Positions 1 to 64,000 of a stretch of DNA of 64,000 nt are shown here, piece after piece. Numbering within the stretch: position 1 is the stretch's first letter; every line of letters starts with the position of its first letter. Made by a program: the position numbers and the translations under genes. Source of the stretch: Halostella salina (GTDB lineage Archaea > Halobacteriota > Halobacteria > Halobacteriales > Natronoarchaeaceae); the NCBI RefSeq assembly GCF_003675855.1, contig NZ_RCIH01000002.1, forward strand, positions 443,654 through 507,653, given 5' to 3'. The notes below the pieces were generated by a model that saw nothing but the letters and a program-made list of their open reading frames with translations, was not told the origin of the DNA and made no database searches.

Positions 1-1247
1 TCGCCGAAGTCCTCCTCGGCGCAATCCAATCGCTCCGAGACGGCCACCACCAGATTGTCGACATCCGCGTCGCGAATCTTCGACAGCTTCTCGTCGAGAT
101 ACTCGGGCGTCCAGAACCCCACGATTTCGAGTAGAGCCCGGCGACCGTCGGGATGTTCGACCGCAAAGTCCGGTAGCATCACCTCCTCGCCAAGATCCAG
201 CACGTCATCCTCGCGCACCAACTCCCACTCCGTGTTCGCCCGCTCCCATTTGGAAGCGAGCGTCCGCTCGACATCGCTGTCGAACTCGTCGCCGGTGCTG
301 TAGTGCGATGACAGCGAATCCGTGTGGTCGAGCGCAAGCGTCCGCGTCCGACTCACTGCGTCATCATCTGCAATTGCTGCCTCCATCTCCCAGCGGTCAC
401 ACAGCGGCAGCGCCGGCAGGAAATTCGCTAACCGGATGCCGTACTTGCGCGTTTGAGAGAACAGCGACGCCGGGCCATCCAAGACGGCCTCGTATCCGTC
501 GGCTCGATCCGTCCCCGCGACGCGCTCGCCCTCTGCGTCGATGGGATAGATGCGATGCATCAGCCCGAACAGCTTCACGTAGCTGAACACCGTCCCGAAG
601 TGATCCCACACGCGGATGCGCATCTCCGTGGCGTCGTACAGCACGGCCTGCGCGAGCGCGAGATTGTAGCGGTCGAGCAACCAGCCGACCGTGATGTCGT
701 CCTCGCGGTAGCGGTCGTCGGACTGGCCCGTGAGCTGAGTGGTTGACGAGCCGCTCTCGTCGGTAGCGTACTCCTCGTGAACGCGGTTCCCGAATCGAAC
801 GAGGCGCTTGTTGCGCTCCAAGTCCGCGTACATCCCCGTGTAGCACTCCTCCAGCGAGATGCCCAGCTTGTCGGCCACGGAGCTGTACACCTCCAACTTC
901 TGGGTGTCCTCGCCGAGCGTGGGTTGGCGCACGATCGGATACTGCTCGTTGGCTTTCTCGAAGAGTCGCTGGCGAATCTCTCGCGGTTCGACGGGCGTCA
1001 TGGTCTCGAACTCGGACTCGTCTCGCAGCAGCTTCGCCAGTCCTTGGATGATCTTGTAGTCCGTGTTGGCGACGGTCAGCTCGTCAATCTCGTCCTCGAG
1101 GTCGCCTTTCGGTTCGCCCAGATGTACATCGAACAGGTCGATCAGCTCGCGGGCCGTCTCTCGATACCTCTCCTCGCTAGAATCGATGAACAGGGGTTGC
1201 ACCTCGTCGTCGGTGGTGCGCGAGCGGGCGAGATCAGCTGTCAGCAC
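1..1247 (-). CDS. bax1: Bax1-type nuclease (DUF790), partial: C-terminus off the left edge
   Basis: The first 415 residues are visible. A GTG start is chosen because it overlaps the end of the upstream helicase gene by 14 nt. The protein matches the DUF790 family, known as Bax1 (binds archaeal XPB), a structure-specific nuclease that works with XPB on DNA bubbles and flaps. A PD-(D/E)XK-like core is visible near residues 359-380: Pro-Asp at 359-360 and Glu374 within a LEIVGFW stretch, as expected for this family. The gene pair order (XPB first, then Bax1) and the overlap support translational coupling and a shared role in nucleotide excision repair or fork processing. The product name rests on recalled family features and the partner gene. 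Confidence 0.85.
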   Translation of the reverse strand, partial: MLTADLARSRTTDDEVQPLFIDSSEERYRETARELIDLFDVHLGEPKGDLEDEIDELTVANTDYKIIQGLAKLLRDESEFETMTPVEPREIRQRLFEKANEQYPIVRQPTLGEDTQKLEVYSSVADKLGISLEECYTGMYADLERNKRLVRFGNRVHEEYATDESGSSTTQLTGQSDDRYREDDITVGWLLDRYNLALAQAVLYDATEMRIRVWDHFGTVFSYVKLFGLMHRIYPIDAEGERVAGTDRADGYEAVLDGPASLFSQTRKYGIRLANFLPALPLCDRWEMEAAIADDDAVSRTRTLALDHTDSLSSHYSTGDEFDSDVERTLASKWERANTEWELVREDDVLDLGEEVMLPDFAVEHPDGRRALLEIVGFWTPEYLDEKLSKIRDADVDNLVVAVSERLDCAEEDFG

Positions 1248-2661
1248 TGCCGGTCACCCCCTGTCGTCGCTGTTGGGAGACGTAGTTTTCCTTGGTGTCG
1301 GCGGCGATGATCTCGTACAGGCGGGCGGGTTCGCGTTCCTCTGTCGGGCGGAGGATGCGGCCGAGCCGCTGGGCGTACTGCCGCTTGGAGGCGCTTCCCG
1401 AGAGGATGATACCCACGTTGGCGGCCGGCACGTCGATGCCCTCGTCCAGCACCTGCGACGTCGCCAGCATCGAGTACTTGCCGGTCTTGAACCGCTCCAG
1501 TATCTCCGTGCGCTCGTCGGTCTTGGTCTGGTGGGTGATGCAGGGGACGACGAACTCCTTGGAGATGTCGTAGGCGAACTCGTTGTTGGCGGTGAAGATG
1601 ATGAGGCGATCGTCGTGGTGGCGCTTGATCAGGTTGTCCAGCGTGTCGAGTTTCTTCTCCGCGGTGCGGGCGATCTTCTCGGCACGCTGCTTGGCGATCA
1701 ACGCCCGTCGTCCCTGCGGGTCGTAGGAGGTGCGCTGGAGGAACTCCTGATAGCCCGTTTCCTTCCAGAGGTCAAAGTCGTGGCTGTCGACGTAGTCGCG
1801 GTAGATCTGGTACTCCTCGTCGTATCGTTCGCGTTCTTCGGACGTGAGATCGACCGAGAGGTGGATGGTCTCGTACTCGCTGAGATATTCGCCGGCGAGA
1901 TCGTCCACCTGTTCCTCGTAGACGACCGGGCCGATCAGGTCTTCGAGCACCTCGTGCTTATCGTCGGCCCGCTCGTAGGTGGCGGTCAATCCCAGCCGGT
2001 ACGGCGCGATCATCATTTCGGGAATCTGCTGGTAGGTGGGGGCTGGCAGGTGATGCACCTCGTCCACGACGAGCAGACCGAACCGATCGCCGTACTCGTC
2101 GATGTAGCGATAGGCGCTGTCGTAGGTGGTGACCGTGATGGGCGTCACGTTGTGCGAGCCGCCGCCAAGGACGCCGATGCCTTGTGAGAGTTGGTCACCG
2201 AAGGCGTTGGTAAGGGTGGCGTGCCACTGATTCATCAGGTCGATCGTCGGCACAACGACCAGCGTCGCGACGCCAGCGTCCGCGATGGCTTGGATGCCGA
2301 GAAACGTCTTCCCGCTGCCGGTCGGGAGCACGACGCTGCCTCGACGGCCGCGGTCGCGCCACGCGTCGAGAGCTGCCTTTTGATAGTCCCGGGATTCGAT
2401 CTGGACGGCTGGCGTGAGCGCGAGATCGGGATAGGCTCGCGCTTTGTCCGTGACATCGACCTCCTGTTCCGCACTCTGGTGGAGTTCTAGTTGCTCTTTC
2501 TCGGCCGTCGCATCATCCCACTCACCGGCCCATTTGCGGATCGATCGATAGTGGCGGGCTTGTACGCGATATTCGTCGACGCGGTCGTCCCACTCCGCGT
2601 GAGGCACACCATCGGGGGCGTCTCGGAGCAAGAGCGTCCCATCGTCGAACTTGATGCGCAT
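1234..2661 (-). CDS. XPB/Rad25-type superfamily 2 DNA helicase
   Basis: A 475-residue DNA-dependent ATPase/helicase of the XPB family. Visible from N to C: a damage-recognition-like N-terminal region, Walker A TGSGKT at about 114-119, DEVHH box at 200-204, LTAT motif at 225-228, a RAD sequence at 231-233 where XPB proteins carry the RED motif, and the C-terminal RecA lobe with DEGIDVP and QRLGRILRP. The start at 2661 (MRIKFDDGT) is preferred because family members begin near this point; a start at 2724 would add 21 residues. It is the first gene of a two-gene unit with Bax1 and probably unwinds DNA for that nuclease. Its place in an accessory block suggests an extra copy carried by the element. 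Confidence 0.9.
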   Translation of the reverse strand: MRIKFDDGTLLLRDAPDGVPHAEWDDRVDEYRVQARHYRSIRKWAGEWDDATAEKEQLELHQSAEQEVDVTDKARAYPDLALTPAVQIESRDYQKAALDAWRDRGRRGSVVLPTGSGKTFLGIQAIADAGVATLVVVPTIDLMNQWHATLTNAFGDQLSQGIGVLGGGSHNVTPITVTTYDSAYRYIDEYGDRFGLLVVDEVHHLPAPTYQQIPEMMIAPYRLGLTATYERADDKHEVLEDLIGPVVYEEQVDDLAGEYLSEYETIHLSVDLTSEERERYDEEYQIYRDYVDSHDFDLWKETGYQEFLQRTSYDPQGRRALIAKQRAEKIARTAEKKLDTLDNLIKRHHDDRLIIFTANNEFAYDISKEFVVPCITHQTKTDERTEILERFKTGKYSMLATSQVLDEGIDVPAANVGIILSGSASKRQYAQRLGRILRPTEEREPARLYEIIAADTKENYVSQQRRQGVTGSADS

Positions 2662-2803
2662 TTCGGGTGGTGACACAGGCTTTGCATCTGAGGCGGTTAT
2701 CAGTACCGGAGATAAGGGTGTCATTCAACGGTTCAAAACACCCGTTCTCTGCTTCCTCGGTTAGTTCAGTACAGAGTACTCACTTATCAGTCAGTACAGC
2801 AGA

Positions 2804-3016
2804 TTATTCTTCGAGTTTGTCTGTTACCGTCTCGAAGAGCCGGTCTGTCCACGCTGGGAAGACGAGAGCAGCGATGGTTCCAACGACGACACCAGCAACA
2901 ATACCCTGTGTGATATTTTGGAGAACGGTCGTTCCGAGTGCCGCTCCGAATGTCACTCCAACCAGCATTGCGAAGACAACCCGTTCTCCGTCAGTGTTGT
3001 CGGAATCCTCAGCCAT
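2804..3016 (-). CDS. small membrane protein, two predicted helices
   Basis: A 70-residue protein with an acidic N-terminus (about 12 residues), then two hydrophobic segments (about 13-33 and 36-54) and a charged tail. The segments are Gly/Ala/Val-rich with small-residue spacing typical of tightly packed helices. A TATA-like stretch (minus-strand TTATTTTTG at 3041-3050) lies about 30 nt before the ATG, consistent with a leaderless transcript. I do not recognise the family. The gene stands alone between the helicase operon and the two membrane-protein genes to its right. Confidence 0.6.
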   Translation of the reverse strand: MAEDSDNTDGERVVFAMLVGVTFGAALGTTVLQNITQGIVAGVVVGTIAALVFPAWTDRLFETVTDKLEE

Positions 3017-3191
3017 CTATATCAGACATCTCTCTAAGAGGCAAAAATAACTGGGGCAGCGTTGCGTGAGCTGAAATGACTGTTCGGTTCGCGCTGTGTA
3101 TCTCGCACCGTAGGAGGAGTCAAATTGACTCCATTGAAGCGTTCGATGAGACAAAAAATTGCTCAGCGAGACTCTCATCTCCTACCTTTGC

Positions 3192-3260
3192 GGACGCAAA
3201 ATTCTCTTTTCGCCCGGAAAATCACATCAGTTGGACGCAAAATTCTCACTATTTCTTTAT
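3192..3260 (+). promoter_or_regulatory. direct-repeat operator candidate plus TATA box upstream of the 3290 gene
   Basis: The 15-mer GGACGCAAAATTCTC occurs exactly twice, at 3192-3206 and 3233-3247, 41 bp apart (about four helical turns, so on the same face of the DNA). A TATA-like TTTCTTTAT at 3252-3260 follows immediately and sits about 30 nt before the ATG at 3290. The layout fits a transcription-factor site overlapping the BRE/TATA region. The winged-helix protein encoded at 3796 is the obvious candidate binder, but that is inference. Confidence 0.6.
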
Positions 3261-3289
3261 GGACAGTACTCCTTGATTGAACTGTAGAT

Positions 3290-3700
3290 ATGAAGTCACA
3301 ACGACGGCGTATCATACGAGAGGAACTGTTGCGAAGTATCGCGTGGATTGGTCTCGCAATTGTTGGATGGCCACTCGTAATTTCAGAGATAACGTGGTTA
3401 GATGCGACGGCTCTGACGGTCTTCGGCCTGCCCGCGCTCACGTGGGCGTTGTTGACGACCGGTGCAATCGCAGTCCGCCTTGCGACATCTACAGAGTTAC
3501 AGGTTCAGACGCCAGTTGGTCTCTCGATAAGCCTCCTTCTCGGAATTATGCTTGGCGGTGTCGGCGCAGTGTACCTCGCCACAGCAGGTGGATATTCTGC
3601 TCTGTGGATTAGTGCCGCGTACGTCGCAGTGACTGGTATTACCGTCTTCTGGTACTGGTTTGCGGGGCCAGATACCGTTGACACTACAGTGACGACGTAG
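3290..3700 (+). CDS. membrane protein, paralogue of the downstream winged-helix membrane protein
   Basis: A 136-residue protein with a basic N-terminus and four predicted transmembrane segments. From residue 8 it aligns with the C-terminal membrane half of the next gene (3796-4551): both share a REELLRSIAW start, a GLP(A/I)LTWA segment and an LQ(V/I)Q(T/S) turn. It therefore looks like the sensor/membrane domain without its DNA-binding part, made either by duplication and loss or as a genuine partner that heterodimerises with the full-length protein. Its promoter carries two identical 15-bp repeats. The function is unknown. Confidence 0.75.
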   Translation: MKSQRRRIIREELLRSIAWIGLAIVGWPLVISEITWLDATALTVFGLPALTWALLTTGAIAVRLATSTELQVQTPVGLSISLLLGIMLGGVGAVYLATAGGYSALWISAAYVAVTGITVFWYWFAGPDTVDTTVTT

Positions 3701-3795
3701 TACCTTCTCGGGGATGGCGACTTCAGGAGCGTGTCCAGCAAATTCATCCGCCAATCCGAAACGTCCATATTTCTCTGATGGCTCGTGAACAACAG

Positions 3796-4551
3796 ATGTC
3801 ACTCCCTCCATGGATCTCTGAGCAATTGCCGGAAGACGGGAGGGTGAATACGAAGCTCACGCAACAACACATCATTGAGAGTATGTACCGAGCTGATCGA
3901 CCATTTTTCTCACTACAGCAGATTCAACAGCGGATCAAACCAGATGTTTCGAAGGTCACCGTCCGCAACCGGTTGGACGAACTGGAAGAACGCGGAATTA
4001 TCGCAACAGAAACGTTTGATAACTCGTTAACACTATATTATATCAATCATCCAGAGTCTGAGTGGCCACTTTCCCCGGAGGGAAAACAAGCATTGAATGG
4101 AGAGTCGGGCGACACAGCCAACCCACTCCGTGAGTTCCTACGGCATCCACGAGTCCACCTGATCTTCCGTGAAGAGCTCCTGCGGAGTATTGCGTGGGCC
4201 GGACTCGGTTTGTTCGGATGGGCAATACTCGTTAGCTCATCTAGTCAGTTGCCAGCAACCGTCTGGACAGTCGTCGGACTCCCGATTCTCACATGGGCAT
4301 CTCTCACAGTCGGAATGATTGGAATTCGGCTGATAACCGGCAACGACTTACAGATTCAGTCTACGGAGGGACTGCATATCATTTCGATTGGTGGCGTTGT
4401 GTTAGGTGGGTTCTGGGCCGCGTTTCTGATTTTTGTTCTGGACTGGTCGCCTCTGTTGATCAGTGGCCTATATCTGTTCGTCGCAATCGCGTATCTTGCA
4501 TTCTATAAGAGGGTAGTACTTCCGAGGTTTGACGAACGAGTTGAACATTAA
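3796..4551 (+). CDS. winged-helix regulator fused to a four-helix membrane domain
   Basis: A 251-residue protein. Residues about 20-100 form a winged helix (QQHIIESMYRAD, then SKVTVRNRLDELEERGII and a short beta wing); residues about 115-250 hold four hydrophobic helices homologous to the protein of the gene at 3290. A one-component regulator tethered to the membrane is the simplest reading. The start at 3796 (MSLPPWISEQL) is chosen over 3778 because a CATATTT box at 3767-3773 lies about 27 nt upstream, matching leaderless haloarchaeal promoters. It probably controls its own region through the 15-bp repeats at 3192-3247 (inference). Confidence 0.8.
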   Translation: MSLPPWISEQLPEDGRVNTKLTQQHIIESMYRADRPFFSLQQIQQRIKPDVSKVTVRNRLDELEERGIIATETFDNSLTLYYINHPESEWPLSPEGKQALNGESGDTANPLREFLRHPRVHLIFREELLRSIAWAGLGLFGWAILVSSSSQLPATVWTVVGLPILTWASLTVGMIGIRLITGNDLQIQSTEGLHIISIGGVVLGGFWAAFLIFVLDWSPLLISGLYLFVAIAYLAFYKRVVLPRFDERVEH

Positions 4552-4779
4552 CCGCTATGGATTCTCGTCCTAATTCAGCTAATTCCGCTTGTAATAGAAC
4601 TCCGGGAGTGTGCTGACTTCATTCTCTCTCTATCTCGCACGCTGTTTCTGTCAGCTACTGGTATATTTTATTATTGGTGATGGAATGAACCCGCAAGAGT
4701 CGTTTAAAATACCACTAAGGGCGTCTATTCCCACACGAATATTCAAGACCGCCCATAGCCTATCATCTATTCCTGAGTG

Positions 4780-5247
4780 ATGGAACGCGACCAGTTCCAC
4801 GTAGAAACCGAGACGGTCAAGGAGCCAGCCACCGCTGAGCCGGCGGAGCATCCGGCACTCCAGATCCACTTTGATGGCTCGCGCGACCGTCTGCGACAGG
4901 GGCTGTCCGAACAACTCCGCGATGATATCGCTGTCGAAGAGATCGATGTCTCGTTTCGTCACCTATCGTTGGGTGGAGAACCAGCTGAAGGCATACTCGC
5001 GCTCAGCGACCGCGTCACCGGACGATACGTTCTCGAAGTCAAGACAGCGGTCAATCTGGTGCGCGAGTTCGTTCAGACCGTGCGCGAGTCCGCGGATCAA
5101 ATGAGTCACGACGCGCGGTATCGCGTCGAGATTCGAGCAGAGGGCGAGACAGTCACAACGTTCGAGAAGGATCTGTTGCTCGTCTACGATGCAAGCGGGA
5201 CACTTCTCCGTGATGCCAGCCTCATTCCCACCGGTATCGAGCTATGA
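4780..5247 (+). CDS. haloarchaeal DUF5793-like protein
   Basis: A 155-residue soluble acidic protein. The order of conserved pieces (an ALQIHFDG strand, a VDVSFR-type strand, GILALSDRVTGRYVLEV, a helix with VREFVQTVRE, a YRVEIR-EGE strand, then DLLLVYD and an LIPTGIEL end) matches my memory of a widespread haloarchaeal family named DUF5793. No catalytic motif is seen. The ATG at 4780 is used; a GTG directly before it is possible. It is followed by the SWIM gene on the same strand, 99 nt later. Confidence 0.75.
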   Translation: MERDQFHVETETVKEPATAEPAEHPALQIHFDGSRDRLRQGLSEQLRDDIAVEEIDVSFRHLSLGGEPAEGILALSDRVTGRYVLEVKTAVNLVREFVQTVRESADQMSHDARYRVEIRAEGETVTTFEKDLLLVYDASGTLLRDASLIPTGIEL

Positions 5248-5346
5248 CATCAGTCTCTCGTTCGTTCACATAGCACACCCCCGAGCGCAACTGACCATGC
5301 CTCTGACCGCCCCAGCACGCATCCGTGCTTCTCCTCGACTTGGCAT

Positions 5347-7053
5347 ATGAACCTCTCCACCGAACAGATCCGCGACCTCTGCACGAGCGAGGTGTTCGAT
5401 CGCGCCCGCAACTACCGCGACGAGGAGCGCATAGAGCGCATCGACCGCTTCGACGAGACGGTGAACGCCGCCGTGCAGGGCTCCCAACCCGAACCCTACG
5501 AGGTCGAGATCCAGTTCGTGGATGGCGCTGTCGAGCCCGAAAACGTGGACGCCACCTGCACCTGTCCGTACGACTGGGGTGGGTACTGCAAGCACATCAT
5601 CGCGGTGCTGCTGGAACTTGCTGAGGGCGACATAAATCTCGAAGACGAGCGTGAGGCCGTCGAACGCGTCCTCTCGGACGCACATCCCGAGGAACTTCGC
5701 AAGTTCCTGCTTGACGAGTGCGAGCGCAACGCCGATCTGCGCCGGCGACTGCTGACACGCTTCGAGGAGCAGGACACGCAGAGTTTCTACGACTACAAGA
5801 AGGAGATGAGCCAGCAGTACCGAGGCCCCTACACATACCAGTACGAGGGCCCCGACTTCTCGGAGTTTCACGACCTCGCGGAGACCCACCGTGAGCAGGG
5901 CAATCCGCTGGAGGCGGCCACCATCTATCGCGCGATGACCGAGGTGCGGATCGAGAATATGGACATGGTGCAGGACTACTACGGCGAGGACTTCGAGTCG
6001 GAACTCGATGCGTTCGTCGAGTGCATCCGCGAGGCCGACCTCGACCACGAGGAGAAACGTGAGCACATCGACTATCTTTTCGAACGATGGGGAAGCGACG
6101 ATTCTGCTGTCGGCACGTTCTCGGGCCAGTACGATGACGCACTCTGGGAGCTTTGCACCGACGACGCGGATCTACAGTACTGGCGTGATCTCCTCGAAGA
6201 CGATCTCCCGACCGAGATTCCCGAGTCGAGCAAGCCCGACGACGGAATCGGGTCGTTCGATACGCGCCGCTACGAAGCCGAACGACGCATCGAAATGCAC
6301 GCGGACGTGCTGGACGCGTTCGGCGATACCGGGGCGCTCCGGGAGGTGTACGAGCAATATTATCTCGACATTCGCGAGTTCTGTGTGCGGTATGCCCGTC
6401 TACTCGCAGACGAGGATGATGTCGACCGAGCGATAGAGGTCGCCGAGGAAGGGTTAGAGACGTTCTCGAACGTCGGAGCCATTCGACGCTTCCTGATCGA
6501 CGTGTACGCCGACCGCGACTCGGAGCGACACAAGAAACTTCTGCGGGAGCAATTTCTCCAGTCAGGGGACTGGGAGTACTACGAACAATTGCGGTCACGC
6601 TGCTCGGACGACAAGTGGGAGGAGATGGTTGCGGACTTCGAAGCGCGGTTCGAGGACTCGAACGTGCATCGCTTGATCGACCTCTATCTTCGCGAGGGGC
6701 ACACGGCAGACGCGTTCGAGACGGTCATCGAGACGGCTCGCGAGGAACCCGACGATGCATTCCAACGTGCAGTCGGTGATAACGGCCTCGCGATGTTGAG
6801 CGAATACCGTGATGATGTCGCGGACTACGACCCGGAGACTTACTACGAGGTCTACGAGGAATGTCTCGAACCGTTCCTCGCGGACACGACGGGCCGCGAC
6901 CACTATCAGACGGTCGTGGGGTACCTCGAAGAGATGCGGGAATTGGGTTTCGACGACGAATTCGAGGCGTTCGTCGCACACCTGAAAGAGAACCACTCGA
7001 ATCGACCCGCCTTCCTCGACGAGATGGAGGCGCTCGAAACCGGAGAGGTGTGA
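5347..7053 (+). CDS. SWIM zinc-finger protein with helical (TPR-like) repeats
   Basis: A 568-residue protein. A SWIM-type zinc finger is visible at residues 71-83 with pattern CxCx7CxH (Cys71, Cys73, Cys81, His83). The rest is a long helical array rich in Asp/Glu with TPR-like spacing (for example pairs ending in DEDDVDRAIEVAEEGLETF). SWIM fingers bind DNA or protein, and large SWIM/TPR proteins of this layout occur in bacteria and haloarchaea without a fixed function. It sits alone on the plus strand and converges with the histidine kinase on the right (stop codons 20 nt apart). Confidence 0.85.
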   Translation: MNLSTEQIRDLCTSEVFDRARNYRDEERIERIDRFDETVNAAVQGSQPEPYEVEIQFVDGAVEPENVDATCTCPYDWGGYCKHIIAVLLELAEGDINLEDEREAVERVLSDAHPEELRKFLLDECERNADLRRRLLTRFEEQDTQSFYDYKKEMSQQYRGPYTYQYEGPDFSEFHDLAETHREQGNPLEAATIYRAMTEVRIENMDMVQDYYGEDFESELDAFVECIREADLDHEEKREHIDYLFERWGSDDSAVGTFSGQYDDALWELCTDDADLQYWRDLLEDDLPTEIPESSKPDDGIGSFDTRRYEAERRIEMHADVLDAFGDTGALREVYEQYYLDIREFCVRYARLLADEDDVDRAIEVAEEGLETFSNVGAIRRFLIDVYADRDSERHKKLLREQFLQSGDWEYYEQLRSRCSDDKWEEMVADFEARFEDSNVHRLIDLYLREGHTADAFETVIETAREEPDDAFQRAVGDNGLAMLSEYRDDVADYDPETYYEVYEECLEPFLADTTGRDHYQTVVGYLEEMRELGFDDEFEAFVAHLKENHSNRPAFLDEMEALETGEV

Positions 7054-7073
7054 TAGAACCGGGAAATGAGGGG

Positions 7074-8723
7074 TCAATCTGCACGATTAACTCCGGTGAT
7101 CTCCACACGCGTTCCCTCTGAATCGCTGTCCGTGAGTGTAATCTCCCACTCGTGGGCATCGACGATTTCTTTGACAATCGCCAGTCCAAATCCAGTTCCC
7201 TCCTGTGCTGTCGAATATCCGGTCTCGAACACGTCATCACGTTCTTCGGCTGGAATCCCGACGCCATCGTCTTCGACATAGAATCCTGCTGACTCGTCCA
7301 GCGCACCGACGCGGATCGTCACGTCGCTCCCACCGTGGTCGACGGCATTGCGAAAGAGGTTTTCGAACAGTTGCTGAAGACGCGCTTCATCTGCTGTGAA
7401 GGAGAGGTCGTCTTCAAGGATGATCTCGGCATCGGGGGCGTCAACCATCTCCCAACACTGTCTGGCGATCGTCGACAGCGAAACCAATTCGGTGTCATCT
7501 ATCGGTTGGCCGTGACGGGCGAGTTCCAGCACATCCTCAATCAGTCGTGCCATCCGATCCAAGGCGTTTTCTGCTGTTGCGAGATTTTCATCGTCGTACT
7601 CGTCGTTGGCCATTTCGACGCGAGCCATCGCCACATTGAGTGGATTCCGTAGATCGTGGCTGATCATACTCGCGAACTGTTCCAGCCGCTCGTTTTGCCG
7701 CTCTAACTCCCGTCGGTACCGTTCTCTGTCGGTGATGTCGGCGAATACCAGCAACCGACCCAGATCTGCCTGCCGGGCAGTGAACGGGTTTTCCGAAACC
7801 CGATAGTGTCGCGTCTCGCCATCGCGGTCGCGTTCGATGATCGACCGGTCACGGTCGAGCGCCTCGGTAACAGTGGGAAGTATTGACCAGAGCGGCTCAC
7901 CAAGAGCTGATTTGTCCGCCAGTACCGGAAAGAGGTCGGTTGCGCGGTCGTTGTAGTCGCGGATTCGGTCGTCGGCGCTCACGAGGATGACCGGTTCATC
8001 GTGTCCGCCTGCGAGCTGGATCGCCTGAAACGTGTCGAGGTAGACGAACGCGACGCCCACAGCGAAGATAGCGACGCCAACTGGCTCGTAAGTGATGTCG
8101 ATCAGGTAGGGTGTGGTGAAGCCGATGATGTCAAATACGATGGGAAGACCTGTGATACCGACCAACCCCAGTACTGGCGTCGTCTTGTATTGTACCTGCG
8201 TGAAGTGTTCGAGAAGCATAAAATAGCCAACTAGTGAGAGAGCGTACGAGAACCCCATCACGAGCCAGTGCGCGAGTTGGTGGGTGACCGAGAGGTGAGG
8301 AAACGGGGTCGTCACGAACTCTGCTGTGAAATAGAGATTGTGAAGCGGGTTCGTGAGTTTCACGGCGATAATGACGAGGAACACACCAACTGCGACCCGT
8401 CGATATATCGGCTGGCGGTGCAGTGAGCGGTTGGTGTAAGCCGAGCAAAAATACAGCCACGCACCGACAGCACTGAGTCCAACGACGAGCCCGATCAGGT
8501 AGAATGCGTGCTTGAGCGATGCAGATGGGGCAAGCAGGAACGCGACGTGCGCCGTTGCCCAGCCGCTACTGGTGAGGAGAAGCGCAACCAATCCGCGCCG
8601 CGTGTCGGGGTCATCGATTCGAGTAAGACGTGTCGCACTCACGAAACAGGCAACAGCAGCACCTCCAAACACCAACAAATACGCAACAAAGGAAATTCCA
8701 GCACTCGAAAGAAGCTCTACCAT
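7074..8723 (-). CDS. membrane histidine kinase: N-terminal 7TM sensor, PAS, HisKA, HATPase
   Basis: A 549-residue protein. Residues 1-235 form about seven transmembrane helices (histidine kinase N-terminal 7TM type), followed by a PAS domain (about 240-335), a short coiled linker, a HisKA dimerisation helix with phospho-acceptor His356 in SHDLRNPL, and a HATPase domain with an N box (FENLFRNAVDHG), a G1 box (EDDGVGIP) and a G2 box (GTGFGLAIVKEIV). No receiver domain is attached and no response-regulator gene is adjacent. Expected activity is ATP-dependent autophosphorylation in response to a membrane or PAS-bound signal, which cannot be read from the sequence. Confidence 0.93.
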   Translation of the reverse strand: MVELLSSAGISFVAYLLVFGGAAVACFVSATRLTRIDDPDTRRGLVALLLTSSGWATAHVAFLLAPSASLKHAFYLIGLVVGLSAVGAWLYFCSAYTNRSLHRQPIYRRVAVGVFLVIIAVKLTNPLHNLYFTAEFVTTPFPHLSVTHQLAHWLVMGFSYALSLVGYFMLLEHFTQVQYKTTPVLGLVGITGLPIVFDIIGFTTPYLIDITYEPVGVAIFAVGVAFVYLDTFQAIQLAGGHDEPVILVSADDRIRDYNDRATDLFPVLADKSALGEPLWSILPTVTEALDRDRSIIERDRDGETRHYRVSENPFTARQADLGRLLVFADITDRERYRRELERQNERLEQFASMISHDLRNPLNVAMARVEMANDEYDDENLATAENALDRMARLIEDVLELARHGQPIDDTELVSLSTIARQCWEMVDAPDAEIILEDDLSFTADEARLQQLFENLFRNAVDHGGSDVTIRVGALDESAGFYVEDDGVGIPAEERDDVFETGYSTAQEGTGFGLAIVKEIVDAHEWEITLTDSDSEGTRVEITGVNRAD

Positions 8724-8760
8724 CAGGTACCTGTATTTACCGGCGAAAACCGGTTAATAG
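8724..8760 (-). promoter_or_regulatory. palindromes and TATA box in the kinase promoter
   Basis: Directly before the ATG of the kinase gene lies the perfect 10-bp palindrome CAGGTACCTG (8724-8733). It is followed by an inverted repeat ACCGG-N6-CCGGT (8739-8754) and, on the minus strand, CTATTAA (8754-8760) about 31-37 nt before the start, a plausible TATA box. Two palindromes packed between TATA and start suggest repressor control; the binding protein is unknown. Confidence 0.45.
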
Positions 8761-9228
8761 CTCCGATGGGAGGTTGGAGGGGGAATAGACCTCAACTACG
8801 AAGTACTGGACGGATGATGCCAACCGGTAGCACCCCTCCACTTGTCGTCACCAGTCCAAGCCTGATAACGATTCAGGTGGGGGATGGATCGTATCCGATT
8901 CGAAGCCAGTTGTCTACGCCCTCTACCGGATGTGGAACGGTCGTCAGTCGTCGGCTGACCGTCGCCGACGGCGATAGTTCCGTCTTTGATCAGCGTTGCT
9001 CACCCGTTACCGAGACAACTCATCACAACAGAACAGGTGGCTCAGGTCAGGCTAACTGGCGATGCTTTGTGAGGTACTGAGACTAGTCGAGGCCATAGCT
9101 CTCCATCTGAACCGAGCAAGCGATCACCCTATTTGTTTTTGACTTGTGGTGAGGACAGACGGTGATCCGTCTCCCTACGAGAGTGTCTCCACCCGGGTGA
9201 TTAGGGAAGCAATCTTCTCAGATTTCGT
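8761..9228. other. intergenic stretch without a recognisable gene
   Basis: About 470 nt between the kinase promoter and the end of the monooxygenase gene. Reading frames here are short, not acidic as haloarchaeal proteins are, and show no motif. It may be decayed sequence, but I could not tie it to any family. Confidence 0.4.
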
Positions 9229-9534
9229 TCACAGATCGAGTTCGGTCGCTGACTCGACATCGAACCGCAGAATCTCAGGTTCGCCGGCGAGCAGATCGGG
9301 GAGCGCAGCCTCGAACTCTTGGAAGTGGTCGGTCTGGGTGTGTGCCTCGAAGGCGGCCTCGTCCTCGTACTGCTCGAAGAACCGCACCACGTTCGGATCG
9401 TTGACGTCGGTCGTCGCCCGGTAGTCGATCATCCCGTCTTCGGCTTGAGACTGTTCGACGAGATCCTCGATCAGGTCGAGTGCTTCCTCGCGCTTGTCCG
9501 GATCAATTGGGAATGAAGCATGTAGGACGATCAT
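9229..9534 (-). CDS. antibiotic biosynthesis monooxygenase (ABM/Dabb-like) domain protein
   Basis: A 101-residue single-domain protein with a ferredoxin-like alpha-beta fold typical of the ABM family: MIVLHASFPIDPDKREEAL at the N-terminus, then a short DYRATTD strand, the conserved RFFEQYEDEAAFEAH segment, HFQEFE, and a C-terminal beta strand. Small ABM proteins are cofactor-free oxygenases of quinol-like compounds or haem-degrading relatives; the exact substrate is not predictable. The start at 9534 begins directly with the first strand; 9549 would add five residues. Confidence 0.85.
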   Translation of the reverse strand: MIVLHASFPIDPDKREEALDLIEDLVEQSQAEDGMIDYRATTDVNDPNVVRFFEQYEDEAAFEAHTQTDHFQEFEAALPDLLAGEPEILRFDVESATELDL

Positions 9535-9620
9535 CGCGTCTCGACCCACGAATGGACATCTGAAAAAGGCTCACGATGTCGAATACGAGCCCGACAACAG
9601 AACGATCGGTATCGAGAGAC

Positions 9621-10622
9621 TCACTCCACACTCGACTGGGTATGATACTCTCGTCCAGTCTGGAACTCGGTCAACTCCGCGATACGGCTCTCCAACTCCT
9701 CGATCTCCTCTCGAAGTTCCTCGGCCTCGGAGTCATCGCTCGTGGCAAGTCGGTCTTTCAACCCCTGCAGTCGCGTTTCGCGCTGTTCCTCGTCGACCTC
9801 GGCCTTCCGGACGTACTCCGTCTCCTCGATGTCGTACACGTCTGATTCGGAGAGTTCCGTCACGTCGAGAGCGTCGTCGACCTTGTCGCGGTCGACGCTC
9901 AACACGCGCTCGCGGTCGATGCCCGCGTCCTCCAGCGCGGCCAGCACCTCTTCGTCGTCTCGGAGGTCTCGGTTGCGGCGCGTCGTTCGTTGGATGGAGC
10001 CGAACTGGCCGTGGACGGGCTGGTCGTGGTGCAGCCGATCGAGCAACACCTCGGTCACGGTCTGACGCAGGTCGTTGGCATCGCGCTGGATGTCCGAGAG
10101 CAGGGTATAGAGATTGATGAGGACGGGCGTGTCCAACACCTCCAGCGAGGAGAGGTCGTTCCGCTCCAGCGCGTCGATAAGAAGGAGCGCATCGCTGTAG
10201 ACATCCACGTCGGGTTCCATGCGCTCGGTGGCACCTTCGTCCGAGTCCTCGTCGTCTGTTCCCGTGATGATCTGGCTCCCGGTCGGTTCGTCGGTTTCGC
10301 GGATCACGCCCGCGCTCTCGTCGACCTCGAATCGAGGATGGAGACTCAACACGGCGGGGTACGGATCGGCGTCAGGCGGGAGCCGCGAGAGGTCGAATCC
10401 ATCGACGGCGTCACTGATGCGCTCGTGGAGCGTCTCGAACTGGTCGCGCTGGAGCGGTTGCGTCTCATCCACGTCGCGGTCGAGAAACTCGACGATGATG
10501 CGGTGTTCCTGCACGTCGACGATCTGGAAACGCTCCTGAGAAAGGGGTGTGAGCAAGGTCGCGTACTCGGCGAATCCCTCGCACTCGTTGAGGAGCGTGT
10601 GCCACTCGCTGCTGAAGGACAT
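9621..10622 (-). CDS. hypothetical protein with C-terminal coiled coil, divergent to ParB-like gene
   Basis: A 333-residue acidic protein. The N-terminal 100 residues look globular (SSEWHTLLNECEGFAEYA followed by alternating strands). A low-complexity acidic linker lies near 120-135, a helical domain with TPVLINLYTLLSDIQ near 165-180, and the last 60 residues (EEQRETRLQGLKDRL to the IEELESRIAEL region) form a predicted coiled coil. I do not recognise the family. It is transcribed divergently from the ParB-like gene with 128 nt between them, which suggests a linked element-maintenance function, without proof. Confidence 0.7.
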   Translation of the reverse strand: MSFSSEWHTLLNECEGFAEYATLLTPLSQERFQIVDVQEHRIIVEFLDRDVDETQPLQRDQFETLHERISDAVDGFDLSRLPPDADPYPAVLSLHPRFEVDESAGVIRETDEPTGSQIITGTDDEDSDEGATERMEPDVDVYSDALLLIDALERNDLSSLEVLDTPVLINLYTLLSDIQRDANDLRQTVTEVLLDRLHHDQPVHGQFGSIQRTTRRNRDLRDDEEVLAALEDAGIDRERVLSVDRDKVDDALDVTELSESDVYDIEETEYVRKAEVDEEQRETRLQGLKDRLATSDDSEAEELREEIEELESRIAELTEFQTGREYHTQSSVE

Positions 10623-10750
10623 AGCGGTCTGTTTGCTGCTCCTCGCGATAAAGTGTGCCGACCCTTCACGTGGAACGGCAGTTCAACGTTGTGTATGTGG
10701 GGCTATCCCCTTCTCACAAACACTAACCCACCTCCCTTGCATCTCCACCT

Positions 10751-11668
10751 ATGACCAACAACCCGTTCTGGGACGCGGCGGAGGACGCCCTCCGCGGTGA
10801 ACGCGTCCGCGTCCACACGACCGACGGAACGTACACCGGTCTTCTCACCCTGTTTCACTATCAAGACCACGCGGTACTACTGAGGGACGTCACGACGCCC
10901 GACGGCGACGCGACACCGGCCACGCTCGTCGAGAACCCTCGCACCATCGAACAGCAGCCCGAGACGACCAGCCGCGAGGTCGTCACCGTCGACGTGGACG
11001 CGATTGCATCACAGCCGTACAGCGTCCGCGAGTACGACTCCCCAGACTTCGCGGCGTTCGTGCGACAGGTGCGCCACGATGGTGGCCTCACGAATCTCCC
11101 GCTACTTCGCCCGCTCGATGGCGACCACGATGCAACGCATCAGGTCGTCTCCGGCCACCGACGCGTCGAGGCGCTCCGCCGCGCCGGCATCGATGAACAT
11201 CCCGTCGAGGTGGAGTCGTTCACCGACTGGGCGGCCACGAGACGGTTCATCGACGAGCACTTCCCCGTGACCGACTCGGAGCGAGAGAGCTGCACGGACT
11301 CGAGGAGTGGGTGGTATTCACCAGAGCTGATGCAGGCTTCGTACGAGCGGCTTCGAGAGGAGTGGGGGCGAGAGAAGCTGCTTGGACATCCAGCTATCAA
11401 GGCAAACGAGGCGATTCTCGAAGCGGCCGACGGCACGGCAGCGGACGTTCACGACGTGTTGACCGAGGCTCGCTCTGAAGAGGGTGCTACGGATGAGTCC
11501 ACCGAGGAAAGTGACACACCCGAGGTTGATGAGGTGGTGGCGGACTTGGCGGCCGATTCTGATGCCGGTGAAGAGCGGATCAGAGACGATGTGACGACGC
11601 TTCGAGAGCACGAGGTGCCGCTCAATGCGGTCAAGGGCGCCCTCCGTCGGAAATACGCTGGCGAGTAG
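10751..11668 (+). CDS. ParB/Srx-like domain protein with N-terminal Sm-like barrel
   Basis: A 305-residue protein. Residues about 15-47 (GERVRVHTTDGTYTG, then HYQDHAVLLRDV) look like an Sm/LSM-type small beta barrel. Residues about 80-155 form a ParB N-terminal domain with the hallmark SGHRRVEALRRAG at 134-146 (the GxxRxxA motif that in ParB proteins binds or hydrolyses CTP/NTP). The C-terminus is acidic and helical, ending with a possible HTH (REHEVPLNAVKGALRRK). Plasmid- or element-borne ParB-like proteins act in partition or in transcription control; no ParA partner is visible in the window. Confidence 0.8.
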   Translation: MTNNPFWDAAEDALRGERVRVHTTDGTYTGLLTLFHYQDHAVLLRDVTTPDGDATPATLVENPRTIEQQPETTSREVVTVDVDAIASQPYSVREYDSPDFAAFVRQVRHDGGLTNLPLLRPLDGDHDATHQVVSGHRRVEALRRAGIDEHPVEVESFTDWAATRRFIDEHFPVTDSERESCTDSRSGWYSPELMQASYERLREEWGREKLLGHPAIKANEAILEAADGTAADVHDVLTEARSEEGATDESTEESDTPEVDEVVADLAADSDAGEERIRDDVTTLREHEVPLNAVKGALRRKYAGE

Positions 11669-11713
11669 ACCGGTTCGACGAGCGTTACGAGAGCAGGAGA
11701 GGTCGCCTGCTGT

Positions 11714-12601
11714 TCATCGAAGCAGCGTCTCGCCGTCGAGTTCCACCTCATCGTGTGTGATCGGATTGCCGGTCTGCACGGCGTCAAGCATCTCGTTCAC
11801 CGTATCTGGCCTGTTCTCCTCGGGAACGTTCGCGATCACGTTGATGAACAGCCACGCCATCCCATCCACCTTGTCCTCCAAGTGGTACGCGCTTGAGGAG
11901 ATCGCGCCGCGGCTCACGTCATCGAGTTGCTCGGCCATCTCGGCGTGCGAGTCGATGCCGTGCAGGTAGCAGGCCATAATCTCCGACTCTCTGGTTCCGA
12001 TCGGGCCGTTCTCGTCGATCAGCTCCGCCAACTCGTCGATGCTTCGCGTCGGTTGTTCCTCGATCTCCTGCGGGTCTTGTCCCTCGAGCAGCACGTCGAT
12101 GTCGCTCGCATCCAGTTCCCTTGCACGCCACGCAACGCGGGCGGCCTCGCCACTTTCGTCCACTTCATCGAAGACGGCGACGAACTCCTCCAACTCGGGA
12201 TACAGCCACGAGTCCTCCAGTCTGGCGGCCCTGCTCCACACGCCGCGGGATTCGAGAAATCGCTTCGCTCGCCGTCGTCCGATGGGAATGAACCGTTCCT
12301 CGGGCGGTTCCTCGGCGTAGTAAACCGTCTGCTCGGTCACCTCCGCCTGCACTCGCTTGACCCGCTCTCGCTCCAACTCGGAGCAGAACGTCACCTCCCA
12401 TCCCTCGTCCTCGGCCACCTCGACCGCCGCCTCCGGAGCATCGTCCTCGACAGCCAAGAGGAACGGCTCGTCTGCAGCCTCCCAACATCGATACATCTCC
12501 ATCTCGTCGGCCTCGTCGGGGACGTCAGTCGCAACCAGCACGTGGTCGTGGTCTTTCTCGCTCGATACTTCGTTCAGCTCGAACTCTGTGAACACCTCCA
12601 A
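11714..12601 (-). CDS. hypothetical acidic protein with C-terminal HTH-like region
   Basis: A 295-residue protein of unknown family. The central segment (about 100-165) is basic/aromatic (ERFIPIGRRRAKRFL); residues about 200-250 (GPIGTRESEIMACYLHG, then MAEQLDDVSRGAISSS) have the spacing of a LuxR/sigma-region-4-type helix-turn-helix. The start is TTG at 12601: a TATA box (minus-strand ATATTTATTG at 12621-12630) lies 20-29 nt upstream, fitting a leaderless transcript, and the next ATG is 34 codons later. It converges with the ParB-like gene (45 nt between stops). Confidence 0.7.
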   Translation of the reverse strand: MEVFTEFELNEVSSEKDHDHVLVATDVPDEADEMEMYRCWEAADEPFLLAVEDDAPEAAVEVAEDEGWEVTFCSELERERVKRVQAEVTEQTVYYAEEPPEERFIPIGRRRAKRFLESRGVWSRAARLEDSWLYPELEEFVAVFDEVDESGEAARVAWRARELDASDIDVLLEGQDPQEIEEQPTRSIDELAELIDENGPIGTRESEIMACYLHGIDSHAEMAEQLDDVSRGAISSSAYHLEDKVDGMAWLFINVIANVPEENRPDTVNEMLDAVQTGNPITHDEVELDGETLLR

Positions 12602-12711
12602 CAGATAGTATGTTATCTGACAATAAATATCATTTCGTGGTGGCGTGACGAGGGATCAGACGACGATGGGATGTCTCAGAATTCCGGACGGTACGGTGGT
12701 TCCCCGTCCAT

Positions 12712-13086
12712 CTATTCGACGTCGAAGCGGTCGGAGACCTGATCGGCAAACTCGCCCTCTTCCACGTCAAGGTAGCCGACCTGCCGTCCGTCAACATACA
12801 CGTGGCCCTCAAAGTCGTACAGTTCGATCTCGCAATCCCCCAGCGTAAAGCAGACTCCCGGGGGGCGGCCCCACGACTCCTCGGTGGGGTACTCCGCGCT
12901 TCGCCACTCCACGTCCTCCACACATTTGTCTACCCAATCCTCGACGCGATCTGGCTCGTCGTGAGCGCACTCGATAAGCCACGCCACGGGCGGCATATCG
13001 TCTGGCACATCCCGTGATGCGCGTTCCACGACCGAGTCGACGGCGAGCGCAAGCGAAGCCATCGCTTTCTGATGTGCTGTGTCCAT
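12712..13086 (-). CDS. hypothetical acidic protein
   Basis: A 124-residue protein with a helical N-terminal half (MDTAHQKAMASLALAVDSVV, then a DEPDRVEDWVDKCVEDV helix) and a beta-rich C-terminal half (CFTLGDCEIELYDFEGHVYV, VGYLDVEEGEFADQV). The start at 13086 is chosen because minus-strand TTCTTATC (13111-13118) lies about 28 nt upstream. I do not recognise the family. It has a single gene and its own promoter. Confidence 0.65.
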   Translation of the reverse strand: MDTAHQKAMASLALAVDSVVERASRDVPDDMPPVAWLIECAHDEPDRVEDWVDKCVEDVEWRSAEYPTEESWGRPPGVCFTLGDCEIELYDFEGHVYVDGRQVGYLDVEEGEFADQVSDRFDVE

Positions 13087-13155
13087 ATTCGTGGCTATCG
13101 TGGTGGGACTGATAAGAACACCGTCAGAACAGGCGACAGTCCCATGGCATCTCAA

Positions 13156-13329
13156 AGCACCTGTTACAGGGCTATCTGAACTTCTTGAGTGTGACCCTCA
13201 ACATCGACGACCCATTTGACTTGGCTTCCTGAAACGATACGAGGCAACCGCGAGGAGGCGTGGCGACAGTTAACGCGATCTTTCGACCGGGCCGCCTCAA
13301 ACGCGCGAAAAAGAAAAGAGGATTAGCAG
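13156..13329. other. intergenic stretch, no gene seen
   Basis: 174 nt with no convincing reading frame. It includes an A-rich run (GCGCGAAAAAGAAAAGAGG, near 13303-13321) just downstream of the minus-strand gene at 13330-13674; on that strand it reads CCTCTTTTCTTTTT, a possible T-rich archaeal terminator. Confidence 0.35.
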
Positions 13330-13674
13330 TCAGTCGATGCGCTCGACTTCCACGACTTCTCCAAGCGACTCGTACTCGTCGATACCGTCGTTGCGGCCTG
13401 CGAAGTACTTCGCTTCGGGTTCCGGCCATCCCGTGCGACTCCGCGATGCGAACACATGGATGCAGTAGTCGCGGGGGAGGCCCAGTCTGTCCGCAGTCTC
13501 CTTGTTGACGTGGAGGCGGACTTCGATCACCCGATAGTGCTTGGGGTTCCTGTCGAGGATGGCCTCGTTGAATCCGACGCCGGCCTCGAACTCGTGTCCG
13601 TTGCTCGTCTTCACGCGAACATCGTCTCCGTCGGAGAGCATCGATAGCTTGCTTATGAGATGTGGTACTCCCAT
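13330..13674 (-). CDS. hypothetical beta-rich protein
   Basis: A 114-residue protein with alternating strands: DDVRVKTSNGHEFEAGVGF, a central RVIEVRLHVNKETADRLGL segment, a CIHVFASRSRTGWPEPEAK segment and a short acidic end (EVVEVERID). The N-terminal HLISKLSMLSDGD leads into a small barrel-like domain. No catalytic motif or known family was recognised. A T-rich region follows its stop codon. Confidence 0.6.
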   Translation of the reverse strand: MGVPHLISKLSMLSDGDDVRVKTSNGHEFEAGVGFNEAILDRNPKHYRVIEVRLHVNKETADRLGLPRDYCIHVFASRSRTGWPEPEAKYFAGRNDGIDEYESLGEVVEVERID

Positions 13675-13787
13675 CCGCGCTAGGTACTAGGCACGGGAGT
13701 GACATAACTCCACTGACTCGGCACCCGTCGAATTCTGCGGGTATCGGGCTTATAGAGCGAAAACTGTTGGACTCGGCTCGGAACTGG

Positions 13788-14012
13788 TCACCCAACTCTC
13801 ACTTCTTCCCCGACGACTACCACGTCGTGTCCCGCGTACGTGAACTCGACGCGCACGCCGTCTTCCGCGATGTCGTCAAGCGCGTCGGCGTCCACCGCGT
13901 CCTGCAGCGTCGGCAGCTCTGTCTCGTCCACGCCGTCGACTTCCGCGACCGCCCTCACCACCGCGGCTGACGGTGACTCGTCTGGATTGATCTCTTGGCT
14001 ATGCATTCCCAT
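13788..14012 (-). CDS. HalOD1 output-domain protein
   Basis: A 74-residue protein that is a stand-alone HalOD1 domain (haloarchaeal output domain 1): SAAVVRAVAEVDGVDETELPT with the typical LQDAVDADALDDI helix, then two strands (VRVEFTYAGHDVVVV). HalOD1 domains are usually linked to or encoded near two-component and sensor systems. Here the gene is divergent from a REC-PAS-LOV kinase whose start lies 124 nt away, which fits a role in the same signalling system (inference). The start at 14012 (MGMHSQE) is used; GTG at 14024 is possible. Confidence 0.8.
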   Translation of the reverse strand: MGMHSQEINPDESPSAAVVRAVAEVDGVDETELPTLQDAVDADALDDIAEDGVRVEFTYAGHDVVVVGEEVRVG

Positions 14013-14118
14013 ACGTGGAGACACGCGATCTACCGTGGAAAGCGTGTTGTTGGACTGTGATGCTCACGGATACGGGCAGTGAAATATGCAGCAGTTGACA
14101 GCAGGTTTTTGATGTCGA

Positions 14119-14127
14119 ATATATAAG
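14119..14127 (+). promoter_or_regulatory. TATA-like ATATATAAG near the LOV-kinase start
   Basis: A strong TATA-like sequence whose centre lies only about 14 nt before the ATG at 14137. That is too close for a leaderless start at this ATG, so either a box in the T-rich stretch at 14104-14112 is used instead, or translation begins downstream of the assigned start. Confidence 0.35.
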
Positions 14128-14136
14128 TAATGGTGT

Positions 14137-15933
14137 ATGGCCACTCACCCCGGCACAGATATTGAAAATCCCCTCAATGAGCAGGCGCTCATCTCCGATG
14201 TTGGCGGTGGCGTCGAAATACTACACATCGAGGACGAACCGGACTTTGCCGATCTCGTCTCCACCTTTCTCCAACGTGAACGCGATCACTTCGAGATCTC
14301 GACCGAGACCGATCCCCGTGAGGGATTGGAGATTGCAGTCGAGAACGACATCGACTGCGTGGTGTGCGATTACGATATGCCGGGATTGACCGGGCTTGAC
14401 GTGCTGGAGGAGGTCAGGGAAGAGCATCCGAGTCTGCCGTTCATCCTCTTCACGGGGAAGGGCAGCGAGGAGATCGCCAGCGAGGCCATCACAGCGGGCG
14501 TCACAGAGTACCTGCAGAAGGAGGGTGGCACGGATCAGTATAAGGTTCTCGCCAACCGCATCGAGCAGGCCGTGGCCCGGCACCGCGCCGAACGTCAAGT
14601 GGAGCGTGGCTTCCACGCCATCGAGACGGCGCACGACGGTATCAGCCTGCTCAACGAGGACGGCGAGTTCATCTACGTCAACGAGGCGTATGCCGAAATC
14701 ACGGAGTACGAGCGCAGCGAACTCGTCGGTGAACACTTCGATATTCTCTATCCCGAGGGAAGTGTCGACATCGCGTACGACGAGATCATCCCGACCGCGC
14801 GAGAAACTGGGGATTGGAAGGGGGAGACCATTTTCCTGACGAAAGATGGTGACCCGGTCACAGTCGATCACTTGCTCTCGTTCACCTCGAAGGATGCGAT
14901 GGTTTGCACGATCTCCGAGACGGATGATGCGGAGGCGGTGCGCGAGGAGCTTTCACTAAAAGAGCGGGCGATAAACGAGGCCCCGATCGGGATCACGATC
15001 AGCGATCCGGCGCGGGACGACAACCCGCTCATCTACGCCAACGACGAGTTTCTCGAGATGACCGGATATGATCGGGACGAGGTTGTGGGCCGGAACTGCC
15101 GCTTCCTGCAGGGCGAGGAGACGCGGGAGGAGCGCGTTGCGGAGATGCGTCGGGCAATCGAGGCCGAGGAACCCGTCTGCGTCGAGCTGCGCAACTACCG
15201 GAAGGGCGGCGAGATGTTCTGGAACCGCGTGACGATTGCGCCGCTGCGCGACGAAAGTGGCGAGTTGGATCACTTCGTCGGCTTTCAGGAGGACGTGACG
15301 TCCCGCCGCGAGTTGATCGAGGAGTTCACCTCGCTCGGGGGCGTGTTGGCCCACGATATGCAAAACCCGCTGCAGACGATTCGTGGGCGGTTGGAGTTGG
15401 CTATCGAAGATGATGAGACGGAACACGTCGAGGCCGCGATGTCGTCGCTGGAGCGAGCGGAGCAGCTGGTGGACGACGTTGCCGGCGTGTTGAGATCAGG
15501 GACGATCGTCGGTGAACGCGAGGAGATCGATGTCGGACATATTGCTGCGGGCGTGTGGGAGGCGTTGGATCGGTGCAGCGAGGATGATGCGATTGAGATC
15601 CGGGACTCGCCCACGGTGAGAGCCGATGGTGATGCAGTGCGGCGGATGCTCGACAACGTGCTTGGCAACTCGTTGGAGCACGGCGAGACGCCGGTCAAGG
15701 TGCGAGTGGGTGAGCTGGAGGACGGTTTCTACATCGAGGACAACGGCCCGGGAATCCCCGAGGAAAACCGCGAGCAAGTATTCGAGCAGGGATTCTCGAC
15801 GAAGGATACTGGGGACGAGACGGGAATGGGAATGGCGTCCCTGCGGCAGATCGTGTTGGCGCACGGTTGGCGCATCGACATCGCGGATGCGGATGAGTTG
15901 GACGGCGTTCGCTTCGAGATTCGCACGGAGTGA
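14137..15933 (+). CDS. REC-PAS-LOV hybrid histidine kinase (putative blue-light sensor)
   Basis: A 598-residue soluble protein. Order: receiver domain (about 27-145, phospho-acceptor Asp78 in CDYDMPGLTG, switch Lys in LQKEG), PAS domain (about 155-265), a second PAS domain with full LOV signature (about 275-390), HisKA (His406 in LAHDMQNPL) and HATPase (NVLGNSLEHG, EDNGPGIP, GMGMASLRQIV). The LOV signature includes GRNCRFLQG with Cys321, the residue that forms the flavin adduct under blue light, plus the flavin-contacting Asn353 (NYRKGG), Asn363 (FWN) and Gln384 (VGFQ). A light-regulated kinase is therefore likely. The receiver at the N-terminus is the usual haloarchaeal arrangement. Confidence 0.93.
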   Translation: MATHPGTDIENPLNEQALISDVGGGVEILHIEDEPDFADLVSTFLQRERDHFEISTETDPREGLEIAVENDIDCVVCDYDMPGLTGLDVLEEVREEHPSLPFILFTGKGSEEIASEAITAGVTEYLQKEGGTDQYKVLANRIEQAVARHRAERQVERGFHAIETAHDGISLLNEDGEFIYVNEAYAEITEYERSELVGEHFDILYPEGSVDIAYDEIIPTARETGDWKGETIFLTKDGDPVTVDHLLSFTSKDAMVCTISETDDAEAVREELSLKERAINEAPIGITISDPARDDNPLIYANDEFLEMTGYDRDEVVGRNCRFLQGEETREERVAEMRRAIEAEEPVCVELRNYRKGGEMFWNRVTIAPLRDESGELDHFVGFQEDVTSRRELIEEFTSLGGVLAHDMQNPLQTIRGRLELAIEDDETEHVEAAMSSLERAEQLVDDVAGVLRSGTIVGEREEIDVGHIAAGVWEALDRCSEDDAIEIRDSPTVRADGDAVRRMLDNVLGNSLEHGETPVKVRVGELEDGFYIEDNGPGIPEENREQVFEQGFSTKDTGDETGMGMASLRQIVLAHGWRIDIADADELDGVRFEIRTE

Positions 15934-15991
15934 CCTCTTGATCCGCGGTTCCCGATGCCGTCTTCTGGACGACTCCCTATCCGTGACCTTT

Positions 15992-16031
15992 GGTACATCG
16001 GTACCAGCGATTTTGGATGTACCTTGGTACC
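15992..16031. promoter_or_regulatory. nested inverted repeats between convergent genes
   Basis: GGTACATC (15992-15999) and its exact complement GATGTACC (16016-16023) flank 16 nt; the 6-bp palindrome GGTACC occurs at 16000-16005 and 16026-16031. It lies 58 nt after the LOV-kinase stop and 43 nt before the stop of the opposite gene. A bidirectional terminator or a protein site is possible; no T-run makes termination certain. Confidence 0.4.
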
Positions 16032-16073
16032 TGAGGAGTCTCTAGAGTCTATCTGTGAGAGCCGATAGGGAGG

Positions 16074-16463
16074 TCACCGGTTGGCGTGGTTGCTGGCGAG
16101 CATCGCACCCGACAGCGTGACCATATCCTCGCTTCGCCGCCACATTCCACCAGAAATCATCGTCGCGTTGCTGATCGGATTCTCCCACATATCCTCGACG
16201 ATCCGCTCAACGCCGTCCTGTGCGCTGTCCCACACGCCCTCATCGATGAACTGCACGCACGACTCCGCGAACCCGATCTGCAGCCACCGCGTCACCTCGG
16301 AGGTGTCAACCTCGTCCTCAACGCCGTACTCGCACAGCAGTTCGGGTACGGCGTCTTTCGCCGCGTCGAACAAATCCCCGACCGTCCCGCTCGACACTCC
16401 GCGCTCCATCAACTCGCCCCGGGCCTCATCGACGGAATTGAATTGGGGTTTGGCGTCAGTCAT
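16074..16463 (-). CDS. hypothetical protein, second gene of an overlapping pair
   Basis: A 129-residue mainly helical acidic protein. The N-terminus MTDAKPQFNSVDEARGELME is followed by VSSGTVGDLFDAAKDAVPELL, a WLQIGFAESCVQFIDEGVW helix and a Met-rich tail. It overlaps the preceding gene by 4 nt (start inside the upstream stop), so the two are translationally coupled. I do not recognise the family. Haloarchaeal plasmids and proviruses carry many such small helical proteins. Confidence 0.65.
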   Translation of the reverse strand: MTDAKPQFNSVDEARGELMERGVSSGTVGDLFDAAKDAVPELLCEYGVEDEVDTSEVTRWLQIGFAESCVQFIDEGVWDSAQDGVERIVEDMWENPISNATMISGGMWRRSEDMVTLSGAMLASNHANR

Positions 16464-16675
16464 TCCAACGTGAAATCGGCGTCAAAGCTGTTCTCGAAGC
16501 CGTCCTCGATGTTCTCGTCTTGCTCTCTTTTCGCCACAGCGACTGAGATGGAGCGTTCTATCCCGTCGACATCGTTGAATCGCTCCAGCACCTCGTCTGG
16601 ATCGGTCTCGCCGTGCTTGACCTGTTGGAGGGTCTCTCGCACTTCGTTCACACGTGATGGCACGCCGCTGAACAC
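16460..16675 (-). CDS. small hypothetical helical protein, first gene of an overlapping pair
   Basis: A 71-residue protein starting with GTG. One long amphipathic helix (VNEVRETLQQVKHGETDPDE) is followed by an ERFNDVDGIERSISVAVAKRE segment and a short acidic tail. It overlaps the 129-residue gene downstream by 4 nt. It starts 70 nt from the divergent winged-helix gene at 16746, so the two may share a control region. The function is unknown. Confidence 0.6.
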   Translation of the reverse strand: MFSGVPSRVNEVRETLQQVKHGETDPDEVLERFNDVDGIERSISVAVAKREQDENIEDGFENSFDADFTLE

Positions 16676-16745
16676 CTTGAAAACCCGCTTTCCAGAGTCT
16701 GAAAGTCAGGATACTGATTTGACGCTCGTCCGCGTACGTGCGGCC

Positions 16746-17057
16746 GTGAACAGTGAGGACGTCCGCCTACTCCAGCAGCTCCTCGCCAACCGGCACGGTT
16801 CGCTGTCGCTCTCGGAACTTGCGGCGTGGAACAGAGAGAGTGAAAGCGAGCTGGAGCAGCATCTGCAGGACTTGCAGGCACGAGGCCTCGTGACGACGTT
16901 GATGGGCGACACCACGTACTACGCAGTCACCGAGTTCGGCATCCAGTTGTTGAAGCAAATTGGGCACTTCGAGCAGATCGGCATCCTCTACGATATGTAT
17001 GAGGCAGCAGAGACAGAAGTGAAGACTGGAGACCGTCCACAACCGGAGTGGCTGTAG
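16746..17057 (+). CDS. small winged-helix transcription regulator
   Basis: A 103-residue protein beginning with GTG. It is a winged helix: EDVRLLQQLLANRHGSLSLS, the LAAWNRESESELEQHLQDLQ recognition region, then a wing (GLVTTLMGDTTYYAVTEFG) and a C-terminal dimerisation helix. It resembles the small haloarchaeal PadR/ArsR-like regulators on plasmids and proviruses. Its stop overlaps the next gene, so both are probably expressed together. It may control the divergent pair at 16074-16675 (inference). Confidence 0.75.
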   Translation: MNSEDVRLLQQLLANRHGSLSLSELAAWNRESESELEQHLQDLQARGLVTTLMGDTTYYAVTEFGIQLLKQIGHFEQIGILYDMYEAAETEVKTGDRPQPEWL

Positions 17058-17353
17058 CCGTGCCCGGGAGAGTGCGAAAGGTTGCCCTCGCGCTCCGCGT
17101 GGGTGGCGGTGACTCCGTGGAGGAGGTGGCCGAGGAACACGGAGTGGGTGAAGAAGCGGTTCGCAAAGCCGTGGAGTGGGTTGTCGCAAACGAGGATGAG
17201 GTGCGGGAGATCATCGGGGAGCGTGTCGATTCCCTCGCCGAACTCGGCGTGGAGTATCCCGACGATGTGGAACCGCCCCGGGAACAGTCCGCGGCGGATT
17301 ACAGGGAGCGGCAACTCGACGCGCTTGACGCGGTTGTCGATCAATTCGAGTAG
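17048..17353 (+). CDS. small HTH protein
   Basis: A 101-residue protein (GTG start overlapping the preceding stop; a GTG at 17060 is an alternative). The core GDSVEEVAEEHGVGEEAVRK followed by AVEWVVANEDEVREII is a helix-turn-helix of the kind found in small antitoxin-like and transposase-like DNA-binding proteins. The C-terminus is an acidic helix. Together with the upstream winged-helix gene it forms a two-gene regulator unit. It uses a TAG stop (17351-17353), which shows that UAG is an ordinary stop codon in this organism. Confidence 0.65.
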   Translation: MAVAVPGRVRKVALALRVGGGDSVEEVAEEHGVGEEAVRKAVEWVVANEDEVREIIGERVDSLAELGVEYPDDVEPPREQSAADYRERQLDALDAVVDQFE

Positions 17354-17485
17354 TCACTCGCTGTTCAATATTTTCTCCACCCACTCCGAGAAGTCGCCGC
17401 TCTCACATACACGTCCGTCTAGATCCACGACCGCACCCTCACGTGCGTGCCACCTCCGCATCGTGTAGTCGCGCTCGTCAATCAC
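17354..17485 (-). CDS. tiny acidic protein, second of a coupled pair
   Basis: A 43-residue reading frame starting at GTG with DERDYTMRRWHAREGAVVDL, then a CESGDFSEWVEKIL end. It overlaps the upstream tiny gene in the GTGA arrangement, which is typical of real coupled genes. The segment coding for DERDYTM recurs at 18351-18370, so the sequence has been copied within the region. The function is unknown. Confidence 0.45.
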   Translation of the reverse strand: MIDERDYTMRRWHAREGAVVDLDGRVCESGDFSEWVEKILNSE

Positions 17486-17586
17486 AGGTAGTCGATCAAC
17501 TCGTCGATGTCTGCGTGCTTGTCCTCATCTTCGAGCAGCGCCGCCCGCTCCCGCGCCACTTCCCTGTCGCTGCGATTGCCGCTCAC
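17482..17586 (-). CDS. tiny acidic protein, first of a coupled pair
   Basis: A 34-residue frame (GTG start) of highly charged helical composition: SGNRSDREVARERAALLEDE, then an ADIDELIDYL end. Its last four bases overlap the next gene. Length and start are uncertain. The composition and the coupling make it more likely real than not. Confidence 0.4.
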   Translation of the reverse strand: MSGNRSDREVARERAALLEDEDKHADIDELIDYL

Positions 17587-17630
17587 ACTCGTGGATACGT
17601 ACTACTGAGGGAAAAGAGCACCCGGGAGCG

Positions 17631-18143
17631 TTACACGTCGAACTCGTCTGCCGCCTCGTCCAGCATCATATCCCAATCCCATTCGACTGCACTCCAGTTG
17701 CGCTCCATCTCGTCCTCTCTATCGACTTGATCTTCCCCTTTTTCGCAGCATCTGATTCGGACGACTTGCTGCCCGGGCGACTCTCTGCACTCGGGTTTGA
17801 CCTCACTCTCGGGAACGTACACGTCGTAAATGTTGGATAGATTGACGAGTGTCTTTCCTTCAACTTTCCAGCCCATTTTATCCGACGCTCTAACGCTCTC
17901 CTCGGTGGTTTTCGTCGTCTTGTTCCTTGGCCTCACGTTAGTGTGTGGGGAGAACACGGTGGATGCGGCCTCGCTCATCAGCAGCGCGTTCGCCATTTTC
18001 CCGGGGCGCAATTCGTACAGGTACTCGCATATTGTGTCAAGGGATTGAATGACGTATCCGGGTTTTGCAAGGGACGGGTACCGCGTGGAGAGGTGGATTG
18101 TTGTTCGCTCGGTTCGCATTCGCATTACGCCGTGGATTGCCAT
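17631..18143 (-). CDS. hypothetical protein with a duplicated upstream region
   Basis: A 170-residue protein; the N-terminal half is basic (MAIHGVMRMRTERTTIHLST) and the C-terminus very acidic (WSAVEWDWDMMLDEAADEF). A Cys pair occurs in a VRIRCCEKGE segment. The ATG at 18143 is chosen because sequence homologous to this point and to the 90 nt before it also precedes the next minus-strand gene (18913), marking the shared promoter/start junction. No family was recognised. Confidence 0.6.
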   Translation of the reverse strand: MAIHGVMRMRTERTTIHLSTRYPSLAKPGYVIQSLDTICEYLYELRPGKMANALLMSEAASTVFSPHTNVRPRNKTTKTTEESVRASDKMGWKVEGKTLVNLSNIYDVYVPESEVKPECRESPGQQVVRIRCCEKGEDQVDREDEMERNWSAVEWDWDMMLDEAADEFDV

Positions 18144-18236
18144 TCTCTTCATTTGATATTTGGTGCGTGACTCAGAAAAGGGCACTGTCTCGGGGTGTAC
18201 TGGTGAAAATCAAAGTTTGAAGTGGGTGGTGTGGTT
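18141..18236 (-). repeat. promoter-region repeat, copy 1
   Basis: About 95 bp that match 18910-19006: both contain CATTCTCT at the start codon, then CTCAGAAAAGGG, ACTGTCTCGGGGTGTAC and CAAAGTTTGAAGTGGGTGG blocks in the same order and spacing. Each copy lies directly upstream of a minus-strand gene (17631-18143 and 18434-18913), so the duplication covers a promoter or operator and may co-regulate the two genes. Confidence 0.75.
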
Positions 18237-18283
18237 GTGGAATAATCAGAAATATGGGGTGTTCAAGATAGCGTATGTATAAA

Positions 18284-18372
18284 GTGATGCCGGACGATAC
18301 CGGTGAGTCTGATTTGACGCAGGCCAGCACGATGTCGTGACGCTCTCCAGCATCGTGTAGTCGCGCTCGTCC
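18284..18372 (+). pseudogene. decayed copy of the small gene at 19063
   Basis: A GTGATGCCGGACGATACC start resembles the start of the 19063 gene (GTGATGGCAGGTGATACC), and the segment GACGCTCTCCAGCATCGTG is shared with the middle of that gene, but the frame is closed by TGA after 17 codons and the region between is deleted. With the repeat at 18141-18236, which is also present before 19063, this means a whole promoter-plus-gene unit was duplicated and one copy decayed. Confidence 0.55.
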
Positions 18373-18433
18373 ATCTCCGTGCTTATCTCCCGCAAACGGT
18401 TTGAGAATATGCTTTGGAAAGAGAGAACGTCTG

Positions 18434-18913
18434 CTACTCGATGCCCAACAGCTCCGCCGCGTTCTCGCGCTCTTCAACACCGATGTCGCCCCACCTGTCA
18501 ACCGCCTCATCGACGGGAACTTCGTCGCTCCAGCGGAGTCGGTAGTCGTCGGGGAAGTCACCGACGCCGATTCGGACGTGCCACTGCTCGCCAGCACGGA
18601 GGCGGAAGTCGTACGCGAAGTCTGCCCACGCTCCCTCGTATCTTTCGCGGCGGATCAGCTTGTAGTTGCAGTGGATCGCGGCCTCGATCTCGTCCTCGTA
18701 ATCGCGGTAAGGGCAGTGAGGGGAGCGTGCGCCGACGGCGACGAGCAGGCCGGCGAGACCCGGCGGATGCGGGCTGTTGCCGGTGCGGCTTTCCAGTCGC
18801 TCAATGATGTCGTGGACGTGGTTGAGCACGATGCGGGGGTAGCCATCTAGTTGACGCCAAACCAACTCCTCGCCGTCATCGTCTGCAAATCGCATCTTTG
18901 CCTTGGTTCCCAT
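18434..18913 (-). CDS. hypothetical protein
   Basis: A 159-residue protein. Visible segments: FADDDGEELVWRQLDGYPRI, a Gly-rich LAGLLVAVGARS, a DYEDEIEAAIHCNYKLIRRE region (amphipathic helix then strands) and a WSDEVPVDEAVDRWGDIGVE acidic end. No family was recognised. Its upstream 95 bp are a near copy of those before the 17631-18143 gene. Confidence 0.6.
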   Translation of the reverse strand: MGTKAKMRFADDDGEELVWRQLDGYPRIVLNHVHDIIERLESRTGNSPHPPGLAGLLVAVGARSPHCPYRDYEDEIEAAIHCNYKLIRRERYEGAWADFAYDFRLRAGEQWHVRIGVGDFPDDYRLRWSDEVPVDEAVDRWGDIGVEERENAAELLGIE

Positions 18914-19006
18914 TCTCTGTAGTTGATGTTTAGAGGGGGTCTCAGAAAAGGGAACTGTCTCGGGGTGTACCGATTGAATTCAAAGTTTGAAGTGGGTGGT
19001 GTGGTG
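18910..19006 (-). repeat. promoter-region repeat, copy 2
   Basis: Partner of 18141-18236 (about 770 bp apart, same orientation), with the longest identical runs CTCAGAAAAGGG and CAAAGTTTGAAGTGGGTGG. It lies between the divergent genes at 18434-18913 (minus) and 19063-19290 (plus), so it may contain control sites for both. Confidence 0.75.
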
Positions 19007-19031
19007 GTGTATTAGTCGGATTGACGAGGTG

Positions 19032-19039
19032 TTTAAAAG
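19032..19039 (+). promoter_or_regulatory. TATA box of the 19063 gene
   Basis: TTTAAAAG centred about 28 nt before the ATG at 19063, the standard distance for a leaderless haloarchaeal transcript. It directly follows repeat copy 2. Confidence 0.6.
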
Positions 19040-19062
19040 TATCAGAATCCTAATATTAGGTG

Positions 19063-19290
19063 ATGGCAGGTGATACCCCTGCTTCAGAGGAGAAGGTTCA
19101 GACGACGGTCTACATCACCCGCGAGCAGCGGGAATGGCTTGACCGGCACGACGTGTTGACGCTCTCCAGCATCGTGCGCAAGCAGATTGCCGAGCTGATG
19201 GATGCGGATGGAATCGTCGCCACGGTTGATCCCGACGAATTCGAGTTCGACACCGAGTCCTCGCACACCAGTGCGGAGGAGTCGTCGTGA
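19063..19290 (+). CDS. small antitoxin/RHH-like protein
   Basis: A 75-residue protein. The segment VQTTVYITREQREWLDRHDV followed by LSSIVRKQIAELMD has the beta-strand plus two-helix spacing of a ribbon-helix-helix DNA-binding domain, and the C-terminus is acidic. A leaderless promoter is seen upstream. Its stop overlaps the start of a 21-residue hydrophobic peptide gene (GTGA), an arrangement known from small toxin-antitoxin-like pairs, though no toxin family is recognised. A decayed copy lies at 18284-18372. Confidence 0.6.
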   Translation: MAGDTPASEEKVQTTVYITREQREWLDRHDVLTLSSIVRKQIAELMDADGIVATVDPDEFEFDTESSHTSAEESS

Positions 19291-19352
19291 TTCGCAGGCT
19301 GGTTCTCTCTTTGCTGCTGTGGCTGGCGGGCACGGCGGTGTTGGCCGTCTGA
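19287..19352 (+). CDS. tiny single-helix membrane peptide
   Basis: A 21-residue frame (GTG start, overlapping the preceding stop in GTGA) with a basic start and a continuous hydrophobic stretch: IRR, then LVLSLLLWLAGTAVLAV. One transmembrane helix is predicted. Its coupling to the RHH-like gene is the main reason to consider it real; a toxic or membrane-anchoring peptide is conceivable. Confidence 0.35.
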   Translation: MIRRLVLSLLLWLAGTAVLAV

Positions 19353-19514
19353 CTTGCCCCGGGTGTTGTCTCAGCCACACTGGTGATTGGGAATGCAGTT
19401 GTTGCCGCCTCCAAGCGATCTCGTCGTGGGGAAGTGAAGAATGAAGGACGCGAGGAAACGAAAGACGTGAGCAGCGTCGGTGGCACCCTCCCAAAGGAGC
19501 CAGCCTTGCTACGC

Positions 19515-19580
19515 CCCGGTTCGCCGGGACGCACCTCATACTCGGGGTTGATTTGTATTAAACGCCGGCGTGCAGCCGGC
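19515..19580 (-). terminator. hairpins downstream of the 19602 gene
   Basis: Two strong hairpins: CCCGG-TTCG-CCGGG (19515-19528, a UUCG tetraloop) and GCCGGC-GTGCA-GCCGGC (19564-19580). The second lies just after the stop of the minus-strand regulator gene and is followed on that strand by an A/T-rich stretch, so it may end that transcript. The rest of 19353-19601 holds no gene. Confidence 0.4.
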
Positions 19581-19601
19581 TGCAGAAGGTCAGCAAAAAA
19601 G

Positions 19602-19805
19602 TCACTTGTCGTTGGCCAACTCGTAGAGTCCGGTGTTGACCTTCTCCACGAGACCGGCGAGTCGCAGCTCCTTCAGATGGTGCTGGACGGCGTGCTTGCT
19701 GTCGATGCTGGTGTTCTCCTTGATGTGGTTCGGCGTCGCTCGGCCTTCTCGAAGGACTTCGATCACTTCTTCCTGTGTCGGAGTGGGTTTCGGTTCCGCA
19801 CTCAT
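19602..19805 (-). CDS. small winged-helix regulator
   Basis: A 67-residue winged helix: EEVIEVLREGRATPNHIKEN, a recognition helix in SKHAVQHHLKELRLAGLVEK, and a one-strand wing (VNTGLYEL). This is the minimal MarR/ArsR-like type common on haloarchaeal elements. An 11-bp near-palindrome (CCACTTAGTGG, 19831-19841) sits just upstream of the TATA-like sequence, suggesting autoregulation. It is divergent from the long leader region of the small-gene array (from 19885), so it could be the array's switch (inference). Confidence 0.75.
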   Translation of the reverse strand: MSAEPKPTPTQEEVIEVLREGRATPNHIKENTSIDSKHAVQHHLKELRLAGLVEKVNTGLYELANDK

Positions 19806-19822
19806 ATACGTGTAGTGGTACG

Positions 19823-19884
19823 TTATAGTGCCACTTAGTGGTTCTGAGTATCCGACTACAAACGACCTCTAACACCCACTTAGT
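19823..19884 (-). promoter_or_regulatory. TATA box and CCACTTAGT operator sites of the 19602 regulator
   Basis: The minus-strand CTATAA (19823-19828) is a TATA candidate about 21 nt before the start. CCACTTAGTGG (19831-19841) is a near-perfect palindrome abutting it; a half-site CCACTTAGT recurs at 19876-19884, exactly 45 bp away. The two sites lie between the regulator gene and the array leader. Confidence 0.5.
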
Positions 19885-20321
19885 ACGTTTGCTTTACTTT
19901 GTGGTGCTACCCCGTAACCCTTTAGTGTCAAACAGGGCAAGTATAGGCTGAACAGAAGAAGAGAGCAAACGAGGTGACACAGAAAATGGGACTCGGATGT
20001 TTTGGAGGTGATTCGACGCAATCCAAGCCAACGATGGAATGAGCCAAGGAGCGCCGTAGTACTCGCACGGCGTCCGTGGACGTGGCCGAAGCCCACATCT
20101 GACACGGACACGACGACGGGGAACAGCCCTCGTCTCTCCCGGTGAAAATCGGGTGCTTCGAGGGTTAAGGGCCTACAAGGCCGACTGGAACGGCGCTGGA
20201 CGGCACAGTTCCCGTATGGCCCTCGCGGGAAGCAAGCACAGAACGCGCGTGGGAGAGTCGTGGCCGACCCGGCGAGCCCACGTGCGCTTGTTGGTGTTTT
20301 CATTCTTGACCCGGGCGTCAA
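19885..20321 (+). other. gene-free, hairpin-rich leader region before the small-gene array
   Basis: More than 430 nt without a coding frame. A TATA-like AGTATAGG (19939-19946) could start a rightward transcript. Downstream, several local hairpins can be drawn: CGCCGT/ACGGCG near 20052-20072, GTCCGTG/CACGGAC near 20072-20108 enclosing GTGG/CCAC, CCCG/CGGG near 20138-20153, and GGCC-TACAA-GGCC near 20170-20182. A degenerate array leader motif with GGAGGTGAT is included at 19988-20012. This may be a structured non-coding RNA or a long 5' leader; I recognise no known RNA family. Confidence 0.4.
19988..20012 (+). repeat. array leader motif, copy 0 (no gene follows)
   Basis: GGGACTCGGATGTTTTGGAGGTGAT matches the distal part (GACTCGG...TTCTGGAGGTGAT) of the leaders before the array genes. 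The only nearby ATG (Met-Glu-stop near 20032) does not open a gene, so this copy is an orphan. Confidence 0.6.
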
Positions 20322-20442
20322 GCCGCGGGAGACCGCGTCTGGTGACCGTCCCCTCGAGGGGACGCGGGGTTCGAGTCCCCGGCGGTCAGTACGACTTGGA
20401 CGTTCTGGAGGTGATTCGGAAGGCAACCACTATCTGCAAACT
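20322..20442 (+). repeat. tRNA-like array leader, copy 1
   Basis: Stem strand GCCGC (20322-20326); hairpin GTCCCC-TCGA-GGGGAC (20348-20363); T-arm-like hairpin CGGGG-TTCGAGT-CCCCG with a canonical 7-nt T-loop (20365-20381); closing strand GCGGT (20382-20386). TGACC (20343-20347) can also pair with GGTCA (20384-20388). Then GGAGGTGAT at 20407-20415, 27 nt before the ATG at 20443. The stems differ from those of copies 4 and 5 yet stay fully paired. Confidence 0.7.
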
Positions 20443-20940
20443 ATGACAGTCAACATCCGCACGAACGAGTTCGGTGACGTCGTCGTCGTGACGAGAGACA
20501 AGTATGGAAACGGAAACAAATACAAGTTCCACAAACTTTTCGATGAGGAGGATGCCGTCGCGCCGAAACCTTCGGAAAAGGTGACCCACACGGTGCGAGA
20601 GGCACTTGAGGACGTGGGATACACGGTGTACGGGGAAGATGACGTGAACTACTGTATCTATGATGGCTTCTACATCAAAACGACCCGCGTCTACAGGAGC
20701 GAACCGCCCGCAGTCCTCAAGACGACGTGGCATCGTCCCGATCTACTCGATGGCATCTTCGTTGAAGCAATCGAGGCTCACGGCGTCGAGACATACGCTT
20801 TCAAGAACACCGACGATGGCCTGATGTACGTGGGCGGCGACACATCAAGACCGCACCGCGAGAAGGACATCAGCGAGGTTCCCCACGAGATCGTCGAGAG
20901 GTTGGAGGACGAGGGCTTCGAATTTCACCGAGACGGGTGA
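20443..20940 (+). CDS. array gene A, hypothetical protein
   Basis: A 165-residue protein. The N-terminus is beta-rich (MTVNIRTNEFGDVVVVTRDK, then NKYKFHKLFDEED), followed by a VREALEDVGYTVYGEDDV segment, a Tyr/Lys-rich stretch (YCIYDGFYIKTTRVY) and an EVPHEIVERLEDEGFEF end. No motif or family is recognised. The ATG at 20443 is favoured because all array genes start with the pattern CACTA...CAAACTATG. It is the first gene of a rightward series without individual TATA boxes. Confidence 0.65.
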   Translation: MTVNIRTNEFGDVVVVTRDKYGNGNKYKFHKLFDEEDAVAPKPSEKVTHTVREALEDVGYTVYGEDDVNYCIYDGFYIKTTRVYRSEPPAVLKTTWHRPDLLDGIFVEAIEAHGVETYAFKNTDDGLMYVGGDTSRPHREKDISEVPHEIVERLEDEGFEFHRDG

Positions 20941-20968
20941 GGTGTGGACGCAACTGAGCCTCGATCCA

Positions 20969-21091
20969 GCCGCGTGATGTAGACTCGCCTTACAGGCGGG
21001 ATGCGACCTCGACTCGACTGTTCTACGGCGACTCTGAAGGTGATTCTCGACACTCGACAGCCAGCGTTCAATTTTCCTCACAACTCAAACT
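20969..21091 (+). repeat. tRNA-like array leader, copy 2 (degenerate T-arm)
   Basis: CCAGCCGCG (GCCGC at 20969-20973) as in copies 4 and 5; hairpin CGCCT-TAC-AGGCG (20986-20998); then GCGACCTCGACTCGACTG in place of a clean T-arm, and GAAGGTGAT (21036-21044) with one change from the consensus. The ATG follows after 47 nt. The shared distal block TGTTCTACGGCGACT is close to that of copy 3. Confidence 0.6.
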
Positions 21092-21391
21092 ATGCCAGAC
21101 AGCGCTGAAGATATGTATGCCACTCTGAACGAGGCAAGCGAGGGAAATGTCGTTGAACTGGACTTCCTGAACCAGCACGGTGAGAAAGATGGAGCGGCGG
21201 TTCTGCGCATCGACGAGAAAGTACAAGAGTTCGGTGACGGCGGAGGCAAGATTATCTGCCGGAACGACGTTGACGATAGAGTCCACGTGATCCTTGAAAA
21301 CGTGGACTATGCAGCAGATGGCCCGCTATTCGTCGAGGAAAAAGATGCCAGATTTTGGTCAAGAGCAGAGGTTGACTGCATCTACGACTGA
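21092..21391 (+). CDS. array gene B, hypothetical protein
   Basis: A 99-residue acidic protein. The segment SEGNVVELDFLNQHGEKDGA, followed by strands (AVLRID, KIICRND) and a VHVILENVDYAADGPLFVEE region, suggests a small beta barrel. The GN/GD-x-V-x-L pattern followed by a HGE turn also occurs in array gene E (22788) and loosely in gene C (21495), so these genes may be distant paralogues. The function is unknown. Confidence 0.6.
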   Translation: MPDSAEDMYATLNEASEGNVVELDFLNQHGEKDGAAVLRIDEKVQEFGDGGGKIICRNDVDDRVHVILENVDYAADGPLFVEEKDARFWSRAEVDCIYD

Positions 21392-21416
21392 CCGAACGAT
21401 TGCCTGCTGAACGCTT

Positions 21417-21494
21417 GACTCGGTTCACAACCGGGAGCGGGCCTCACGACTCGGCTGTTCTGCGGCGACTGGAGGTGATAACCACTACTCAACT
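21417..21494 (+). repeat. array leader, copy 3
   Basis: A GACTCGGTTCACAACCGGGAG hairpin region (CTC.GGTT/AACC.GGGAG) replaces the first hairpin; then GCGGGCCTCACGACTCGG, CTGTTCTGCGGCGACT and GGAGGTGAT (21471-21479), 15 nt before the ATG. The distal block is nearly identical to copy 2, while the T-arm is not clean. Confidence 0.55.
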
Positions 21495-21983
21495 ATGTCC
21501 GACAACAACATCGACATCGAGATCGAGAACAGTATCCAACCGACGCTGCTCGAAGAAGGCGACGAGATTCGCATCGAGAGCATACCCACCGACGAGGAAG
21601 TCGTGACGACGGTGAGCGGCGTTGAACACGCCCGCGACGAGCAGAAGCTCACCACCGTCCACCTCGAAGATATCGACCGGCGGCTGTTCCACGATGATGA
21701 GTGGCGGTGCGAACACGTCGAGTGCCGCGTTCGGCGCACCGGTCTGCCAACCACTGAGGAAATCATCGAATCCCTGAAGAGCAGCGAGCGACAGCCGGAT
21801 GAAGCCGACGAGTACGTCGCCATCGAGGGCGACATAGAAGCCTATCACGAGGCCGCCGACGGCCGCGTGATTCTGCGCTACGTCCTGCAGATGGGTTGGG
21901 ATATGGACGGCACCCACGAGGGCGAGATGCTCGCCGACGAGGAGGTGCAGGAGATGACGCCCCACGACGTGACCGGCGATTGA
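21495..21983 (+). CDS. array gene C, hypothetical protein
   Basis: A 162-residue very acidic protein starting MSDNN, as gene E does. Residues about 18-80 (EEGDEIRIESIPTDEEV, EDIDRRLFHDDEWRCEHVE) look like a small beta domain aligned with the N-terminus of gene E (DGDVLHLENKHGEEEEVL, NDQRLFYRDGGEKW). Residues 100-160 have a DIEAYHEAADGRVILRYVL region and an acidic tail. The family is unknown. Confidence 0.6.
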   Translation: MSDNNIDIEIENSIQPTLLEEGDEIRIESIPTDEEVVTTVSGVEHARDEQKLTTVHLEDIDRRLFHDDEWRCEHVECRVRRTGLPTTEEIIESLKSSERQPDEADEYVAIEGDIEAYHEAADGRVILRYVLQMGWDMDGTHEGEMLADEEVQEMTPHDVTGD

Positions 21984-22010
21984 GAATCACGACCGCTTTC
22001 TCACAGGCCA

Positions 22011-22112
22011 GCCGCGCTCGGCGCCACCCTTGCGGGTGCGGCGGTTCGACTCCGCCGGCGGCCCTCGTTGGTTCTGGAGGTGATTTGCAGGCAATAAAGC
22101 ACTATTCCAATT
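22011..22112 (+). repeat. tRNA-like array leader, copy 4
   Basis: GCCGC (22011-22015); hairpin CACCC-TTGC-GGGTG (22025-22038); T-arm-like hairpin CGGCGG-TTCGACT-CCGCCG (22039-22057); closing GCGGC (22058-22062); GGAGGTGAT (22076-22084), 28 nt before the ATG. All three stems are perfect Watson-Crick. Confidence 0.7.
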
Positions 22113-22412
22113 ATGTCCGACACAGACACCATCGATAGTTTGGAACAGCTCGCAAACGAGTCTCGGGTGGAGACCTTCGACGCCACGCTGAACACCGTGC
22201 AGAACGCGCTGGAGATAGACGGCAACCGAATCAACCTCGGCCTCTGCATCGACTACGAGGAGCACTTCGGCGGCGATGTCCGGTACTACACGTACCGGTG
22301 CGGGCCGTACGAAGTCGAGGTCAAGCGCGACGTGCGGAAGCAAGGTGGAACGAAGATCGCCGTCGAAGTGACCGACACGCGAACCGCCGACGTGGCGGGT
22401 GAGACGATATGA
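22113..22412 (+). CDS. array gene D1, hypothetical protein
   Basis: A 99-residue protein: a helical acidic N-terminus (DSLEQLANESRVETFDATLN) and a beta-rich second half (INLGLCIDYEEHFGG, YYTYRCGPYEVEVKRDV, KIAVEVTDTRTADV). The last four bases overlap the next gene (ATGA), so D1 and D2 form one translational unit behind leader copy 4. No known family. Confidence 0.6.
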   Translation: MSDTDTIDSLEQLANESRVETFDATLNTVQNALEIDGNRINLGLCIDYEEHFGGDVRYYTYRCGPYEVEVKRDVRKQGGTKIAVEVTDTRTADVAGETI

Positions 22413-22654
22413 ACGAGGAGAAACGCACCGAGATGGAGAACTACGATCTCGATCCCACCCACGTGATCGTGGTAGTCAGGGAGGGTGGCCCAGAAGTCGC
22501 GCTCGTCACCGTCGAGGCAGACGTGTTCCGCCACGCGATGAGTGAGGCGGAGGAGCGCATCGAGGAGGAGTATGATGGGACGTGGTACGCTGAAGGCCGC
22601 CTCGACGACTATCTCGCCCGCGCGGAGAGCCGCGACATCTCGATTCTCCGCTGA
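22409..22654 (+). CDS. array gene D2, hypothetical protein
   Basis: An 81-residue acidic protein: a beta strand region (THVIVVVREGGPEVALVTVE) followed by a long helix (FRHAMSEAEERIEEEYDG) and a basic-acidic C-terminus. Its start overlaps the D1 stop. Nothing catalytic is visible. The leader of gene E begins 24 nt after its stop. Confidence 0.6.
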   Translation: MNEEKRTEMENYDLDPTHVIVVVREGGPEVALVTVEADVFRHAMSEAEERIEEEYDGTWYAEGRLDDYLARAESRDISILR

Positions 22655-22678
22655 ACTTCCGACCGCCCTCACGAGCCA

Positions 22679-22787
22679 GCCGCGCTCGGCGGCCACCACA
22701 TCGTGTGGTGCTCGGGTTCGACTCCCGAGGCGGCCCTTCGACTCGGTTGTCTGCAAGACGTTCTGGAGGTGATACACTACCGAAACT
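22679..22787 (+). repeat. tRNA-like array leader, copy 5
   Basis: GCCGC (22679-22683); hairpin CACCACA-TCG-TGTGGTG (22694-22710); T-arm-like hairpin CTCGGG-TTCGACT-CCCGAG (22711-22729); closing GCGGC (22730-22734); then GACTCGG and a small GTCT-GCA-AGAC hairpin; GGAGGTGAT (22765-22773), 14 nt before the ATG at 22788. Confidence 0.7.
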
Positions 22788-23348
22788 ATGTCCGACAACA
22801 ACAGCAACAGCACGGACAGCATCGACATCGAAGACATCGCTGACGGCGACGTGCTTCATCTAGAGAACAAGCACGGAGAGGAGGAGGAAGTTCTCGAAGT
22901 CGAACACGTTGGTCACGCGATGGTGTGGCTCGTCAACGACCAGCGGCTGTTCTACCGCGATGGTGGAGAGAAGTGGACGTACGAGGGCACCCCAGCCCGC
23001 GTCGAGTTCTCGTCGGCAGCGACATCCCGAGAGCAGGCGTTCGCCGCCGCCCGAGAGATTCACACCGCGCTCCACGATGGGGCACGCCCGGAGCGGGCCG
23101 TCGACAAGGCCATCGACGCGGTCGAAGACGACAACGAGGCAGACGTGCTGGATACCGAGCGCGTCAACTCGTCCTCGTGGCGGGTCGAGTGGGGACACTC
23201 GTGGGAAACCGCTCTGACGATGGATCGCACCGGCAACTGCTGGACGGTCAAGGTCATCGTCGACGCGGAGACCGTGGCATCTGCCGATCACAACGACGAC
23301 CCCGCTCCCACTCAGCTCGCTGGCGAATTGCCGGCTGATAGTCGATGA
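22788..23348 (+). CDS. array gene E, hypothetical protein
   Basis: A 186-residue acidic protein with a Ser/Asn-rich start (MSDNNSNSTDS), a small beta domain (GDVLHLENKHGEEEEVLEVE, then VWLVNDQRLFYRDG) related to array gene C, a helical middle (TSREQAFAAAREIHTAL, ERAVDKAIDAVE) and a C-terminal strand domain with Trp residues (WRVEWGHSWETALTMDR, CWTVKVIVDAE). It heads a chain of four genes with overlapping stops and starts (23345, 23527, 23757). The function is unknown. Confidence 0.65.
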   Translation: MSDNNSNSTDSIDIEDIADGDVLHLENKHGEEEEVLEVEHVGHAMVWLVNDQRLFYRDGGEKWTYEGTPARVEFSSAATSREQAFAAAREIHTALHDGARPERAVDKAIDAVEDDNEADVLDTERVNSSSWRVEWGHSWETALTMDRTGNCWTVKVIVDAETVASADHNDDPAPTQLAGELPADSR

Positions 23349-23530
23349 CAGTGGAGTACCTGTGCCCGAAGTGTCGCACCCGGGCCGTCACGGGTGACGT
23401 GCATCGGTACGGGTGTGAGAGTTGTGGTGGAACGTGGGACAGTCTGAGCGATTTGGCGGAAACGGAACCGCGGATCGACTACGGGCAACTCACCCTCTCC
23501 TCGGTAACCGATCCGGGGGATGAGTCGTGA
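23345..23530 (+). CDS. zinc-ribbon protein
   Basis: A 61-residue protein with two CxxC knuckles (CPKC at residues 7-10 and CESC at about 24-27) separated by 13 residues, typical of a zinc ribbon, then an acidic tail. It overlaps gene E by 4 nt (ATGA) and the next gene by 4 nt. Such mini zinc-ribbon proteins are common in haloarchaea and their viruses and usually mediate protein or nucleic-acid contacts. Confidence 0.65.
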   Translation: MTVEYLCPKCRTRAVTGDVHRYGCESCGGTWDSLSDLAETEPRIDYGQLTLSSVTDPGDES

Positions 23531-23760
23531 TTGCAATCTACCGTGTTGAGGTGCGCCGTCACGGCGTCACGGAGTTTGAAGACCGATGCACCACCCGTGA
23601 GACGGCAGAGGGGATTGGAGAGCGGTTCGTTGAGGCTTGCGACGATCCGAGCTGGCAGTACGATGTGACGGTGGAGACGGTGCAAGTGGCTGAGAGCGTT
23701 GAGGAATGTGAAGAGATGATCGAGACGATCTCACACACCAGTGTGAGTGATGCAGATTGA
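23527..23760 (+). CDS. hypothetical protein in coupled chain
   Basis: A 77-residue protein (GTG start in a GTGA overlap). One alpha/beta unit: IAIYRVEVRRHGVTEFEDR, then a helix (TRETAEGIGERFVEA) and a strand-helix end (YDVTVETVQVAESVEECEEM). The pattern resembles small WGR/DUF-like beta-alpha-beta proteins, but I cannot assign a family. Confidence 0.55.
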   Translation: MIAIYRVEVRRHGVTEFEDRCTTRETAEGIGERFVEACDDPSWQYDVTVETVQVAESVEECEEMIETISHTSVSDAD

Positions 23761-24029
23761 CCTTTGAGGAGACGTGGGTTGAGGTGGAGAGCGAAGACCG
23801 GTTGATTGTGAAGACGAACCCCAGACATCAGAGCGTGCATCGCTACGAGTTCCATCGCAAGGGTGACGCGTGGGTGCCGGATGGCGTTGTGACGGGGCAC
23901 GCGCTGGAGTACGCGAGAAACCACGTCGATGAGCCGGTTTTGGATAGACGGCTGGCGGACGGTCAACTACAGCTCACTGACTTCTCGGAGACCGTGGCAG
24001 ACCGTTCGGCAGTTCACGCCGTCGCATAG
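23757..24029 (+). CDS. hypothetical protein, last of the coupled chain
   Basis: A 90-residue protein with a TTG start overlapping the preceding stop (TTGA), matching the ATGA and GTGA couplings upstream. Strands TWVEVESEDRLIVKTN and VHRYEFHRKGDAWVPDG, then a helix (GHALEYARNHV) and an acidic end. TTG starts are rare, so the exact N-terminus is uncertain. It ends the rightward series that began at 20443. Confidence 0.5.
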   Translation: MTFEETWVEVESEDRLIVKTNPRHQSVHRYEFHRKGDAWVPDGVVTGHALEYARNHVDEPVLDRRLADGQLQLTDFSETVADRSAVHAVA

Positions 24030-24148
24030 CTTCGGCGGAGAATATTTCTATTTTAGACAAATACGTATTCCGCCGCTTTCCGTCGTTTTTGGAAAGGGGT
24101 GTCAGACATTGCATTTTCACAGAAGCCATTCCAAGATGCTGTTGCAGC

Positions 24149-24451
24149 GTGGCAGAGAAAGAGAAACAGCCCGATTCAGGTATCGACATCGCAGACAACG
24201 AGCCGCACGCGGACGAGTTCTACGAGGGTCTATCGGAGAACGACAGGGAGATAATGCTCGACGCAAGGGCAGGCCTGCACGTCCGCGAAACGTGGCTCCG
24301 CGAGCGTCCCGACGATATCGAGCAGGTGCCGTCCGACGTGATCGCCGACCCCCGCAGCGCCGACGACGTTGAGGGAGTCATCCGTGAGTACGTCGAGGAT
24401 TGGAGAGAAGTGAGAGAGCGACTGGCCGACGAGGCCGGTGATGTGGAGTGA
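24149..24451 (+). CDS. hypothetical acidic helical protein
   Basis: A 100-residue protein from a GTG start (AEKEKQPDSGIDIADNEPHA). It is mostly helical and acidic (DREIMLDARAGLHVRETWL, DDVEGVIREYVEDWREVRE). A T-rich stretch (GCATTTTCAC, 24111-24120) lies about 34 nt upstream. The stop overlaps the next gene in a GTGA arrangement. No family was recognised. Confidence 0.6.
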   Translation: MAEKEKQPDSGIDIADNEPHADEFYEGLSENDREIMLDARAGLHVRETWLRERPDDIEQVPSDVIADPRSADDVEGVIREYVEDWREVRERLADEAGDVE

Positions 24452-24675
24452 CTCCCCATCGCGCCAAACGCCCCCGAATCCGCGCCGCACATCAAGTGCA
24501 GGCGCTGTTGGAGGAACGGCACGGCGAGGAGGTCGATGTGGGTGAGGTCTACAAACCCGACGAGCCGCGGAAGAAGTTCACCAGCCGAGACGACAACTAC
24601 GTCGCAGACCCCGAGGAAACTACCTCTTTCCGGGCGGTCTGGCGCGAGTGGCATCCCGAAGAAATCAACGTCTAA
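24448..24675 (+). CDS. hypothetical protein with a DDNYV/AVWREW motif
   Basis: A 75-residue protein (GTG start overlapping the previous stop). A basic N-terminus (TPHRAKRPRIRAAHQ) is followed by a LLEERHGEEVDVGEVYK segment and the C-terminal block SRDDNYVADPEETTSFRAVW. The same block pattern (SADNYVVPALELQPVW) ends the small gene at 26019-26276, so the two are paralogues flanking the SprT-like gene. Confidence 0.6.
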   Translation: MTPHRAKRPRIRAAHQVQALLEERHGEEVDVGEVYKPDEPRKKFTSRDDNYVADPEETTSFRAVWREWHPEEINV

Positions 24676-24692
24676 ACGCGGGTGCTCCTCGT

Positions 24693-26003
24693 TCAGGGCC
24701 AAAAGACTCCGTACACATCCGTACTGTCTGAACGACGTACAGTTCGATCATCCATCTCCTCTACCTCAGTAGTCCGGAGTCTGGGACGAGACCACACATC
24801 GTCTTTCCGGGTACTCAACTTAACCTCGTCCGCATCAATACCCGTCTCGTCTAACTCCAATCTAACGTATTCATCTGACACTTCGACAGGAATCACATAT
24901 CCCACATACGTCTCGTGATCAACTGTCTCAACCTCTAACTCGTCTCCCTTGTCAACGTCCTTCATAACCATCGCATCGTGTTCCAACCCGCCAATCCCAT
25001 CGAACTTTTCCCGCCACTCCCACCACGGCCGCTCACCCGCCTCAGCTTTCTCCAACAATTCGAGATCGCCATCACGTTTCTCGCGAATCTCGCTCAACCT
25101 CTCCCTCAGATCATCCCTGAGTCTATCCACAAACTGGGCTGACACGGCTTCTCGAATGGTCTCGTGCAACTCACCATCCACAACCATCTCATCTATCATC
25201 ACGAAATTCCCCGACAACTCCCTCGCAGTCTCATCCCCGATGCCGTAGAAGTCCGTGAGATCAGCCGTCTCCGGAGCCCACTCGTAATCAGACGGGTTGT
25301 AGCGCAGATGGGACTTGTCCTCCACGTTGGCACGGTTGTACAGAAATACCGGATCTCCGTCGAACTCGTCTTCATCCGACTCGGAGAGCATCTCCTCGGT
25401 CATCACCTCTCCGCGACATTTGACTATCACCTCTCCTTTCGATTCGGGGCCACAGTTTGAGCAGTAACTATGGCCCCGAACCAGACGGCGCACGCTCTTA
25501 CACATCCGGTGATAGCCCCACTCTGACCCACACATCGTGCAGCGGCACCTGTACTTGTACTCCGTCACCTGCGGCCCCCTCTTTTCGATGTCCAGCACGT
25601 CCGTCCACCGCTCAAAGGATTCCGTGTCGTGAGCGTAGTCCACTCCCCATTTGAAGTCCTTCTTGTCGTGTTTGTTCTGCCACGCGTGGACGAGTTCGTG
25701 GCGAGTGGTCTGCATTATTTTCTCCCACCCGTTGTACCGCAGACTAGGTATCGAGAGGCGAATTTCACTCCTCCCACCAGAGAGCGGCTTGCAAACTCCG
25801 TGCTTGCCCTTCAACCGCTTGCTCGCGCTCCACTCTACGTCGTCCTTGACATCGACATCCATCTCGTCAACGCGGTCAACGACTTGCCGAGCGTGGTGCG
25901 TGGCCACATCGAGGAGTTCCTCTTCACTCGCCTCTTCAGCATCAGACTCGATTTCCGGCCGGATCAACTCATACCAGTCAATACTCTGACTCCCAGCCAT
26001 CAT
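24693..26003 (-). CDS. SprT-like zinc metalloprotease
   Basis: A 436-residue protein. The catalytic motif HELVH is at residues 102-106 in TTRHELVHAWQNKHD, with a downstream DYAHDTESFERW that may supply the third zinc ligand. A zinc ribbon follows (CTMC near 155-158 and CSNC near 181-184), the layout of SprT/Spartan-like proteases. The C-terminal half contains a helix-hairpin-helix-like FYGIGDETARELSG and a coiled helical region. Spartan-type proteases remove DNA-protein crosslinks. The start at 26003 is preferred: minus-strand TTTAAG (26028-26033) lies about 27 nt upstream; a GTG at 26018 is possible. Confidence 0.85.
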   Translation of the reverse strand: MMAGSQSIDWYELIRPEIESDAEEASEEELLDVATHHARQVVDRVDEMDVDVKDDVEWSASKRLKGKHGVCKPLSGGRSEIRLSIPSLRYNGWEKIMQTTRHELVHAWQNKHDKKDFKWGVDYAHDTESFERWTDVLDIEKRGPQVTEYKYRCRCTMCGSEWGYHRMCKSVRRLVRGHSYCSNCGPESKGEVIVKCRGEVMTEEMLSESDEDEFDGDPVFLYNRANVEDKSHLRYNPSDYEWAPETADLTDFYGIGDETARELSGNFVMIDEMVVDGELHETIREAVSAQFVDRLRDDLRERLSEIREKRDGDLELLEKAEAGERPWWEWREKFDGIGGLEHDAMVMKDVDKGDELEVETVDHETYVGYVIPVEVSDEYVRLELDETGIDADEVKLSTRKDDVWSRPRLRTTEVEEMDDRTVRRSDSTDVYGVFWP

Positions 26004-26018
26004 CCCATTCTGCAACAC

Positions 26019-26276
26019 GTGAAGAACTTAAACGTCGATAAGCCGGTCTGCAAGCAGGCCAGTAACGATCTGGAGGTTTTAACCCTCGGCGTAAAAACCG
26101 GCTCCATCCACTCCTCACGAGTCCTCTCGGCTGGCGTCGAAGCAGATGAAGGTGAACGGGTCTTCAAGGACAAACCGAAATGGAGCATCAACTCGTCCGC
26201 AGACAACTACGTCGTCCCTGCGCTCGAACTGCAGCCCGTTTGGCGTGAGGGATCGGCCGACGACTACGAGGTGTAA
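26019..26276 (+). CDS. small protein or gene remnant, paralogue of the 24448 gene
   Basis: An 85-residue frame from the only in-frame start, GTG at 26019, directly divergent from the SprT-like gene. The C-terminal part (FKDKPKWSINSSADNYVVPA, then LQPVWREGSADDYEV) aligns with the end of the 24448 protein. The N-terminal 30 residues show no similarity to it, so the true gene may be truncated or may be a decayed duplicate. Confidence 0.4.
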   Translation: MKNLNVDKPVCKQASNDLEVLTLGVKTGSIHSSRVLSAGVEADEGERVFKDKPKWSINSSADNYVVPALELQPVWREGSADDYEV

Positions 26277-26308
26277 CTTTCTTTTTACATCACGTCCACC
26301 ACTCGCGT

Positions 26309-26728
26309 ATGCCCGATCTGTCCACAGACCATTTCGTCACGTTCCAACAGGCAGGTCTCGACTCCAACGGAAACGCGAAATGGAATCCCTCCGACATCCT
26401 CGACATCGATCCCGGAGACACCGTGGAAGTCGAAACCGCCCACACCGACGACACGTACATCAGCGAAATCACCTACACCGCCTACGTTGAGAACATCGAC
26501 GAGGAGACCGACGAGGATGGCACCCTCCGCAAGCGCGAAATACTGACTGCCACGGATTACATCGAGGGCGGCTATTTCTACGTGATCCTCCACCACGCGG
26601 ATGACTTCCCACCGATCGATGAGGACTTGGATGGCTACGTCTGCTCAGTCACGCACGTGCCTGAAGATCAGGACAAGGACGTGGAGACGGAACTCCTCGA
26701 AGACATCGAAGTCGTTGACAAAGTGTAG
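26309..26728 (+). CDS. hypothetical beta-rich acidic protein
   Basis: A 139-residue protein. Strand-rich segments: HFVTFQQAGLDSNGNAKW, DILDIDPGDTVEVETA, YISEITYTAYVENIDEE, a RKREILTATDYIEGGYFYVI stretch and an acidic C-terminus with the EDQDKDVETEL helix. A TATA-like TTTTTACA (26282-26289) lies about 24 nt upstream of the ATG. The PGDTVEVE barrel turn is reminiscent of AbrB/SpoVT or small OB-like folds, not enough to name it. Confidence 0.6.
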   Translation: MPDLSTDHFVTFQQAGLDSNGNAKWNPSDILDIDPGDTVEVETAHTDDTYISEITYTAYVENIDEETDEDGTLRKREILTATDYIEGGYFYVILHHADDFPPIDEDLDGYVCSVTHVPEDQDKDVETELLEDIEVVDKV

Positions 26729-26783
26729 CGGGCCGTCCTTTATCAGGTGGGTGTGAGTGGTAGCCCGAAGATTACCGGTTAGA

Positions 26784-27086
26784 TTAATCCTCGTCTCCCT
26801 CAGCAATAGGAGGATCAGTCGCGGTCTCGAGATACAACTTCGGGATGTACTGATCAAAGGGCTCTGGGAATTCTCCGTCCGCACCAACCGACATATCGAG
26901 CAACATCTCATACGCGTTTTCAATCTTCCTGCCCGATTCCCTCGATAACTCTCCTTCCATCGATTCGGTCACGAGACGGGCGATTGCCACAGATGCTGCA
27001 AAATTCGCTATATGCTCCTCACTGTTCCATCCGTTCTCCTCCAACCACTCACGAACATCATCCTCTGACAGACTTTCGTCCGCCAT
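26784..27086 (-). CDS. hypothetical helical protein
   Basis: A 100-residue protein: SEDDVREWLEENGWNSEEHI, a central helix (ANFAASVAIARLVTESM), RKIENAYEMLLDMSVG and an acidic C-terminus (IPKLYLETATDPPIAEG). The N-terminal SEDDVREWL resembles a small winged-helix or SAP-like start. The family is not recognised. A TTCTTAG box lies about 30 nt upstream. Confidence 0.55.
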   Translation of the reverse strand: MADESLSEDDVREWLEENGWNSEEHIANFAASVAIARLVTESMEGELSRESGRKIENAYEMLLDMSVGADGEFPEPFDQYIPKLYLETATDPPIAEGDED

Positions 27087-27149
27087 ACACGATTCACAAA
27101 CCTAACTCCACTAAGAATTGATGAACGCTACAAATCGGGTCGCCCCTTC

Positions 27150-27503
27150 TCACTCACCGTCAAGCACACCTCTCAACGCCTCCACGTCGCACTCAAGCGC
27201 AACCTTCACGTAGTACTGATCGACGGACTGCTCTACGAACGCCGAGACGGAACTGTCTCCAATATCTTTCTCCTCCAACACAGGACGCAACTCTTCCGCA
27301 TCATCCTCACCCATCACCCACCCATCACCCCACACGACAACGCAGTGCTTGATCACGTCAATCTTGTACTCGTCATCCACCCCGGCTGCCTCCAACGCTC
27401 GATGAACATCGTCCGCAATCTCAGACGCAAACTCCTCATACAACTCGCCTCTCTCATCAGGTGTCAAAGAGTCGTCGTGGATGCGCGATTCCCACGTAAC
27501 CAT
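27150..27503 (-). CDS. hypothetical protein
   Basis: A 117-residue protein from ATG at 27503 (MVTWESRIHDDSLTPDERG); a TTG at 27524 would add seven residues. It is helical and acidic, with EEFASEIADDVHRALEAAG, a KIDVIKHCVVVWGDGWVM core and an EQSVDQYYVKVALECDVEAL end. A T-rich box (minus strand, about 27530-27540) sits roughly 30 nt upstream. No family was recognised. It is located next to the recombinase gene. Confidence 0.55.
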   Translation of the reverse strand: MVTWESRIHDDSLTPDERGELYEEFASEIADDVHRALEAAGVDDEYKIDVIKHCVVVWGDGWVMGEDDAEELRPVLEEKDIGDSSVSAFVEQSVDQYYVKVALECDVEALRGVLDGE

Positions 27504-27560
27504 ACCATCAGGATACCCACGCAATCACCGAAAAATCAACGGAATACGACGAAACAACGA

Positions 27561-29090
27561 CTACTCGCCGCGGAGTTCGCGGGCTCCGGGGTAATGGTCT
27601 GTGTGTTCTTCGAAGATGTCGGCGTAGTTCTCGGCGAGCCATTCGATGTCTTCTTCGTCGATAGGTTCTGCGTCTTCAAGGATGTCTTCGCTGGCCCCGA
27701 GGTCTTCGAGTGAGACTGGTAGTGGGTCGATGGTGGTGTGCGTGCCTGCTGATATCAATACGCCGACTGCGTGATCGTAGTACCCCGGTGGCAACTGGGA
27801 GAGACTTCCGGGAGGAATTTCGTCGTCGTACAGTTCGCGCACCATATCGTCTTCATCGGTTGCTTTGCGGTAGATGCGCCACCACCGCGGGCGCTCGTCG
27901 TCTTGTCGGAGCGAACATTCCGGACAGTATTTGGCTTCGGCGCTGACCACCGTGCCACACCGGGGGCATTCGTGCTGTTCGACGGTATCGCCGCCTTCTG
28001 CGGGTTCGAATCCGTGCTTTCTGAGAATCCGTTCCGCCTCGTCTTCCTCGGTGACGTGTTCATACCTCGAGTGCATCGGAGTGCCTTCTTCCCAGTCGAG
28101 GATTTGTTCGATGTCGTCCTTGTCGTACTTCTCGGAGGCCCGCATCTCGCTCGCCCTACCGTGTTTGAATTTGTGCGGAGAGATGAGGTCGGGGTCAAGA
28201 CCGTCTGTGCGGCGGGAGATGCGGTTCATCTGGGTGCGGATGCTGTGTGGGTGTAGGTGTTCGGATGGGTCGTCTTGGCTCCGTGTAGGGCAGAACAGGG
28301 GTGCGTCGGGGTCGTCGGCCAGCGGGTGTTCGGAGAGCCATCCTTCGAGATATCCCCTGCTGAAGGTGATCGGTTTCGCGGAGAGGTCTGCCCCTTTTAG
28401 CCCCACGACGTTGGTGGGGAGTTGGATCACGCCGTAGCTGTCTCCCTTCGGCATCCAGTGCTTGACTTTGAGCGAGCACATCGCGGTCACTCGATTTCCG
28501 GTCTCCCAGAGTACGGTGAATAGGGCTTTGTCGCGGGCGGATTCCCCTTCGATCAATAGCATCAGGTCTTCACGTGTGGGTACGGTGTCGACGTCGACAG
28601 CGACGTTTGATTGGCCGACTTGAGGGTAGTGGATTTTCTTCGCCTCGTCTTCCTTCGCGTGAGCGAGGAAGTGATTGCGGAGCGACAGGCAGTAGTCCCG
28701 TTCGGTTGCTTGGCCGAGTTCGCGGTCGATGGAGAGATCGGCTATGAATTCCGTTGCCATTTCCCCGTCGAGGTCGAGGAGGCGGTCTGGATACTTGTCG
28801 CGGTCGGATTCGACGGCGGGCCACGTGATTCCGTCGTATTCAGCTGCGTCCAGTCCCTGTATTTCGCCCGCAAGGATGCGGAGGTTCCGGGCGTTGTTCT
28901 GGATAGTCCGTGGTTCCCAGCGTGATTTGGTCTGTTGGTGGGGTTTTGGGCTGGGAATGTTGCCGCGTTCCCCTTTCCGTATGGTCTTCAGAATCTCGTT
29001 CTTATTCGGCTCTCGCACGGTGAGCCGTATCCGTTCCTTCTCCCGTTCGGCGTAGCGTTCGACGCGGCCGGGGTCGCTTCCGTCCGGCAT
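27561..29090 (-). CDS. tyrosine recombinase/integrase with C-terminal zinc ribbon
   Basis: A 509-residue site-specific recombinase. SAM-like core-binding domain about 60-155; catalytic domain about 170-350 with Arg200 (ETGNRVTAM), box II PHKFKHGRASEM (His306 and, three residues later, Lys309 where Arg is usual; Arg312 follows) and nucleophile Tyr343 (MHSRYEHVT). A zinc ribbon (CPRC at 374-377, CPEC at 388-391) and about 110 acidic residues follow. Haloarchaeal XerC/D-like integrases with such tails occur at ends of integrated elements. It is the last gene of the low-G+C block, which supports a role in integrating this element. Confidence 0.9.
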   Translation of the reverse strand: MPDGSDPGRVERYAEREKERIRLTVREPNKNEILKTIRKGERGNIPSPKPHQQTKSRWEPRTIQNNARNLRILAGEIQGLDAAEYDGITWPAVESDRDKYPDRLLDLDGEMATEFIADLSIDRELGQATERDYCLSLRNHFLAHAKEDEAKKIHYPQVGQSNVAVDVDTVPTREDLMLLIEGESARDKALFTVLWETGNRVTAMCSLKVKHWMPKGDSYGVIQLPTNVVGLKGADLSAKPITFSRGYLEGWLSEHPLADDPDAPLFCPTRSQDDPSEHLHPHSIRTQMNRISRRTDGLDPDLISPHKFKHGRASEMRASEKYDKDDIEQILDWEEGTPMHSRYEHVTEEDEAERILRKHGFEPAEGGDTVEQHECPRCGTVVSAEAKYCPECSLRQDDERPRWWRIYRKATDEDDMVRELYDDEIPPGSLSQLPPGYYDHAVGVLISAGTHTTIDPLPVSLEDLGASEDILEDAEPIDEEDIEWLAENYADIFEEHTDHYPGARELRGE

Positions 29091-29278
29091 AGTCTGGACG
29101 AGATGGCGATTCCTGTTAAAAGCCGGCGAGTAGGCATAACAGGCTGTTACTTTCTTATTGGGGAAATCAGGATGGCAATCCTTTCCCTCGCGGGAGCATT
29201 CTGGATTGGTATGAGCGAGCGAAATGGACTGGATAGAACGGTGGAAGTGTTAGGGAATTCGAGTTACAGGGCATCCTT

Positions 29279-30043
29279 ATGACTGACGAGTACTACAACA
29301 AGGCCAAACAGGAGGGGTATCGGACCCGTGCGGCGTACAAGCTCCAGCAACTCGACCGGCTGGAGGGGCTGATCGGCCCCGGCAACACGGTCGTCGACCT
29401 GGGCGCGGCCCCCGGCGGCTGGCTGCAGGTCGCCGCGGAGATGGCGGGCGAGCGCGGCACCGTCGTCGGCGTCGACCGCCAGCGGATCGACCCGCTGGAT
29501 GACCCCGACGCGACCGTCGAGTACGTCCGCGGCGACATGACCGACGAGTCGACCCGCGAGGAAGTCGTCGATCTCGTCGGGGACGCCGACGTCGTCGTCT
29601 CAGACCTCGCGCCGAACATGACCGGCGAGTACGGACTGGACCACGCCCGGTCGGTCCACCTCGCGCGGCAGGCGTTCGAGACGGCGCTGGAACTGCTCGA
29701 CAGCGGCGGTGACTTCGCGGTGAAGGTGTTCGAGGGGCAGGACCTGAACGACCTCCGCGAGGAGATGGAGGCGGAGTTCGAGTACGTCCGCACGACCAGC
29801 CCGGACGCCTCCCGCGACGAGTCCTCGGAGGTGTACCTGATCGCCAAGGGGCGGCTGACCGCGCCCGTCCGCGAGGGCGACCGGCTCACGGTCGAGGTCG
29901 TCGACGAGGGGAGCGAGGGCGACGGCGTCGCGAAGGTCGAGGACTACACCCTGTTCGTGCGCGACGGCGAGGTCGGCGACGAGCTGGAGGTCGAAGTGAC
30001 CGACGTGAAGCCCCGATTCGGATTCGCCGAGCCCGCCGACTGA
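29279..30043 (+). CDS. rlmE: 23S rRNA 2'-O-methyltransferase RlmE (FtsJ) with TRAM domain
   Basis: A 254-residue enzyme expected to methylate the ribose of a conserved uridine in 23S rRNA helix 92 using SAM. Visible: the basic N-terminal KAKQEGYRTRAAYKLQQLD with catalytic Lys, the SAM-binding VDLGAAPGGWLQVA, DLAPNMTG with catalytic Asp, and VKVFEGQ with catalytic Lys. Residues about 197-254 form a TRAM RNA-binding domain, normal for haloarchaeal RlmE. It is the first core-type gene right of the element, starting 188 nt after the integrase start. Confidence 0.95.
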   Translation: MTDEYYNKAKQEGYRTRAAYKLQQLDRLEGLIGPGNTVVDLGAAPGGWLQVAAEMAGERGTVVGVDRQRIDPLDDPDATVEYVRGDMTDESTREEVVDLVGDADVVVSDLAPNMTGEYGLDHARSVHLARQAFETALELLDSGGDFAVKVFEGQDLNDLREEMEAEFEYVRTTSPDASRDESSEVYLIAKGRLTAPVREGDRLTVEVVDEGSEGDGVAKVEDYTLFVRDGEVGDELEVEVTDVKPRFGFAEPAD

Positions 30044-30078
30044 CCACGCCGGCCCACCGGCGACGGCTGCCGTCCGCG

Positions 30079-30282
30079 CTACCGCGAGATCCAGCAGTAC
30101 GTCTGGACGCCGCCGAACGCCAGCGCGAGGACGCCGTTCTGGACGATCAGCAGCGTCCGGTCCGGCGCGACCGCCCGGGTGAGCAACAGCAGCGCGGCGA
30201 AGACGGTGCTCAACACGAGGTTGTACTTCGCCAGCGCCGTCCAGCACTCCTGGTCGAGTTCGAGGAGGCCGTCGCTTCCCAT
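30079..30282 (-). CDS. small membrane protein
   Basis: A 67-residue protein with an N-terminal amphipathic helix (ELDQECWTALAKYNLVLST) and two hydrophobic segments (about 20-37 and 44-60). It converges with rlmE (36 nt apart). No family was recognised; homologous small proteins of this size are common in haloarchaeal chromosomes. Confidence 0.6.
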   Translation of the reverse strand: MGSDGLLELDQECWTALAKYNLVLSTVFAALLLLTRAVAPDRTLLIVQNGVLALAFGGVQTYCWISR

Positions 30283-30339
30283 GGACGGGGGACGACGCGG
30301 TCGGGGGTAAGCGTCGGGTGTCGGCCGCTCGGTGGCGTT

Positions 30340-30560
30340 CGGAGACGGCCCAGCCGAGATGGCGAACGCGTCGAAAGCCCTCGGCCGGTTCCGGTCCCGC
30401 GGCTCGCTGCGCGCTTCAGCCGCTTCGCGGCTTCTAGTGCTTACTTCGCCTGGGTTCCCGGAACCGGCCTCGCCCTTTCAGTCCGCCAGGGGCCGGCTGG
30501 TCGGCCTGCGAGCAGTTGTTCTTCGTTCGGTGCTTTCTGATACTCCACGCTCATCCGGTC
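30340..30560. repeat. palindrome-rich intergenic segment
   Basis: This stretch holds no gene but several hairpins, including AGCCGC-TTC-GCGGCT and GGTTCC-C-GGAACC, and the inverted pair CGAAAGCC / GGCCTCGCCCTTTC at its ends. It lies between two minus-strand genes. Its composition is like that of repeated intergenic elements in haloarchaeal chromosomes; without the rest of the genome, copy number cannot be judged. Confidence 0.4.
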
Positions 30561-30565
30561 CGGAG

Positions 30566-30739
30566 TCACTCCCCGTCCAGCCGGCCGTGTCGCTCGTCGA
30601 TCTCGTCGAGGATGTCGAGGTTCTTGCGGACCGAGGCGCGGATCGCCTCGCTCCGGTTGACGTACTTTCCGTCCTCCCCGACGTGGTCGTCGAGGTCGTC
30701 GAGCAGTTCCGCCGGCACCTCGACGCTGATCTTCGGCAT
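30566..30739 (-). CDS. ribbon-helix-helix (CopG-like) regulator
   Basis: A 57-residue protein: the strand KISVEVPAELLDDLDDHV, then KYVNRSEAIRASVRKNL and a short charged tail. This is a classic RHH DNA-binding domain of the type often annotated as CopG/NikR N-terminal-like; the NRSEAIR motif after the first helix is diagnostic. No effector domain is present, so it would act as a dimeric DNA-binding protein. It lies immediately before the tatC2 end (47 nt). Confidence 0.85.
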   Translation of the reverse strand: MPKISVEVPAELLDDLDDHVGEDGKYVNRSEAIRASVRKNLDILDEIDERHGRLDGE

Positions 30740-30786
30740 ATCCACCTATTGCTGCCGCCGGCTGTTAAAAGGCGGAGCTGACCGCA

Positions 30787-33066
30787 TCACTCCGTCGGCG
30801 ACGCCGACAGCCGGCCGGGCAGCGTGACCACGTAGAGGATGCCCAGACCGAGCACGTACGTCAGCGCCACCGGGAGCGCGACGATGAGCATCGTCAGGAC
30901 GCCCGACGGCGTCAGCAGGCCGGCGAGCGCGAAGATCAGGATGGTGACGATCCGCCAGCGCCTGTACATCGACTCGAACGAGACGATCCCGCCGAAGTGG
31001 AACAGGAGCTGCGTGACGAGGATGTTGCCGAGGATGCCGATCCCCGCGGTCGTGAGGAAGATGAGCCAGAAGAAGTTCTTCAGGCGGTAGGAGATCACCA
31101 TCCCGGCCTGGTAGGCGTCGGCGACGAGGTAGGAGATGATCGTCGGCGCGACGAAGAGGTAGCCGACGGCGCTCCCGCCGACGACGCCGCCGAGGATCGC
31201 CAGCCCCCACACCGCGAACACGCGGCGGTCGCCGCTGACGAGGCCGCGCTCGGACATGGCGGGCCAGGCGTAGTAGACGACCAGCGGCGCGACGGCCAGC
31301 GCCGCGAGGATCGTCGACACCTTCACCTCGAAGATGAGCGCCTCGACGGGGTGCATGGCGATGACCGGGTCCTGCACGTCGCCGATCACCTCCTGTGGCA
31401 TCTTCCGGAGGAAGTCATCCCGGATCCGCCCGATGCCGCCCTGATAGAGCCAGAAGAACGTCCCCGCGAGGACGACCATAAAGAGGCCGACGATGCGGAA
31501 CAGCTTCGACGTGAGGCTCTGGAGGATGAAGGAGAGGTCGTAGTAGTAGCCGCCGATGTCCTCCTCGGTCGTCTCGTCCTCGGTGAACGCGTCGACCATG
31601 CCGGCGGCGGTGCTGGTGGCGGTGCCGCCGGGATCCTCTCCGCCACCGTCTCCGCCGCCCTCGTCGCCCGCGTCGTCGGCGCTCGCGGCGGCCGCCTCCC
31701 CGTCGCCGTCGTCGTCCGCCTGCGCTTCCTGGACCTCGTCGAACCGGTCCAAGATCGCCTCGGCCTTGTCGGGCTGGTCGGCCTCCATCGCCTCGCGGGC
31801 GCGGGCAAGCGCCTCGTCCTCGGTCAGCTCCGCGAACGCCTCCGGCGGGGCCGCGCGGATCCCCGCGGCGTCAAGCGGTCCCAGATCGATGTCGGCCGGG
31901 TCGGGCGACGTGCGGGCGTCGTACCGTGGCGCGACGGGCCCCCGGAGCACCTTCACCGTGTAGGCGAGCACGAGCAGGATGGCGACCGCGAGGGCGATCT
32001 GACCCGCGACGGCCGCCTGGTCGAGGAGCCCGGTCGGGGCCGAAAGCGGTCGCGTGGTCAGCGCGTTCGGCGTGTACGGGATCGACGGGAGGACGGAGTT
32101 GAGCGCGTCGACGACCGTCCGGTCGACGACCGGCAGCAGGCGGTCGTTGATGAGCCCGACCGCCCCGGCCCGGATACCGGCGACCGATCCGGCGAAGGCG
32201 AGCGCGACGGCGAGGACGCCGACCCCGGCGGTCCGTTCGAACGAGCCCTCCTGAACGGCGTCGGGGGCGGCTCCGGTCCGGCGAACGTTCGTCACCAGCT
32301 TCGCCAGCCCGAGGCTGACGACGTAGAGGACGACCAGCGGCGCGGCCCACATGATCTGCGTGAACGGGTCCGGCGGGGAGAACAGCGCGCCGAACGCGAA
32401 GATGCCGACGATCGCGTAGCGCCACTTGTCGCGGAACGTCTCGTAGGGGACGATCTCGGCGTAGGAGAGGACGCTCATCACGAGCGGGAGCTGTGCGGCC
32501 AGCCCGAACGACGCCGTCAGGAGCAGGAGGAACTGCGTGTAGAGGACGATCCCGTAGCTCGGCTTGATCTCCGCGCGGACGGCGTTGACCGCGAGGAACT
32601 CGAACATGAACGGGAAGAAGACGTTGTAGGCGTACACGATGCCGCCGGCAAACAGTGCGAGGGAGAGTACGACGAAGCCGGCGACGCGGGCGCGGGTGAC
32701 CGGGACGACCGAGTCGTACCCGCGCTCCCGCAGGGCGTCCCGGGAGTAGTACAGGAGGAACGGGATCGCGAGCAGGACCCCGACGAGCAGGCCGATCTTC
32801 ACCTGCAGCAGTATCACGTCGAAGGGGGTGCGGACGATGAAGTCGACCTGCCCCTCGGCGACGGTGCCGCCGAGCCGGGACTTGGTGTTTGCCTGCAGGA
32901 AGTCCCAGACGTACGTCCGGAGGCCCCAGATCGTCGCCATCATGCCGACGACGAAGACGATGAACACCTTCTGGAGGTGGGACTGGGCGGACGACAGCAT
33001 CGCGCCGATCGTCTCCCGGCCCGCGTTGACGGCCTGGACCGTGTCCTCGTCGACGGCCGAACTCAT
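30787..33066 (-). CDS. tatC2: TatC2 (TatCt), double-length Tat translocase subunit
   Basis: A 759-residue membrane protein made of two TatC-like domains joined by an acidic linker: six helices in about 30-330, an extra pair of helices (365-430), the charged linker (about 440-540, Asp/Glu/Gly-rich) and six helices in about 545-750. TatC receives twin-arginine precursors in the Tat export system. Double TatC proteins are specific to haloarchaea, which export most secreted proteins folded through Tat; several Tat lipoproteins are encoded in this window. The start at 33066 (MSSAVDEDTV) is used. It is divergent from tatC1. Confidence 0.93.
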   Translation of the reverse strand: MSSAVDEDTVQAVNAGRETIGAMLSSAQSHLQKVFIVFVVGMMATIWGLRTYVWDFLQANTKSRLGGTVAEGQVDFIVRTPFDVILLQVKIGLLVGVLLAIPFLLYYSRDALRERGYDSVVPVTRARVAGFVVLSLALFAGGIVYAYNVFFPFMFEFLAVNAVRAEIKPSYGIVLYTQFLLLLTASFGLAAQLPLVMSVLSYAEIVPYETFRDKWRYAIVGIFAFGALFSPPDPFTQIMWAAPLVVLYVVSLGLAKLVTNVRRTGAAPDAVQEGSFERTAGVGVLAVALAFAGSVAGIRAGAVGLINDRLLPVVDRTVVDALNSVLPSIPYTPNALTTRPLSAPTGLLDQAAVAGQIALAVAILLVLAYTVKVLRGPVAPRYDARTSPDPADIDLGPLDAAGIRAAPPEAFAELTEDEALARAREAMEADQPDKAEAILDRFDEVQEAQADDDGDGEAAAASADDAGDEGGGDGGGEDPGGTATSTAAGMVDAFTEDETTEEDIGGYYYDLSFILQSLTSKLFRIVGLFMVVLAGTFFWLYQGGIGRIRDDFLRKMPQEVIGDVQDPVIAMHPVEALIFEVKVSTILAALAVAPLVVYYAWPAMSERGLVSGDRRVFAVWGLAILGGVVGGSAVGYLFVAPTIISYLVADAYQAGMVISYRLKNFFWLIFLTTAGIGILGNILVTQLLFHFGGIVSFESMYRRWRIVTILIFALAGLLTPSGVLTMLIVALPVALTYVLGLGILYVVTLPGRLSASPTE

Positions 33067-33172
33067 GAGTCGTCGGACGGTAATCCTGTGGTGGTTATCA
33101 ATCTTCTTCTCTCGTCGGCGGGCGAACGCGGACGCCGCCCGCGGTTCCCGGCGCGAGCAGTACAAAAAGGCC

Positions 33173-33178
33173 TATAAG
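33173..33178 (+). promoter_or_regulatory. TATA box of tatC1
   Basis: TATAAG in GGCCTATAAGAAG, centred about 28 nt before the ATG at 33204, the expected position for a leaderless transcript. Confidence 0.65.
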
Positions 33179-33203
33179 AAGCCGCCTGCCTACACACGGA
33201 CGA

Positions 33204-34211
33204 ATGGCGGACGAGTCGGAGGACGGTTCTGAGCGGGATGCTACCGGTTCCGACGAGCCGTGGGACCCGCCCGAGCAGGAGGTGCCCGACCACTCGGCAC
33301 CGGGCGCGGACGACCCCATCGAGCGAGCGACGCCCGACGCCGGATCGGGCGGCCAGTCGTTCGACCCGGCCGACGACGTGGACACGACGACGCCGCCCGG
33401 CACCCCGGCCCACGGCGGGCCTGAGACCGGCACCGGCGTCGACGAGGAGGTGGAGGACGAGTGGGCACAGCCGCCGGACGACGAGGAGCTGCCGCTGGCG
33501 GCCCACATCGAGGAGATGGTCAAGCGGCTCGGCGTCGTCGTCGTCATCGCCGCGATCGTCACCTCCGTCGCCTTCCCCTTCGCCGAGAACTTCATCACGA
33601 CCATCTGGTACCACATCCACCCGGGGACCGTGGCGACCTGTCCGGGGACGGAGTCCTGCGCGCCGCCCCACGTGTACGGCCCGCTGGAACTGAAACTGGC
33701 CGAGCTGAAGCTGGCGAGCCTCGCCGGCCTCGTACTCGCCCTGCCCGTGTTCGTCTACGAGACGTACCTGTTCATGCGGCCCGGGCTCTACCCGCAGGAG
33801 CGCCGGTACTACCTCGCGGCGGTCCCGACGAGCCTCGTGCTGGCGCTGTTCGGCGTCGCCTTCGCGTACTTCCTCGTCCTGCCGGCGCTGTTCACGTACT
33901 TCCTCTACTACTCGCAGGCGACGGCCGACATCGCCTTCGCGCTCCGGGACACGTTCAACCTGATCCTCATGATGATGGGGACGCTGGCGCTCGTCTTCCA
34001 GATCCCGCTGTTCATCATGCTCGCCATCATGATGGGGATCACGACCCGCCAGTGGCTCGCCGACCGCCGCCTCTACTTCTGGGGCGGGTTCCTCGGCATC
34101 GCCTTCATCTTCAGCCCCGACCCGACCGGGATGGCCCCCATCCTCGTCGCCTCGACGATGGTGATCCTGTTCGAGGGGACGCTGTTCCTCCTCCGCTGGG
34201 TCGGGCGGTGA
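33204..34211 (+). CDS. tatC1: TatC1 (TatCo), Tat translocase subunit
   Basis: A 335-residue protein with an acidic Pro/Gly-rich cytoplasmic N-terminus (about 95 residues) and a standard TatC domain: LPLAAHIEEMVKRLGVVVVI, six helices, the conserved periplasmic Pro/Glu stretch MRPGLYPQERRYY and the short FSPDPTGM loop before the last helix. It recognises the twin-arginine signal peptide. The long hydrophilic N-terminus is a haloarchaeal trait. It is divergent from tatC2, which keeps both subunits under one control region. Confidence 0.93.
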   Translation: MADESEDGSERDATGSDEPWDPPEQEVPDHSAPGADDPIERATPDAGSGGQSFDPADDVDTTTPPGTPAHGGPETGTGVDEEVEDEWAQPPDDEELPLAAHIEEMVKRLGVVVVIAAIVTSVAFPFAENFITTIWYHIHPGTVATCPGTESCAPPHVYGPLELKLAELKLASLAGLVLALPVFVYETYLFMRPGLYPQERRYYLAAVPTSLVLALFGVAFAYFLVLPALFTYFLYYSQATADIAFALRDTFNLILMMMGTLALVFQIPLFIMLAIMMGITTRQWLADRRLYFWGGFLGIAFIFSPDPTGMAPILVASTMVILFEGTLFLLRWVGR

Positions 34212-34340
34212 CCGGGCGGTCCCCGACCGCTCCCCGCACGGGACGTCCTTGAGGGGATACCCTGTGAACAGCGTGAACACGGCACACGCCCGCCGGCCCA
34301 CGCCCGGTCAGTTGCGCCGCCGGTCCGCGGCGTTCCGTTC

Positions 34341-34358
34341 GGTTAACCCGGTTATATC
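34341..34358 (+). promoter_or_regulatory. palindrome and TATA-like element upstream of nasA
   Basis: The 8-bp palindrome GGTTAACC (34341-34348) is followed by GGTTATATCC (34350-34359), a TATA candidate giving a leader of about 120 nt before the ATG at 34500. A second A/T-rich box (TACTTTATTCG, near 34393) is also possible. Nitrate-assimilation operons are ammonium-repressed; which site mediates this is not visible. Confidence 0.4.
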
Positions 34359-34499
34359 CCCTTGAACATCGACCGCCCGGCCACGATCGCGGTACTTTAT
34401 TCGACGTTTCACAACGGGCAGGATTATGAAGTGGTGGGACGTTCAGATGAGTATGAATATCAGCGCGTTCGTTTCGGATCCTATCTTGGAACTGATCGA

Positions 34500-36641
34500 A
34501 TGGCATACCGGAGACGAACTGCCGGGGGTGAGCCGTCCGTGACGGACCAGGTTCCGACGACCTGCGTCCGCTGTGCGGTGGGCTGTGGCCACGTCCAGCA
34601 AGCCGTCGACCAGGGGTACGGGCTGGACCTGGTTCGGGGCGACCCTAGCCACCCGGTCAACCGCGGGCTGGCCTGCCAGCGCGGCGTGAGCGAGACGGCC
34701 GACCCCGACGGCGAGTGGCTGACGCGGCCGCTCGTCCGGACGAACGGCGAACTGACGGCGACGACGTGGGACGTGGCGCTGTCCGCCGCCGCCGAGGGGA
34801 TCGCCTCGGCGGCCGAGCGCGACCCCGACTCGGTGGCCGTCCTCGGGAGCGGCCAGCAGACCAACGAGGCCGCCTACGCCCTCGGCAAGCTCGCTCGCGC
34901 CGGGATCGGAACCAAACACTACGACGCGAACACGACGCTGTGCATGGCCAGCGCGGTGACGGCGTACTACGACGCGTTCGGGAGCGACGCGCCGCCGCCG
35001 ACGTACGACGACATCCCCGAGGCCGACACGCACCTCGTCTGGGGCGCTAACCCGGCGGCGGCCCACCCGGTCATGTTCCGCTGGATCGCGGACTCGGCGG
35101 CCGACGACGGCAGCGAACTGCTCGTCGTCGACCCGGTCGGGAGCGAGACCGCCGAGGTCGCGGACGAGCACGTCGCCCCGGACCCGGGGACCGACCTCGC
35201 GCTCGCCCGCGCCGTGCTGGCGCGGGTGGTCGACACCGACCGCGTCGACGACGCGTTCGTCGAGCGAGCGACGGCGGGGTTCGACGACCTCCGCGCGGCG
35301 CTGCCCGACGCCGCCGAGGCGGCCGAGACGGCCGGCGTGTCCGCCGACACCGTCGACCGCCTCGCGGCCGCGCTGGCCGACGATACGCTGCTGTACTGGG
35401 GGATGGGCGTCAACCAGTCGACGCAGGGGACCGCGACCGCCGGCGCGCTGGTCGACCTCTGTCTCGCCACCGGCAACCTCGGTCCGGGGACCGGCCCGTT
35501 CTCGCTGACCGGGCAGGCCAACTCGATGGGGACCCGCGTCTGCTCCTCGAAGGGGACGTGGCCCGGCCACCGGCCGTTCGACGACCCCGACGCCCGCGAG
35601 GCGGTGGCGTCGGCGTGGGACGTGCCCGTCGCGGCGCTCGCGGCCGACACCGGTCCCGGTCCGGTCGGGATCGTCGACGCCATCGGCGACGACGTCGACG
35701 TCTGCTGGACCGTCGCGACGAACCCCGCCGCCGGCCTGCCGGACGCGACCCGCGCCCGGGAGCGGCTCGACGACGCGTTCCTCGTCGTGCAGGACGCCTT
35801 CCGCTCGGAAACGGTCGAGCACGCCGACGTGGTGCTGCCGGCGGCGACGTGGGGCGAGACCGACGGGACGGTGACGAACATGGAGCGGCGCGTCTCCCGC
35901 GTCCGCCCGGCGACGGACACGCCGAGCGGCGTCCGCTCGGACCTGAACATCATCGCGGCGATAGCCGCCCGCGTCGCCCCGGACCTGCTCGGCCGGCCGC
36001 CGGTCGACCCCGAAGCGGTGTTCGACGAACTCGCCGACCTCACCGCCGGGACGCCGGCGGACATGTCCGGGATCGGCTACGACCGGCTGGACGCCGCCGG
36101 CGCGGTGCGCTGGCCCGCGCCCGACGCCGAGACCGAGGGGGGCTACCGCTACCACGACGACGGCGACTGGTCGTTCCCGACGCCGTCGGGCCGGGCACGG
36201 TTCTCGACGGCGACCCACGCCGGCGTTCCCGAACCGCCGGACGACGAGTATCCGCTGACGCTCACCACGGCCCGCGAGGCCGACGCGTACAACACCGGCG
36301 TCCGGGCGCGCGGCGACTCGCCCACGGCGCGGCTGAGCCCCGCCACCGCCGCGGCGTTCGAGGGGGCTGTCACGGCGGACGGGGACGATGCCGGCGGCGA
36401 CCCGCACGCCGACGCCCGCGTGACCGTCGTCTCCCGCCGCGGCTCGGTCGAGGCGGCCGTCGCTGTCGACGACGGGGTGCCCGACGGCGTCGTCTGGCTC
36501 CCGATCCACCACCCCGCGGTGAACGACCTGACGCTCCCGGCGACCGACCCGCGGTCGGACGAACCGAACTTCAAGCAGTGTGCGGTGCGGCTGGCGAGGC
36601 CGGAGCAGTCGCCCGAGCGCGCCGCGGAGGTGCCGCAGTGA
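34500..36641 (+). CDS. nasA: assimilatory nitrate reductase (NasA), ferredoxin type
   Basis: A 713-residue cytoplasmic molybdoenzyme reducing nitrate to nitrite. An N-terminal [4Fe-4S] site uses Cys22, Cys25, Cys29 and Cys59 (CVRCAVGC... ACQRG). A Mo-bis-MGD domain follows with Cys in NTTLCMASA as the likely Mo ligand, conserved GANPAAAHPV and TGQANSMGTR segments, and a C-terminal molybdopterin-dinucleotide binding domain (YNTGVRARG to LPIHHP). The start MAYRRRTAGG is chosen over upstream non-ATG codons. Its stop overlaps the MobA-like gene start (GTGA), and the nitrite reductase follows, the haloarchaeal nas order. Confidence 0.93.
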   Translation: MAYRRRTAGGEPSVTDQVPTTCVRCAVGCGHVQQAVDQGYGLDLVRGDPSHPVNRGLACQRGVSETADPDGEWLTRPLVRTNGELTATTWDVALSAAAEGIASAAERDPDSVAVLGSGQQTNEAAYALGKLARAGIGTKHYDANTTLCMASAVTAYYDAFGSDAPPPTYDDIPEADTHLVWGANPAAAHPVMFRWIADSAADDGSELLVVDPVGSETAEVADEHVAPDPGTDLALARAVLARVVDTDRVDDAFVERATAGFDDLRAALPDAAEAAETAGVSADTVDRLAAALADDTLLYWGMGVNQSTQGTATAGALVDLCLATGNLGPGTGPFSLTGQANSMGTRVCSSKGTWPGHRPFDDPDAREAVASAWDVPVAALAADTGPGPVGIVDAIGDDVDVCWTVATNPAAGLPDATRARERLDDAFLVVQDAFRSETVEHADVVLPAATWGETDGTVTNMERRVSRVRPATDTPSGVRSDLNIIAAIAARVAPDLLGRPPVDPEAVFDELADLTAGTPADMSGIGYDRLDAAGAVRWPAPDAETEGGYRYHDDGDWSFPTPSGRARFSTATHAGVPEPPDDEYPLTLTTAREADAYNTGVRARGDSPTARLSPATAAAFEGAVTADGDDAGGDPHADARVTVVSRRGSVEAAVAVDDGVPDGVVWLPIHHPAVNDLTLPATDPRSDEPNFKQCAVRLARPEQSPERAAEVPQ

Positions 36642-37321
36642 CTCTCGCCGGACTCGTCGCCGGCGGCTGTCGCCCGGACGAGGGGGGTGACGACGCGGCC
36701 CGCCCGCTCGTATCCGGCGACGGCACGCCGGATCTCCGGCACGTCGCGGAGACGCTCGCCGAGCAGACGGACCGGCTGGTCGTCACCTGCTCGCCCGACC
36801 GGCGGGACGCCGTCGCCGACGCGCTGGACGGACTGGACGCTCGAATCGCCCCTGACCCGACACCTGCCGGCGGTCCCGCCGCGACGCTCCGGGCCGGCCT
36901 GCGGACCTGCGGCCGCGACCGCGCGGTCGTCGTCGCTCCGGACGTGGCGACGGTGGACGGCCGGGTCGTCGACGCACTGGTCGCCGCGCTCGACGCGAGC
37001 GACGCCGACGCCGCGGTTCCGACCGTCGACGGCCGCCAGCGCCCGCTGTGTGCGGCGTACGACGTGGCGGCTGCCGTCGACGCCTGTACGACGGCGCTGC
37101 GCTACGGCGAGGGGAGCATCCGGGGCGTCCCGGTGGGATCGCAGGTCGGCCCGCGAGGGGTCGCGTTCCGCGGCGTGTTGACCGCGCTGTCGGTCGTCTC
37201 CGTCGACGCGTCGCGGCTCCGTTCGCGGGCGGACTCGGCGGCCGTCCGTCGGAGCGACGCCGCCGGGACGGCCCGCGCGGCCCGTGGCGACCCCGTCGAC
37301 CACCGGCGTGGGTCGGATTGA
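36638..37321 (+). CDS. MobA-like molybdenum cofactor guanylyltransferase of the nas cluster
   Basis: A 227-residue protein. The N-terminal LAGLVAGGCRPDEGGDDAAR followed by PLVSGDGTPDLRHVAETLAE is a diverged MobA nucleotidyltransferase start (family form LAGGxSxRMGxDK), and later segments (PDPTPAGGPAATLRAGL, VVVAPDVATVDGRVVDALV) fit a GT-A fold. MobA adds GMP to molybdopterin to make the bis-MGD cofactor that NasA needs. The basic Arg of the Mg/GTP loop and the DK pair are changed, so catalysis should be checked. The gene overlaps nasA by 4 nt. Confidence 0.7.
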   Translation: MTLAGLVAGGCRPDEGGDDAARPLVSGDGTPDLRHVAETLAEQTDRLVVTCSPDRRDAVADALDGLDARIAPDPTPAGGPAATLRAGLRTCGRDRAVVVAPDVATVDGRVVDALVAALDASDADAAVPTVDGRQRPLCAAYDVAAAVDACTTALRYGEGSIRGVPVGSQVGPRGVAFRGVLTALSVVSVDASRLRSRADSAAVRRSDAAGTARAARGDPVDHRRGSD

Positions 37322-37385
37322 CGAACCCACCGTTCCCGGCCGGGCCACCCCCGAACAATCGAACGTGCGTTGGCCTAAAACACCA

Positions 37386-37399
37386 TTAAGACGGCTTAA
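37386..37399. promoter_or_regulatory. inverted repeat upstream of the nitrite reductase
   Basis: TTAAG-ACGG-CTTAA, a 14-nt inverted repeat 65 nt after the MobA-like stop, in an A/T-rich region that also contains several TATA-like sequences (GATATACGGATATG near 37484, TTAATATGG near 37517) before the ATG at 37575. It could be a terminator of nasA-mobA or an operator; the nitrite reductase probably has its own promoter. Confidence 0.4.
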
Positions 37400-37574
37400 C
37401 TCCGACCGCACGTCGGCGGGAGCACGATAATTTTGGAGTTGTTCAATGATTACTCTTTTGCACGTCGTTAGAATAAGATCGACTGATATACGGATATGTA
37501 CGCAAGGAAATCACAGATTAATATGGACGAATGTTCACAACTATTGGCCGGTACGGTCGCGGGGGGCGCTGGCG

Positions 37575-38219
37575 ATGCCGCATAAGAAAGAGGCCTGGAA
37601 GGAGGGCTGTTACGGCGACGAGGTGCGGGAGAAGATCCTAGAGTTCGCGGACCGCGGCTGGGAGTCGGTGCCCGAGGACGAGCGCGACGAGTGGTTCTCC
37701 CGGTTCAAGTTCTGGGGCCTGTTCCACCAGCGCTCCGGCCAGGAGAGCTACTTCATGATGCGCCTGACCAACTGCGGCGGCGTGCTGGAGCCGGGCCAGC
37801 TCCGTGCGATCGGCGAGGTCGCCGACGAGTACGCGACCGGCCCGGCCGAGAACCCCGAGTGGGGGAACGGCTTCGTCGACCTGACGACGCGGCAGTCGGT
37901 CCAGCTGCACTGGCTCAAGCTGGAGGACGTGCCCGCGATCTGGGAGCAACTCGAAGCCGTCGGCGTCTCCTCGCGCTCCGCGGGCGGCGACACGATGCGT
38001 AACATCTCGGGCTGTCCGGTCGCCGGAAAGGCCGAGGAGTACGTCGAGAGCCGCGACCTGCTGGACGAGATCCAGGCGGAGATCCGCGACGACGACGCGC
38101 TGTCGAACATGCCGCGGAAGTTCAACATCAGCGTGACGGGCTGCCGGGTCGGGTGTGCCCAGGACAGCATCAACGACGTGGCGCTAGAGCCCGCCCGGAA
38201 GCTGGAGGACGGCGACTAG
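37575..38219 (+). CDS. nasD: ferredoxin-nitrite reductase, N-terminal part (ends at in-frame UAG)
   Basis: 214 residues from ATG at 37575 to TAG at 38217-38219. The N-terminal half of a nitrite/sulfite reductase: ferredoxin-like half-domain 1 and the first catalytic half, with QSVQLHWLKLEDVPAIWEQL, the conserved MRNISGCPVAG and the TGCRVGCAQDSINDVALEPA segment. Family members continue through (D/T)EVTGFNV; here the codon after GDGD-equivalent Glu-Asp-Gly-Asp is TAG, one base from GAG, the Glu expected from the family. The downstream half follows in the same frame with no other disruption. Read through, the product would be 587 residues, the normal length. A nonsense change or a sequencing error is most likely. 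Confidence 0.85.
   Translation: MPHKKEAWKEGCYGDEVREKILEFADRGWESVPEDERDEWFSRFKFWGLFHQRSGQESYFMMRLTNCGGVLEPGQLRAIGEVADEYATGPAENPEWGNGFVDLTTRQSVQLHWLKLEDVPAIWEQLEAVGVSSRSAGGDTMRNISGCPVAGKAEEYVESRDLLDEIQAEIRDDDALSNMPRKFNISVTGCRVGCAQDSINDVALEPARKLEDGD
38217..38219 (+). other. in-frame UAG inside the nitrite reductase gene
   Basis: TAG directly followed by GTG, in frame between residues 214 and 216 of the expected protein. Other genes in the window use TAG as a normal stop (17351-17353, 45989-45991), so it is not globally reassigned. A GTG immediately after could allow termination-reinitiation and two half proteins. Confidence 0.8.
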
Positions 38220-39338
38220 GTGACGGGGTTCAACGTCCGCGCCGGCGGCGGGCTGGGCGGTCGCGAACCCCGGCCCGCACGGCCGCTCGACATCTTCGTC
38301 AGGCCCGAGAACGCCGTCGAACTCGTGCGGTCGTTCGTGGAACTGTACCACGAGGAAGGCAACCGCGAGAACCGCTCGAAGAACCGCGCCCGTTTCTTCG
38401 TCGACGAGTGGGGGACCGACGCGATCCGGGAGGAGCTGGTCGAGCGGACCGACTTCGCCCTCGAACGCGCCGGGACGGACCTGCGCGACGAGTACACGTA
38501 CAACGCCGGCCGCAAGGCCGAGCGCGGCAAGCACGACCACGTCGGCGTCCACGAGCAGGCCGACGGGAACCGCTACGTCGGGCTGAGCGTCCCCGTCGGC
38601 CGGCTCACCGCGGCCGAGACCATCGAACTGGCCGACCTCGCCCACGACTACGGCTCCGGCGAAGTGCGCCTCACTCGGCGGCAGAATCCGATCATCGTCG
38701 ACGTGCCCGAGGCCGACCTTCCGGAGCTGCTCGACGAGCCCCTGCTCGACGACCTGCCGCCCGAGCCGAACGTCTTCGAGCGCGGCGCGGTCGCCTGCAC
38801 CGGGACGGAGTTCTGCTCGCTCGCGCTGACCGAGACGAAGGCCCGCACCGCCGAGATGCTGCGCTGGCTCCAGACCAACGTCGCGGTGCCCGACGACGTA
38901 CAGCAGCTGAAGATCCACTTCTCGGGCTGTACCGCCGACTGCGGGCAGGCGATGACGGCCGACATCGGGTTGCAGGGGATGCGCGCCCGCAAGGACGGCG
39001 AGATGGTCGAGGCCGTCGACGTCGGCGTCGGCGGCGGGATCGGCGAGGAGCCGTCCTTCATCGAGTGGGTCCGACAGCGCGTGCCCGCCGACGAGGTGCC
39101 GGGGCTGATCCGGAATCTGGTGGAGGCGTACGCGGCGCTGCGCACGGAGGGCCAGACGTTCCGCGAGTGGGTCGAGGCGACGGGCCACGAGACGATCATC
39201 GAGCTCGCCGAACCGGAGGAGACCGACTACGAGGACCCGTGTCTCACCGACGCCAAGCAGTCGTGGTACCCCTTCGACGACGGCGAGAGCCCCGCGCCGA
39301 CCGCGCCGGACGGGACGCCGCTGTCGGCCGATGACTGA
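38220..39338 (+). CDS. nasD: ferredoxin-nitrite reductase, C-terminal part
   Basis: 372 residues in the same frame as the preceding part, starting GTG directly after the UAG. It carries VTGFNVRAGGGLGGREP, ferredoxin-like half-domain 2, and all four Cys ligands of the [4Fe-4S]/siroheme centre: ACTGTEFCSLALTETK (Cys-x5-Cys) and HFSGCTADCGQ (Cys-x3-Cys), the last Cys bridging to siroheme. Conservation of these residues after the stop suggests a recent event. Expressed alone this half lacks the substrate-binding first half and should be inactive unless it pairs with it. Confidence 0.85.
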   Translation: MTGFNVRAGGGLGGREPRPARPLDIFVRPENAVELVRSFVELYHEEGNRENRSKNRARFFVDEWGTDAIREELVERTDFALERAGTDLRDEYTYNAGRKAERGKHDHVGVHEQADGNRYVGLSVPVGRLTAAETIELADLAHDYGSGEVRLTRRQNPIIVDVPEADLPELLDEPLLDDLPPEPNVFERGAVACTGTEFCSLALTETKARTAEMLRWLQTNVAVPDDVQQLKIHFSGCTADCGQAMTADIGLQGMRARKDGEMVEAVDVGVGGGIGEEPSFIEWVRQRVPADEVPGLIRNLVEAYAALRTEGQTFREWVEATGHETIIELAEPEETDYEDPCLTDAKQSWYPFDDGESPAPTAPDGTPLSADD

Positions 39339-39358
39339 CGCTAGGAGCCGGTGAGCCG

Positions 39359-40279
39359 TCAGTCCGCGCCGGACCCCCGAACCTCGTCGACGAGGTGGAG
39401 CGCGTACGACGGTCGGCTGCCGTCCTCGCCGCGAAGCCCCGGCGTCGGCGGCACCGTCCGCTTGTGGAGCGTGTCGACGTACATCGACGCGACGCGCTCG
39501 GCCGTCTCGACGTCGACGCCGACCTCGTCGGCGGCCCGTTCGACGCGCTTGCCCTCGTCGACGAGCCGGCGCAGGAGCGGGTCGACCACGTCGTACCGTG
39601 CGCCGATCTCCGACTCGTCGGTCTGGCCCGCCCACAGCCCGGCGGTCGGCTCCTTGCCGATGATCCGCCGGGGGATCCCCAGATGGCTCGCGAGCGTCCG
39701 CACCTCCGTCTTGTACAGGTCGCCGATGGGGTAGCAGTCCGCCGCGCCGTCGCCGTATTTCGTGAAGTAGCCCAGCAACAGCTCCGAGCGGTTGGCCGTG
39801 CCGACGACGAGCCGCGACCGCGCGTTGGCCGCGTAGTACGCACAGACCATCCGGAGTCTGGCGATGACGTTGCCGATGTCGTCCCTGTCGCCCTCGGGCG
39901 CGACTTCGGGGGCGACGAGGTCCTCGAACATGTCGAGCAGGGGCCGGAGCTGTATCTCCCTGAACTCGATGCCGAGCCCCTCCGCGACCGTCCGGGCCTC
40001 CGTGGCGTGGGCGCTGTCGACCTTCGTGCAGGGCAGGCCTAGCCCGAGTATCCGGTCGGGGCCGAGCGCGTCGGCCGCCAGCGCCGCCGTCACCGTCGAA
40101 TCGATCCCGCCGCTCATCGCGACGACGACGCCGCCCGCCCCCGCCTCGGCGACGGTCCCCTGCAGAAACGACCGGACGTTCGAGCGCGCCCGCTCGGCCG
40201 CCTCGTCCGTGGTGATCGCGTCGGCGGACGGCCGTCCGTGTCCGTACGTGTCGCTCGTATCCGAATTACTACCTAGCAT
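39359..40279 (-). CDS. nadE: NAD synthetase NadE (ammonia-dependent)
   Basis: A 306-residue enzyme making NAD+ from deamido-NAD, ATP and ammonia. The PP-loop SGGIDSTVTAA (about 54-64), GLGLPCTKVDSAHA, RLRMVCAYYAANA, VVGTANRSELLLGYFTKYGD and an EPTAGLWAGQTDESEIG segment are the family's ATP- and substrate-binding motifs. No glutaminase domain is attached, so ammonia is used directly, which suits the neighbouring nitrate/nitrite assimilation genes (they make ammonia). It converges with the nitrite reductase. The start at 40279 (MLGSNSDTSD) is used; upstream frames lack conservation features. Confidence 0.93.
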   Translation of the reverse strand: MLGSNSDTSDTYGHGRPSADAITTDEAAERARSNVRSFLQGTVAEAGAGGVVVAMSGGIDSTVTAALAADALGPDRILGLGLPCTKVDSAHATEARTVAEGLGIEFREIQLRPLLDMFEDLVAPEVAPEGDRDDIGNVIARLRMVCAYYAANARSRLVVGTANRSELLLGYFTKYGDGAADCYPIGDLYKTEVRTLASHLGIPRRIIGKEPTAGLWAGQTDESEIGARYDVVDPLLRRLVDEGKRVERAADEVGVDVETAERVASMYVDTLHKRTVPPTPGLRGEDGSRPSYALHLVDEVRGSGAD

Positions 40280-40783
40280 GAATGGTCCTCGTATCAAATC
40301 CGCGTCCCTCGGTCGTTCGAAAGCAGGGAGACGGGAAGGACGGCCGTCGAGGCAGACGTCGCCGTCGCACGATAACCGCCGACGGTAGGGGATCGCGCAC
40401 AGGTCAACGACGATCAGCCCGCGTCGGCGCAGGTGGCTGGTGTCGACAGGCATGGCTGACATCCCACTGGTGACAGCGTACCGACGACGCCCCTCCCGGG
40501 TCAGCGTCCGTCGAACCGGAACCTGCGGTCGTGTAGCCTCGTTTCTCACCTCCGGCATCAGTCTGGATGCTCCGGAGGTATAAGTATTTTTCCTAGAACG
40601 TCCTATATTCCACAGGATACCTATTCTATCGTCGCCGAATTCGAGAGATAACACAACATACAGACACAGTACTGGAGTTTAATTGAATGAATGGGGGAAC
40701 AAGGGTTGCGTTCCGGCGAGAGCGGGCGGCACGCCCGCGTACTCGCCCGGATCGTCACAGGAGACCCGCATCGACGGCCGCCG
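40280..40783. other. intergenic stretch with A/T-rich core
   Basis: About 500 nt without a supported gene. A long reading frame continuing the nadE frame upstream shows Arg/Ser-rich, non-haloarchaeal composition and is discounted. An A/T-rich core (about 40560-40690) contains GGTATAAGTATTTTT (40578-40592), TATA-like on both strands; it may drive nadE with a leader of over 200 nt. Confidence 0.4.
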
Positions 40784-41170
40784 TCACCCGTCCCGGCTTG
40801 GCAGGTCCGTCCCGACCGCTTCGGTCGGTCTCGTCCGTTCGAGCGCGTAGGCGACGGCGTTCTCCAGAGCCATTTCGCCGTCGCTGGCCCCACCGGGACC
40901 GCCGTACGCGCCGTCGAAGAGGCCGGCGAAGTCCCGGGCGATGCGCTCGGCACGGCGGCCCGACGCCACCGTCCGCACGTCGTACTCCTCCGCGAGGTCC
41001 GTGTGGGGAAACAGCGTCACACCGACCGCGTACGCGCCGTCGTCGGTGTTCTCCGGCGGCGTGACGCGAAGTCGAACGTCGCCGGAGGCGTGGACGTAGT
41101 CCACGAACTCCGCGGTCCGCGTCTCGTGTACCGTCCGCTCCCAGGCCGTCGGGATGTCCTCGTCGTCCAT
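40784..41170 (-). CDS. haloarchaeal hypothetical protein
   Basis: A 128-residue acidic protein from ATG at 41170 (MDDEDIPTAWERTVHETRTA). A central beta-rich segment (VRLRVTPPENTDDGAYAVGV) with a TVASGRRAERIARDFAGLFD helix, then GGASDGEMALENAVAYALER near the C-terminus. It looks like one of the small soluble proteins conserved only in Halobacteria. No function is known to me. Confidence 0.7.
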   Translation of the reverse strand: MDDEDIPTAWERTVHETRTAEFVDYVHASGDVRLRVTPPENTDDGAYAVGVTLFPHTDLAEEYDVRTVASGRRAERIARDFAGLFDGAYGGPGGASDGEMALENAVAYALERTRPTEAVGTDLPSRDG

Positions 41171-41391
41171 CGAGCGTGACAACGTCTCCCCACCTTACGT
41201 GCGTAGAGAATCAGTCAATATTCGCAGACGGAACGAGTGTTTCTGGACGAATACCGCAGTTCATGCCGGATGTATCGGACTGCATGTGGTCGAACGTCCA
41301 ACGACGGCGACGGAAGTTTGTGGTTTGCGCGGTGCGTCCGGTCGCTTCCCGCCCGGCACGCCGGCGTCGGGCCGTCGCCGGTCGGGGGTGG

Positions 41392-42276
41392 TCACTCGGC
41401 GTGGGGGTAGTCGGCGTCGAGCGGGTCGTCGTCATCGCCGTCCGCGAACACGTCGGCGACAACCGGTTCGTCGTCGGGGCTGACGCTTCCGGTCCGGTAG
41501 CCGTGGAGGTCGAGCGTGACGTGGTCGAACCCGAGGTCGGCGAGATGGTCGCGGACGGTTTCGACGAACTCGCGGTTCAGCGCGGCGTCGAGTTCGTCGG
41601 GCGCGATCTCGATGCGGGCGAGGCCGTCGTGGTCCCGGACGCGGAACTGCGAGAACCCCCACTGCCGGAGGATCGTCTCGGCCTTCTCGACGCGGGTGAG
41701 TCGCTCCTCCGTGACCTCCAGTCCGGTCGGGATCCGCGAGGAGAGGCAGGCCATCGACGGCTTGTCCGCGACCGAGAGGTCGTAGCTGTCGGCGATCTCG
41801 CGGACCTCCTCCTTCGTGATGTCGTGGGCCAACAGCGGCGAGTAGGCGTCGAGTTCGTCGACCGCCTGCAGGCCGGGCCGGTGCCCCTCGCCGGGATCGC
41901 TGGCGTTCGTTCCGTCGCAGACGACCTCGATACCCATGCGCTCGGCGGCGTCGAACATCTCGCCGAGGCGCATCGTCCGGCAGTGGTAACAGCGGTCGCC
42001 GTCGTTCTCGACGAACGCCTCGCTGTCGAGTTCGCTGAACTCGACTATCTCGTGACGGATCCCGATCTCCTCGGCGACGCGTTTGGCGTCGTCGAGTTCG
42101 GCTGCCGGCAGCGTCTCGCTCTTCGCGGTGCAGGCGACGGCGTCGTCGCCGAGCGCCTCCGCGGCCAGCGTCGCGACGACGCTCGAATCGACGCCGCCGC
42201 TGAACGCCACGAGCACGCCGTCCCGTTCCGCGAGGTCCTCACGGACGGCCGCCATCTTCTCCTCGACGGTGGTCAT
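41392..42276 (-). CDS. larE: LarE-type ATP-dependent sulfur transferase
   Basis: A 294-residue PP-loop ATPase. The VLVAFSGGVDSSVVATLA loop (about 20-37) binds ATP; RCYHCRTMRLGEMFD and SMACLSSRIPTGLEV carry Cys residues. LarE activates the carboxylate of pyridinium bis-carboxylate mononucleotide by AMP and transfers sulfur, giving the nickel-pincer cofactor of lactate racemase. One-Cys LarE sacrifices that Cys; three-Cys forms hold an Fe-S cluster. Here the CxxC pair plus the later Cys fit the second type (inference). LarB is encoded 11 kb away (53665); LarC and LarA are not in the window. Confidence 0.88.
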   Translation of the reverse strand: MTTVEEKMAAVREDLAERDGVLVAFSGGVDSSVVATLAAEALGDDAVACTAKSETLPAAELDDAKRVAEEIGIRHEIVEFSELDSEAFVENDGDRCYHCRTMRLGEMFDAAERMGIEVVCDGTNASDPGEGHRPGLQAVDELDAYSPLLAHDITKEEVREIADSYDLSVADKPSMACLSSRIPTGLEVTEERLTRVEKAETILRQWGFSQFRVRDHDGLARIEIAPDELDAALNREFVETVRDHLADLGFDHVTLDLHGYRTGSVSPDDEPVVADVFADGDDDDPLDADYPHAE

Positions 42277-42483
42277 GTCCCGGATGTAGCCGTCGCGCGG
42301 GCAAAAGCGCGTTGCACGCGGCGACCGGCGGCGGGTCCCCGCGGTCGACCGACGCACGGAATCCGTCGAATACGGTCGTTCTCCACCGGAAACGGAGGGG
42401 TTCCCCGTCTGTTTGACAACGTTTCACACTGGTTCGGTCCCCGGGCGGGAGGTTTTTCCCCTCCCCCTCGCATTGGCGAGGTG

Positions 42484-44532
42484 ATGGAGTTCGAGGCGAT
42501 CCCCGGCGTCGGCGAGAAGACCGCGGCGTCGCTCGCCGAACTGGACGACGCCGAGCGCGCCCTGCGTGCGGGCGACGTGGCTGCACTCGCCGACGCGCCG
42601 GGCATCAGCGAAGGACGGGCCGCCCGCATCGCCCGGGCGGCGATCCGGCTGGAGCACGACGACCCCGGCGGCTTTCTCGCCACCGACCGGGCGAGGGAGG
42701 TGTACGACGAGGTGCTCGGACTGCTGCGCGACCGGACGGTCACCGACTACGCGGCCCGGCGGCTGGAGACGTTCTACCCCAGCCCGACGCCCTCCCGGAT
42801 CGCGGAGGTCCGGGCGTTCGTGGCCGACGCGACCGAGCGCGAGCCATCGCCCGAGGTGACCGACGCGCTCGCCGGCGTCGAGCCGCTCTCGACGCCCGGC
42901 GACCTCCGGGTCCGGGACCGGTGTCTGGCCACGAGCGACGCCGAGCGGTACAGCGAGGCCCGCGAGGCGGTCCCCGAACTGAGCGTCGAGGTCGTCGAGG
43001 ACGCCCGCGACCTGGCCGAACTCGCGCGGGGCTACGCCACCGTCGTCGCGCTGGACGAGGACTTCGCCGGCGTCGACGTGGAGGGCGACGTGCGCGTCGA
43101 ACCGGACGCCCTGGAGAACCCCGCGGAGGTGGTGCCCGAGCGCGTCCTCGCGTTCTTCGCCACGAACCGCGAGCCGCTGCGGGCCGCCGCCGCGGTCCAC
43201 CGCGCCGCCGACATGAACGCGCCCTGCGATCTGGACGCGCTGTCGGGCGCGCTCGACCGCCTCGCCGCGGACGGCACCGTCGTCGGCGACGACGAACTCG
43301 ACCGGCTGACGACCGCTGTCGACGATCTTGACGCCGCGGTCGGCACCGCCGAGAGCGTCGCCAACGACCGCCTCCGCGAGTCGATCCGCGAGCGCGACGT
43401 GACCGTCGAGGGGTCGGACCTGCTCTCGCTGGTCGAGCAGGGGGCGGGCGTCGACTCCCTGCTCTCCCGCGAACTGGCCGACGAGTACGCCGCCGCGGTC
43501 GAGGCCGCCCGCGACCACGTCGTCGACGCGCTGGACCTCGACCCGGGGGAGGCGGAGGTCGTCCGGCGGGCGTTCCCGGACGAGCCGACGTTTCCGGTCG
43601 AGCGCAACGACGAGGCCGTCTCGCGGCTCCGCGACGACCTGACCGCCGCCAAGGAGCGCCGGGCGACCCGCCTGAAGCGCGAGTTGGCCGACGACCTCGC
43701 GGACCTGCGCGAGCCGGCCGAGGAACTGGTCCGCGCGGCGCTGGAACTCGACGTGGAACTCGCCGTTGCGCGCTTCGCCGACGACTTCGACTGCACGCTC
43801 CCCGAGGTCGTCGACCCGGACGACCCCGACGCGCCCGACGGCTTCGAGATCGAGGGCGGGCGCTCGCCGCTGCTGGACGTCCCACACGACGAGGTCGACC
43901 CGGTGGACTACGGCGTCGACGGCGTCGCGCTGCTGTCGGGTGTCAACAGCGGCGGGAAGACCTCGACGCTCGACCTGGTGGCGACGGTCGTCGTCCTCGC
44001 GCACATGGGCCTGCCGGTGCCCGCAGACGCGGCGCGGGTCGAGCGCGTCGAGGAGCTACACTACCACGCCAAGACACAGGGCACCCTCGACGCCGGCGCG
44101 TTCGAGTCCACCGTCCGGGAGTTCGCGGATCTGGCCACCGGCGGCGAGGGGTCGCTCGTCCTCGTCGACGAACTGGAGAGCATCACCGAACCCGGCGCGA
44201 GCGCGAAGATCATCGCCGGCATCCTCGAAGCGCTCCACGAGAACGGCGCGACGGGCGTGTTCGTCTCCCACCTCGCGGGCGAGATCCGGGACGCCGCCGA
44301 CTTCGCGGTCACCGTCGACGGCATCGAGGCCGAGGGGCTGGAGGACGGCGAACTGCAGGTGAACCGCTCGCCGGTCAAGGACCACCTCGCGCGGTCGACG
44401 CCCGAACTCATCGTCGAGAAACTCGCCCGGGAGGCCGGCGACGGCGACGGTCCGGGGAGCGGGGCGGCGGCCGACCACGACGCCGCGTTCTACGGCGGCC
44501 TGCTGGAGAAATTCGAGTCGGCGGGGGACTGA
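42484..44532 (+). CDS. MutS-family ATPase with N-terminal helix-hairpin-helix (haloarchaeal MutS-related)
   Basis: A 682-residue protein. The N-terminus has two helix-hairpin-helix units (EFEAIPGVGEKTAASLAEL, ADAPGISEGRAARIARAA); the middle is helical (core/lever-like); the C-terminal ATPase has Walker A GVNSGGKTSTL (about 486-496), Walker B LVLVDELESITEPG, and a signature region before it. It lacks the N-terminal mismatch-recognition domain, so it is not a canonical MutS1; it resembles the MutS-related/MutS5-like proteins of Halobacteria, which act on branched DNA in recombination. The ATG at 42484 follows a short GAGGTG. Confidence 0.85.
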   Translation: MEFEAIPGVGEKTAASLAELDDAERALRAGDVAALADAPGISEGRAARIARAAIRLEHDDPGGFLATDRAREVYDEVLGLLRDRTVTDYAARRLETFYPSPTPSRIAEVRAFVADATEREPSPEVTDALAGVEPLSTPGDLRVRDRCLATSDAERYSEAREAVPELSVEVVEDARDLAELARGYATVVALDEDFAGVDVEGDVRVEPDALENPAEVVPERVLAFFATNREPLRAAAAVHRAADMNAPCDLDALSGALDRLAADGTVVGDDELDRLTTAVDDLDAAVGTAESVANDRLRESIRERDVTVEGSDLLSLVEQGAGVDSLLSRELADEYAAAVEAARDHVVDALDLDPGEAEVVRRAFPDEPTFPVERNDEAVSRLRDDLTAAKERRATRLKRELADDLADLREPAEELVRAALELDVELAVARFADDFDCTLPEVVDPDDPDAPDGFEIEGGRSPLLDVPHDEVDPVDYGVDGVALLSGVNSGGKTSTLDLVATVVVLAHMGLPVPADAARVERVEELHYHAKTQGTLDAGAFESTVREFADLATGGEGSLVLVDELESITEPGASAKIIAGILEALHENGATGVFVSHLAGEIRDAADFAVTVDGIEAEGLEDGELQVNRSPVKDHLARSTPELIVEKLAREAGDGDGPGSGAAADHDAAFYGGLLEKFESAGD

Positions 44533-44579
44533 CCCCGCCGGCCACCAACGTTTACGCCGTCGAGCGTCGTCGTCCGAAC

Positions 44580-44738
44580 GTGCCGTACAGCTACGACTGC
44601 CCCGCCCGCGACTGCGAGTACAGCGCGCAGGACAACGAGATGGGCGTCGTCGTGGAGAACGCTCAGCAACACCGGCAGGACAAGCACGGCGAGTCGGCGA
44701 CGCGGGAGGACGTGGAGGAACGCATCGTCGGGCCGTAG
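44580..44738 (+). CDS. small DUF1059-like protein
   Basis: A 52-residue protein (GTG start) with two Cys (YDCPARDCEYSAQDNEMGVV) and the AQQHRQDKHGESATREDVEE end. The CxxxxC followed by a charged helix with HxxxxH-like spacing resembles the DUF1059 family (small, about 50-60 residues, often with two Cys and a terminal H..HG). It sits between the mutS-like and orc genes on the same strand. Confidence 0.65.
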   Translation: MPYSYDCPARDCEYSAQDNEMGVVVENAQQHRQDKHGESATREDVEERIVGP

Positions 44739-44866
44739 CCCGCCCGGGCCGGATCGTTGACCGCCCCGCGTCCGTCGCCGTTCGCTTCCGGCGAAACGCC
44801 CGAACACGGCGGGTATGACGCCCGTCTGCCGAAAGACTAAGTGCCTCGGCGAGCGTGGTGAAAGTG

Positions 44867-45991
44867 ATGGCCGACGACCCCGAGGAGGGGATGTTGTCCT
44901 GGGACGAGTCGGTGTTCCGGAACGAGCACGTCTTCGAGATCGACTACGTTCCGGAGACGTTCAAACACCGCGAGAGCCAGGTCGACAGCCTCAAACACTG
45001 CCTGCGCCCGGCGGTCAGGGGCTCCCGCCCGCTGAACGCCATGGTCCGGGGGCCGCCCGGCACCGGCAAGACGACCGCCGTCCAGAAGCTGTTCGGCGAG
45101 CTGTCGGGCAAGACTGGCGTGAAGACGACGCGCGTGAACTGCCAGGTCAACGCCACCCGCTACTCCGTGTTCTCGCAGCTGTTCGAGGCGATGTTCGACT
45201 ACGAGCCGCCGTCCAGCGGCATCTCGTTCAAGAAGCTGTTCGGCCAGATCACCGAGAAGCTGGTCGAGGAGGAGGAGGTGCTCGTCGTCGCGCTGGACGA
45301 CGTGAACTACCTGTTCTACGAGAGCGAGGCCTCCGACACGCTGTACTCGCTGCTGCGCGCCCACGAGGAACACAGCGGCGCGCGCATCGGCGTCATCGTC
45401 GTCTCGTCGGACCCCGACCTGGACGTGATCGAGGAGCTCGACGGGCGCGTCCAGAGCGTGTTCCGCCCGGAGGACATCTACTTCCCCGTCTACGGCGAGC
45501 GCGAGATAGCGGACATCCTCGCCGAGCGCGTCGACCGCGGGTTCCACGACGGGGCCGTGGCCGCGCCGGTGCTCGACCGCGTCGCCGAACTCACCGCCGA
45601 GAGCGGCGACCTGCGCGTCGGGATCGACCTGCTCCGGCGGGCGGGGCTGAACGCCGAGATGCGCGCCAGCCGGACGGTTTCGGTCGACGACGTCGACGAG
45701 GCCTACGAGAAGTCGAAGTACGTCCACCTCTCGCGGAGCCTGGAGAACCTGAGCGACAGCGAGGCCGAACTCGTCCGCGTCATCGCCGAAAACGAGGGCG
45801 AGCAGGCCGGCGACGTGTACGAGGCGTTCCACGACGAGACGGATCTGGGCTACACCCGCTACTCGGAGATCATCAACAAGCTCGACAACCTCGGGCTGGT
45901 CGAGGCCGAGTACACCGACGTGGAGGGACGCGGCCGCTCGCGCTCGCTCGAACTGGCGTACGACCCGCAGGCCGTGATCGACCGGCTCTAG
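44867..45991 (+). CDS. Orc1/Cdc6-family replication initiator
   Basis: A 374-residue AAA+ ATPase: ETFKHRESQVDSLKHCL, Walker A RGPPGTGKTTAVQKL (about 62-72), the Walker B region VVALDDVNYLF (the usual acidic pair is Asp-Asp), sensor segments and a C-terminal winged helix (about 300-374, YSEIINKLDNLGLVEAEYTD). These proteins bind origins and load MCM. Haloarchaeal genomes carry many orc genes, most not at an active origin; no origin-like A/T-rich repeats are seen beside it. The ATG at 44867 is used although GTG codons precede it. Confidence 0.9.
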   Translation: MADDPEEGMLSWDESVFRNEHVFEIDYVPETFKHRESQVDSLKHCLRPAVRGSRPLNAMVRGPPGTGKTTAVQKLFGELSGKTGVKTTRVNCQVNATRYSVFSQLFEAMFDYEPPSSGISFKKLFGQITEKLVEEEEVLVVALDDVNYLFYESEASDTLYSLLRAHEEHSGARIGVIVVSSDPDLDVIEELDGRVQSVFRPEDIYFPVYGEREIADILAERVDRGFHDGAVAAPVLDRVAELTAESGDLRVGIDLLRRAGLNAEMRASRTVSVDDVDEAYEKSKYVHLSRSLENLSDSEAELVRVIAENEGEQAGDVYEAFHDETDLGYTRYSEIINKLDNLGLVEAEYTDVEGRGRSRSLELAYDPQAVIDRL

Positions 45992-46641
45992 CGGTCCTCC
46001 TGCCGGCCGAACACGCTCGCGACCCCGCGCGACAGCACCGCGGCGATGCCGTCGAAGTACCCGGTTCCCCACAGCCCAACCGCGACCGCGCCGACGGCGT
46101 TGAACGTCAGGTCGAGCACGATGTCGCGTTGCCCGTACTGTGCGAGCACCGGTTCGCCGCCGACGAGGCTCGCCAGCCCGCCCGAGGCGAACTCCGCGAC
46201 CTCCCAGACGACGCCGAACGCCAGCACGAACAGCACGATGAAGAGAAAGCGGAACTCGGGCGGGAACTCGACGGCACCGGAGGACTCGTCCAGTGCCTTC
46301 ACCACGGCGTACCCCACGCCCGCGACGAGCGTCGCGGACAGCGTGTGTGTCACCTGGTCGTACCAGCCGATCCACTCGTAGGGGCCGAGCGCGCCGACCG
46401 TGTGGAGGAACGTGGCCGCGGCGATCCACACTGCGAGTCCGCCGCCCACGTCGCGCTCGTAGTGGCGGTCGAGGATGTCGGGAACGAACGACACGAGCAG
46501 CGGGAGGCCGGCGTTGACAACCAGCGTCGGGTCGACCGTGACGACGGCGTACGCCGTGACGGCGGCGAGGGTGGCCTGCATCCCCCGGACGACGGCCCAC
46601 AGGGGCGAGTCAGCCACGCCGAGCGTCTCCCGGACCGTCAT
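45988..46641 (-). CDS. membrane protein (DUF2238/YjdF-like)
   Basis: A 217-residue protein with about six predicted helices. The segments WYDQVTHTLSATLVAGVGYA, FGVVWEVAEFASGG and YGQRDIVLDLTFNAVGAV match the DUF2238/VanZ-like pattern of conserved His/Glu/Asp in membrane helices. It overlaps the upstream membrane gene by 4 nt (ATGA) and converges with orc (stops overlapping). The function is unknown. Confidence 0.75.
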   Translation of the reverse strand: MTVRETLGVADSPLWAVVRGMQATLAAVTAYAVVTVDPTLVVNAGLPLLVSFVPDILDRHYERDVGGGLAVWIAAATFLHTVGALGPYEWIGWYDQVTHTLSATLVAGVGYAVVKALDESSGAVEFPPEFRFLFIVLFVLAFGVVWEVAEFASGGLASLVGGEPVLAQYGQRDIVLDLTFNAVGAVAVGLWGTGYFDGIAAVLSRGVASVFGRQEDR

Positions 46642-47222
46642 TCCAGCCCCTCCTCGTCGCTGGCGACGGCCGCCACCGGGGTGTGCCGCCGGAAGTAGAG
46701 TTCGAAGGCGACGCCCGCGACGACGCCGACGGCGGCCGCGAGCACCATGTCCCACATCATGTCGGCCACGTCGGCGAAGTACGCCGTCCCGAGGTAGCGG
46801 TCCGCGGCGAACCCGGTGATCGTCCGGAGCCCGGCGACGGCCAGCGTCGTGATCACGACGAAAGCGACGGCGAAGCGGGCGGTCATCTCCACCTCGGTGA
46901 ACGCGTCGAGTTCGACCGCCACCAGCAGGGCGAGCGCGGCGACCGCGACGTAACCCGCGAACTGCGTGTACGGCTCGGCCCGCCGGACGACGGCCGGCAG
47001 CGCCGCCAGTGCGAGCAGTTCCGGCGGCGGCATCGCCGTCCGGGACCGCCGGACGGCCGCCGGGATCAGGGCGACGACGGCCACGGCCACCGCGAACAGC
47101 GCCCACAGCGGCGCGTCCGTCGCCGCGCTCTCGACCGCCGTGAGGACGAAGAAGCCGACCAGCAGCCAGGCGATCGCGACGCCGACGCGCCGGTCGCCCA
47201 CAAGCGACGCTCGTGACGACAT
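46638..47222 (-). CDS. membrane protein, partner of the DUF2238-like gene
   Basis: A 194-residue protein with six predicted helices and short loops. The segment YFADVADMMWDMVLAAAVGV before the last helix recalls the same His/Asp membrane family as its neighbour, so the two are probably homologous partners. The last four bases overlap the downstream gene, which supports co-translation. No enzymatic motif is visible. Confidence 0.7.
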   Translation of the reverse strand: MSSRASLVGDRRVGVAIAWLLVGFFVLTAVESAATDAPLWALFAVAVAVVALIPAAVRRSRTAMPPPELLALAALPAVVRRAEPYTQFAGYVAVAALALLVAVELDAFTEVEMTARFAVAFVVITTLAVAGLRTITGFAADRYLGTAYFADVADMMWDMVLAAAVGVVAGVAFELYFRRHTPVAAVASDEEGLE

Positions 47223-47270
47223 GGGGGGCGCTACGACCCCCTGCCGGAAAAATCCCGCTAGGGCGGACGC

Positions 47271-48581
47271 TCAGGCGGCGTCGTCCACGAGGGCCGCGGC
47301 CTCGTCGAACACGGCGTCCGCGCGGCCGGCGTCGCGGGCCTCCGCGGTGATCCGCACCAGCGGCTGCGTACCGCTCGCGCGGACGAGGAACCAGGCGTCC
47401 CCGAGGTCGACGCGGACGCCGTCGACCGTCTGCACGTCGTCGTACTCGGCGAGGACGGCCTCGCGGACGCGCTCCATGACGGCGGCCTTCTCGGCCGTCT
47501 CCACGCTGTCCCGGCGGATCGGGTACGTCTCGACGGCGTCGACCAGGTCGGCGAGCGGGCCGCGCTCGCTCACGAGTTCGACGAGCTTGCAGGCGGCGAG
47601 CGGCCCGTCCGGACAGAGCGTCTCGGCGGGCCAGATCCACGCGCCGCTCTCCTCGCCGCCGAACGCCACGTCCGGGTCGGTCGCCGCCTCCGCCACGAAC
47701 ACGTCGCCGACCCGGGTGCGGGAAAGCGACGCCCCCACGTCGGCGAGCGCGTCGTCGACCGCGAGGCTGGTGTTCAGCGGCGCGGCGACGCGGTCGCCCT
47801 CGCCGGCCGCCGCCCGGCCGAACAGCGCGAGCAACACGTCGCCGGCGATGAACTCGCCGTCGCCGGTGACCGCCTGCATGCGGTCCGCGTCGCCGTCGTG
47901 GGCGACGCCGAGGTCCGCGTCGGTCCGGTCGACCAGCGCGCACAGCGACCGGCAGTTCGCGGCGGTCGGCTCGCTGGGCCGCCCCGGGAACGACCCGTCC
48001 TCCTGTGCGTTCAGCGTCTCCACGTCACAGCCCAGCCGCGAGAGCGCCGCGACGGTGACGCCGCCCATCCCGTTGCCCACGTCGACGACGACGCTGGGAG
48101 GATCGTCGACGGAGACGGCCTCTGTGAGCGTCTCGACGTGGCGGTCGAACGCCCCGTCCCACGCCCGCCGGTCGCCGGTCGCGTCCCACCCCGACAGGTC
48201 GGGGTCGTCCGCGCGGACGCGCTCCGCGACGGCCTCGCGCTCGCCCTCGTCGAACGCCTGCCCGCTCGGCGACCAGAGCTTGATCCCGTTGTCCGGCGCG
48301 GGGTTGTGGCTCGCCGTCACCGAGACGCCGGCGTCGGCGTCCCGCCACGCGACCGAGCGCGCGACGGTCGGCGTTGCCGCGCGCCCGAGGTCGACCACGT
48401 CGGTGCCACACTCCCGCAGCCCCGCCGCCAGCGCGTCCGCGAGGAACTCGCCGCTCTCCCGGGGGTCGCGGCCGACGACGACGCGGTCGGCCTCCGCCGC
48501 CACCGCGCGGCCCACCGACAGCGCCAGATCCGCCGTCACGTCCTCGCCGACTCGTCCCCGGATGCCGCTCGTCCCGAACAT
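47271..48581 (-). CDS. glmM: phosphoglucosamine mutase GlmM-type phosphohexomutase
   Basis: A 436-residue alpha-D-phosphohexomutase that moves phosphate between the 1 and 6 positions of a hexose. The active-site serine loop TASHNPAPDNG, the metal loop DGDADRMQ, the sugar loop GGEESGAW and the phosphate-binding RASGTQPLVRIT are all present. Archaeal GlmM makes GlcN-1-P for UDP-GlcNAc synthesis. The start MFGTSGIRGRVG at 48581 is the family start. A second phosphohexomutase lies at 55113. Confidence 0.9.
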   Translation of the reverse strand: MFGTSGIRGRVGEDVTADLALSVGRAVAAEADRVVVGRDPRESGEFLADALAAGLRECGTDVVDLGRAATPTVARSVAWRDADAGVSVTASHNPAPDNGIKLWSPSGQAFDEGEREAVAERVRADDPDLSGWDATGDRRAWDGAFDRHVETLTEAVSVDDPPSVVVDVGNGMGGVTVAALSRLGCDVETLNAQEDGSFPGRPSEPTAANCRSLCALVDRTDADLGVAHDGDADRMQAVTGDGEFIAGDVLLALFGRAAAGEGDRVAAPLNTSLAVDDALADVGASLSRTRVGDVFVAEAATDPDVAFGGEESGAWIWPAETLCPDGPLAACKLVELVSERGPLADLVDAVETYPIRRDSVETAEKAAVMERVREAVLAEYDDVQTVDGVRVDLGDAWFLVRASGTQPLVRITAEARDAGRADAVFDEAAALVDDAA

Positions 48582-48650
48582 AGCCGAGGTGACAACACCG
48601 GGCGGGAAAAGCGGTGCGGGTCGGGCGAGCATTCGGTGGGGCGCAGCGAC

Positions 48651-48722
48651 AGGCCGGACGGACGGCGAGGCCCCGTCGCGGGCCGAGCCGTCGAACCCGG
48701 GGGAGGGCAGGCTGTCGGCAGT
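48651..48722. repeat. dispersed intergenic repeat, copy 1
   Basis: About 70 bp matching 50336-50406 with few changes: GGACGGCGAGGCCCCGTC, CGGGCCGAGCCGTC, AACCCGGG and GGCTGTCGGC/GGCGGTCGGC blocks in the same order. It is located between glmM and the aminopeptidase gene. Confidence 0.7.
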
Positions 48723-48787
48723 CACGGGCGATTTCACTTTCACCGAGGCCGGCGGGGGTTCTTGGGGCGGGCGCGAGTGGGTCGCCC

Positions 48788-49882
48788 ATGGACGACAGGA
48801 TCAGGCGACACGCCGAGATACTGGTCGACCACTGTACCGAGATCACCGCCGATGACAACGTCTTGATCCGCGCGCCGACGCCGGCCGAGGACCTGGTCGT
48901 CGCGCTGTACGAGCGGATCGGCGAGGTCGGTGCGCGGCCGTCGCTCTCCTGGAGCAACTCCCGCGCCGGTCGGGCGTACGCCCGGGCGATGGACGCCGAG
49001 GACTTCCGGCTCAACGACGCCCGTCTCGCGGCGATGGAGGAGACGGATGTGGTGATCCTGATAGCGGGGTCGACCAACGCGGCCGAGACGAGCGACGTGG
49101 CCCCGGAGAAGTCGGCGGCATCGAGTCGGGCGAGTGGCCCGATCCTGCAGGAACGACTCGACAAACGGTGGGTGATCACCCAGCACCCGACGCCGGCCGA
49201 CGCACAGCAGGCCGAGATGAGCACCGAGGGGTGGGAGCAGTTCGTGTACGACGCCATCAACCGCGACTGGGACGCACAGCGCGAGTTCCAGGCGAACATG
49301 GTCGAACTGCTGGACCCCGCCGACGAGGTGCGGATCGTCGCCGGCGATGACACGGACGTGACCCTCTCGGTCGACGGGATGGACGCCGCCAACGACTACG
49401 CGAAACAGAACCTTCCGGGCGGCGAGGCGTTCACGTCGCCGGTGCCGGACGGCGTCGACGGCGAGGTGACGTTCGATATGCCGGTGATGCGTAACGGCCG
49501 CGAGGTCGAGGGGGCGTCCCTGCGGTTCGAGGACGGCGAGGTCGTCGACCACAGCGCCGGGAAGAACGAGGACGTGCTCACGAGCATCCTCGACACCGAC
49601 GACGGTGCGCGCCGCGTCGGCGAACTCGGGATCGGCATGAACCGCGGCATCGACGAGTTCTCCTACAACATGCTGTTCGACGAGAAGATGGGCGACACGG
49701 TCCACCTCGCGCTCGGCAAGGCCATCGAGGAGTGCGTGCCCGAGGACCGCGAGTTCAACGAGAGCGACACTCACGTCGACATGCTCGTGGACATGAGCGA
49801 GGACTCGCGGATCGAGGTCGACGGCGAGGTGGTGCAGCGGAACGGGACGTTCCGGTTCGAGGACGGCTTCGAGAGCGAGTGA
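48788..49882 (+). CDS. M29-family aminopeptidase
   Basis: A 364-residue metallopeptidase of the thermophilic M29/AmpS type: DDRIRRHAEILVDHCTEITA, VLIRAPTPAEDLVVALYE, ARPSLSWSNSRAGRAYA at the N-terminus; GEAFTSPVPDGVDGEVTFD, GKNEDVLTSILDTDDGARR, LGIGMNRGIDEF and a DMLVDMSED end, where the metal ligands Glu and His of the family reside. It releases N-terminal amino acids with two metal ions. The ATG at 48788 is used. Confidence 0.9.
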   Translation: MDDRIRRHAEILVDHCTEITADDNVLIRAPTPAEDLVVALYERIGEVGARPSLSWSNSRAGRAYARAMDAEDFRLNDARLAAMEETDVVILIAGSTNAAETSDVAPEKSAASSRASGPILQERLDKRWVITQHPTPADAQQAEMSTEGWEQFVYDAINRDWDAQREFQANMVELLDPADEVRIVAGDDTDVTLSVDGMDAANDYAKQNLPGGEAFTSPVPDGVDGEVTFDMPVMRNGREVEGASLRFEDGEVVDHSAGKNEDVLTSILDTDDGARRVGELGIGMNRGIDEFSYNMLFDEKMGDTVHLALGKAIEECVPEDREFNESDTHVDMLVDMSEDSRIEVDGEVVQRNGTFRFEDGFESE

Positions 49883-49897
49883 CTGGCGGCGCGGTCG

Positions 49898-50176
49898 TCA
49901 CTCCCGCACGTCTAACCGTCCCTCGGCGGCGGTAGCGGCTTCCCGCCACCAGACGAGTTCGAACTCGATGCTCTGCTTTGCCTCCGTATCCCCCTGTGAC
50001 CAGTCTGACTCGCCTTCGAGTTTGAACGTCACGGGCTCGGCCGGATCCAGTCGGACCGTACTTCCGCCGAGGTCGAGCGTCACATCCCCACCGCCGTCGA
50101 GCTGGTCGGCCAGGTCACGGAGGTAGGTAGCGACCTCCGCCCGCGTCTTCTGCTCTTCGGTTTCGAGTTCCCCCAT
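49898..50176 (-). CDS. amphi-Trp domain protein
   Basis: A 92-residue acidic protein with the amphi-Trp domain layout: EEQKTRAEVATYLRDLADQL (N-terminal helix), GGGDVTLDLGGSTVRLDPAE, VTFKLEGESDW and EFELVWWREAATAAEG with the paired Trp. The domain is common in haloarchaea; its exact role is not known. It converges with the aminopeptidase gene. The ATG at 50176 is chosen; upstream sequence in this frame is unlike haloarchaeal protein. Confidence 0.8.
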   Translation of the reverse strand: MGELETEEQKTRAEVATYLRDLADQLDGGGDVTLDLGGSTVRLDPAEPVTFKLEGESDWSQGDTEAKQSIEFELVWWREAATAAEGRLDVRE

Positions 50177-50335
50177 AGCTTCGAGCCCGACGGCTACGGG
50201 AATAAATCCGGGGACCTCGATGCCGCTTGACCGGTCGGCGACCCGGAACGTCCCGTATGACGATTGCAGTCGATCCGTCCGACCCGAGCGACGGCACCGC
50301 AGTATTGACCGCTCGGTCGTCGACGATAGCACCCA

Positions 50336-50406
50336 GGCGGCCGGGCGGACGGCGAGGCCCCGTCACGGGCCGAGCCGTCCAACCCGGGGAAGGGTAGGCG
50401 GTCGGC
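50336..50406. repeat. dispersed intergenic repeat, copy 2
   Basis: Partner of 48651-48722, about 1.7 kb away. It is followed at once by a cluster of hairpins (50417-50520). Confidence 0.7.
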
Positions 50407-50416
50407 GGTCGAGCAT

Positions 50417-50520
50417 ACGGCGGCTTTGCCGCCGTTTCACCGCCGGAGCGGGACGGAGTCCCGCGGAGGCGGCCTTTTTGATCGACATTTTTGCCGGGAG
50501 GGGTGCGCCGCAGGCGCACC
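50417..50520. terminator. three perfect triloop hairpins downstream of the ABC exporter
   Basis: ACGGCGGC-TTT-GCCGCCGT (50417-50435), GCGGGAC-GGA-GTCCCGC (50448-50464) and GGTGCGCC-GCA-GGCGCACC (50502-50520), all perfect with 3-nt loops, with T-runs between (CCTTTTTG near 50473 and ATTTTTG near 50487) and A-run/T-run GGGAAAAAGG at 50525-50534. They lie just past the stop of the minus-strand permease gene and may end that transcript. Confidence 0.5.
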
Positions 50521-50541
50521 CGACCGGGAAAAAGGTCGTCG

Positions 50542-51774
50542 CTATTCGTACCGCAGCGCCTCGATAGGATCGGTCCGCGCGGCCCGCCACGCCGGGTAGA
50601 GGCCGGCGGCGATCCCGACGAGGACGCCGACGGCGACGGCGACCGCGAACCACTCGAAGGGGTAGGTCAGCGGCAGGTCCGCGTACTCGGTGACGGCCCA
50701 GCCGCCGGCCGCGCCGAGCAGGACGCCGCCGACAGCGCCCATGACGCCGAGGATGACCGCCTCGGTCAGGAACAGCGTCAGCACGTCGCGGTTCTGCGCG
50801 CCGACGGCCTTCATGATCCCGATTTCGCGGGTGCGCTCGGTGACGCTGACGAGCATGATGTTGGCGATGCCGATCGCGCCGACGATCAGCGAGATGACGG
50901 CGATGCCGGTGACGAAGCTGGTGAGCTGGTCCAGCACGGTCCGGAGCTGGTCGAGCAGTTCCTCGCTGGTCTGGAGCGTGAGTTCGAGGTCCTCGCCGAG
51001 GAACTCGCTGGCGTCCGAGGCGTTGCTCTCCAGATAGGTGCGGGTCCCCTCGCGGGCCTCGTCGACGCTGTCGACGCCTGTGGCCCGGACGGCGATGGAG
51101 TAGTACCGGACCGCATCGTCGCCCGACAGCGAGGTGTAGTACGGGTCCGCGGGGAGGTAGACGCGCGGCTCGTTGCCGAAGCCCTCGAACGGGCTCTGCC
51201 CCTCGGAGGTCGCGAGCACCCCGACGACCGTCGCGTTCTGCCGGCCCAGCCCCGGCACGGTGACGCCGATCTCGTCGCCGACCGAGACGTTGCGGTCGAA
51301 CCGCTCGGCCATCGCGGGGTTGATGACGACCTCGCGCTCGCCCTCGGTGAAGCGTTCGCCCTCGCCGATGTCCGCCGGGTCCAGATACGCCGCGCCGGTG
51401 GCGTACACGCCCTGTCTGAGCGGGACCGTCTCGTTGCCGTGGGCGACCGACTCGGTGGGCACCGGCGACCACGGGAACGCGGCCTCGACGCCGTCGACCT
51501 CGTTCAGGCGCTCCACGTCCCGCGGGGTAAAGACGAGTTCCGCGCCCTGGCCGGGACCGCCCTCCTGATCCGGTGGGCTGGCCCAGACGTAGACGGTGCT
51601 CGCATCCTCCGCGCCGACCTCGCCGAGGATCCCCGCGGAGAGCGAGACGCCGAGCGTGACGAACGTGATGACGGCGGCGACGCCGATGACGACGCCGAGC
51701 GTCGTCAGCGCCGACCGGAGCTTGTGGCCGCGGATCGACCGCCAGGCGAGGCGGAGGCTCTCCCGGAGCCTCAT
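50542..51774 (-). CDS. MacB/FtsX-type ABC exporter permease
   Basis: A 410-residue membrane protein: one N-terminal helix ([20 protein letters not shown]), a large extracellular MacB-PCD domain (about 45-280) and three C-terminal helices of the FtsX domain with [20 protein letters not shown] and a [18 protein letters not shown] end. Such permeases move lipids, peptides or lipoproteins across or from the membrane. The last four bases of the ATPase gene overlap its start (ATGA), so both subunits are co-translated. Confidence 0.9.
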
Positions 51775-52499
51775 CCCGCCACCTCGGCGTCGTCGACCGT
51801 TTCGACCCGTTCGATGCGGCCGTCGAGGAGGTGGACGATCCGCTCGGCGCGCTCGGCGATGTGGCGCTCGTGGGTGACGACCAGCAGGGTGTTGCCTTCC
51901 GCGTGGACCTCGTCCAGCAGGTCCATGATCGTCGCGCCGGTGTCCGTGTCGAGGTTCCCGGTCGGCTCGTCGGCGAGCACGAGCGTCGGCTCCGTGACGA
52001 GCGCGCGGGCGATGGCGACGCGCTGGCGCTGGCCGCCGGAGAGTTCGTTCGGCCGGTGGTCGCCCCGATCGCCGAGGCCGACCCGCTCCAGTATCGCCGC
52101 GGCCCGGCGCTCGCGCTCGGCGGCGGGGACGCCCTGGAAGATCAGCGGCATGGCGACGTTCTCCCGGGCGGTGAGCCGCGGCATGAGGTTGAACGTCTGG
52201 AACACGAAGCCGATCTCGTCGCCGCGCAGCGCGGTGCGCTCGCGGTCGGAGAGCGCGGTCACGTCGGTCCCGTCGACGCCGACGACGCCGTCGGTCGGCG
52301 TGTCGAGACAGCCGACGAGGTTCATCAGCGTGCTCTTGCCCGAGCCGCTCGGGCCCATGACGGCGGTGTAGGAGCCGCGGGGCAGCTCCAGGTCGACGCC
52401 GTCGAGCGCGTGGACCGGCTCGCCGATGCGGTACGTCTTGCGCACGCCCGAAAGGGAGATGGCGGGGTCGGCTGCCGTGACGGCGGGGTCGTCGGCCAT
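51771..52499 (-). CDS. MacB/LolD-type ABC exporter ATPase
   Basis: A 242-residue ATP-binding subunit: Walker [16 protein letters not shown]-loop [14 protein letters not shown], signature [15 protein letters not shown], Walker [14 protein letters not shown] and H-loop VVTHERHI. The [11 protein letters not shown] segment places it in the LolD/MacB/FtsE group. It energises the permease gene overlapping it by 4 nt. No third subunit is seen nearby. Confidence 0.93.
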
Positions 52500-52613
52500 G
52501 CACGCGCTAGGGCCGGATCGGGCAAAAGGGTGACCCGGTTGCGGCGCGGTGTCGGTTCCCCGCACCGCCGCCGTCGCCGGGGCTTTTTCTCCCTGCGGCG
52601 CGGGGTCGTCGGT

Positions 52614-53300
52614 ATGAAGCAACGCGGCGGGTCGACGGCGGCGAAGCGCAGGGCGGGCGAGCGGGCGGCCGAGGTGGTCGCGGACGGCATGGTCGTCGGG
52701 CTGGGCACCGGGAGCACGGCCGCACACGCGATCCGGGCCATCGGCGAGGCGGTCGACGCCGGGCTGGACGTTCGGGGCGTCCCGACCTCGTTTCAGTCGC
52801 GCCAGCTCGCCATCGACGCCGGCATCCCGCTGGTCGGGCTGGACGAGGTCGAGACGGTCGACCTCGCCATCGACGGCGCGGACCAGTTCGCCGGCGGGGA
52901 TCTGGTGAAAGGCGGCGGCGCGGCTCACGCCCGCGAGAAGGTGGTCGACGCGACGGCCGACCGGTTCGTGGTCGTCGCCGACCCGTCGAAGGCGGCGGAG
53001 CGGCTCGACCACCCCGTCCCCGTGGAGGTGCTGCCGGACGCGCGCTCGCTCGTCGCCGAGCGCGTGGACGAGTTCGGCGGCGACCCGACGCTCCGGGCGG
53101 CCGAGGGGAAGGACGGCCCGGTCGTCACCGACAACGGCAACCTCGTGCTGGACTGTGCGTTCGGCGCGATCGACGACCCCGGCGGACTAGCCGGACGGCT
53201 GTCGGCGGTACCGGGCGTCGTCGCGCACGGGCTGTTCGTCGGGATGGCGGACGAGATACTCGTCGGTCACGGTGACGGCGTCGACGCAAAAAATCCCTGA
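52614..53300 (+). CDS. rpiA: ribose-5-phosphate isomerase A
   Basis: A 228-residue enzyme converting ribulose 5-phosphate and ribose 5-phosphate. Typical motifs: [14 protein letters not shown] (phosphate loop), [25 protein letters not shown] and [14 protein letters not shown] with the catalytic Glu/Lys, DNGNLVLDC near the C-terminus. It is divergent from the ABC exporter and supplies pentose phosphate for nucleotides. Confidence 0.95.
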
Positions 53301-53337
53301 ACGGTGGAACCGGTCAGGTTCGAAGCGGAAGGCCTGC

Positions 53338-53505
53338 TTACAGGTCGCGCGGCTGGACCGTCTTCCGGTCGTTGGCCTCGGCTCGCTCGGCGGCGTCGGC
53401 GAGGAGCTCGTCGACCTCCTCGTCGAGGGCCTCGTAGAAGTCGGAGGCAACGTTCTTGTCGTCGAGCGCTTCCTTGACGGCTGCTTTGACAATGAGGTCT
53501 GCCAT
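53338..53505 (-). CDS. DUF1931 histone-fold protein
   Basis: A 55-residue protein: ADLIVKAAVKEALDDKNVAS, EALDEEVDELLADAAERAEAN and DRKTVQPRDL, a single histone-fold-like unit of the DUF1931 group known from haloarchaea. A TATA box (minus-strand TTATAA, 53531-53536) lies 28 nt upstream, giving a leaderless transcript and confirming the start. Whether these proteins bind DNA like histones is unsettled. Confidence 0.85.
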   Translation of the reverse strand: MADLIVKAAVKEALDDKNVASDFYEALDEEVDELLADAAERAEANDRKTVQPRDL

Positions 53506-53530
53506 ACGAACGGGAGTTGCCCGGCACCCT

Positions 53531-53536
53531 TTATAA
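53531..53536 (-). promoter_or_regulatory. TATA box of the DUF1931 gene
   Basis: TTATAA in minus-strand CCTTATAAAGG, centred 28 nt before the ATG. Confidence 0.65.
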
Positions 53537-53664
53537 GGTTTCTCAAATCGCCCGGGAAGCGGGCCTGAGTCGGGCGTACAGCGTGGGATCGGTTCGCAGA
53601 CCCGGCGGAGTGTGTCGCGCCGGGGGAGCGACAGGCAGGAGTGGATCGGGCGCTGACGGGGGGT

Positions 53665-54426
53665 ATGCGCGACATACTGGAGGCCGTCGCGGCCGGCGAC
53701 CTGACGCCGGCACAGGCCGAGGCCGAACTGCGGGGCTACGCGACCGGCGAGGCGGGGCGGTTCGACGCCGCCCGCGAACAGCGAAGCGGCGTGCCCGAGG
53801 CGGTGTACGGCGAGGGGAAGACGCCCGACGAGGTGGCCGAACTCGTCGCCACCGCCGTCGAGACGACGGGACGGGGGATCGCGACCCGCGTCGACGACGC
53901 CGCGGTGGCGGCGGTCCGCGAGCGGGTCGCGGACGAACATCTCGATGCGACCGTCGACCACCGCGAGCGCTCGCGGGTGCTGATCGTCCGCGCCGACGAC
54001 TTCGAGCCGCCGGACCTCGATGCGACCGTGGGGGTCGTGACGGGCGGCACCGCCGACGCCGGGCCGGCAGGGGAAGCCGAAGCCATCGCCGCGGCGATGG
54101 GTGCGACCGTCGAACGGGTCCACGACGTGGGCGTCGCCAGCATCGTCCGCCTGCTCGACCAGGTCGACGACCTCCGGGACCTGGACGTGCTGGTCGTCGC
54201 GGCCGGCCGCGAGGGCGCGCTGCCGACCGTCGTCGCCGGGCTGGTCGACACCCCCGTGATCGGGCTGCCGGTCGCCAGCGGCTACGGCCACGGCGGCGAC
54301 GGCGAAGCGGCGCTCTCCGGACTGCTCCAGTCCTGTACCGTCCTGTCCACGGTCAACGTCGACGCCGGCTTCGTCGCGGGGGCACAGGCCGGTCTCGTCG
54401 CCCGTGCCGTCGACGGGTCTAACTAA
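53665..54426 (+). CDS. larB: LarB, nickel-pincer cofactor biosynthesis carboxylase/hydrolase
   Basis: A 253-residue protein related to PurE/AIR carboxylase: the N-terminal helical part (DILEAVAAGDLTPAQAEAEL, EAVYGEGKTPDEVAELV) and C-terminal PurE-like domain with VGVVTGGTADAGPAGEAEAI, GATVERVHDVGVASIVRLLD and LPVASGYGHGGDGEAALSGL. LarB carboxylates nicotinic acid adenine dinucleotide in making the nickel-pincer cofactor. Its partner LarE is encoded at 41392-42276; LarC and racemase are not in the window. Confidence 0.9.
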   Translation: MRDILEAVAAGDLTPAQAEAELRGYATGEAGRFDAAREQRSGVPEAVYGEGKTPDEVAELVATAVETTGRGIATRVDDAAVAAVRERVADEHLDATVDHRERSRVLIVRADDFEPPDLDATVGVVTGGTADAGPAGEAEAIAAAMGATVERVHDVGVASIVRLLDQVDDLRDLDVLVVAAGREGALPTVVAGLVDTPVIGLPVASGYGHGGDGEAALSGLLQSCTVLSTVNVDAGFVAGAQAGLVARAVDGSN

Positions 54427-54600
54427 ATCGGAAAATAACACCGCTGTCTCTCCGAGTAATACTCCGGATACCAGTGGTATAATTCTCGAAACCCCAATTC
54501 AATTTCCCGAACTCCGAAATCGGGTCCAATTTTGGAAAGAATATAAACCGTAGCAGGCCGTACTCAAAAACGCCGGCATCAGACGTGCCGGACGACAACA

Positions 54601-54750
54601 ATGCCCACGTGTGACCACTGCGACGCACACGTCTCCGAGCGGTTCGCGCGTGTGTTCGCAGACGAGCACGGGCGCATCTTCGCCTGTCCAGGCTGTTCGG
54701 CGAACGCAGGAATCGCCGAGGCCGCCCGACAGCGCGCCCGGGGCTCGTGA
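54601..54750 (+). CDS. small zinc-finger protein (DUF7563-like)
   Basis: A 49-residue protein with CDHC (residues 4-7) and CPGC (about 29-32) knuckles in [18 protein letters not shown] and [20 protein letters not shown]. Small haloarchaeal zinc-ribbon proteins of this layout are abundant; I recall the family number DUF7563. A TATAAA (54542-54547) lies 54 nt upstream, giving a leader of about 30 nt. Confidence 0.75.
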
Positions 54751-54836
54751 GACCACTGAGACAGTCAGCGGACGACCACCACGCGAAGCCTTTCTCTATC
54801 ACGCCGTTTTTGCCCGGCGACGACGACTCCCCACCA

Positions 54837-55076
54837 GTGACACATCACGTGTACGTCGTCGAGTGCGCCGACGGCACGCTCTACACCGGCTACACGACCG
54901 ACGTGGAGCGGCGCGTCGCCGAACACGACGCCGGCGAGGGCGCGAAGTACACCAGGGGCCGGACGCCGGTCGAACTCGTCCACACCGAGTCATTCGACTC
55001 GAAGTCGGCGGCGATGTCCCGGGAACACGAGATCAAGTCGCTCTCGCGGGCCGCGAAGGAGCGGCTGGTCGAGTGA
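54837..55076 (+). CDS. GIY-YIG nuclease-domain protein
   Basis: A 79-residue protein starting with GTG ([20 protein letters not shown]): VYVV...YTGYT is the GIY-YIG pair, [20 protein letters not shown] follows with the catalytic Arg, then an [17 protein letters not shown] helix with the metal-binding Glu. Stand-alone GIY-YIG (UPF0213-type) proteins are widespread; substrate unknown. Upstream codons to 54747 are in frame but unlike the family. Confidence 0.88.
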
Positions 55077-55112
55077 GGGGGGTTTTTTCGCCCTCGGCGG
55101 CGTTTGGCCGGT

Positions 55113-56492
55113 ATGGAGACGCCGATAACGTTCGGGACCGACGGGTGGCGGACGACCCTCTCGGAGTTCACCGACGCCCGCGTCCGGATGGTCGGGCAGG
55201 CCGTCGCGACGTACCTCGACGACGAGGGCCGGGGCACGGACCCGGTGGCGGTGGGGTACGACGCCCGTGAGAGCTCCCGCGGGTTCGCAGAGGAACTGGC
55301 CCGCGTGCTCGCCGCCAACGGCCACGACGTGCTGTTGCCCGAGCGCGACCGCCCGACGCCGCTGGTCGCCTGGGCCATCGTCGAGCGCGACCTGGCGGGC
55401 GCGCTGATGGTGACGGCCTCGCACAACCCGCCCGAGTACAACGGCGTGAAGTTCATCCCCGAGGACGGCGCGCCGGCCCTGCCCGAGGTCACCGACGCCA
55501 TCGAGGCCCGGCTCGCGGAGCCGGAGCCGCTCCCGGCCGACCAGCACGGGACCGTCCGGGAGGTCGACCTGGCGACGCCCCACGCCGACCACGCGCTCGA
55601 CCTGGTCGACGCGGACCTCGCGGACCTGACGGTCGCCTACGACGCGATCCACGGCAGCGGCCGCGGGACGACCGACGCGCTGCTGGAGCGGGCCGGCGCG
55701 ACCGTCGAACGCCTGCGCTGCGAGCGCGACCCCGACTTCGGCGGCGCGTCGCCCGAGCCGAGCGCGGAGCAGCTGACCGAGCTGGTCGACGCGGTCCAGA
55801 ACGGTGACGCCGACCTGGGGATCGCAAACGACGGCGACGCCGACCGGCTGGCGGTCGTCACGCCCGAGCGCGGCTTCCTCGACGAGAACCTGTTTTTCGC
55901 GGCGCTGTACGACTACCTCCTCGAAACCGACGCGGGGCCGGCCGTCCGGAGCGTCTCGACCACGTTCCTCATCGACCGCGTCGCCGAGGCCCACGGCGAG
56001 GAGGTGATCGAGACGCCGGTCGGCTTCAAGTGGGTCGCGGCGGCGATGGCCGACCACGACGCGCTGGTCGGCGGCGAGGAGAGCGGCGGCTTCACCGTCC
56101 GCGGCCACGTCCGGGAGAAGGACGGCGTGCTGACGGCGCTCTTGGCCGGGGCCGCCGCGGCCGCGGAGCCGTTCGACGACCGCGTCGACCGCCTGCTCGA
56201 CGCCCACGGCGAGATCTACCAGGGGAAAATAAGCGTCGACTGTCCCGACGCCGAGAAGGAACGCGTCGTCGCGGACCTGGAGGGAGTCATCCCCGACGAG
56301 GTCGCGGGCGCGGCCGTCGAGGACGTGGTCACCGTCGACGGGTTCAAGCTCCTGCTCGCGGACGGCTCGTGGACGCTCGTCCGGCCCAGCGGCACCGAGC
56401 CGAAGCTCCGCGTCTACGCCGAGGCCGACAGCGAGGCCCGCGTCGAGACGCTGCTCGCCGAGGGGCGCGAACTGGTCGAGCCGCTGGTCTGA
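55113..56492 (+). CDS. phosphohexomutase (phosphoglucomutase/phosphomannomutase type)
   Basis: A 459-residue alpha-D-phosphohexomutase: FGTDGWRTTLSEFTDARVRM, active-site TASHNPPEYNGVK, NDGDADRLAVVTPE metal loop, GGEESGGFTVRGH sugar loop and RPSGTEPKLRVYAE phosphate site. It is more like the glucose-type (PGM) members than the GlmM at 47271. It would feed glycogen, glycan or nucleotide-sugar synthesis. The ATG at 55113 is used. Confidence 0.92.
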   Translation: METPITFGTDGWRTTLSEFTDARVRMVGQAVATYLDDEGRGTDPVAVGYDARESSRGFAEELARVLAANGHDVLLPERDRPTPLVAWAIVERDLAGALMVTASHNPPEYNGVKFIPEDGAPALPEVTDAIEARLAEPEPLPADQHGTVREVDLATPHADHALDLVDADLADLTVAYDAIHGSGRGTTDALLERAGATVERLRCERDPDFGGASPEPSAEQLTELVDAVQNGDADLGIANDGDADRLAVVTPERGFLDENLFFAALYDYLLETDAGPAVRSVSTTFLIDRVAEAHGEEVIETPVGFKWVAAAMADHDALVGGEESGGFTVRGHVREKDGVLTALLAGAAAAAEPFDDRVDRLLDAHGEIYQGKISVDCPDAEKERVVADLEGVIPDEVAGAAVEDVVTVDGFKLLLADGSWTLVRPSGTEPKLRVYAEADSEARVETLLAEGRELVEPLV

Positions 56493-56529
56493 GCGACGGA
56501 GTTACCCGTACGCCGCCGGTAGGCGTCCC

Positions 56530-56718
56530 ATGGTCTCCCGCGACACGAAGGTGACTGCCGTGTTCGTCGTCCTCGGCGTGGCCGCCTGGCTGGCGACGGA
56601 CGCCGTCGCCGACGGCCCCTGGCCCTGGATCGTCCTGTTCGGCGTCGGCGTGCTGGTGCCGATGCTGGTCAACGACCGTCTCGACGCCCGAGCGGCCGGC
56701 GACGACGCGGACCGCTAG
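56530..56718 (+). CDS. small membrane protein
   Basis: A 62-residue protein with two hydrophobic segments (about 8-26 and 31-46) and an acidic tail (RLDARAAGDDADR). It lies 37 nt after the phosphohexomutase and its stop overlaps the convergent GNAT gene by 4 nt. The family is unknown. Confidence 0.65.
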   Translation: MVSRDTKVTAVFVVLGVAAWLATDAVADGPWPWIVLFGVGVLVPMLVNDRLDARAAGDDADR

Positions 56719-57125
56719 CGCGCCCCGCGAAGCCGCCCGTCATCCCCCGGTTCGATATCGAACCCCAGCGATTCGTAGAAGGGTCGCACGTCCGGGTCGA
56801 ACGCCGCGGTGAGCCGGTCGGTCTGCTCGGCGGCGGTCTCCACGAGCGCGGTGCCGACCCCCTGCCCCCGGCGGGACCGATTCACGGCGACGGCCGCGAC
56901 GTGCGCGCCGTGGTCACGCGGTTCGAGCACGAGCGCCCCGACGACCCGGTCCCCGGCGACGGCGACGAGCGCGTCGCCCCGGGCTATCGCGCCCGCCACG
57001 TCGCCCGGGTCGAGCATCGCCGCGTCGACCACCCGCCGGACGGCGACGCGTTCGTCGGGCCGGGCCTCGCGGACGACGACGCCGTCCGACTGACCGCCGT
57101 CCCGGCTCCCGTCGCCGTCGCTCAT
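56715..57125 (-). CDS. GNAT-family N-acetyltransferase
   Basis: A 136-residue acetyltransferase fold: REARPDERVAVRRVVDAAML at the N-terminus, DHGAHVAAVAVNRSRRGQGV (beta4-loop, acetyl-CoA site) with the Q/RxxGxG/A-type motif RRGQGVGTALVE, and AFYESLGF-like FYESLGFDIEPG near the end. The substrate cannot be named. It overlaps samp2 upstream by 4 nt (ATGA), so both are co-translated; the pairing with a modifier protein is conserved-looking but unexplained. Confidence 0.88.
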   Translation of the reverse strand: MSDGDGSRDGGQSDGVVVREARPDERVAVRRVVDAAMLDPGDVAGAIARGDALVAVAGDRVVGALVLEPRDHGAHVAAVAVNRSRRGQGVGTALVETAAEQTDRLTAAFDPDVRPFYESLGFDIEPGDDGRLRGAR

Positions 57126-57319
57126 CCCCCTTTGATCAGCCGCACCACGGTGACGCGCTCGGCCTCGACCGGCTGGTCCTCCGGGACGGGGCGTCCGTCC
57201 ACCATCGCCGTCGCCTCGTGCGGCGAGAGGTCGACCGCGGCGAGCAGGTCGGCGTACGTCGGGTCCTCGACGGACACCTCGTGGGTCCCCTCGCCCGCGA
57301 CCTCGACGGTGACGTTCAT
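57122..57319 (-). CDS. samp2: ubiquitin-like small archaeal modifier SAMP2
   Basis: A 65-residue beta-grasp protein: MNVTVEVAGEGTHEVSVED, YADLLAAVDLSPHEATAMV, DGRPVPEDQPVEAERVTVV and the di-glycine end RLIKGG. SAMP2 is conjugated to proteins through isopeptide bonds after activation by UbaA (E1) and also delivers sulfur for tRNA thiolation. The sequence closely follows Haloferax SAMP2 as I remember it. The start codon overlaps nothing upstream; its stop overlaps the GNAT gene start. Confidence 0.95.
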   Translation of the reverse strand: MNVTVEVAGEGTHEVSVEDPTYADLLAAVDLSPHEATAMVDGRPVPEDQPVEAERVTVVRLIKGG

Positions 57320-57415
57320 GGCGCGGGGTTGCCCGCCAGCGGGGGTAAGGCTGTCGTTGCGGCCACATCGACCCTGACCACAAACGGTACTACCCCGGAC
57401 TGTGTGCGCCCGGAT

Positions 57416-58750
57416 ATGTCGAACGGAGAACACTCGCGACGTGAGTGGCTGACTGCGCTCGGCTCCGCGGGGCTCCTCGGGCTCGCCGGCTGCTCGTCGG
57501 CACGCGATGACGACGACGGTGCTTTCCGGACCGGAACCGGCACCGCGACGGACGCCACGGGGACGGGCACCACGGCGGGCGATGGGACCACGGACGACGG
57601 GACGACGACCGAGGACTCGTCGGCGGCCGAGACGGTGCCGGTCGCGGTTCTCGCACCGACCAGCGGCGGGCTCGGCGACCTCGGGACGAGCCAGCTTCGG
57701 GGTGCCGAACTCGCCGTCGAGCGGGTGAACGAGTCCGACGCCTACGGCTTCGGGATCGAACTCGCGACCGCCGACACCGAGGCCCACCCCAACAGGGCCC
57801 GCGCGGAGCTCGAACAGATCGCCGGCGAACAGGGCGTGGATTTCGCCGTCGGCGGGATCACCGCCCCGGTGTCGCTCGCGCTCTCGGAGGTCGCCTGGGA
57901 GTTCGAACAGGTCTACTTTTCCGGCAGCCAGACGGCGACGATCACCGGGTCGTCGTGCAACCCGGGGACCTTCCGGTGCGAGACGAGTACGGCCCGGATG
58001 GCCGGGGCGCTGTCGTCGTTCGTCGCGGCAGACCTCGGTTCGAACGTCTGGTTCCACTACGCCGACTACGCCTACGGCAACGACGTGTACGAGATGGTCC
58101 GCGAGGCGCTGGCGAGCACCGACGACGCGTTCGCCGAGGCCGGGAACTCGACCTCCGAGATCGGCACGACCGATTTCTCGACGGTCATCGAGCGGATCGG
58201 GCAGTCGGACGCCGAGACGGTCGTGCTCGGCCTGCCCCCGTCGGACCTCGTCACCTTCCTCGCACAGGCCGACGCCAGGGGGCTGTCCGACGAGGTGGCC
58301 CTCGCCAGCCCCTCCGGCGGGTCCCGTGCCGTCCGCCGGGGTGCCGGGGAGAGCGCCGTCGGCACCTACGGCGGTGTCCGCTACCACCCGTCGCTGGAGA
58401 CGGGCGACAACCGGGCGTTCGTCGACGCCTACGCGAGCCGGCACGGCGAACGCCCGGACAACTTCGCCCGCGTCGGCTTCGACTCGGTTCGGCTCGTCGC
58501 GAAGGGTATCCGGGCCGCGGGGAGCACGGACCCCGGCGACGTTCGCGACGCCCTCAAGGGCGACACCTTCACGACCGTGCTCGGGGACGTGATCATCAGC
58601 CCGGAGAACCGCCAGGCGATAAACCCCGCCTGGGTCGGTGAACTGACCGCCGGCTCCGAGTATCCGGACGTCGAACTCCAGCACGAGGTCGGGGCCGACG
58701 AGCTACTCCTGCCGGGCAGCGAACTCGCGCGTCAGTGCGGCGACCGCTGA
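57416..58750 (+). CDS. ABC-type branched-chain amino-acid/amide substrate-binding lipoprotein
   Basis: A 444-residue protein. Tat signal: SRREWLTALGSAGLLGLAGC with twin Arg 8-9 and lipobox Cys26; then a Thr/Asp/Gly-rich spacer (about 30-70) typical of haloarchaeal surface proteins; then a type I periplasmic-binding fold (VAVLAPTSGGLGDLGTSQLR, GAELAVERVNES, GGITAPVSLALSEVAWEF, YGNDVYEMVREAL, TDFSTVIERIGQSDAETVVL). It would bind a ligand outside the cell for an ABC importer; permease and ATPase genes are not adjacent. It overlaps the convergent RNA-ligase-like gene by about 48 nt at the C-termini. Confidence 0.88.
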   Translation: MSNGEHSRREWLTALGSAGLLGLAGCSSARDDDDGAFRTGTGTATDATGTGTTAGDGTTDDGTTTEDSSAAETVPVAVLAPTSGGLGDLGTSQLRGAELAVERVNESDAYGFGIELATADTEAHPNRARAELEQIAGEQGVDFAVGGITAPVSLALSEVAWEFEQVYFSGSQTATITGSSCNPGTFRCETSTARMAGALSSFVAADLGSNVWFHYADYAYGNDVYEMVREALASTDDAFAEAGNSTSEIGTTDFSTVIERIGQSDAETVVLGLPPSDLVTFLAQADARGLSDEVALASPSGGSRAVRRGAGESAVGTYGGVRYHPSLETGDNRAFVDAYASRHGERPDNFARVGFDSVRLVAKGIRAAGSTDPGDVRDALKGDTFTTVLGDVIISPENRQAINPAWVGELTAGSEYPDVELQHEVGADELLLPGSELARQCGDR

Positions 58751-59545
58751 CCGGAAGGCCCGCCGCTGTTCGTCCGTCGCACCGAGCAGTTCGCGGTGGT
58801 GTTCCCGCAGGATCGACTCCAGCACGCGGTCGTACACCGCATCGACGGTGACCGCCGACCCCTGCCCCGTCACGTCGTCGGCGACCGCCTCGAACCGGCT
58901 GTCGGTCGCCCACGACTCGGCTCGCGCTTCCGGGTCGAAGTCGGTCGCTCCCGGTTCTGACTCCGGCCTCGTCCCGACCGCCGGGTTCGGGAGTTCGGCC
59001 CGGGCACCGGTCTTGTTCCGGAGGACGACGCCAGCGGCCGGTCCGTCGTACCAGCGCGACTCCGGGAACGCGTACGTCTCGGGGTCGAAGTCGGCCGCCC
59101 GGACCTCCTTCGCGACCGCGTTGACGGGCGTCAGGCCGAGTTTCGAGAAGGCCTGCTCGGCCCTGTCGGGCGGGAGGAACGCCCCGTCGGCCCCCGACCA
59201 GACCTCGTAGCCCAGAAACGACGGGAGCCGGTCCCAGTCGTAGTCGACGCCGCGGTCGTGTGTCGACACGCCGAAAAACACCACGTCCCCGACGCGCTCG
59301 GCGGCGCTCCGGAGCGCCTCGCGGTCGAGTCGCTCCCGGACGTGACGGACGGTGTGCCGGTACGGCGCGGGGACCCCGTCGGACTCGAACACGCGCTCCC
59401 GGTCGCCGAACCGGACGACGCCGGTCTCCGCGAGTCGGAACCGGCAGTGGCCGCCGACGACGCGCTCCTGCACCCAGAGGTGGCCGCCGTCGAAGAGGTC
59501 CGGCGGTGCGTCGTCGACGTGAGGGCGGTCGGGTGGGGCCTGCAT
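58703..59545 (-). CDS. RNA/DNA-ligase-like protein lacking catalytic residues
   Basis: A 280-residue protein with the fold order of a nucleotidyltransferase-type RNA ligase, but changed active site. Motif I reads QERVVGGHCRFRL where family members have EKxDGAH (the AMP-accepting Lys is Arg, Asp is Val); motif III FFGVSTHDRGVDYDWDRLPS has Val where Glu is usual; motif IV AAGVVLRNKTGARAEL has Ala in place of Glu, though the later Lys remains. A helical C-terminus (AVYDRVLESILREHHRELL) completes the family layout. It is probably non-catalytic. The start is uncertain: ATG 59545 used, GTG 59617 is possible. Confidence 0.7.
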   Translation of the reverse strand: MQAPPDRPHVDDAPPDLFDGGHLWVQERVVGGHCRFRLAETGVVRFGDRERVFESDGVPAPYRHTVRHVRERLDREALRSAAERVGDVVFFGVSTHDRGVDYDWDRLPSFLGYEVWSGADGAFLPPDRAEQAFSKLGLTPVNAVAKEVRAADFDPETYAFPESRWYDGPAAGVVLRNKTGARAELPNPAVGTRPESEPGATDFDPEARAESWATDSRFEAVADDVTGQGSAVTVDAVYDRVLESILREHHRELLGATDEQRRAFRSAVAALTREFAARQE

Positions 59546-59695
59546 CGCTTCGTCGGGTCCCACTCCGTGCTGGTACTTCCCTGCTTCGGCGACGGCGGCG
59601 TTTCGGTGGGACGCCACCTGGCGTCAACCTCCCAGTTCGCTTCCAAAAACTCGGTTCAGGGAACGCTTTCCCCGCCGGACCGCGCAGTGTGTCCC

Positions 59696-60667
59696 ATGCT
59701 CATCGCCGGCAGCGACGACGGCGTGTATCGACTCCCCGACCCCGAATCGACCGACGCCGAGCAGCTACTCGACGCCGGTCGGGTGTGGCGGGTCCGGCAG
59801 TTCGACGGCCTCGACGGGGTGTTCGCCGCCGGTGAGACCGGTCTCTACCACTCCCTCGACGGCCGCGAGTGGCGCTCCCTCCCGGTCCCGGCGGAGCAGG
59901 TGTACGCCGTCGCGGCGAACCCGGCGGGTGACCGACTCTACGCGGGGACCCGGCCCGCCCGGGTGTTCGTCGCCGACTCTGCCTCGGGCCTCCCGACCGA
60001 CGCAGCAGCGTGGTCGGAACTCGACGGTTTCCGTACCCTGCGCGAGCAGGACGACTGGGGGATCCCTCGACACGACGGCATGGCCCAGGTGCGGAGCCTC
60101 CGGACGCATCCGGACCGCCCGGACCGGATCGTGGCCGGCGTCGAGGTCGGCGGTGTCCACGTCAGCGACGACGGCGGCGAGACGTGGGCGACGCGGACGA
60201 TCGACGGGTTCGACGCGCCCCACACCGACGACGTGCATCACGTCGAACTGGCCGACGCTGGGACGGTGATCGCCGCCACGGGGAGCGGTCTGTACCGCTC
60301 GACGGACGCCGGCCGGACGTGGGACCGGCTGGACGCGGGCCATCACCAGCGATACTTCCGCGAGGCGTTCGCGCACGACGGGACTCTCTACGCCGGCGGC
60401 GCGACCGGGCCGTCGACGACCTGGGCTGACGAGGACGACCACGCGCTGTTCGAGCGTCGCGCCGGCGGTCGTCTCGAACGGGTCGAGTCGCCGCGGCCGG
60501 GCGAGGTCGTCATCGGCTGGTGCGATGTCGACGGCGACGTGCTGGCCGCGACGCACCGCGGAACGCTCCTGCGACGGGACCCCGACGGCTGGCGTGCGGC
60601 GGGAGCGATCCCCACCACGGAACGAACCCGGGGCCGGTATCTCCCGATGACGTGGGACGACCGCTGA
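59696..60667 (+). CDS. BNR-repeat (sialidase-like beta-propeller) protein
   Basis: A 323-residue cytoplasmic (no signal) beta-propeller: repeated blades with Asp-box-like turns, for example GSDDGVYRLPD, GETGLYHSLDGREWRSL, GVHVSDDGGETWATRT and GLYRSTDAGRTWDRLD (S-x-D-x-G-x-T-W). Such proteins bind glycans or act as structural propellers, and without the catalytic Asp-Tyr-Arg set typical of sialidases the activity cannot be inferred. It is divergent from the ligase-like gene. Confidence 0.8.
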   Translation: MLIAGSDDGVYRLPDPESTDAEQLLDAGRVWRVRQFDGLDGVFAAGETGLYHSLDGREWRSLPVPAEQVYAVAANPAGDRLYAGTRPARVFVADSASGLPTDAAAWSELDGFRTLREQDDWGIPRHDGMAQVRSLRTHPDRPDRIVAGVEVGGVHVSDDGGETWATRTIDGFDAPHTDDVHHVELADAGTVIAATGSGLYRSTDAGRTWDRLDAGHHQRYFREAFAHDGTLYAGGATGPSTTWADEDDHALFERRAGGRLERVESPRPGEVVIGWCDVDGDVLAATHRGTLLRRDPDGWRAAGAIPTTERTRGRYLPMTWDDR

Positions 60668-60699
60668 CCGCCGGCGCGTGTGCCATCGCCGGGACCGAA

Positions 60700-61599
60700 T
60701 TACGCCGGTCCCGAGGCGTCTCGCACCTGCACGGCCCGGTCCGCGGCGACGTGGCCGCGCACCGACAGCGTCACCGGTTCGGCCTCGTCGGTGGTGTGGC
60801 CCGTGTCTATCTCGATTGATTCGCTCGCCGTCTCGCCGGCATCCACCTCGCGCTCGACGACGTGGGACTCGTCGTCGTCGGCGATCAGCTTCGTCGGCCA
60901 GTACACCGCCGCGAGGAACCGGCCGTCCACGTCGGCCGTGTTCGTCACGGTCAGCGAGACCGAGAGCGGGTCGCCCTGTGAGACCGCGTCGGGGACCGTC
61001 AGGTCGTCGAGTTCGAACTGCGGGGCGGCCGCCGCGAGCCGGTCGGTCGCCGCCTCGGGGAGCGGCCACTCCGTGCCGCCGTCGCCCCTGTACCGGATCC
61101 GGGCGTCGGACGCCGACAGCGGCGACGGGACAGTGAACGCGAGATACGACGTCCCGTTCCCGAGGCTCCGGCTCACGGGACCGCCCTCGTGGCCCGCGAC
61201 GGCGTAGTTGATCGCCCCTCGCGTGTCCGGCAGGCCGGGGCCCCACGTCTCCCCGTCCGCTTCGAAGGAGAACCCGGACAGCGACGGCTTCTCCTCCGCA
61301 CGGACCGTCGCGACGACGTACTGCCGGTCGGGGCCGGCGAGCACGCCGCCGGACCCCATGATCGACGTGTACGTGACCGCCTTCCTGACGACGATGTCCT
61401 CGACCGCGACGCCGCCGGAGCCGCCCGTCGTGGTGTCTGTGTGGTCTGTCGTGTCCGGTCCGTCGGTCGTGGCCGCGGTGTCGTCGGCCGGGTTGCCTGT
61501 GTTATCGGTCGCATCGTCTGGGTCGGCGTCGCCCAGACAGCCCGCGAGCGCCGCTCCGAGGGCGACGCCGGTCGTGGCGAGCACCGTTCGTCGGTTCAT
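60700..61599 (-). CDS. haloarchaeal Tat lipoprotein
   Basis: A 299-residue lipoprotein: Tat signal NRRTVLATTGVALGAALAGC (Arg3-Arg4, Cys21), a Thr/Asp spacer (about 25-65), and a beta-sandwich domain with VEDIVVRKAVTYTSIMGSGG, VATVRAEEKPSLSGFSFE and TEWPLPEAATDRLAAAAPQF, ending with DASGPA. The N-terminal anchor would hold it on the cell surface. No enzyme motif is visible. It converges with the BNR gene (33 nt apart). Confidence 0.75.
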   Translation of the reverse strand: MNRRTVLATTGVALGAALAGCLGDADPDDATDNTGNPADDTAATTDGPDTTDHTDTTTGGSGGVAVEDIVVRKAVTYTSIMGSGGVLAGPDRQYVVATVRAEEKPSLSGFSFEADGETWGPGLPDTRGAINYAVAGHEGGPVSRSLGNGTSYLAFTVPSPLSASDARIRYRGDGGTEWPLPEAATDRLAAAAPQFELDDLTVPDAVSQGDPLSVSLTVTNTADVDGRFLAAVYWPTKLIADDDESHVVEREVDAGETASESIEIDTGHTTDEAEPVTLSVRGHVAADRAVQVRDASGPA

Positions 61600-61686
61600 A
61601 GCGGACGGTCGGCGGCAGCGGATAAATGTCTCGTCAAAGGTCAAACAGGCGTTTGACCTGCCGGCGGGACGGCCGGCGTCCGCCGG

Positions 61687-61968
61687 CTACTGCCAGGTGA
61701 CGTAGGTGAGGGCGGCGATGCCGACCGTTTCGAGGATCTGTAGCACCATCATCACCTGCACCGCGACCGCCGGCATCGCCGGCGCGTTGAAGTAGAAGTA
61801 CAGCGCGACGGCGTTCTCCGCGAGCAGGAACGCGGCGAACACGATCGCACCGAGCGTGAAGGGGGCGCGGACCTCGCGGTACGTCCGGACCCAGATGCCG
61901 ATCAGGGTCGCGAGCAGCAACACGTTGACCGCCGCGGCGACGCGGGCGGCGTCCAGTACCAGGGTCAT
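61687..61968 (-). CDS. small membrane protein beside a regulator
   Basis: A 93-residue protein with three predicted helices (AAVNVLLLATLIGIWV, GAIVFAAFLLAENAVALYFY, MMVLQILETVGIAALTYVTW) and basic loops. The pairing with the winged-helix gene at 62033 (64 nt away, same strand) is a layout seen repeatedly in haloarchaea, where the regulator controls the membrane protein. No known family name is certain. Confidence 0.7.
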   Translation of the reverse strand: MTLVLDAARVAAAVNVLLLATLIGIWVRTYREVRAPFTLGAIVFAAFLLAENAVALYFYFNAPAMPAVAVQVMMVLQILETVGIAALTYVTWQ

Positions 61969-62032
61969 GCAGGGACCTCCCGAACCTCGTCCGGTGGCTC
62001 CCGCCGTCGGCGGTGTCTCGTGGTGATCATGG

Positions 62033-62311
62033 TCAGTCGTTTAGCTGCGTGAGTATGTTTTCGACCGTCTCCCAGTTGCTCCGGGCCCTGTCGCTGGGGA
62101 GGTAGATGACGCCGTAGTCGGCGTCGCTGCTGGTGATGACCCCGTTCTCCTCGAGCACGTCGAGGTGGTAGCGGACCGTGTTGTACGCCAGGTCCAGGTC
62201 ATCGGCCAGCTGGTTGGCGTTTCGGGGCTGGTCGTCCAGCGCGCGCAGGATACGAGCCCTGTTCGGTCCCCCACGTGTGCCGGCGAGAGTTTGCCAGAGG
62301 ACCGTATCCAT
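62033..62311 (-). CDS. ArsR-like winged-helix regulator
   Basis: A 92-residue regulator: GGPNRARILRALDDQPRNAN, ANQLADDLDLAYNTVRYHLD, VLEENGVITSSDADYGVIYL, and a short C-terminal helix. The NTVRYHL recognition helix and the VITSS wing are typical of haloarchaeal ArsR-family regulators. It likely controls the small membrane protein downstream. A TATA box is not obvious. Confidence 0.8.
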   Translation of the reverse strand: MDTVLWQTLAGTRGGPNRARILRALDDQPRNANQLADDLDLAYNTVRYHLDVLEENGVITSSDADYGVIYLPSDRARSNWETVENILTQLND

Positions 62312-62584
62312 TCCGTTGCTGATTCGTCATCAGTTGGCAAGAAACCATCGGGATCCCGGCATCGTCGCCGCCGGGCCGCCGGCTCCGCCGACGCCGGGAT
62401 CCGCCCCACGAGACGAACCTGTCGTGCATGGTAGAAGCTACCGGGTATGCCGAATAAAACCCTTTCGGCAACCCGCGTCTGCGCCTTTGAGAGAGTCTCT
62501 AGCCGGAGTTTCGTCGAAATTGAGAGGGAGTTACGTCCCAGTCACGAAATCGACTATTTCGGTGGTTCGCCCAGTTGGGAGTGG

Positions 62585-64000
62585 ATGACATCAGATACGA
62601 CTCGACGGCGGATCCTGCTCGGCATCGGAACCGGCGCGACCGTGGCCCTCGCCGGCTGTAGCGGCGGCGGCGACGGCGACGGCACCGACACCGGGACGGC
62701 GACCGACACGTCGATGGGGGACGGGATGGAGACGGACACTGAAACCGAGACGGAGACGGAGGACGACATGGGGACCGCGGCGGTCCGCGTCGCGCACATG
62801 TCGCCGAACGCGCCGAACGTGGACGTGTACGTCGACGACTCGGCCGTGCTGGAGGACGTACCGTTCGGCGCGGTCAGCGACTACCTCGACGTGCCCGCGG
62901 GGGACCGGCAGGTCGAGATCACGGCGGCGGGCGACGCGGACACCTCGGTGTTCTCGGGGACCGTCCCCGTCGAAGTCGACACCGACTACACGGTCGCGGC
63001 GACCGGCGAGGTCGGCGACGACGCCGACGAGCCGTTCGAGCCGCTCGTGCTGGAAGACGACAACAGCGACCCCGGCTCCGACACCGCCCGGGTGCGGCTC
63101 GTCCACGCTTCCCCGGACGCGCCGGCCGTCGACGTGACGCTCGCCGCGAACGGCGACGCGCTGTACGACGGCGTCGAGTTCGGCGAGTCCGGCTACGTCG
63201 AGGTCCCCGCGGGCGACTACACGCTGCAGGTCCGGGGCGACACGGAAAGCAACGACGGCGACGTGGTGGCCGAGTTCGACGTGAGCCTCGCCGGCGGAAC
63301 GGTGTACACCGCGTTCGCGGCGGGCTACCTCTCGCCGGACGACGAACCGGTCGACACCCAGTTCGACCTGATCGTGGCCCAGGACGCGGGCAGCGGCGGG
63401 ATGGACGACGGCGGCGACCCCGCGAGCGTCCGCGTCGCACACATGTCGCCGGACGCGCCGAACGTTGACGTGTACGTCGACGACTCGGCCGTGCTGGAGG
63501 ACGTACCGTTCGGCGCGGTCAGCGACTACCTCGACGTGCCCGGCGGGACGCGGACCGTCGAGATCACGGCCGCCGGGGACGCCGACGCCTCGGTGTTCGC
63601 CGGCGACGTGGAGTTCGCGGCCGGCGGGGCGTACACCGTCGCGGCAACGGGCGAGGTCGGGGACGACGCCGACCAGGCGTTCGAGCCGCTGGTGCTGGAA
63701 GACGACACCAGCGCCCCCGGCGGCGACACCGCCCGCCTCCGCCTCGTTCACGCCTCGCCCGACGCGCCCGCGGTCGACGTGACGGTCAACTCGTCGGGCG
63801 ACGTGCTGTTCGACGGCGTCGCCTACGGCGAGACGGGCACCGTCGAGGTGCCGGCGAACGACTACACCGTCCAGATCCGCGGCGACACGGAGAGCAACGA
63901 CGGCGAGATCGTCGCCGACTTCGACGTGAGCCTGAACGGCGGGACGGCCTACACCGCGTTCGCGGCGGGCTACCTCTCGCCGGACGACGAGCCGGCCGAC
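62585..64000 (+). CDS. DUF4397 repeat lipoprotein (partial, C-terminus off the right edge)
   Basis: The first 472 residues are visible. Tat signal with RRRILLGIGTGATVALAGC (Arg7-9, Cys25), then a Gly/Asp/Thr spacer (about 27-65), then two DUF4397 domains of about 215 residues each: RVAHMSPNAPNVDVYVDDSA, EVTAAGDADTSVFSG, RLVHASPDAPAVDVTLA and YTAFAAGYLSPDDEPVDTQF, repeated from 63428. The two copies are nearly identical over the first 110 nt (62783 onward versus 63428 onward). DUF4397 proteins are surface or secreted and often contain several copies; function unknown. Confidence 0.9.
   Translation, partial: MTSDTTRRRILLGIGTGATVALAGCSGGGDGDGTDTGTATDTSMGDGMETDTETETETEDDMGTAAVRVAHMSPNAPNVDVYVDDSAVLEDVPFGAVSDYLDVPAGDRQVEITAAGDADTSVFSGTVPVEVDTDYTVAATGEVGDDADEPFEPLVLEDDNSDPGSDTARVRLVHASPDAPAVDVTLAANGDALYDGVEFGESGYVEVPAGDYTLQVRGDTESNDGDVVAEFDVSLAGGTVYTAFAAGYLSPDDEPVDTQFDLIVAQDAGSGGMDDGGDPASVRVAHMSPDAPNVDVYVDDSAVLEDVPFGAVSDYLDVPGGTRTVEITAAGDADASVFAGDVEFAAGGAYTVAATGEVGDDADQAFEPLVLEDDTSAPGGDTARLRLVHASPDAPAVDVTVNSSGDVLFDGVAYGETGTVEVPANDYTVQIRGDTESNDGEIVADFDVSLNGGTAYTAFAAGYLSPDDEPAD

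Follow-up and report, generated by a model that had tools for sequence, protein, structure and literature searches.

In mitochondria, polycistronic transcripts are punctuated by tRNAs between protein genes. Archaea have t-elements: in Haloferax, a tRNA-like structure located 5' of the 5S rRNA is processed by tRNase Z, and such elements, which are substrates of both RNase P and tRNase Z, have been put to use in the same genus for crRNA release (PMC3296008, PMC4326828, PMC4946936). On the account given in PMC3296008 and PMC4326828, the pre-5S t-elements of Haloferax volcanii were the subject of Hoelzle et al. (2008, 2012). In the literature that we found, archaeal t-elements appear solely in connection with 5S rRNA or as parts for engineering, and the open-access literature searched held no description of such arrays in mRNA, which is weak evidence of novelty. 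In mammals, a related layout occurs in mascRNA, which releases the 3' end of MALAT1 (PMC4919922), while the genes of cluster K mycobacteriophages are preceded by start-associated sequences and inverted repeats (PMC3203893).

The window, by which we mean the whole 64-kb stretch of DNA analysed here, lies on contig C2 of a 3.7-Mb haloarchaeal genome (G000). Part of it has a lower GC content (mostly 0.55-0.62, vs ~0.70 outside, with a GC step at ~29 kb) and holds both a SprT-like protease gene and a winged-helix regulator; this stretch is most likely an integrated mobile element. G006, which belongs to another genus of the same family, carries a syntenic element (locus L136), and its copy of the regulator is 98.5% identical (tblastn to L136). 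From the regulator an array of small, mostly acidic genes without assigned function runs rightwards, and most of array genes 6-9 have homologues in L136. The features concerned are as follows.

19602..19805, minus strand: winged-helix regulator, transcribed away from the array (match to PHROG 2440, transcriptional regulator, E 4e-8)
19806..20003, plus strand: conserved intergenic stretch, with shorter matches in G348, G297 and G156
20004..20042, plus strand: GGAGGTGAT, then the three-codon frame ATG-GAA-TGA (20034-20042)
20036..20310, plus strand: predicted large structured RNA, ~270 nt, lacking a long ORF and opening the array
20443..20940, plus strand: array gene 1, an ORF with no Pfam family above cut-off
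21092..21391, plus strand: array gene 2, found among 394 genomes in G000 and G006 only
21495..21983, plus strand: array gene 3, whose near-identical G006 gene has a different upstream leader
22113-22412 and 22409-22654, plus strand: array genes 4 and 5, ORFs meeting in an ATGA overlap, with no element between
22788-23348, 23345-23530, 23527-23760 and 23757-24029, plus strand: array genes 6-9, each overlapping the next, with no elements between
27561..29090, minus strand: tyrosine recombinase with zinc ribbon (Pfam Phage_integrase, E 1e-10), close to the element's right-hand GC boundary

The conserved stretch at 19806..20003 is probably the promoter of the array, and positions 19590-20040 share 95% identity with G006. 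The segment at 20036..20310 has a fold z of -3.9, and its G006 homologue (L136 9466-9735) one of -5.3; it matched no Rfam family and is predicted to be a structured non-coding RNA. The ATG-GAA-TGA frame after the full GGAGGTGAT leader is identical in G006 (L136 9437-9470), where it also lies just 5' of the ~270-nt structured RNA.

A sequence-only reading of this DNA had proposed that one and the same fold stands before each gene or pair of genes. As far as 22788, a leader element is indeed present wherever consecutive genes do not overlap, and within the window elements were found only at non-overlapping junctions, the four junctions without one (22409, 23345, 23527 and 23757) being start/stop overlaps; two of the elements (20969-21007 and 21402-21442), however, fold differently from the rest. 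We refer to the two folds as type I and type II. Scores are from covariance models, R1 having been built from five mobile-element leaders, with no pre-5S locus in training, and R2 being the type II model.

20331-20387, plus strand: W1, type I, with GGAGGTGAT at 20407-20415 (R1, 46 bits, training member)
20969-21007, plus strand: W2, type II, with GAAGGTGAT at 21036-21044 (R2, 34 bits, training member; covariation)
21402-21442, plus strand: W3, type II, with GGAGGTGAT at 21471-21479 (R2, 44 bits, training member; covariation)
22010-22063, plus strand: W4, type I, with GGAGGTGAT at 22076-22084 (R1, 30.8 bits, training member)
22678-22735, plus strand: W5, type I, with GGAGGTGAT at 22765-22773 (R1, 40.3 bits, training member)

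Type I consists of an acceptor stem, a short D-like arm, an anticodon-less hairpin with a loop of 3-5 nt, and a T arm with the loop TTCGA[CG]T. In W1 the acceptor is formed by GACCGC and GCGGTC, so that this copy, reported earlier as beginning at 20322, exists but begins at 20331. The leaders had also been described as having neither anticodon nor D arm; the hairpin loops agree with the former, but W1 has a D-like arm (GTC-TGGT-GAC, which is GGC-TGGT-GCC in its G006 homologue). The T arms of W4 (GGCGG-TTCGACT-CCGCC) and W5 (TCGGG-TTCGACT-CCCGA) are, with that of W1, the sole three perfect T arms (TTCRANY loop) in the window, and all three lie on the genes' strand; dinucleotide shuffles gave an expectation of 0.023 for the 3.6-kb region and 0.5 for each strand of the window. 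Single-sequence folding z-scores of the leaders were unremarkable (-0.8 to -2.1), and the evidence for the leaders is the T-loop motif together with covariation, not raw stability. ARAGORN called no tRNA in the window or in L136, and the complete cloverleaf with 7-nt anticodon loop of a functional tRNA is absent from the leaders. A remnant of a tRNA attachment site was considered and rejected, as no tRNA was called and the elements recur between genes.

Type II comprises a 7-bp acceptor, a short linker starting with GA, and a 6-bp hairpin. The acceptor has one mismatch in W2, and W3 has the acceptor GCCTGCT/AGCGGGC and the hairpin CTCGGT/ACCGGG. The loops are UCACA rather than T loops, and the fold would resemble an acceptor/T minihelix minus the canonical loop. 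An acceptor-like stem stacked directly on a canonical-loop T arm, as in t-elements, was found in type I and not in type II, and R2 matched no pre-5S element. Type II may be cut in the same way as type I, which is less certain because its loop is not canonical.

With the t-elements, the window copies share an acceptor stem, a T arm with a TTCGANY loop, the lack of an anticodon, and a position directly 5' of the RNA that is set free, all of them standing between non-overlapping genes. They differ in occurring between mobile-element protein genes, several per operon, and type I also has a D-like arm and an additional hairpin and is followed by a Shine-Dalgarno-like motif; cleavage here is only predicted. 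With mascRNA/menRNA (RF01684) they share an acceptor, a mini D arm, an anticodon-less hairpin and a T arm, after a long non-coding RNA. W1 (26 bits) and an element in G348 (18.5 bits, discussed later) both had mascRNA as their best Rfam match, far below the RF01684 gathering threshold of 42.5 bits; mascRNA is mammalian, with no evidence of common descent, and in the window the downstream products are messages. Mitochondrial punctuation also separates the protein genes of a polycistron by tRNA-shaped units, but mitochondria use functional tRNAs, whereas the window elements have no anticodon loop. The SAS/ESAS of cluster K mycobacteriophages likewise place a recurring motif that contains a Shine-Dalgarno sequence ahead of phage genes, with inverted repeats upstream of it, but these are not tRNA-like, being conserved DNA inverted repeats as opposed to the covarying stems of the window. 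The leaders are real, not due to chance, and not without precedent: the layout, for which the sequence-only reading knew of no described family, is shared by the Haloferax pre-5S t-elements and by mascRNA.

Processing by RNase P or tRNase Z had been one of several options raised for these leaders and is now the best explanation. We consider it likely, from the fold, its covariation, its placement and the recognition of pre-5S elements by R1, that they are t-elements, i.e., tRNA mimics that punctuate one mobile-element operon and are cut by tRNase Z and/or RNase P. The operon would be transcribed from the conserved promoter as a polycistron in which each element folds, and host tRNase Z would then cut immediately 3' of each acceptor stem, with a possible second cut by RNase P on its 5' side. 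In this way every message, or every group of overlapping genes, would gain its own 5' end, a short distance upstream of a Shine-Dalgarno-like motif and start codon, with a presumed effect on expression; overlapping genes, possibly translationally coupled, would need no element. A cut at W1 would also free the 3' end of the ~270-nt structured RNA, as mascRNA does for MALAT1.

All five elements are followed 12-30 nt downstream by GGAGGTGAT (GAAGGTGAT for W2), and GGAGGTGAT is complementary to the 3' end of 16S rRNA. The ATG comes 14-47 nt after the motif, giving an element-to-ATG span of 49-80 nt, motif included. Five of the eight GGAGGTGAT sites in the window are inside the array, against 0.42 expected across the whole window. 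The main rival explanation, cis-acting translational control, holds that ribosome access to GGAGGTGAT is adjusted by the leader fold, possibly with a bound protein, and that no cleavage takes place. It would account for a strong Shine-Dalgarno-like motif after every element, for two different folds at an equivalent position and for the unusual motif-to-ATG distances, and it has a parallel in the start-associated sequences and inverted repeats of cluster K mycobacteriophages (PMC3203893). We nevertheless judge it improbable: in most leaders the predicted accessibility of the motif is barely altered by the presence of the element, which also leaves simple occlusion of the motif unsupported; most t-elements that we found in other haloarchaea adjoin the start codon (2-28 nt) and have no GGAGGTGAT-type motif; and canonical T loops would be unnecessary for a regulator site. 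If the leaders are t-elements, those in the window probably do more than mark a 5' end, because 49-80 nt, including a Shine-Dalgarno-like motif, intervene.

The homologous array in G006 has six leaders, two of type I and four of type II, and its gene order differs from that in G000. Some G006 copies are imperfect: only two of the five T-stem pairs remain in G1, a single mismatch occurs in G6, and R2 missed G2, which is degenerate. Among 344 haloarchaeal genomes, a strict leader pattern (GGAGGTGAT-AACTATG) was found only in G000 and G006, and the window-type array with GGAGGTGAT is rare. A third lineage, G348 and G297, from two other families, was reached via the regulator-promoter stretch; there, a type I element with GGAGGTGAT separates the first array gene from the second, and this second gene is homologous to the first array gene of G006. 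A looser leader pattern gave mostly scattered chance matches, but two were this G348/G297 element.

Three copies with differing, fully paired stems and canonical T loops had been claimed from the window alone, a claim that was borne out and extended by covariation against G006 and the third lineage. In a type I alignment of W1, W4, W5, G1 and the G348 element, which was laid out by hand and leans towards structure, 15 of 20 pairs change on both sides and 95.6% of cells are paired; this level of covariation was reached by 0 of 500 shuffles, and sliding the partners lowers pairing to 43-58%. MAFFT alone misregistered the type I stems, and rows were padded with N to keep register, which favours structure. 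Between W1 and its G006 homologue, compensatory changes occur in the acceptor, D-like arm and hairpin, while the TGGT and TTCGA loop letters are unchanged. The type II alignment (five sequences, likewise laid out by hand and leaning towards structure) shows changes on both sides in 6 of 13 pairs, a pair count matched by 52 of 500 shuffles; its count of cells changed on both sides and its covariation score were matched by none of the 500. Pairing of cognate versus swapped strands points in the same direction as the covariation.

One segment, comprising a gene and its downstream tRNA-like element (window 21480-22067, L136 11630-12225), is ~99% identical across the two genera while its flanks differ, and the exchange boundaries fall within leaders. 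This unit looks like a recent cassette-like exchange between the two genera. Such boundaries, like the differing gene order, are what would be seen if the leaders were DNA recombination sites or hot spots bounding exchangeable gene cassettes, somewhat as in integrons, an option that the sequence-only reading had also named. Little else speaks for it, and we hold it to be quite unlikely: covariation that includes G-U pairs, among them a conserved U-G pair in five of five type II hairpins, points to RNA, the strand bias follows transcription, no cassette recombinase was identified, and a single exchange is explicable by ordinary homologous recombination in conserved leaders.

Independent support for the type I structure comes from pre-5S elements. 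R1 matched directly 5' of the 5S rRNA at 25 of 30 haloarchaeal loci (9/9 and 16/21 in two sets), including the host's own element (L193 1456-1498), which reads CACCGAC-linker-CGCGG-TTCGACT-CCGCG-A-GTCGGCG and ends at the 5S 5' end; type I is structurally similar to the known pre-5S t-elements. Against 137 haloarchaeal genomes, R1 gave both tRNA-length matches (70-75 nt) and shorter ones, often clustered 0.5-2.6 kb apart. We examined 20 regions, picked by match length and clustering rather than by genes, and ARAGORN called tRNAs in just two of them. An ORF starts within 120 nt downstream (mostly 2-28 nt) of 25 of the 36 matches scored, a set that omits two plain tRNA-Arg and in which two overlap doubtful ARAGORN calls; for comparison, the same holds for 5/36 on the opposite strand and for 15% of positions drawn at random. 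Over 42 R1 matches, in an alignment fitted to the model and including a few tRNAs, both sides change in 18 of 20 pairs, and such cells number 129 vs 42 when shuffled. The search thereby yielded what had been predicted of it, namely many more copies with compensatory changes upstream of ORFs. These results suggest that haloarchaea commonly have t-elements in front of protein genes, a use that is apparently widespread and little described.

Examples include L287, L288, L291 and L292, in which short t-elements (of the ACCCAC...GTGGGT type) lie 20-28 nt 5' of tandem camelysin-like/DUF1102 genes, whose products bear secretion-type leaders. In L290 (3061-4582, minus strand), three t-elements follow one another ahead of a C-5 cytosine methylase gene and small genes of unknown function; the ARAGORN call of a pyrrolysine tRNA at one of these elements is probably wrong.

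The full tRNA-like shape of the leaders, with D-like and T loops and no anticodon, would also suit free small RNAs acting in trans, e.g., as decoys for tRNA-binding proteins or for the anticodon nucleases of host defence, of which a mobile element would be a plausible user. This seems to us very unlikely, since similar elements stand in cellular genomes before genes for secreted proteins and before 5S rRNA, and a decoy has no need to recur at every non-overlapping junction. Returning to t-elements, we tentatively raise the possibility, more as a conjecture than an expectation, that haloarchaea and their mobile elements make general use of tRNA punctuation, with anticodon-less t-element arrays cutting operons into leaderless or short-leader messages, and that in this mobile-element family the elements have developed further, into complete tRNA mimics and minihelices linked to ribosome-binding motifs, the first one maturing a large non-coding RNA. 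If the elements are cut, many haloarchaeal protein operons, cellular as well as mobile, would be processed by tRNA maturation enzymes, and mRNA 5' ends and leaderless translation would be tied to tRNase Z.

Scans of IMG/VR for a T loop plus GGAGGTGAT returned mostly real tRNAs near ribosome-binding sites of other organisms, and the GGAGGTGAT-AACTATG pattern gave chance matches in viral and genome collections. Nothing was found by blastn of the array against phages and plasmids, or by scans of viral contigs with the array proteins and the ncRNA pattern, and chance accounts for the BLAST matches to the ncRNA region found in G015 and G100. One Halobaculum plasmid carries a gene homologous to that of G348, and no t-element was found there; on such a plasmid (NZ_CP058532.1, L266 2095-2220), the cmlA5 resistance label predicted for a 126-bp ORF is apparently an artefact of annotation. 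Finally, L263 (10539-10796, minus strand) holds three tandem repeats of a tRNA 3' end (GTTCAAATCTACCTCCC), resembling stacked integration sites.
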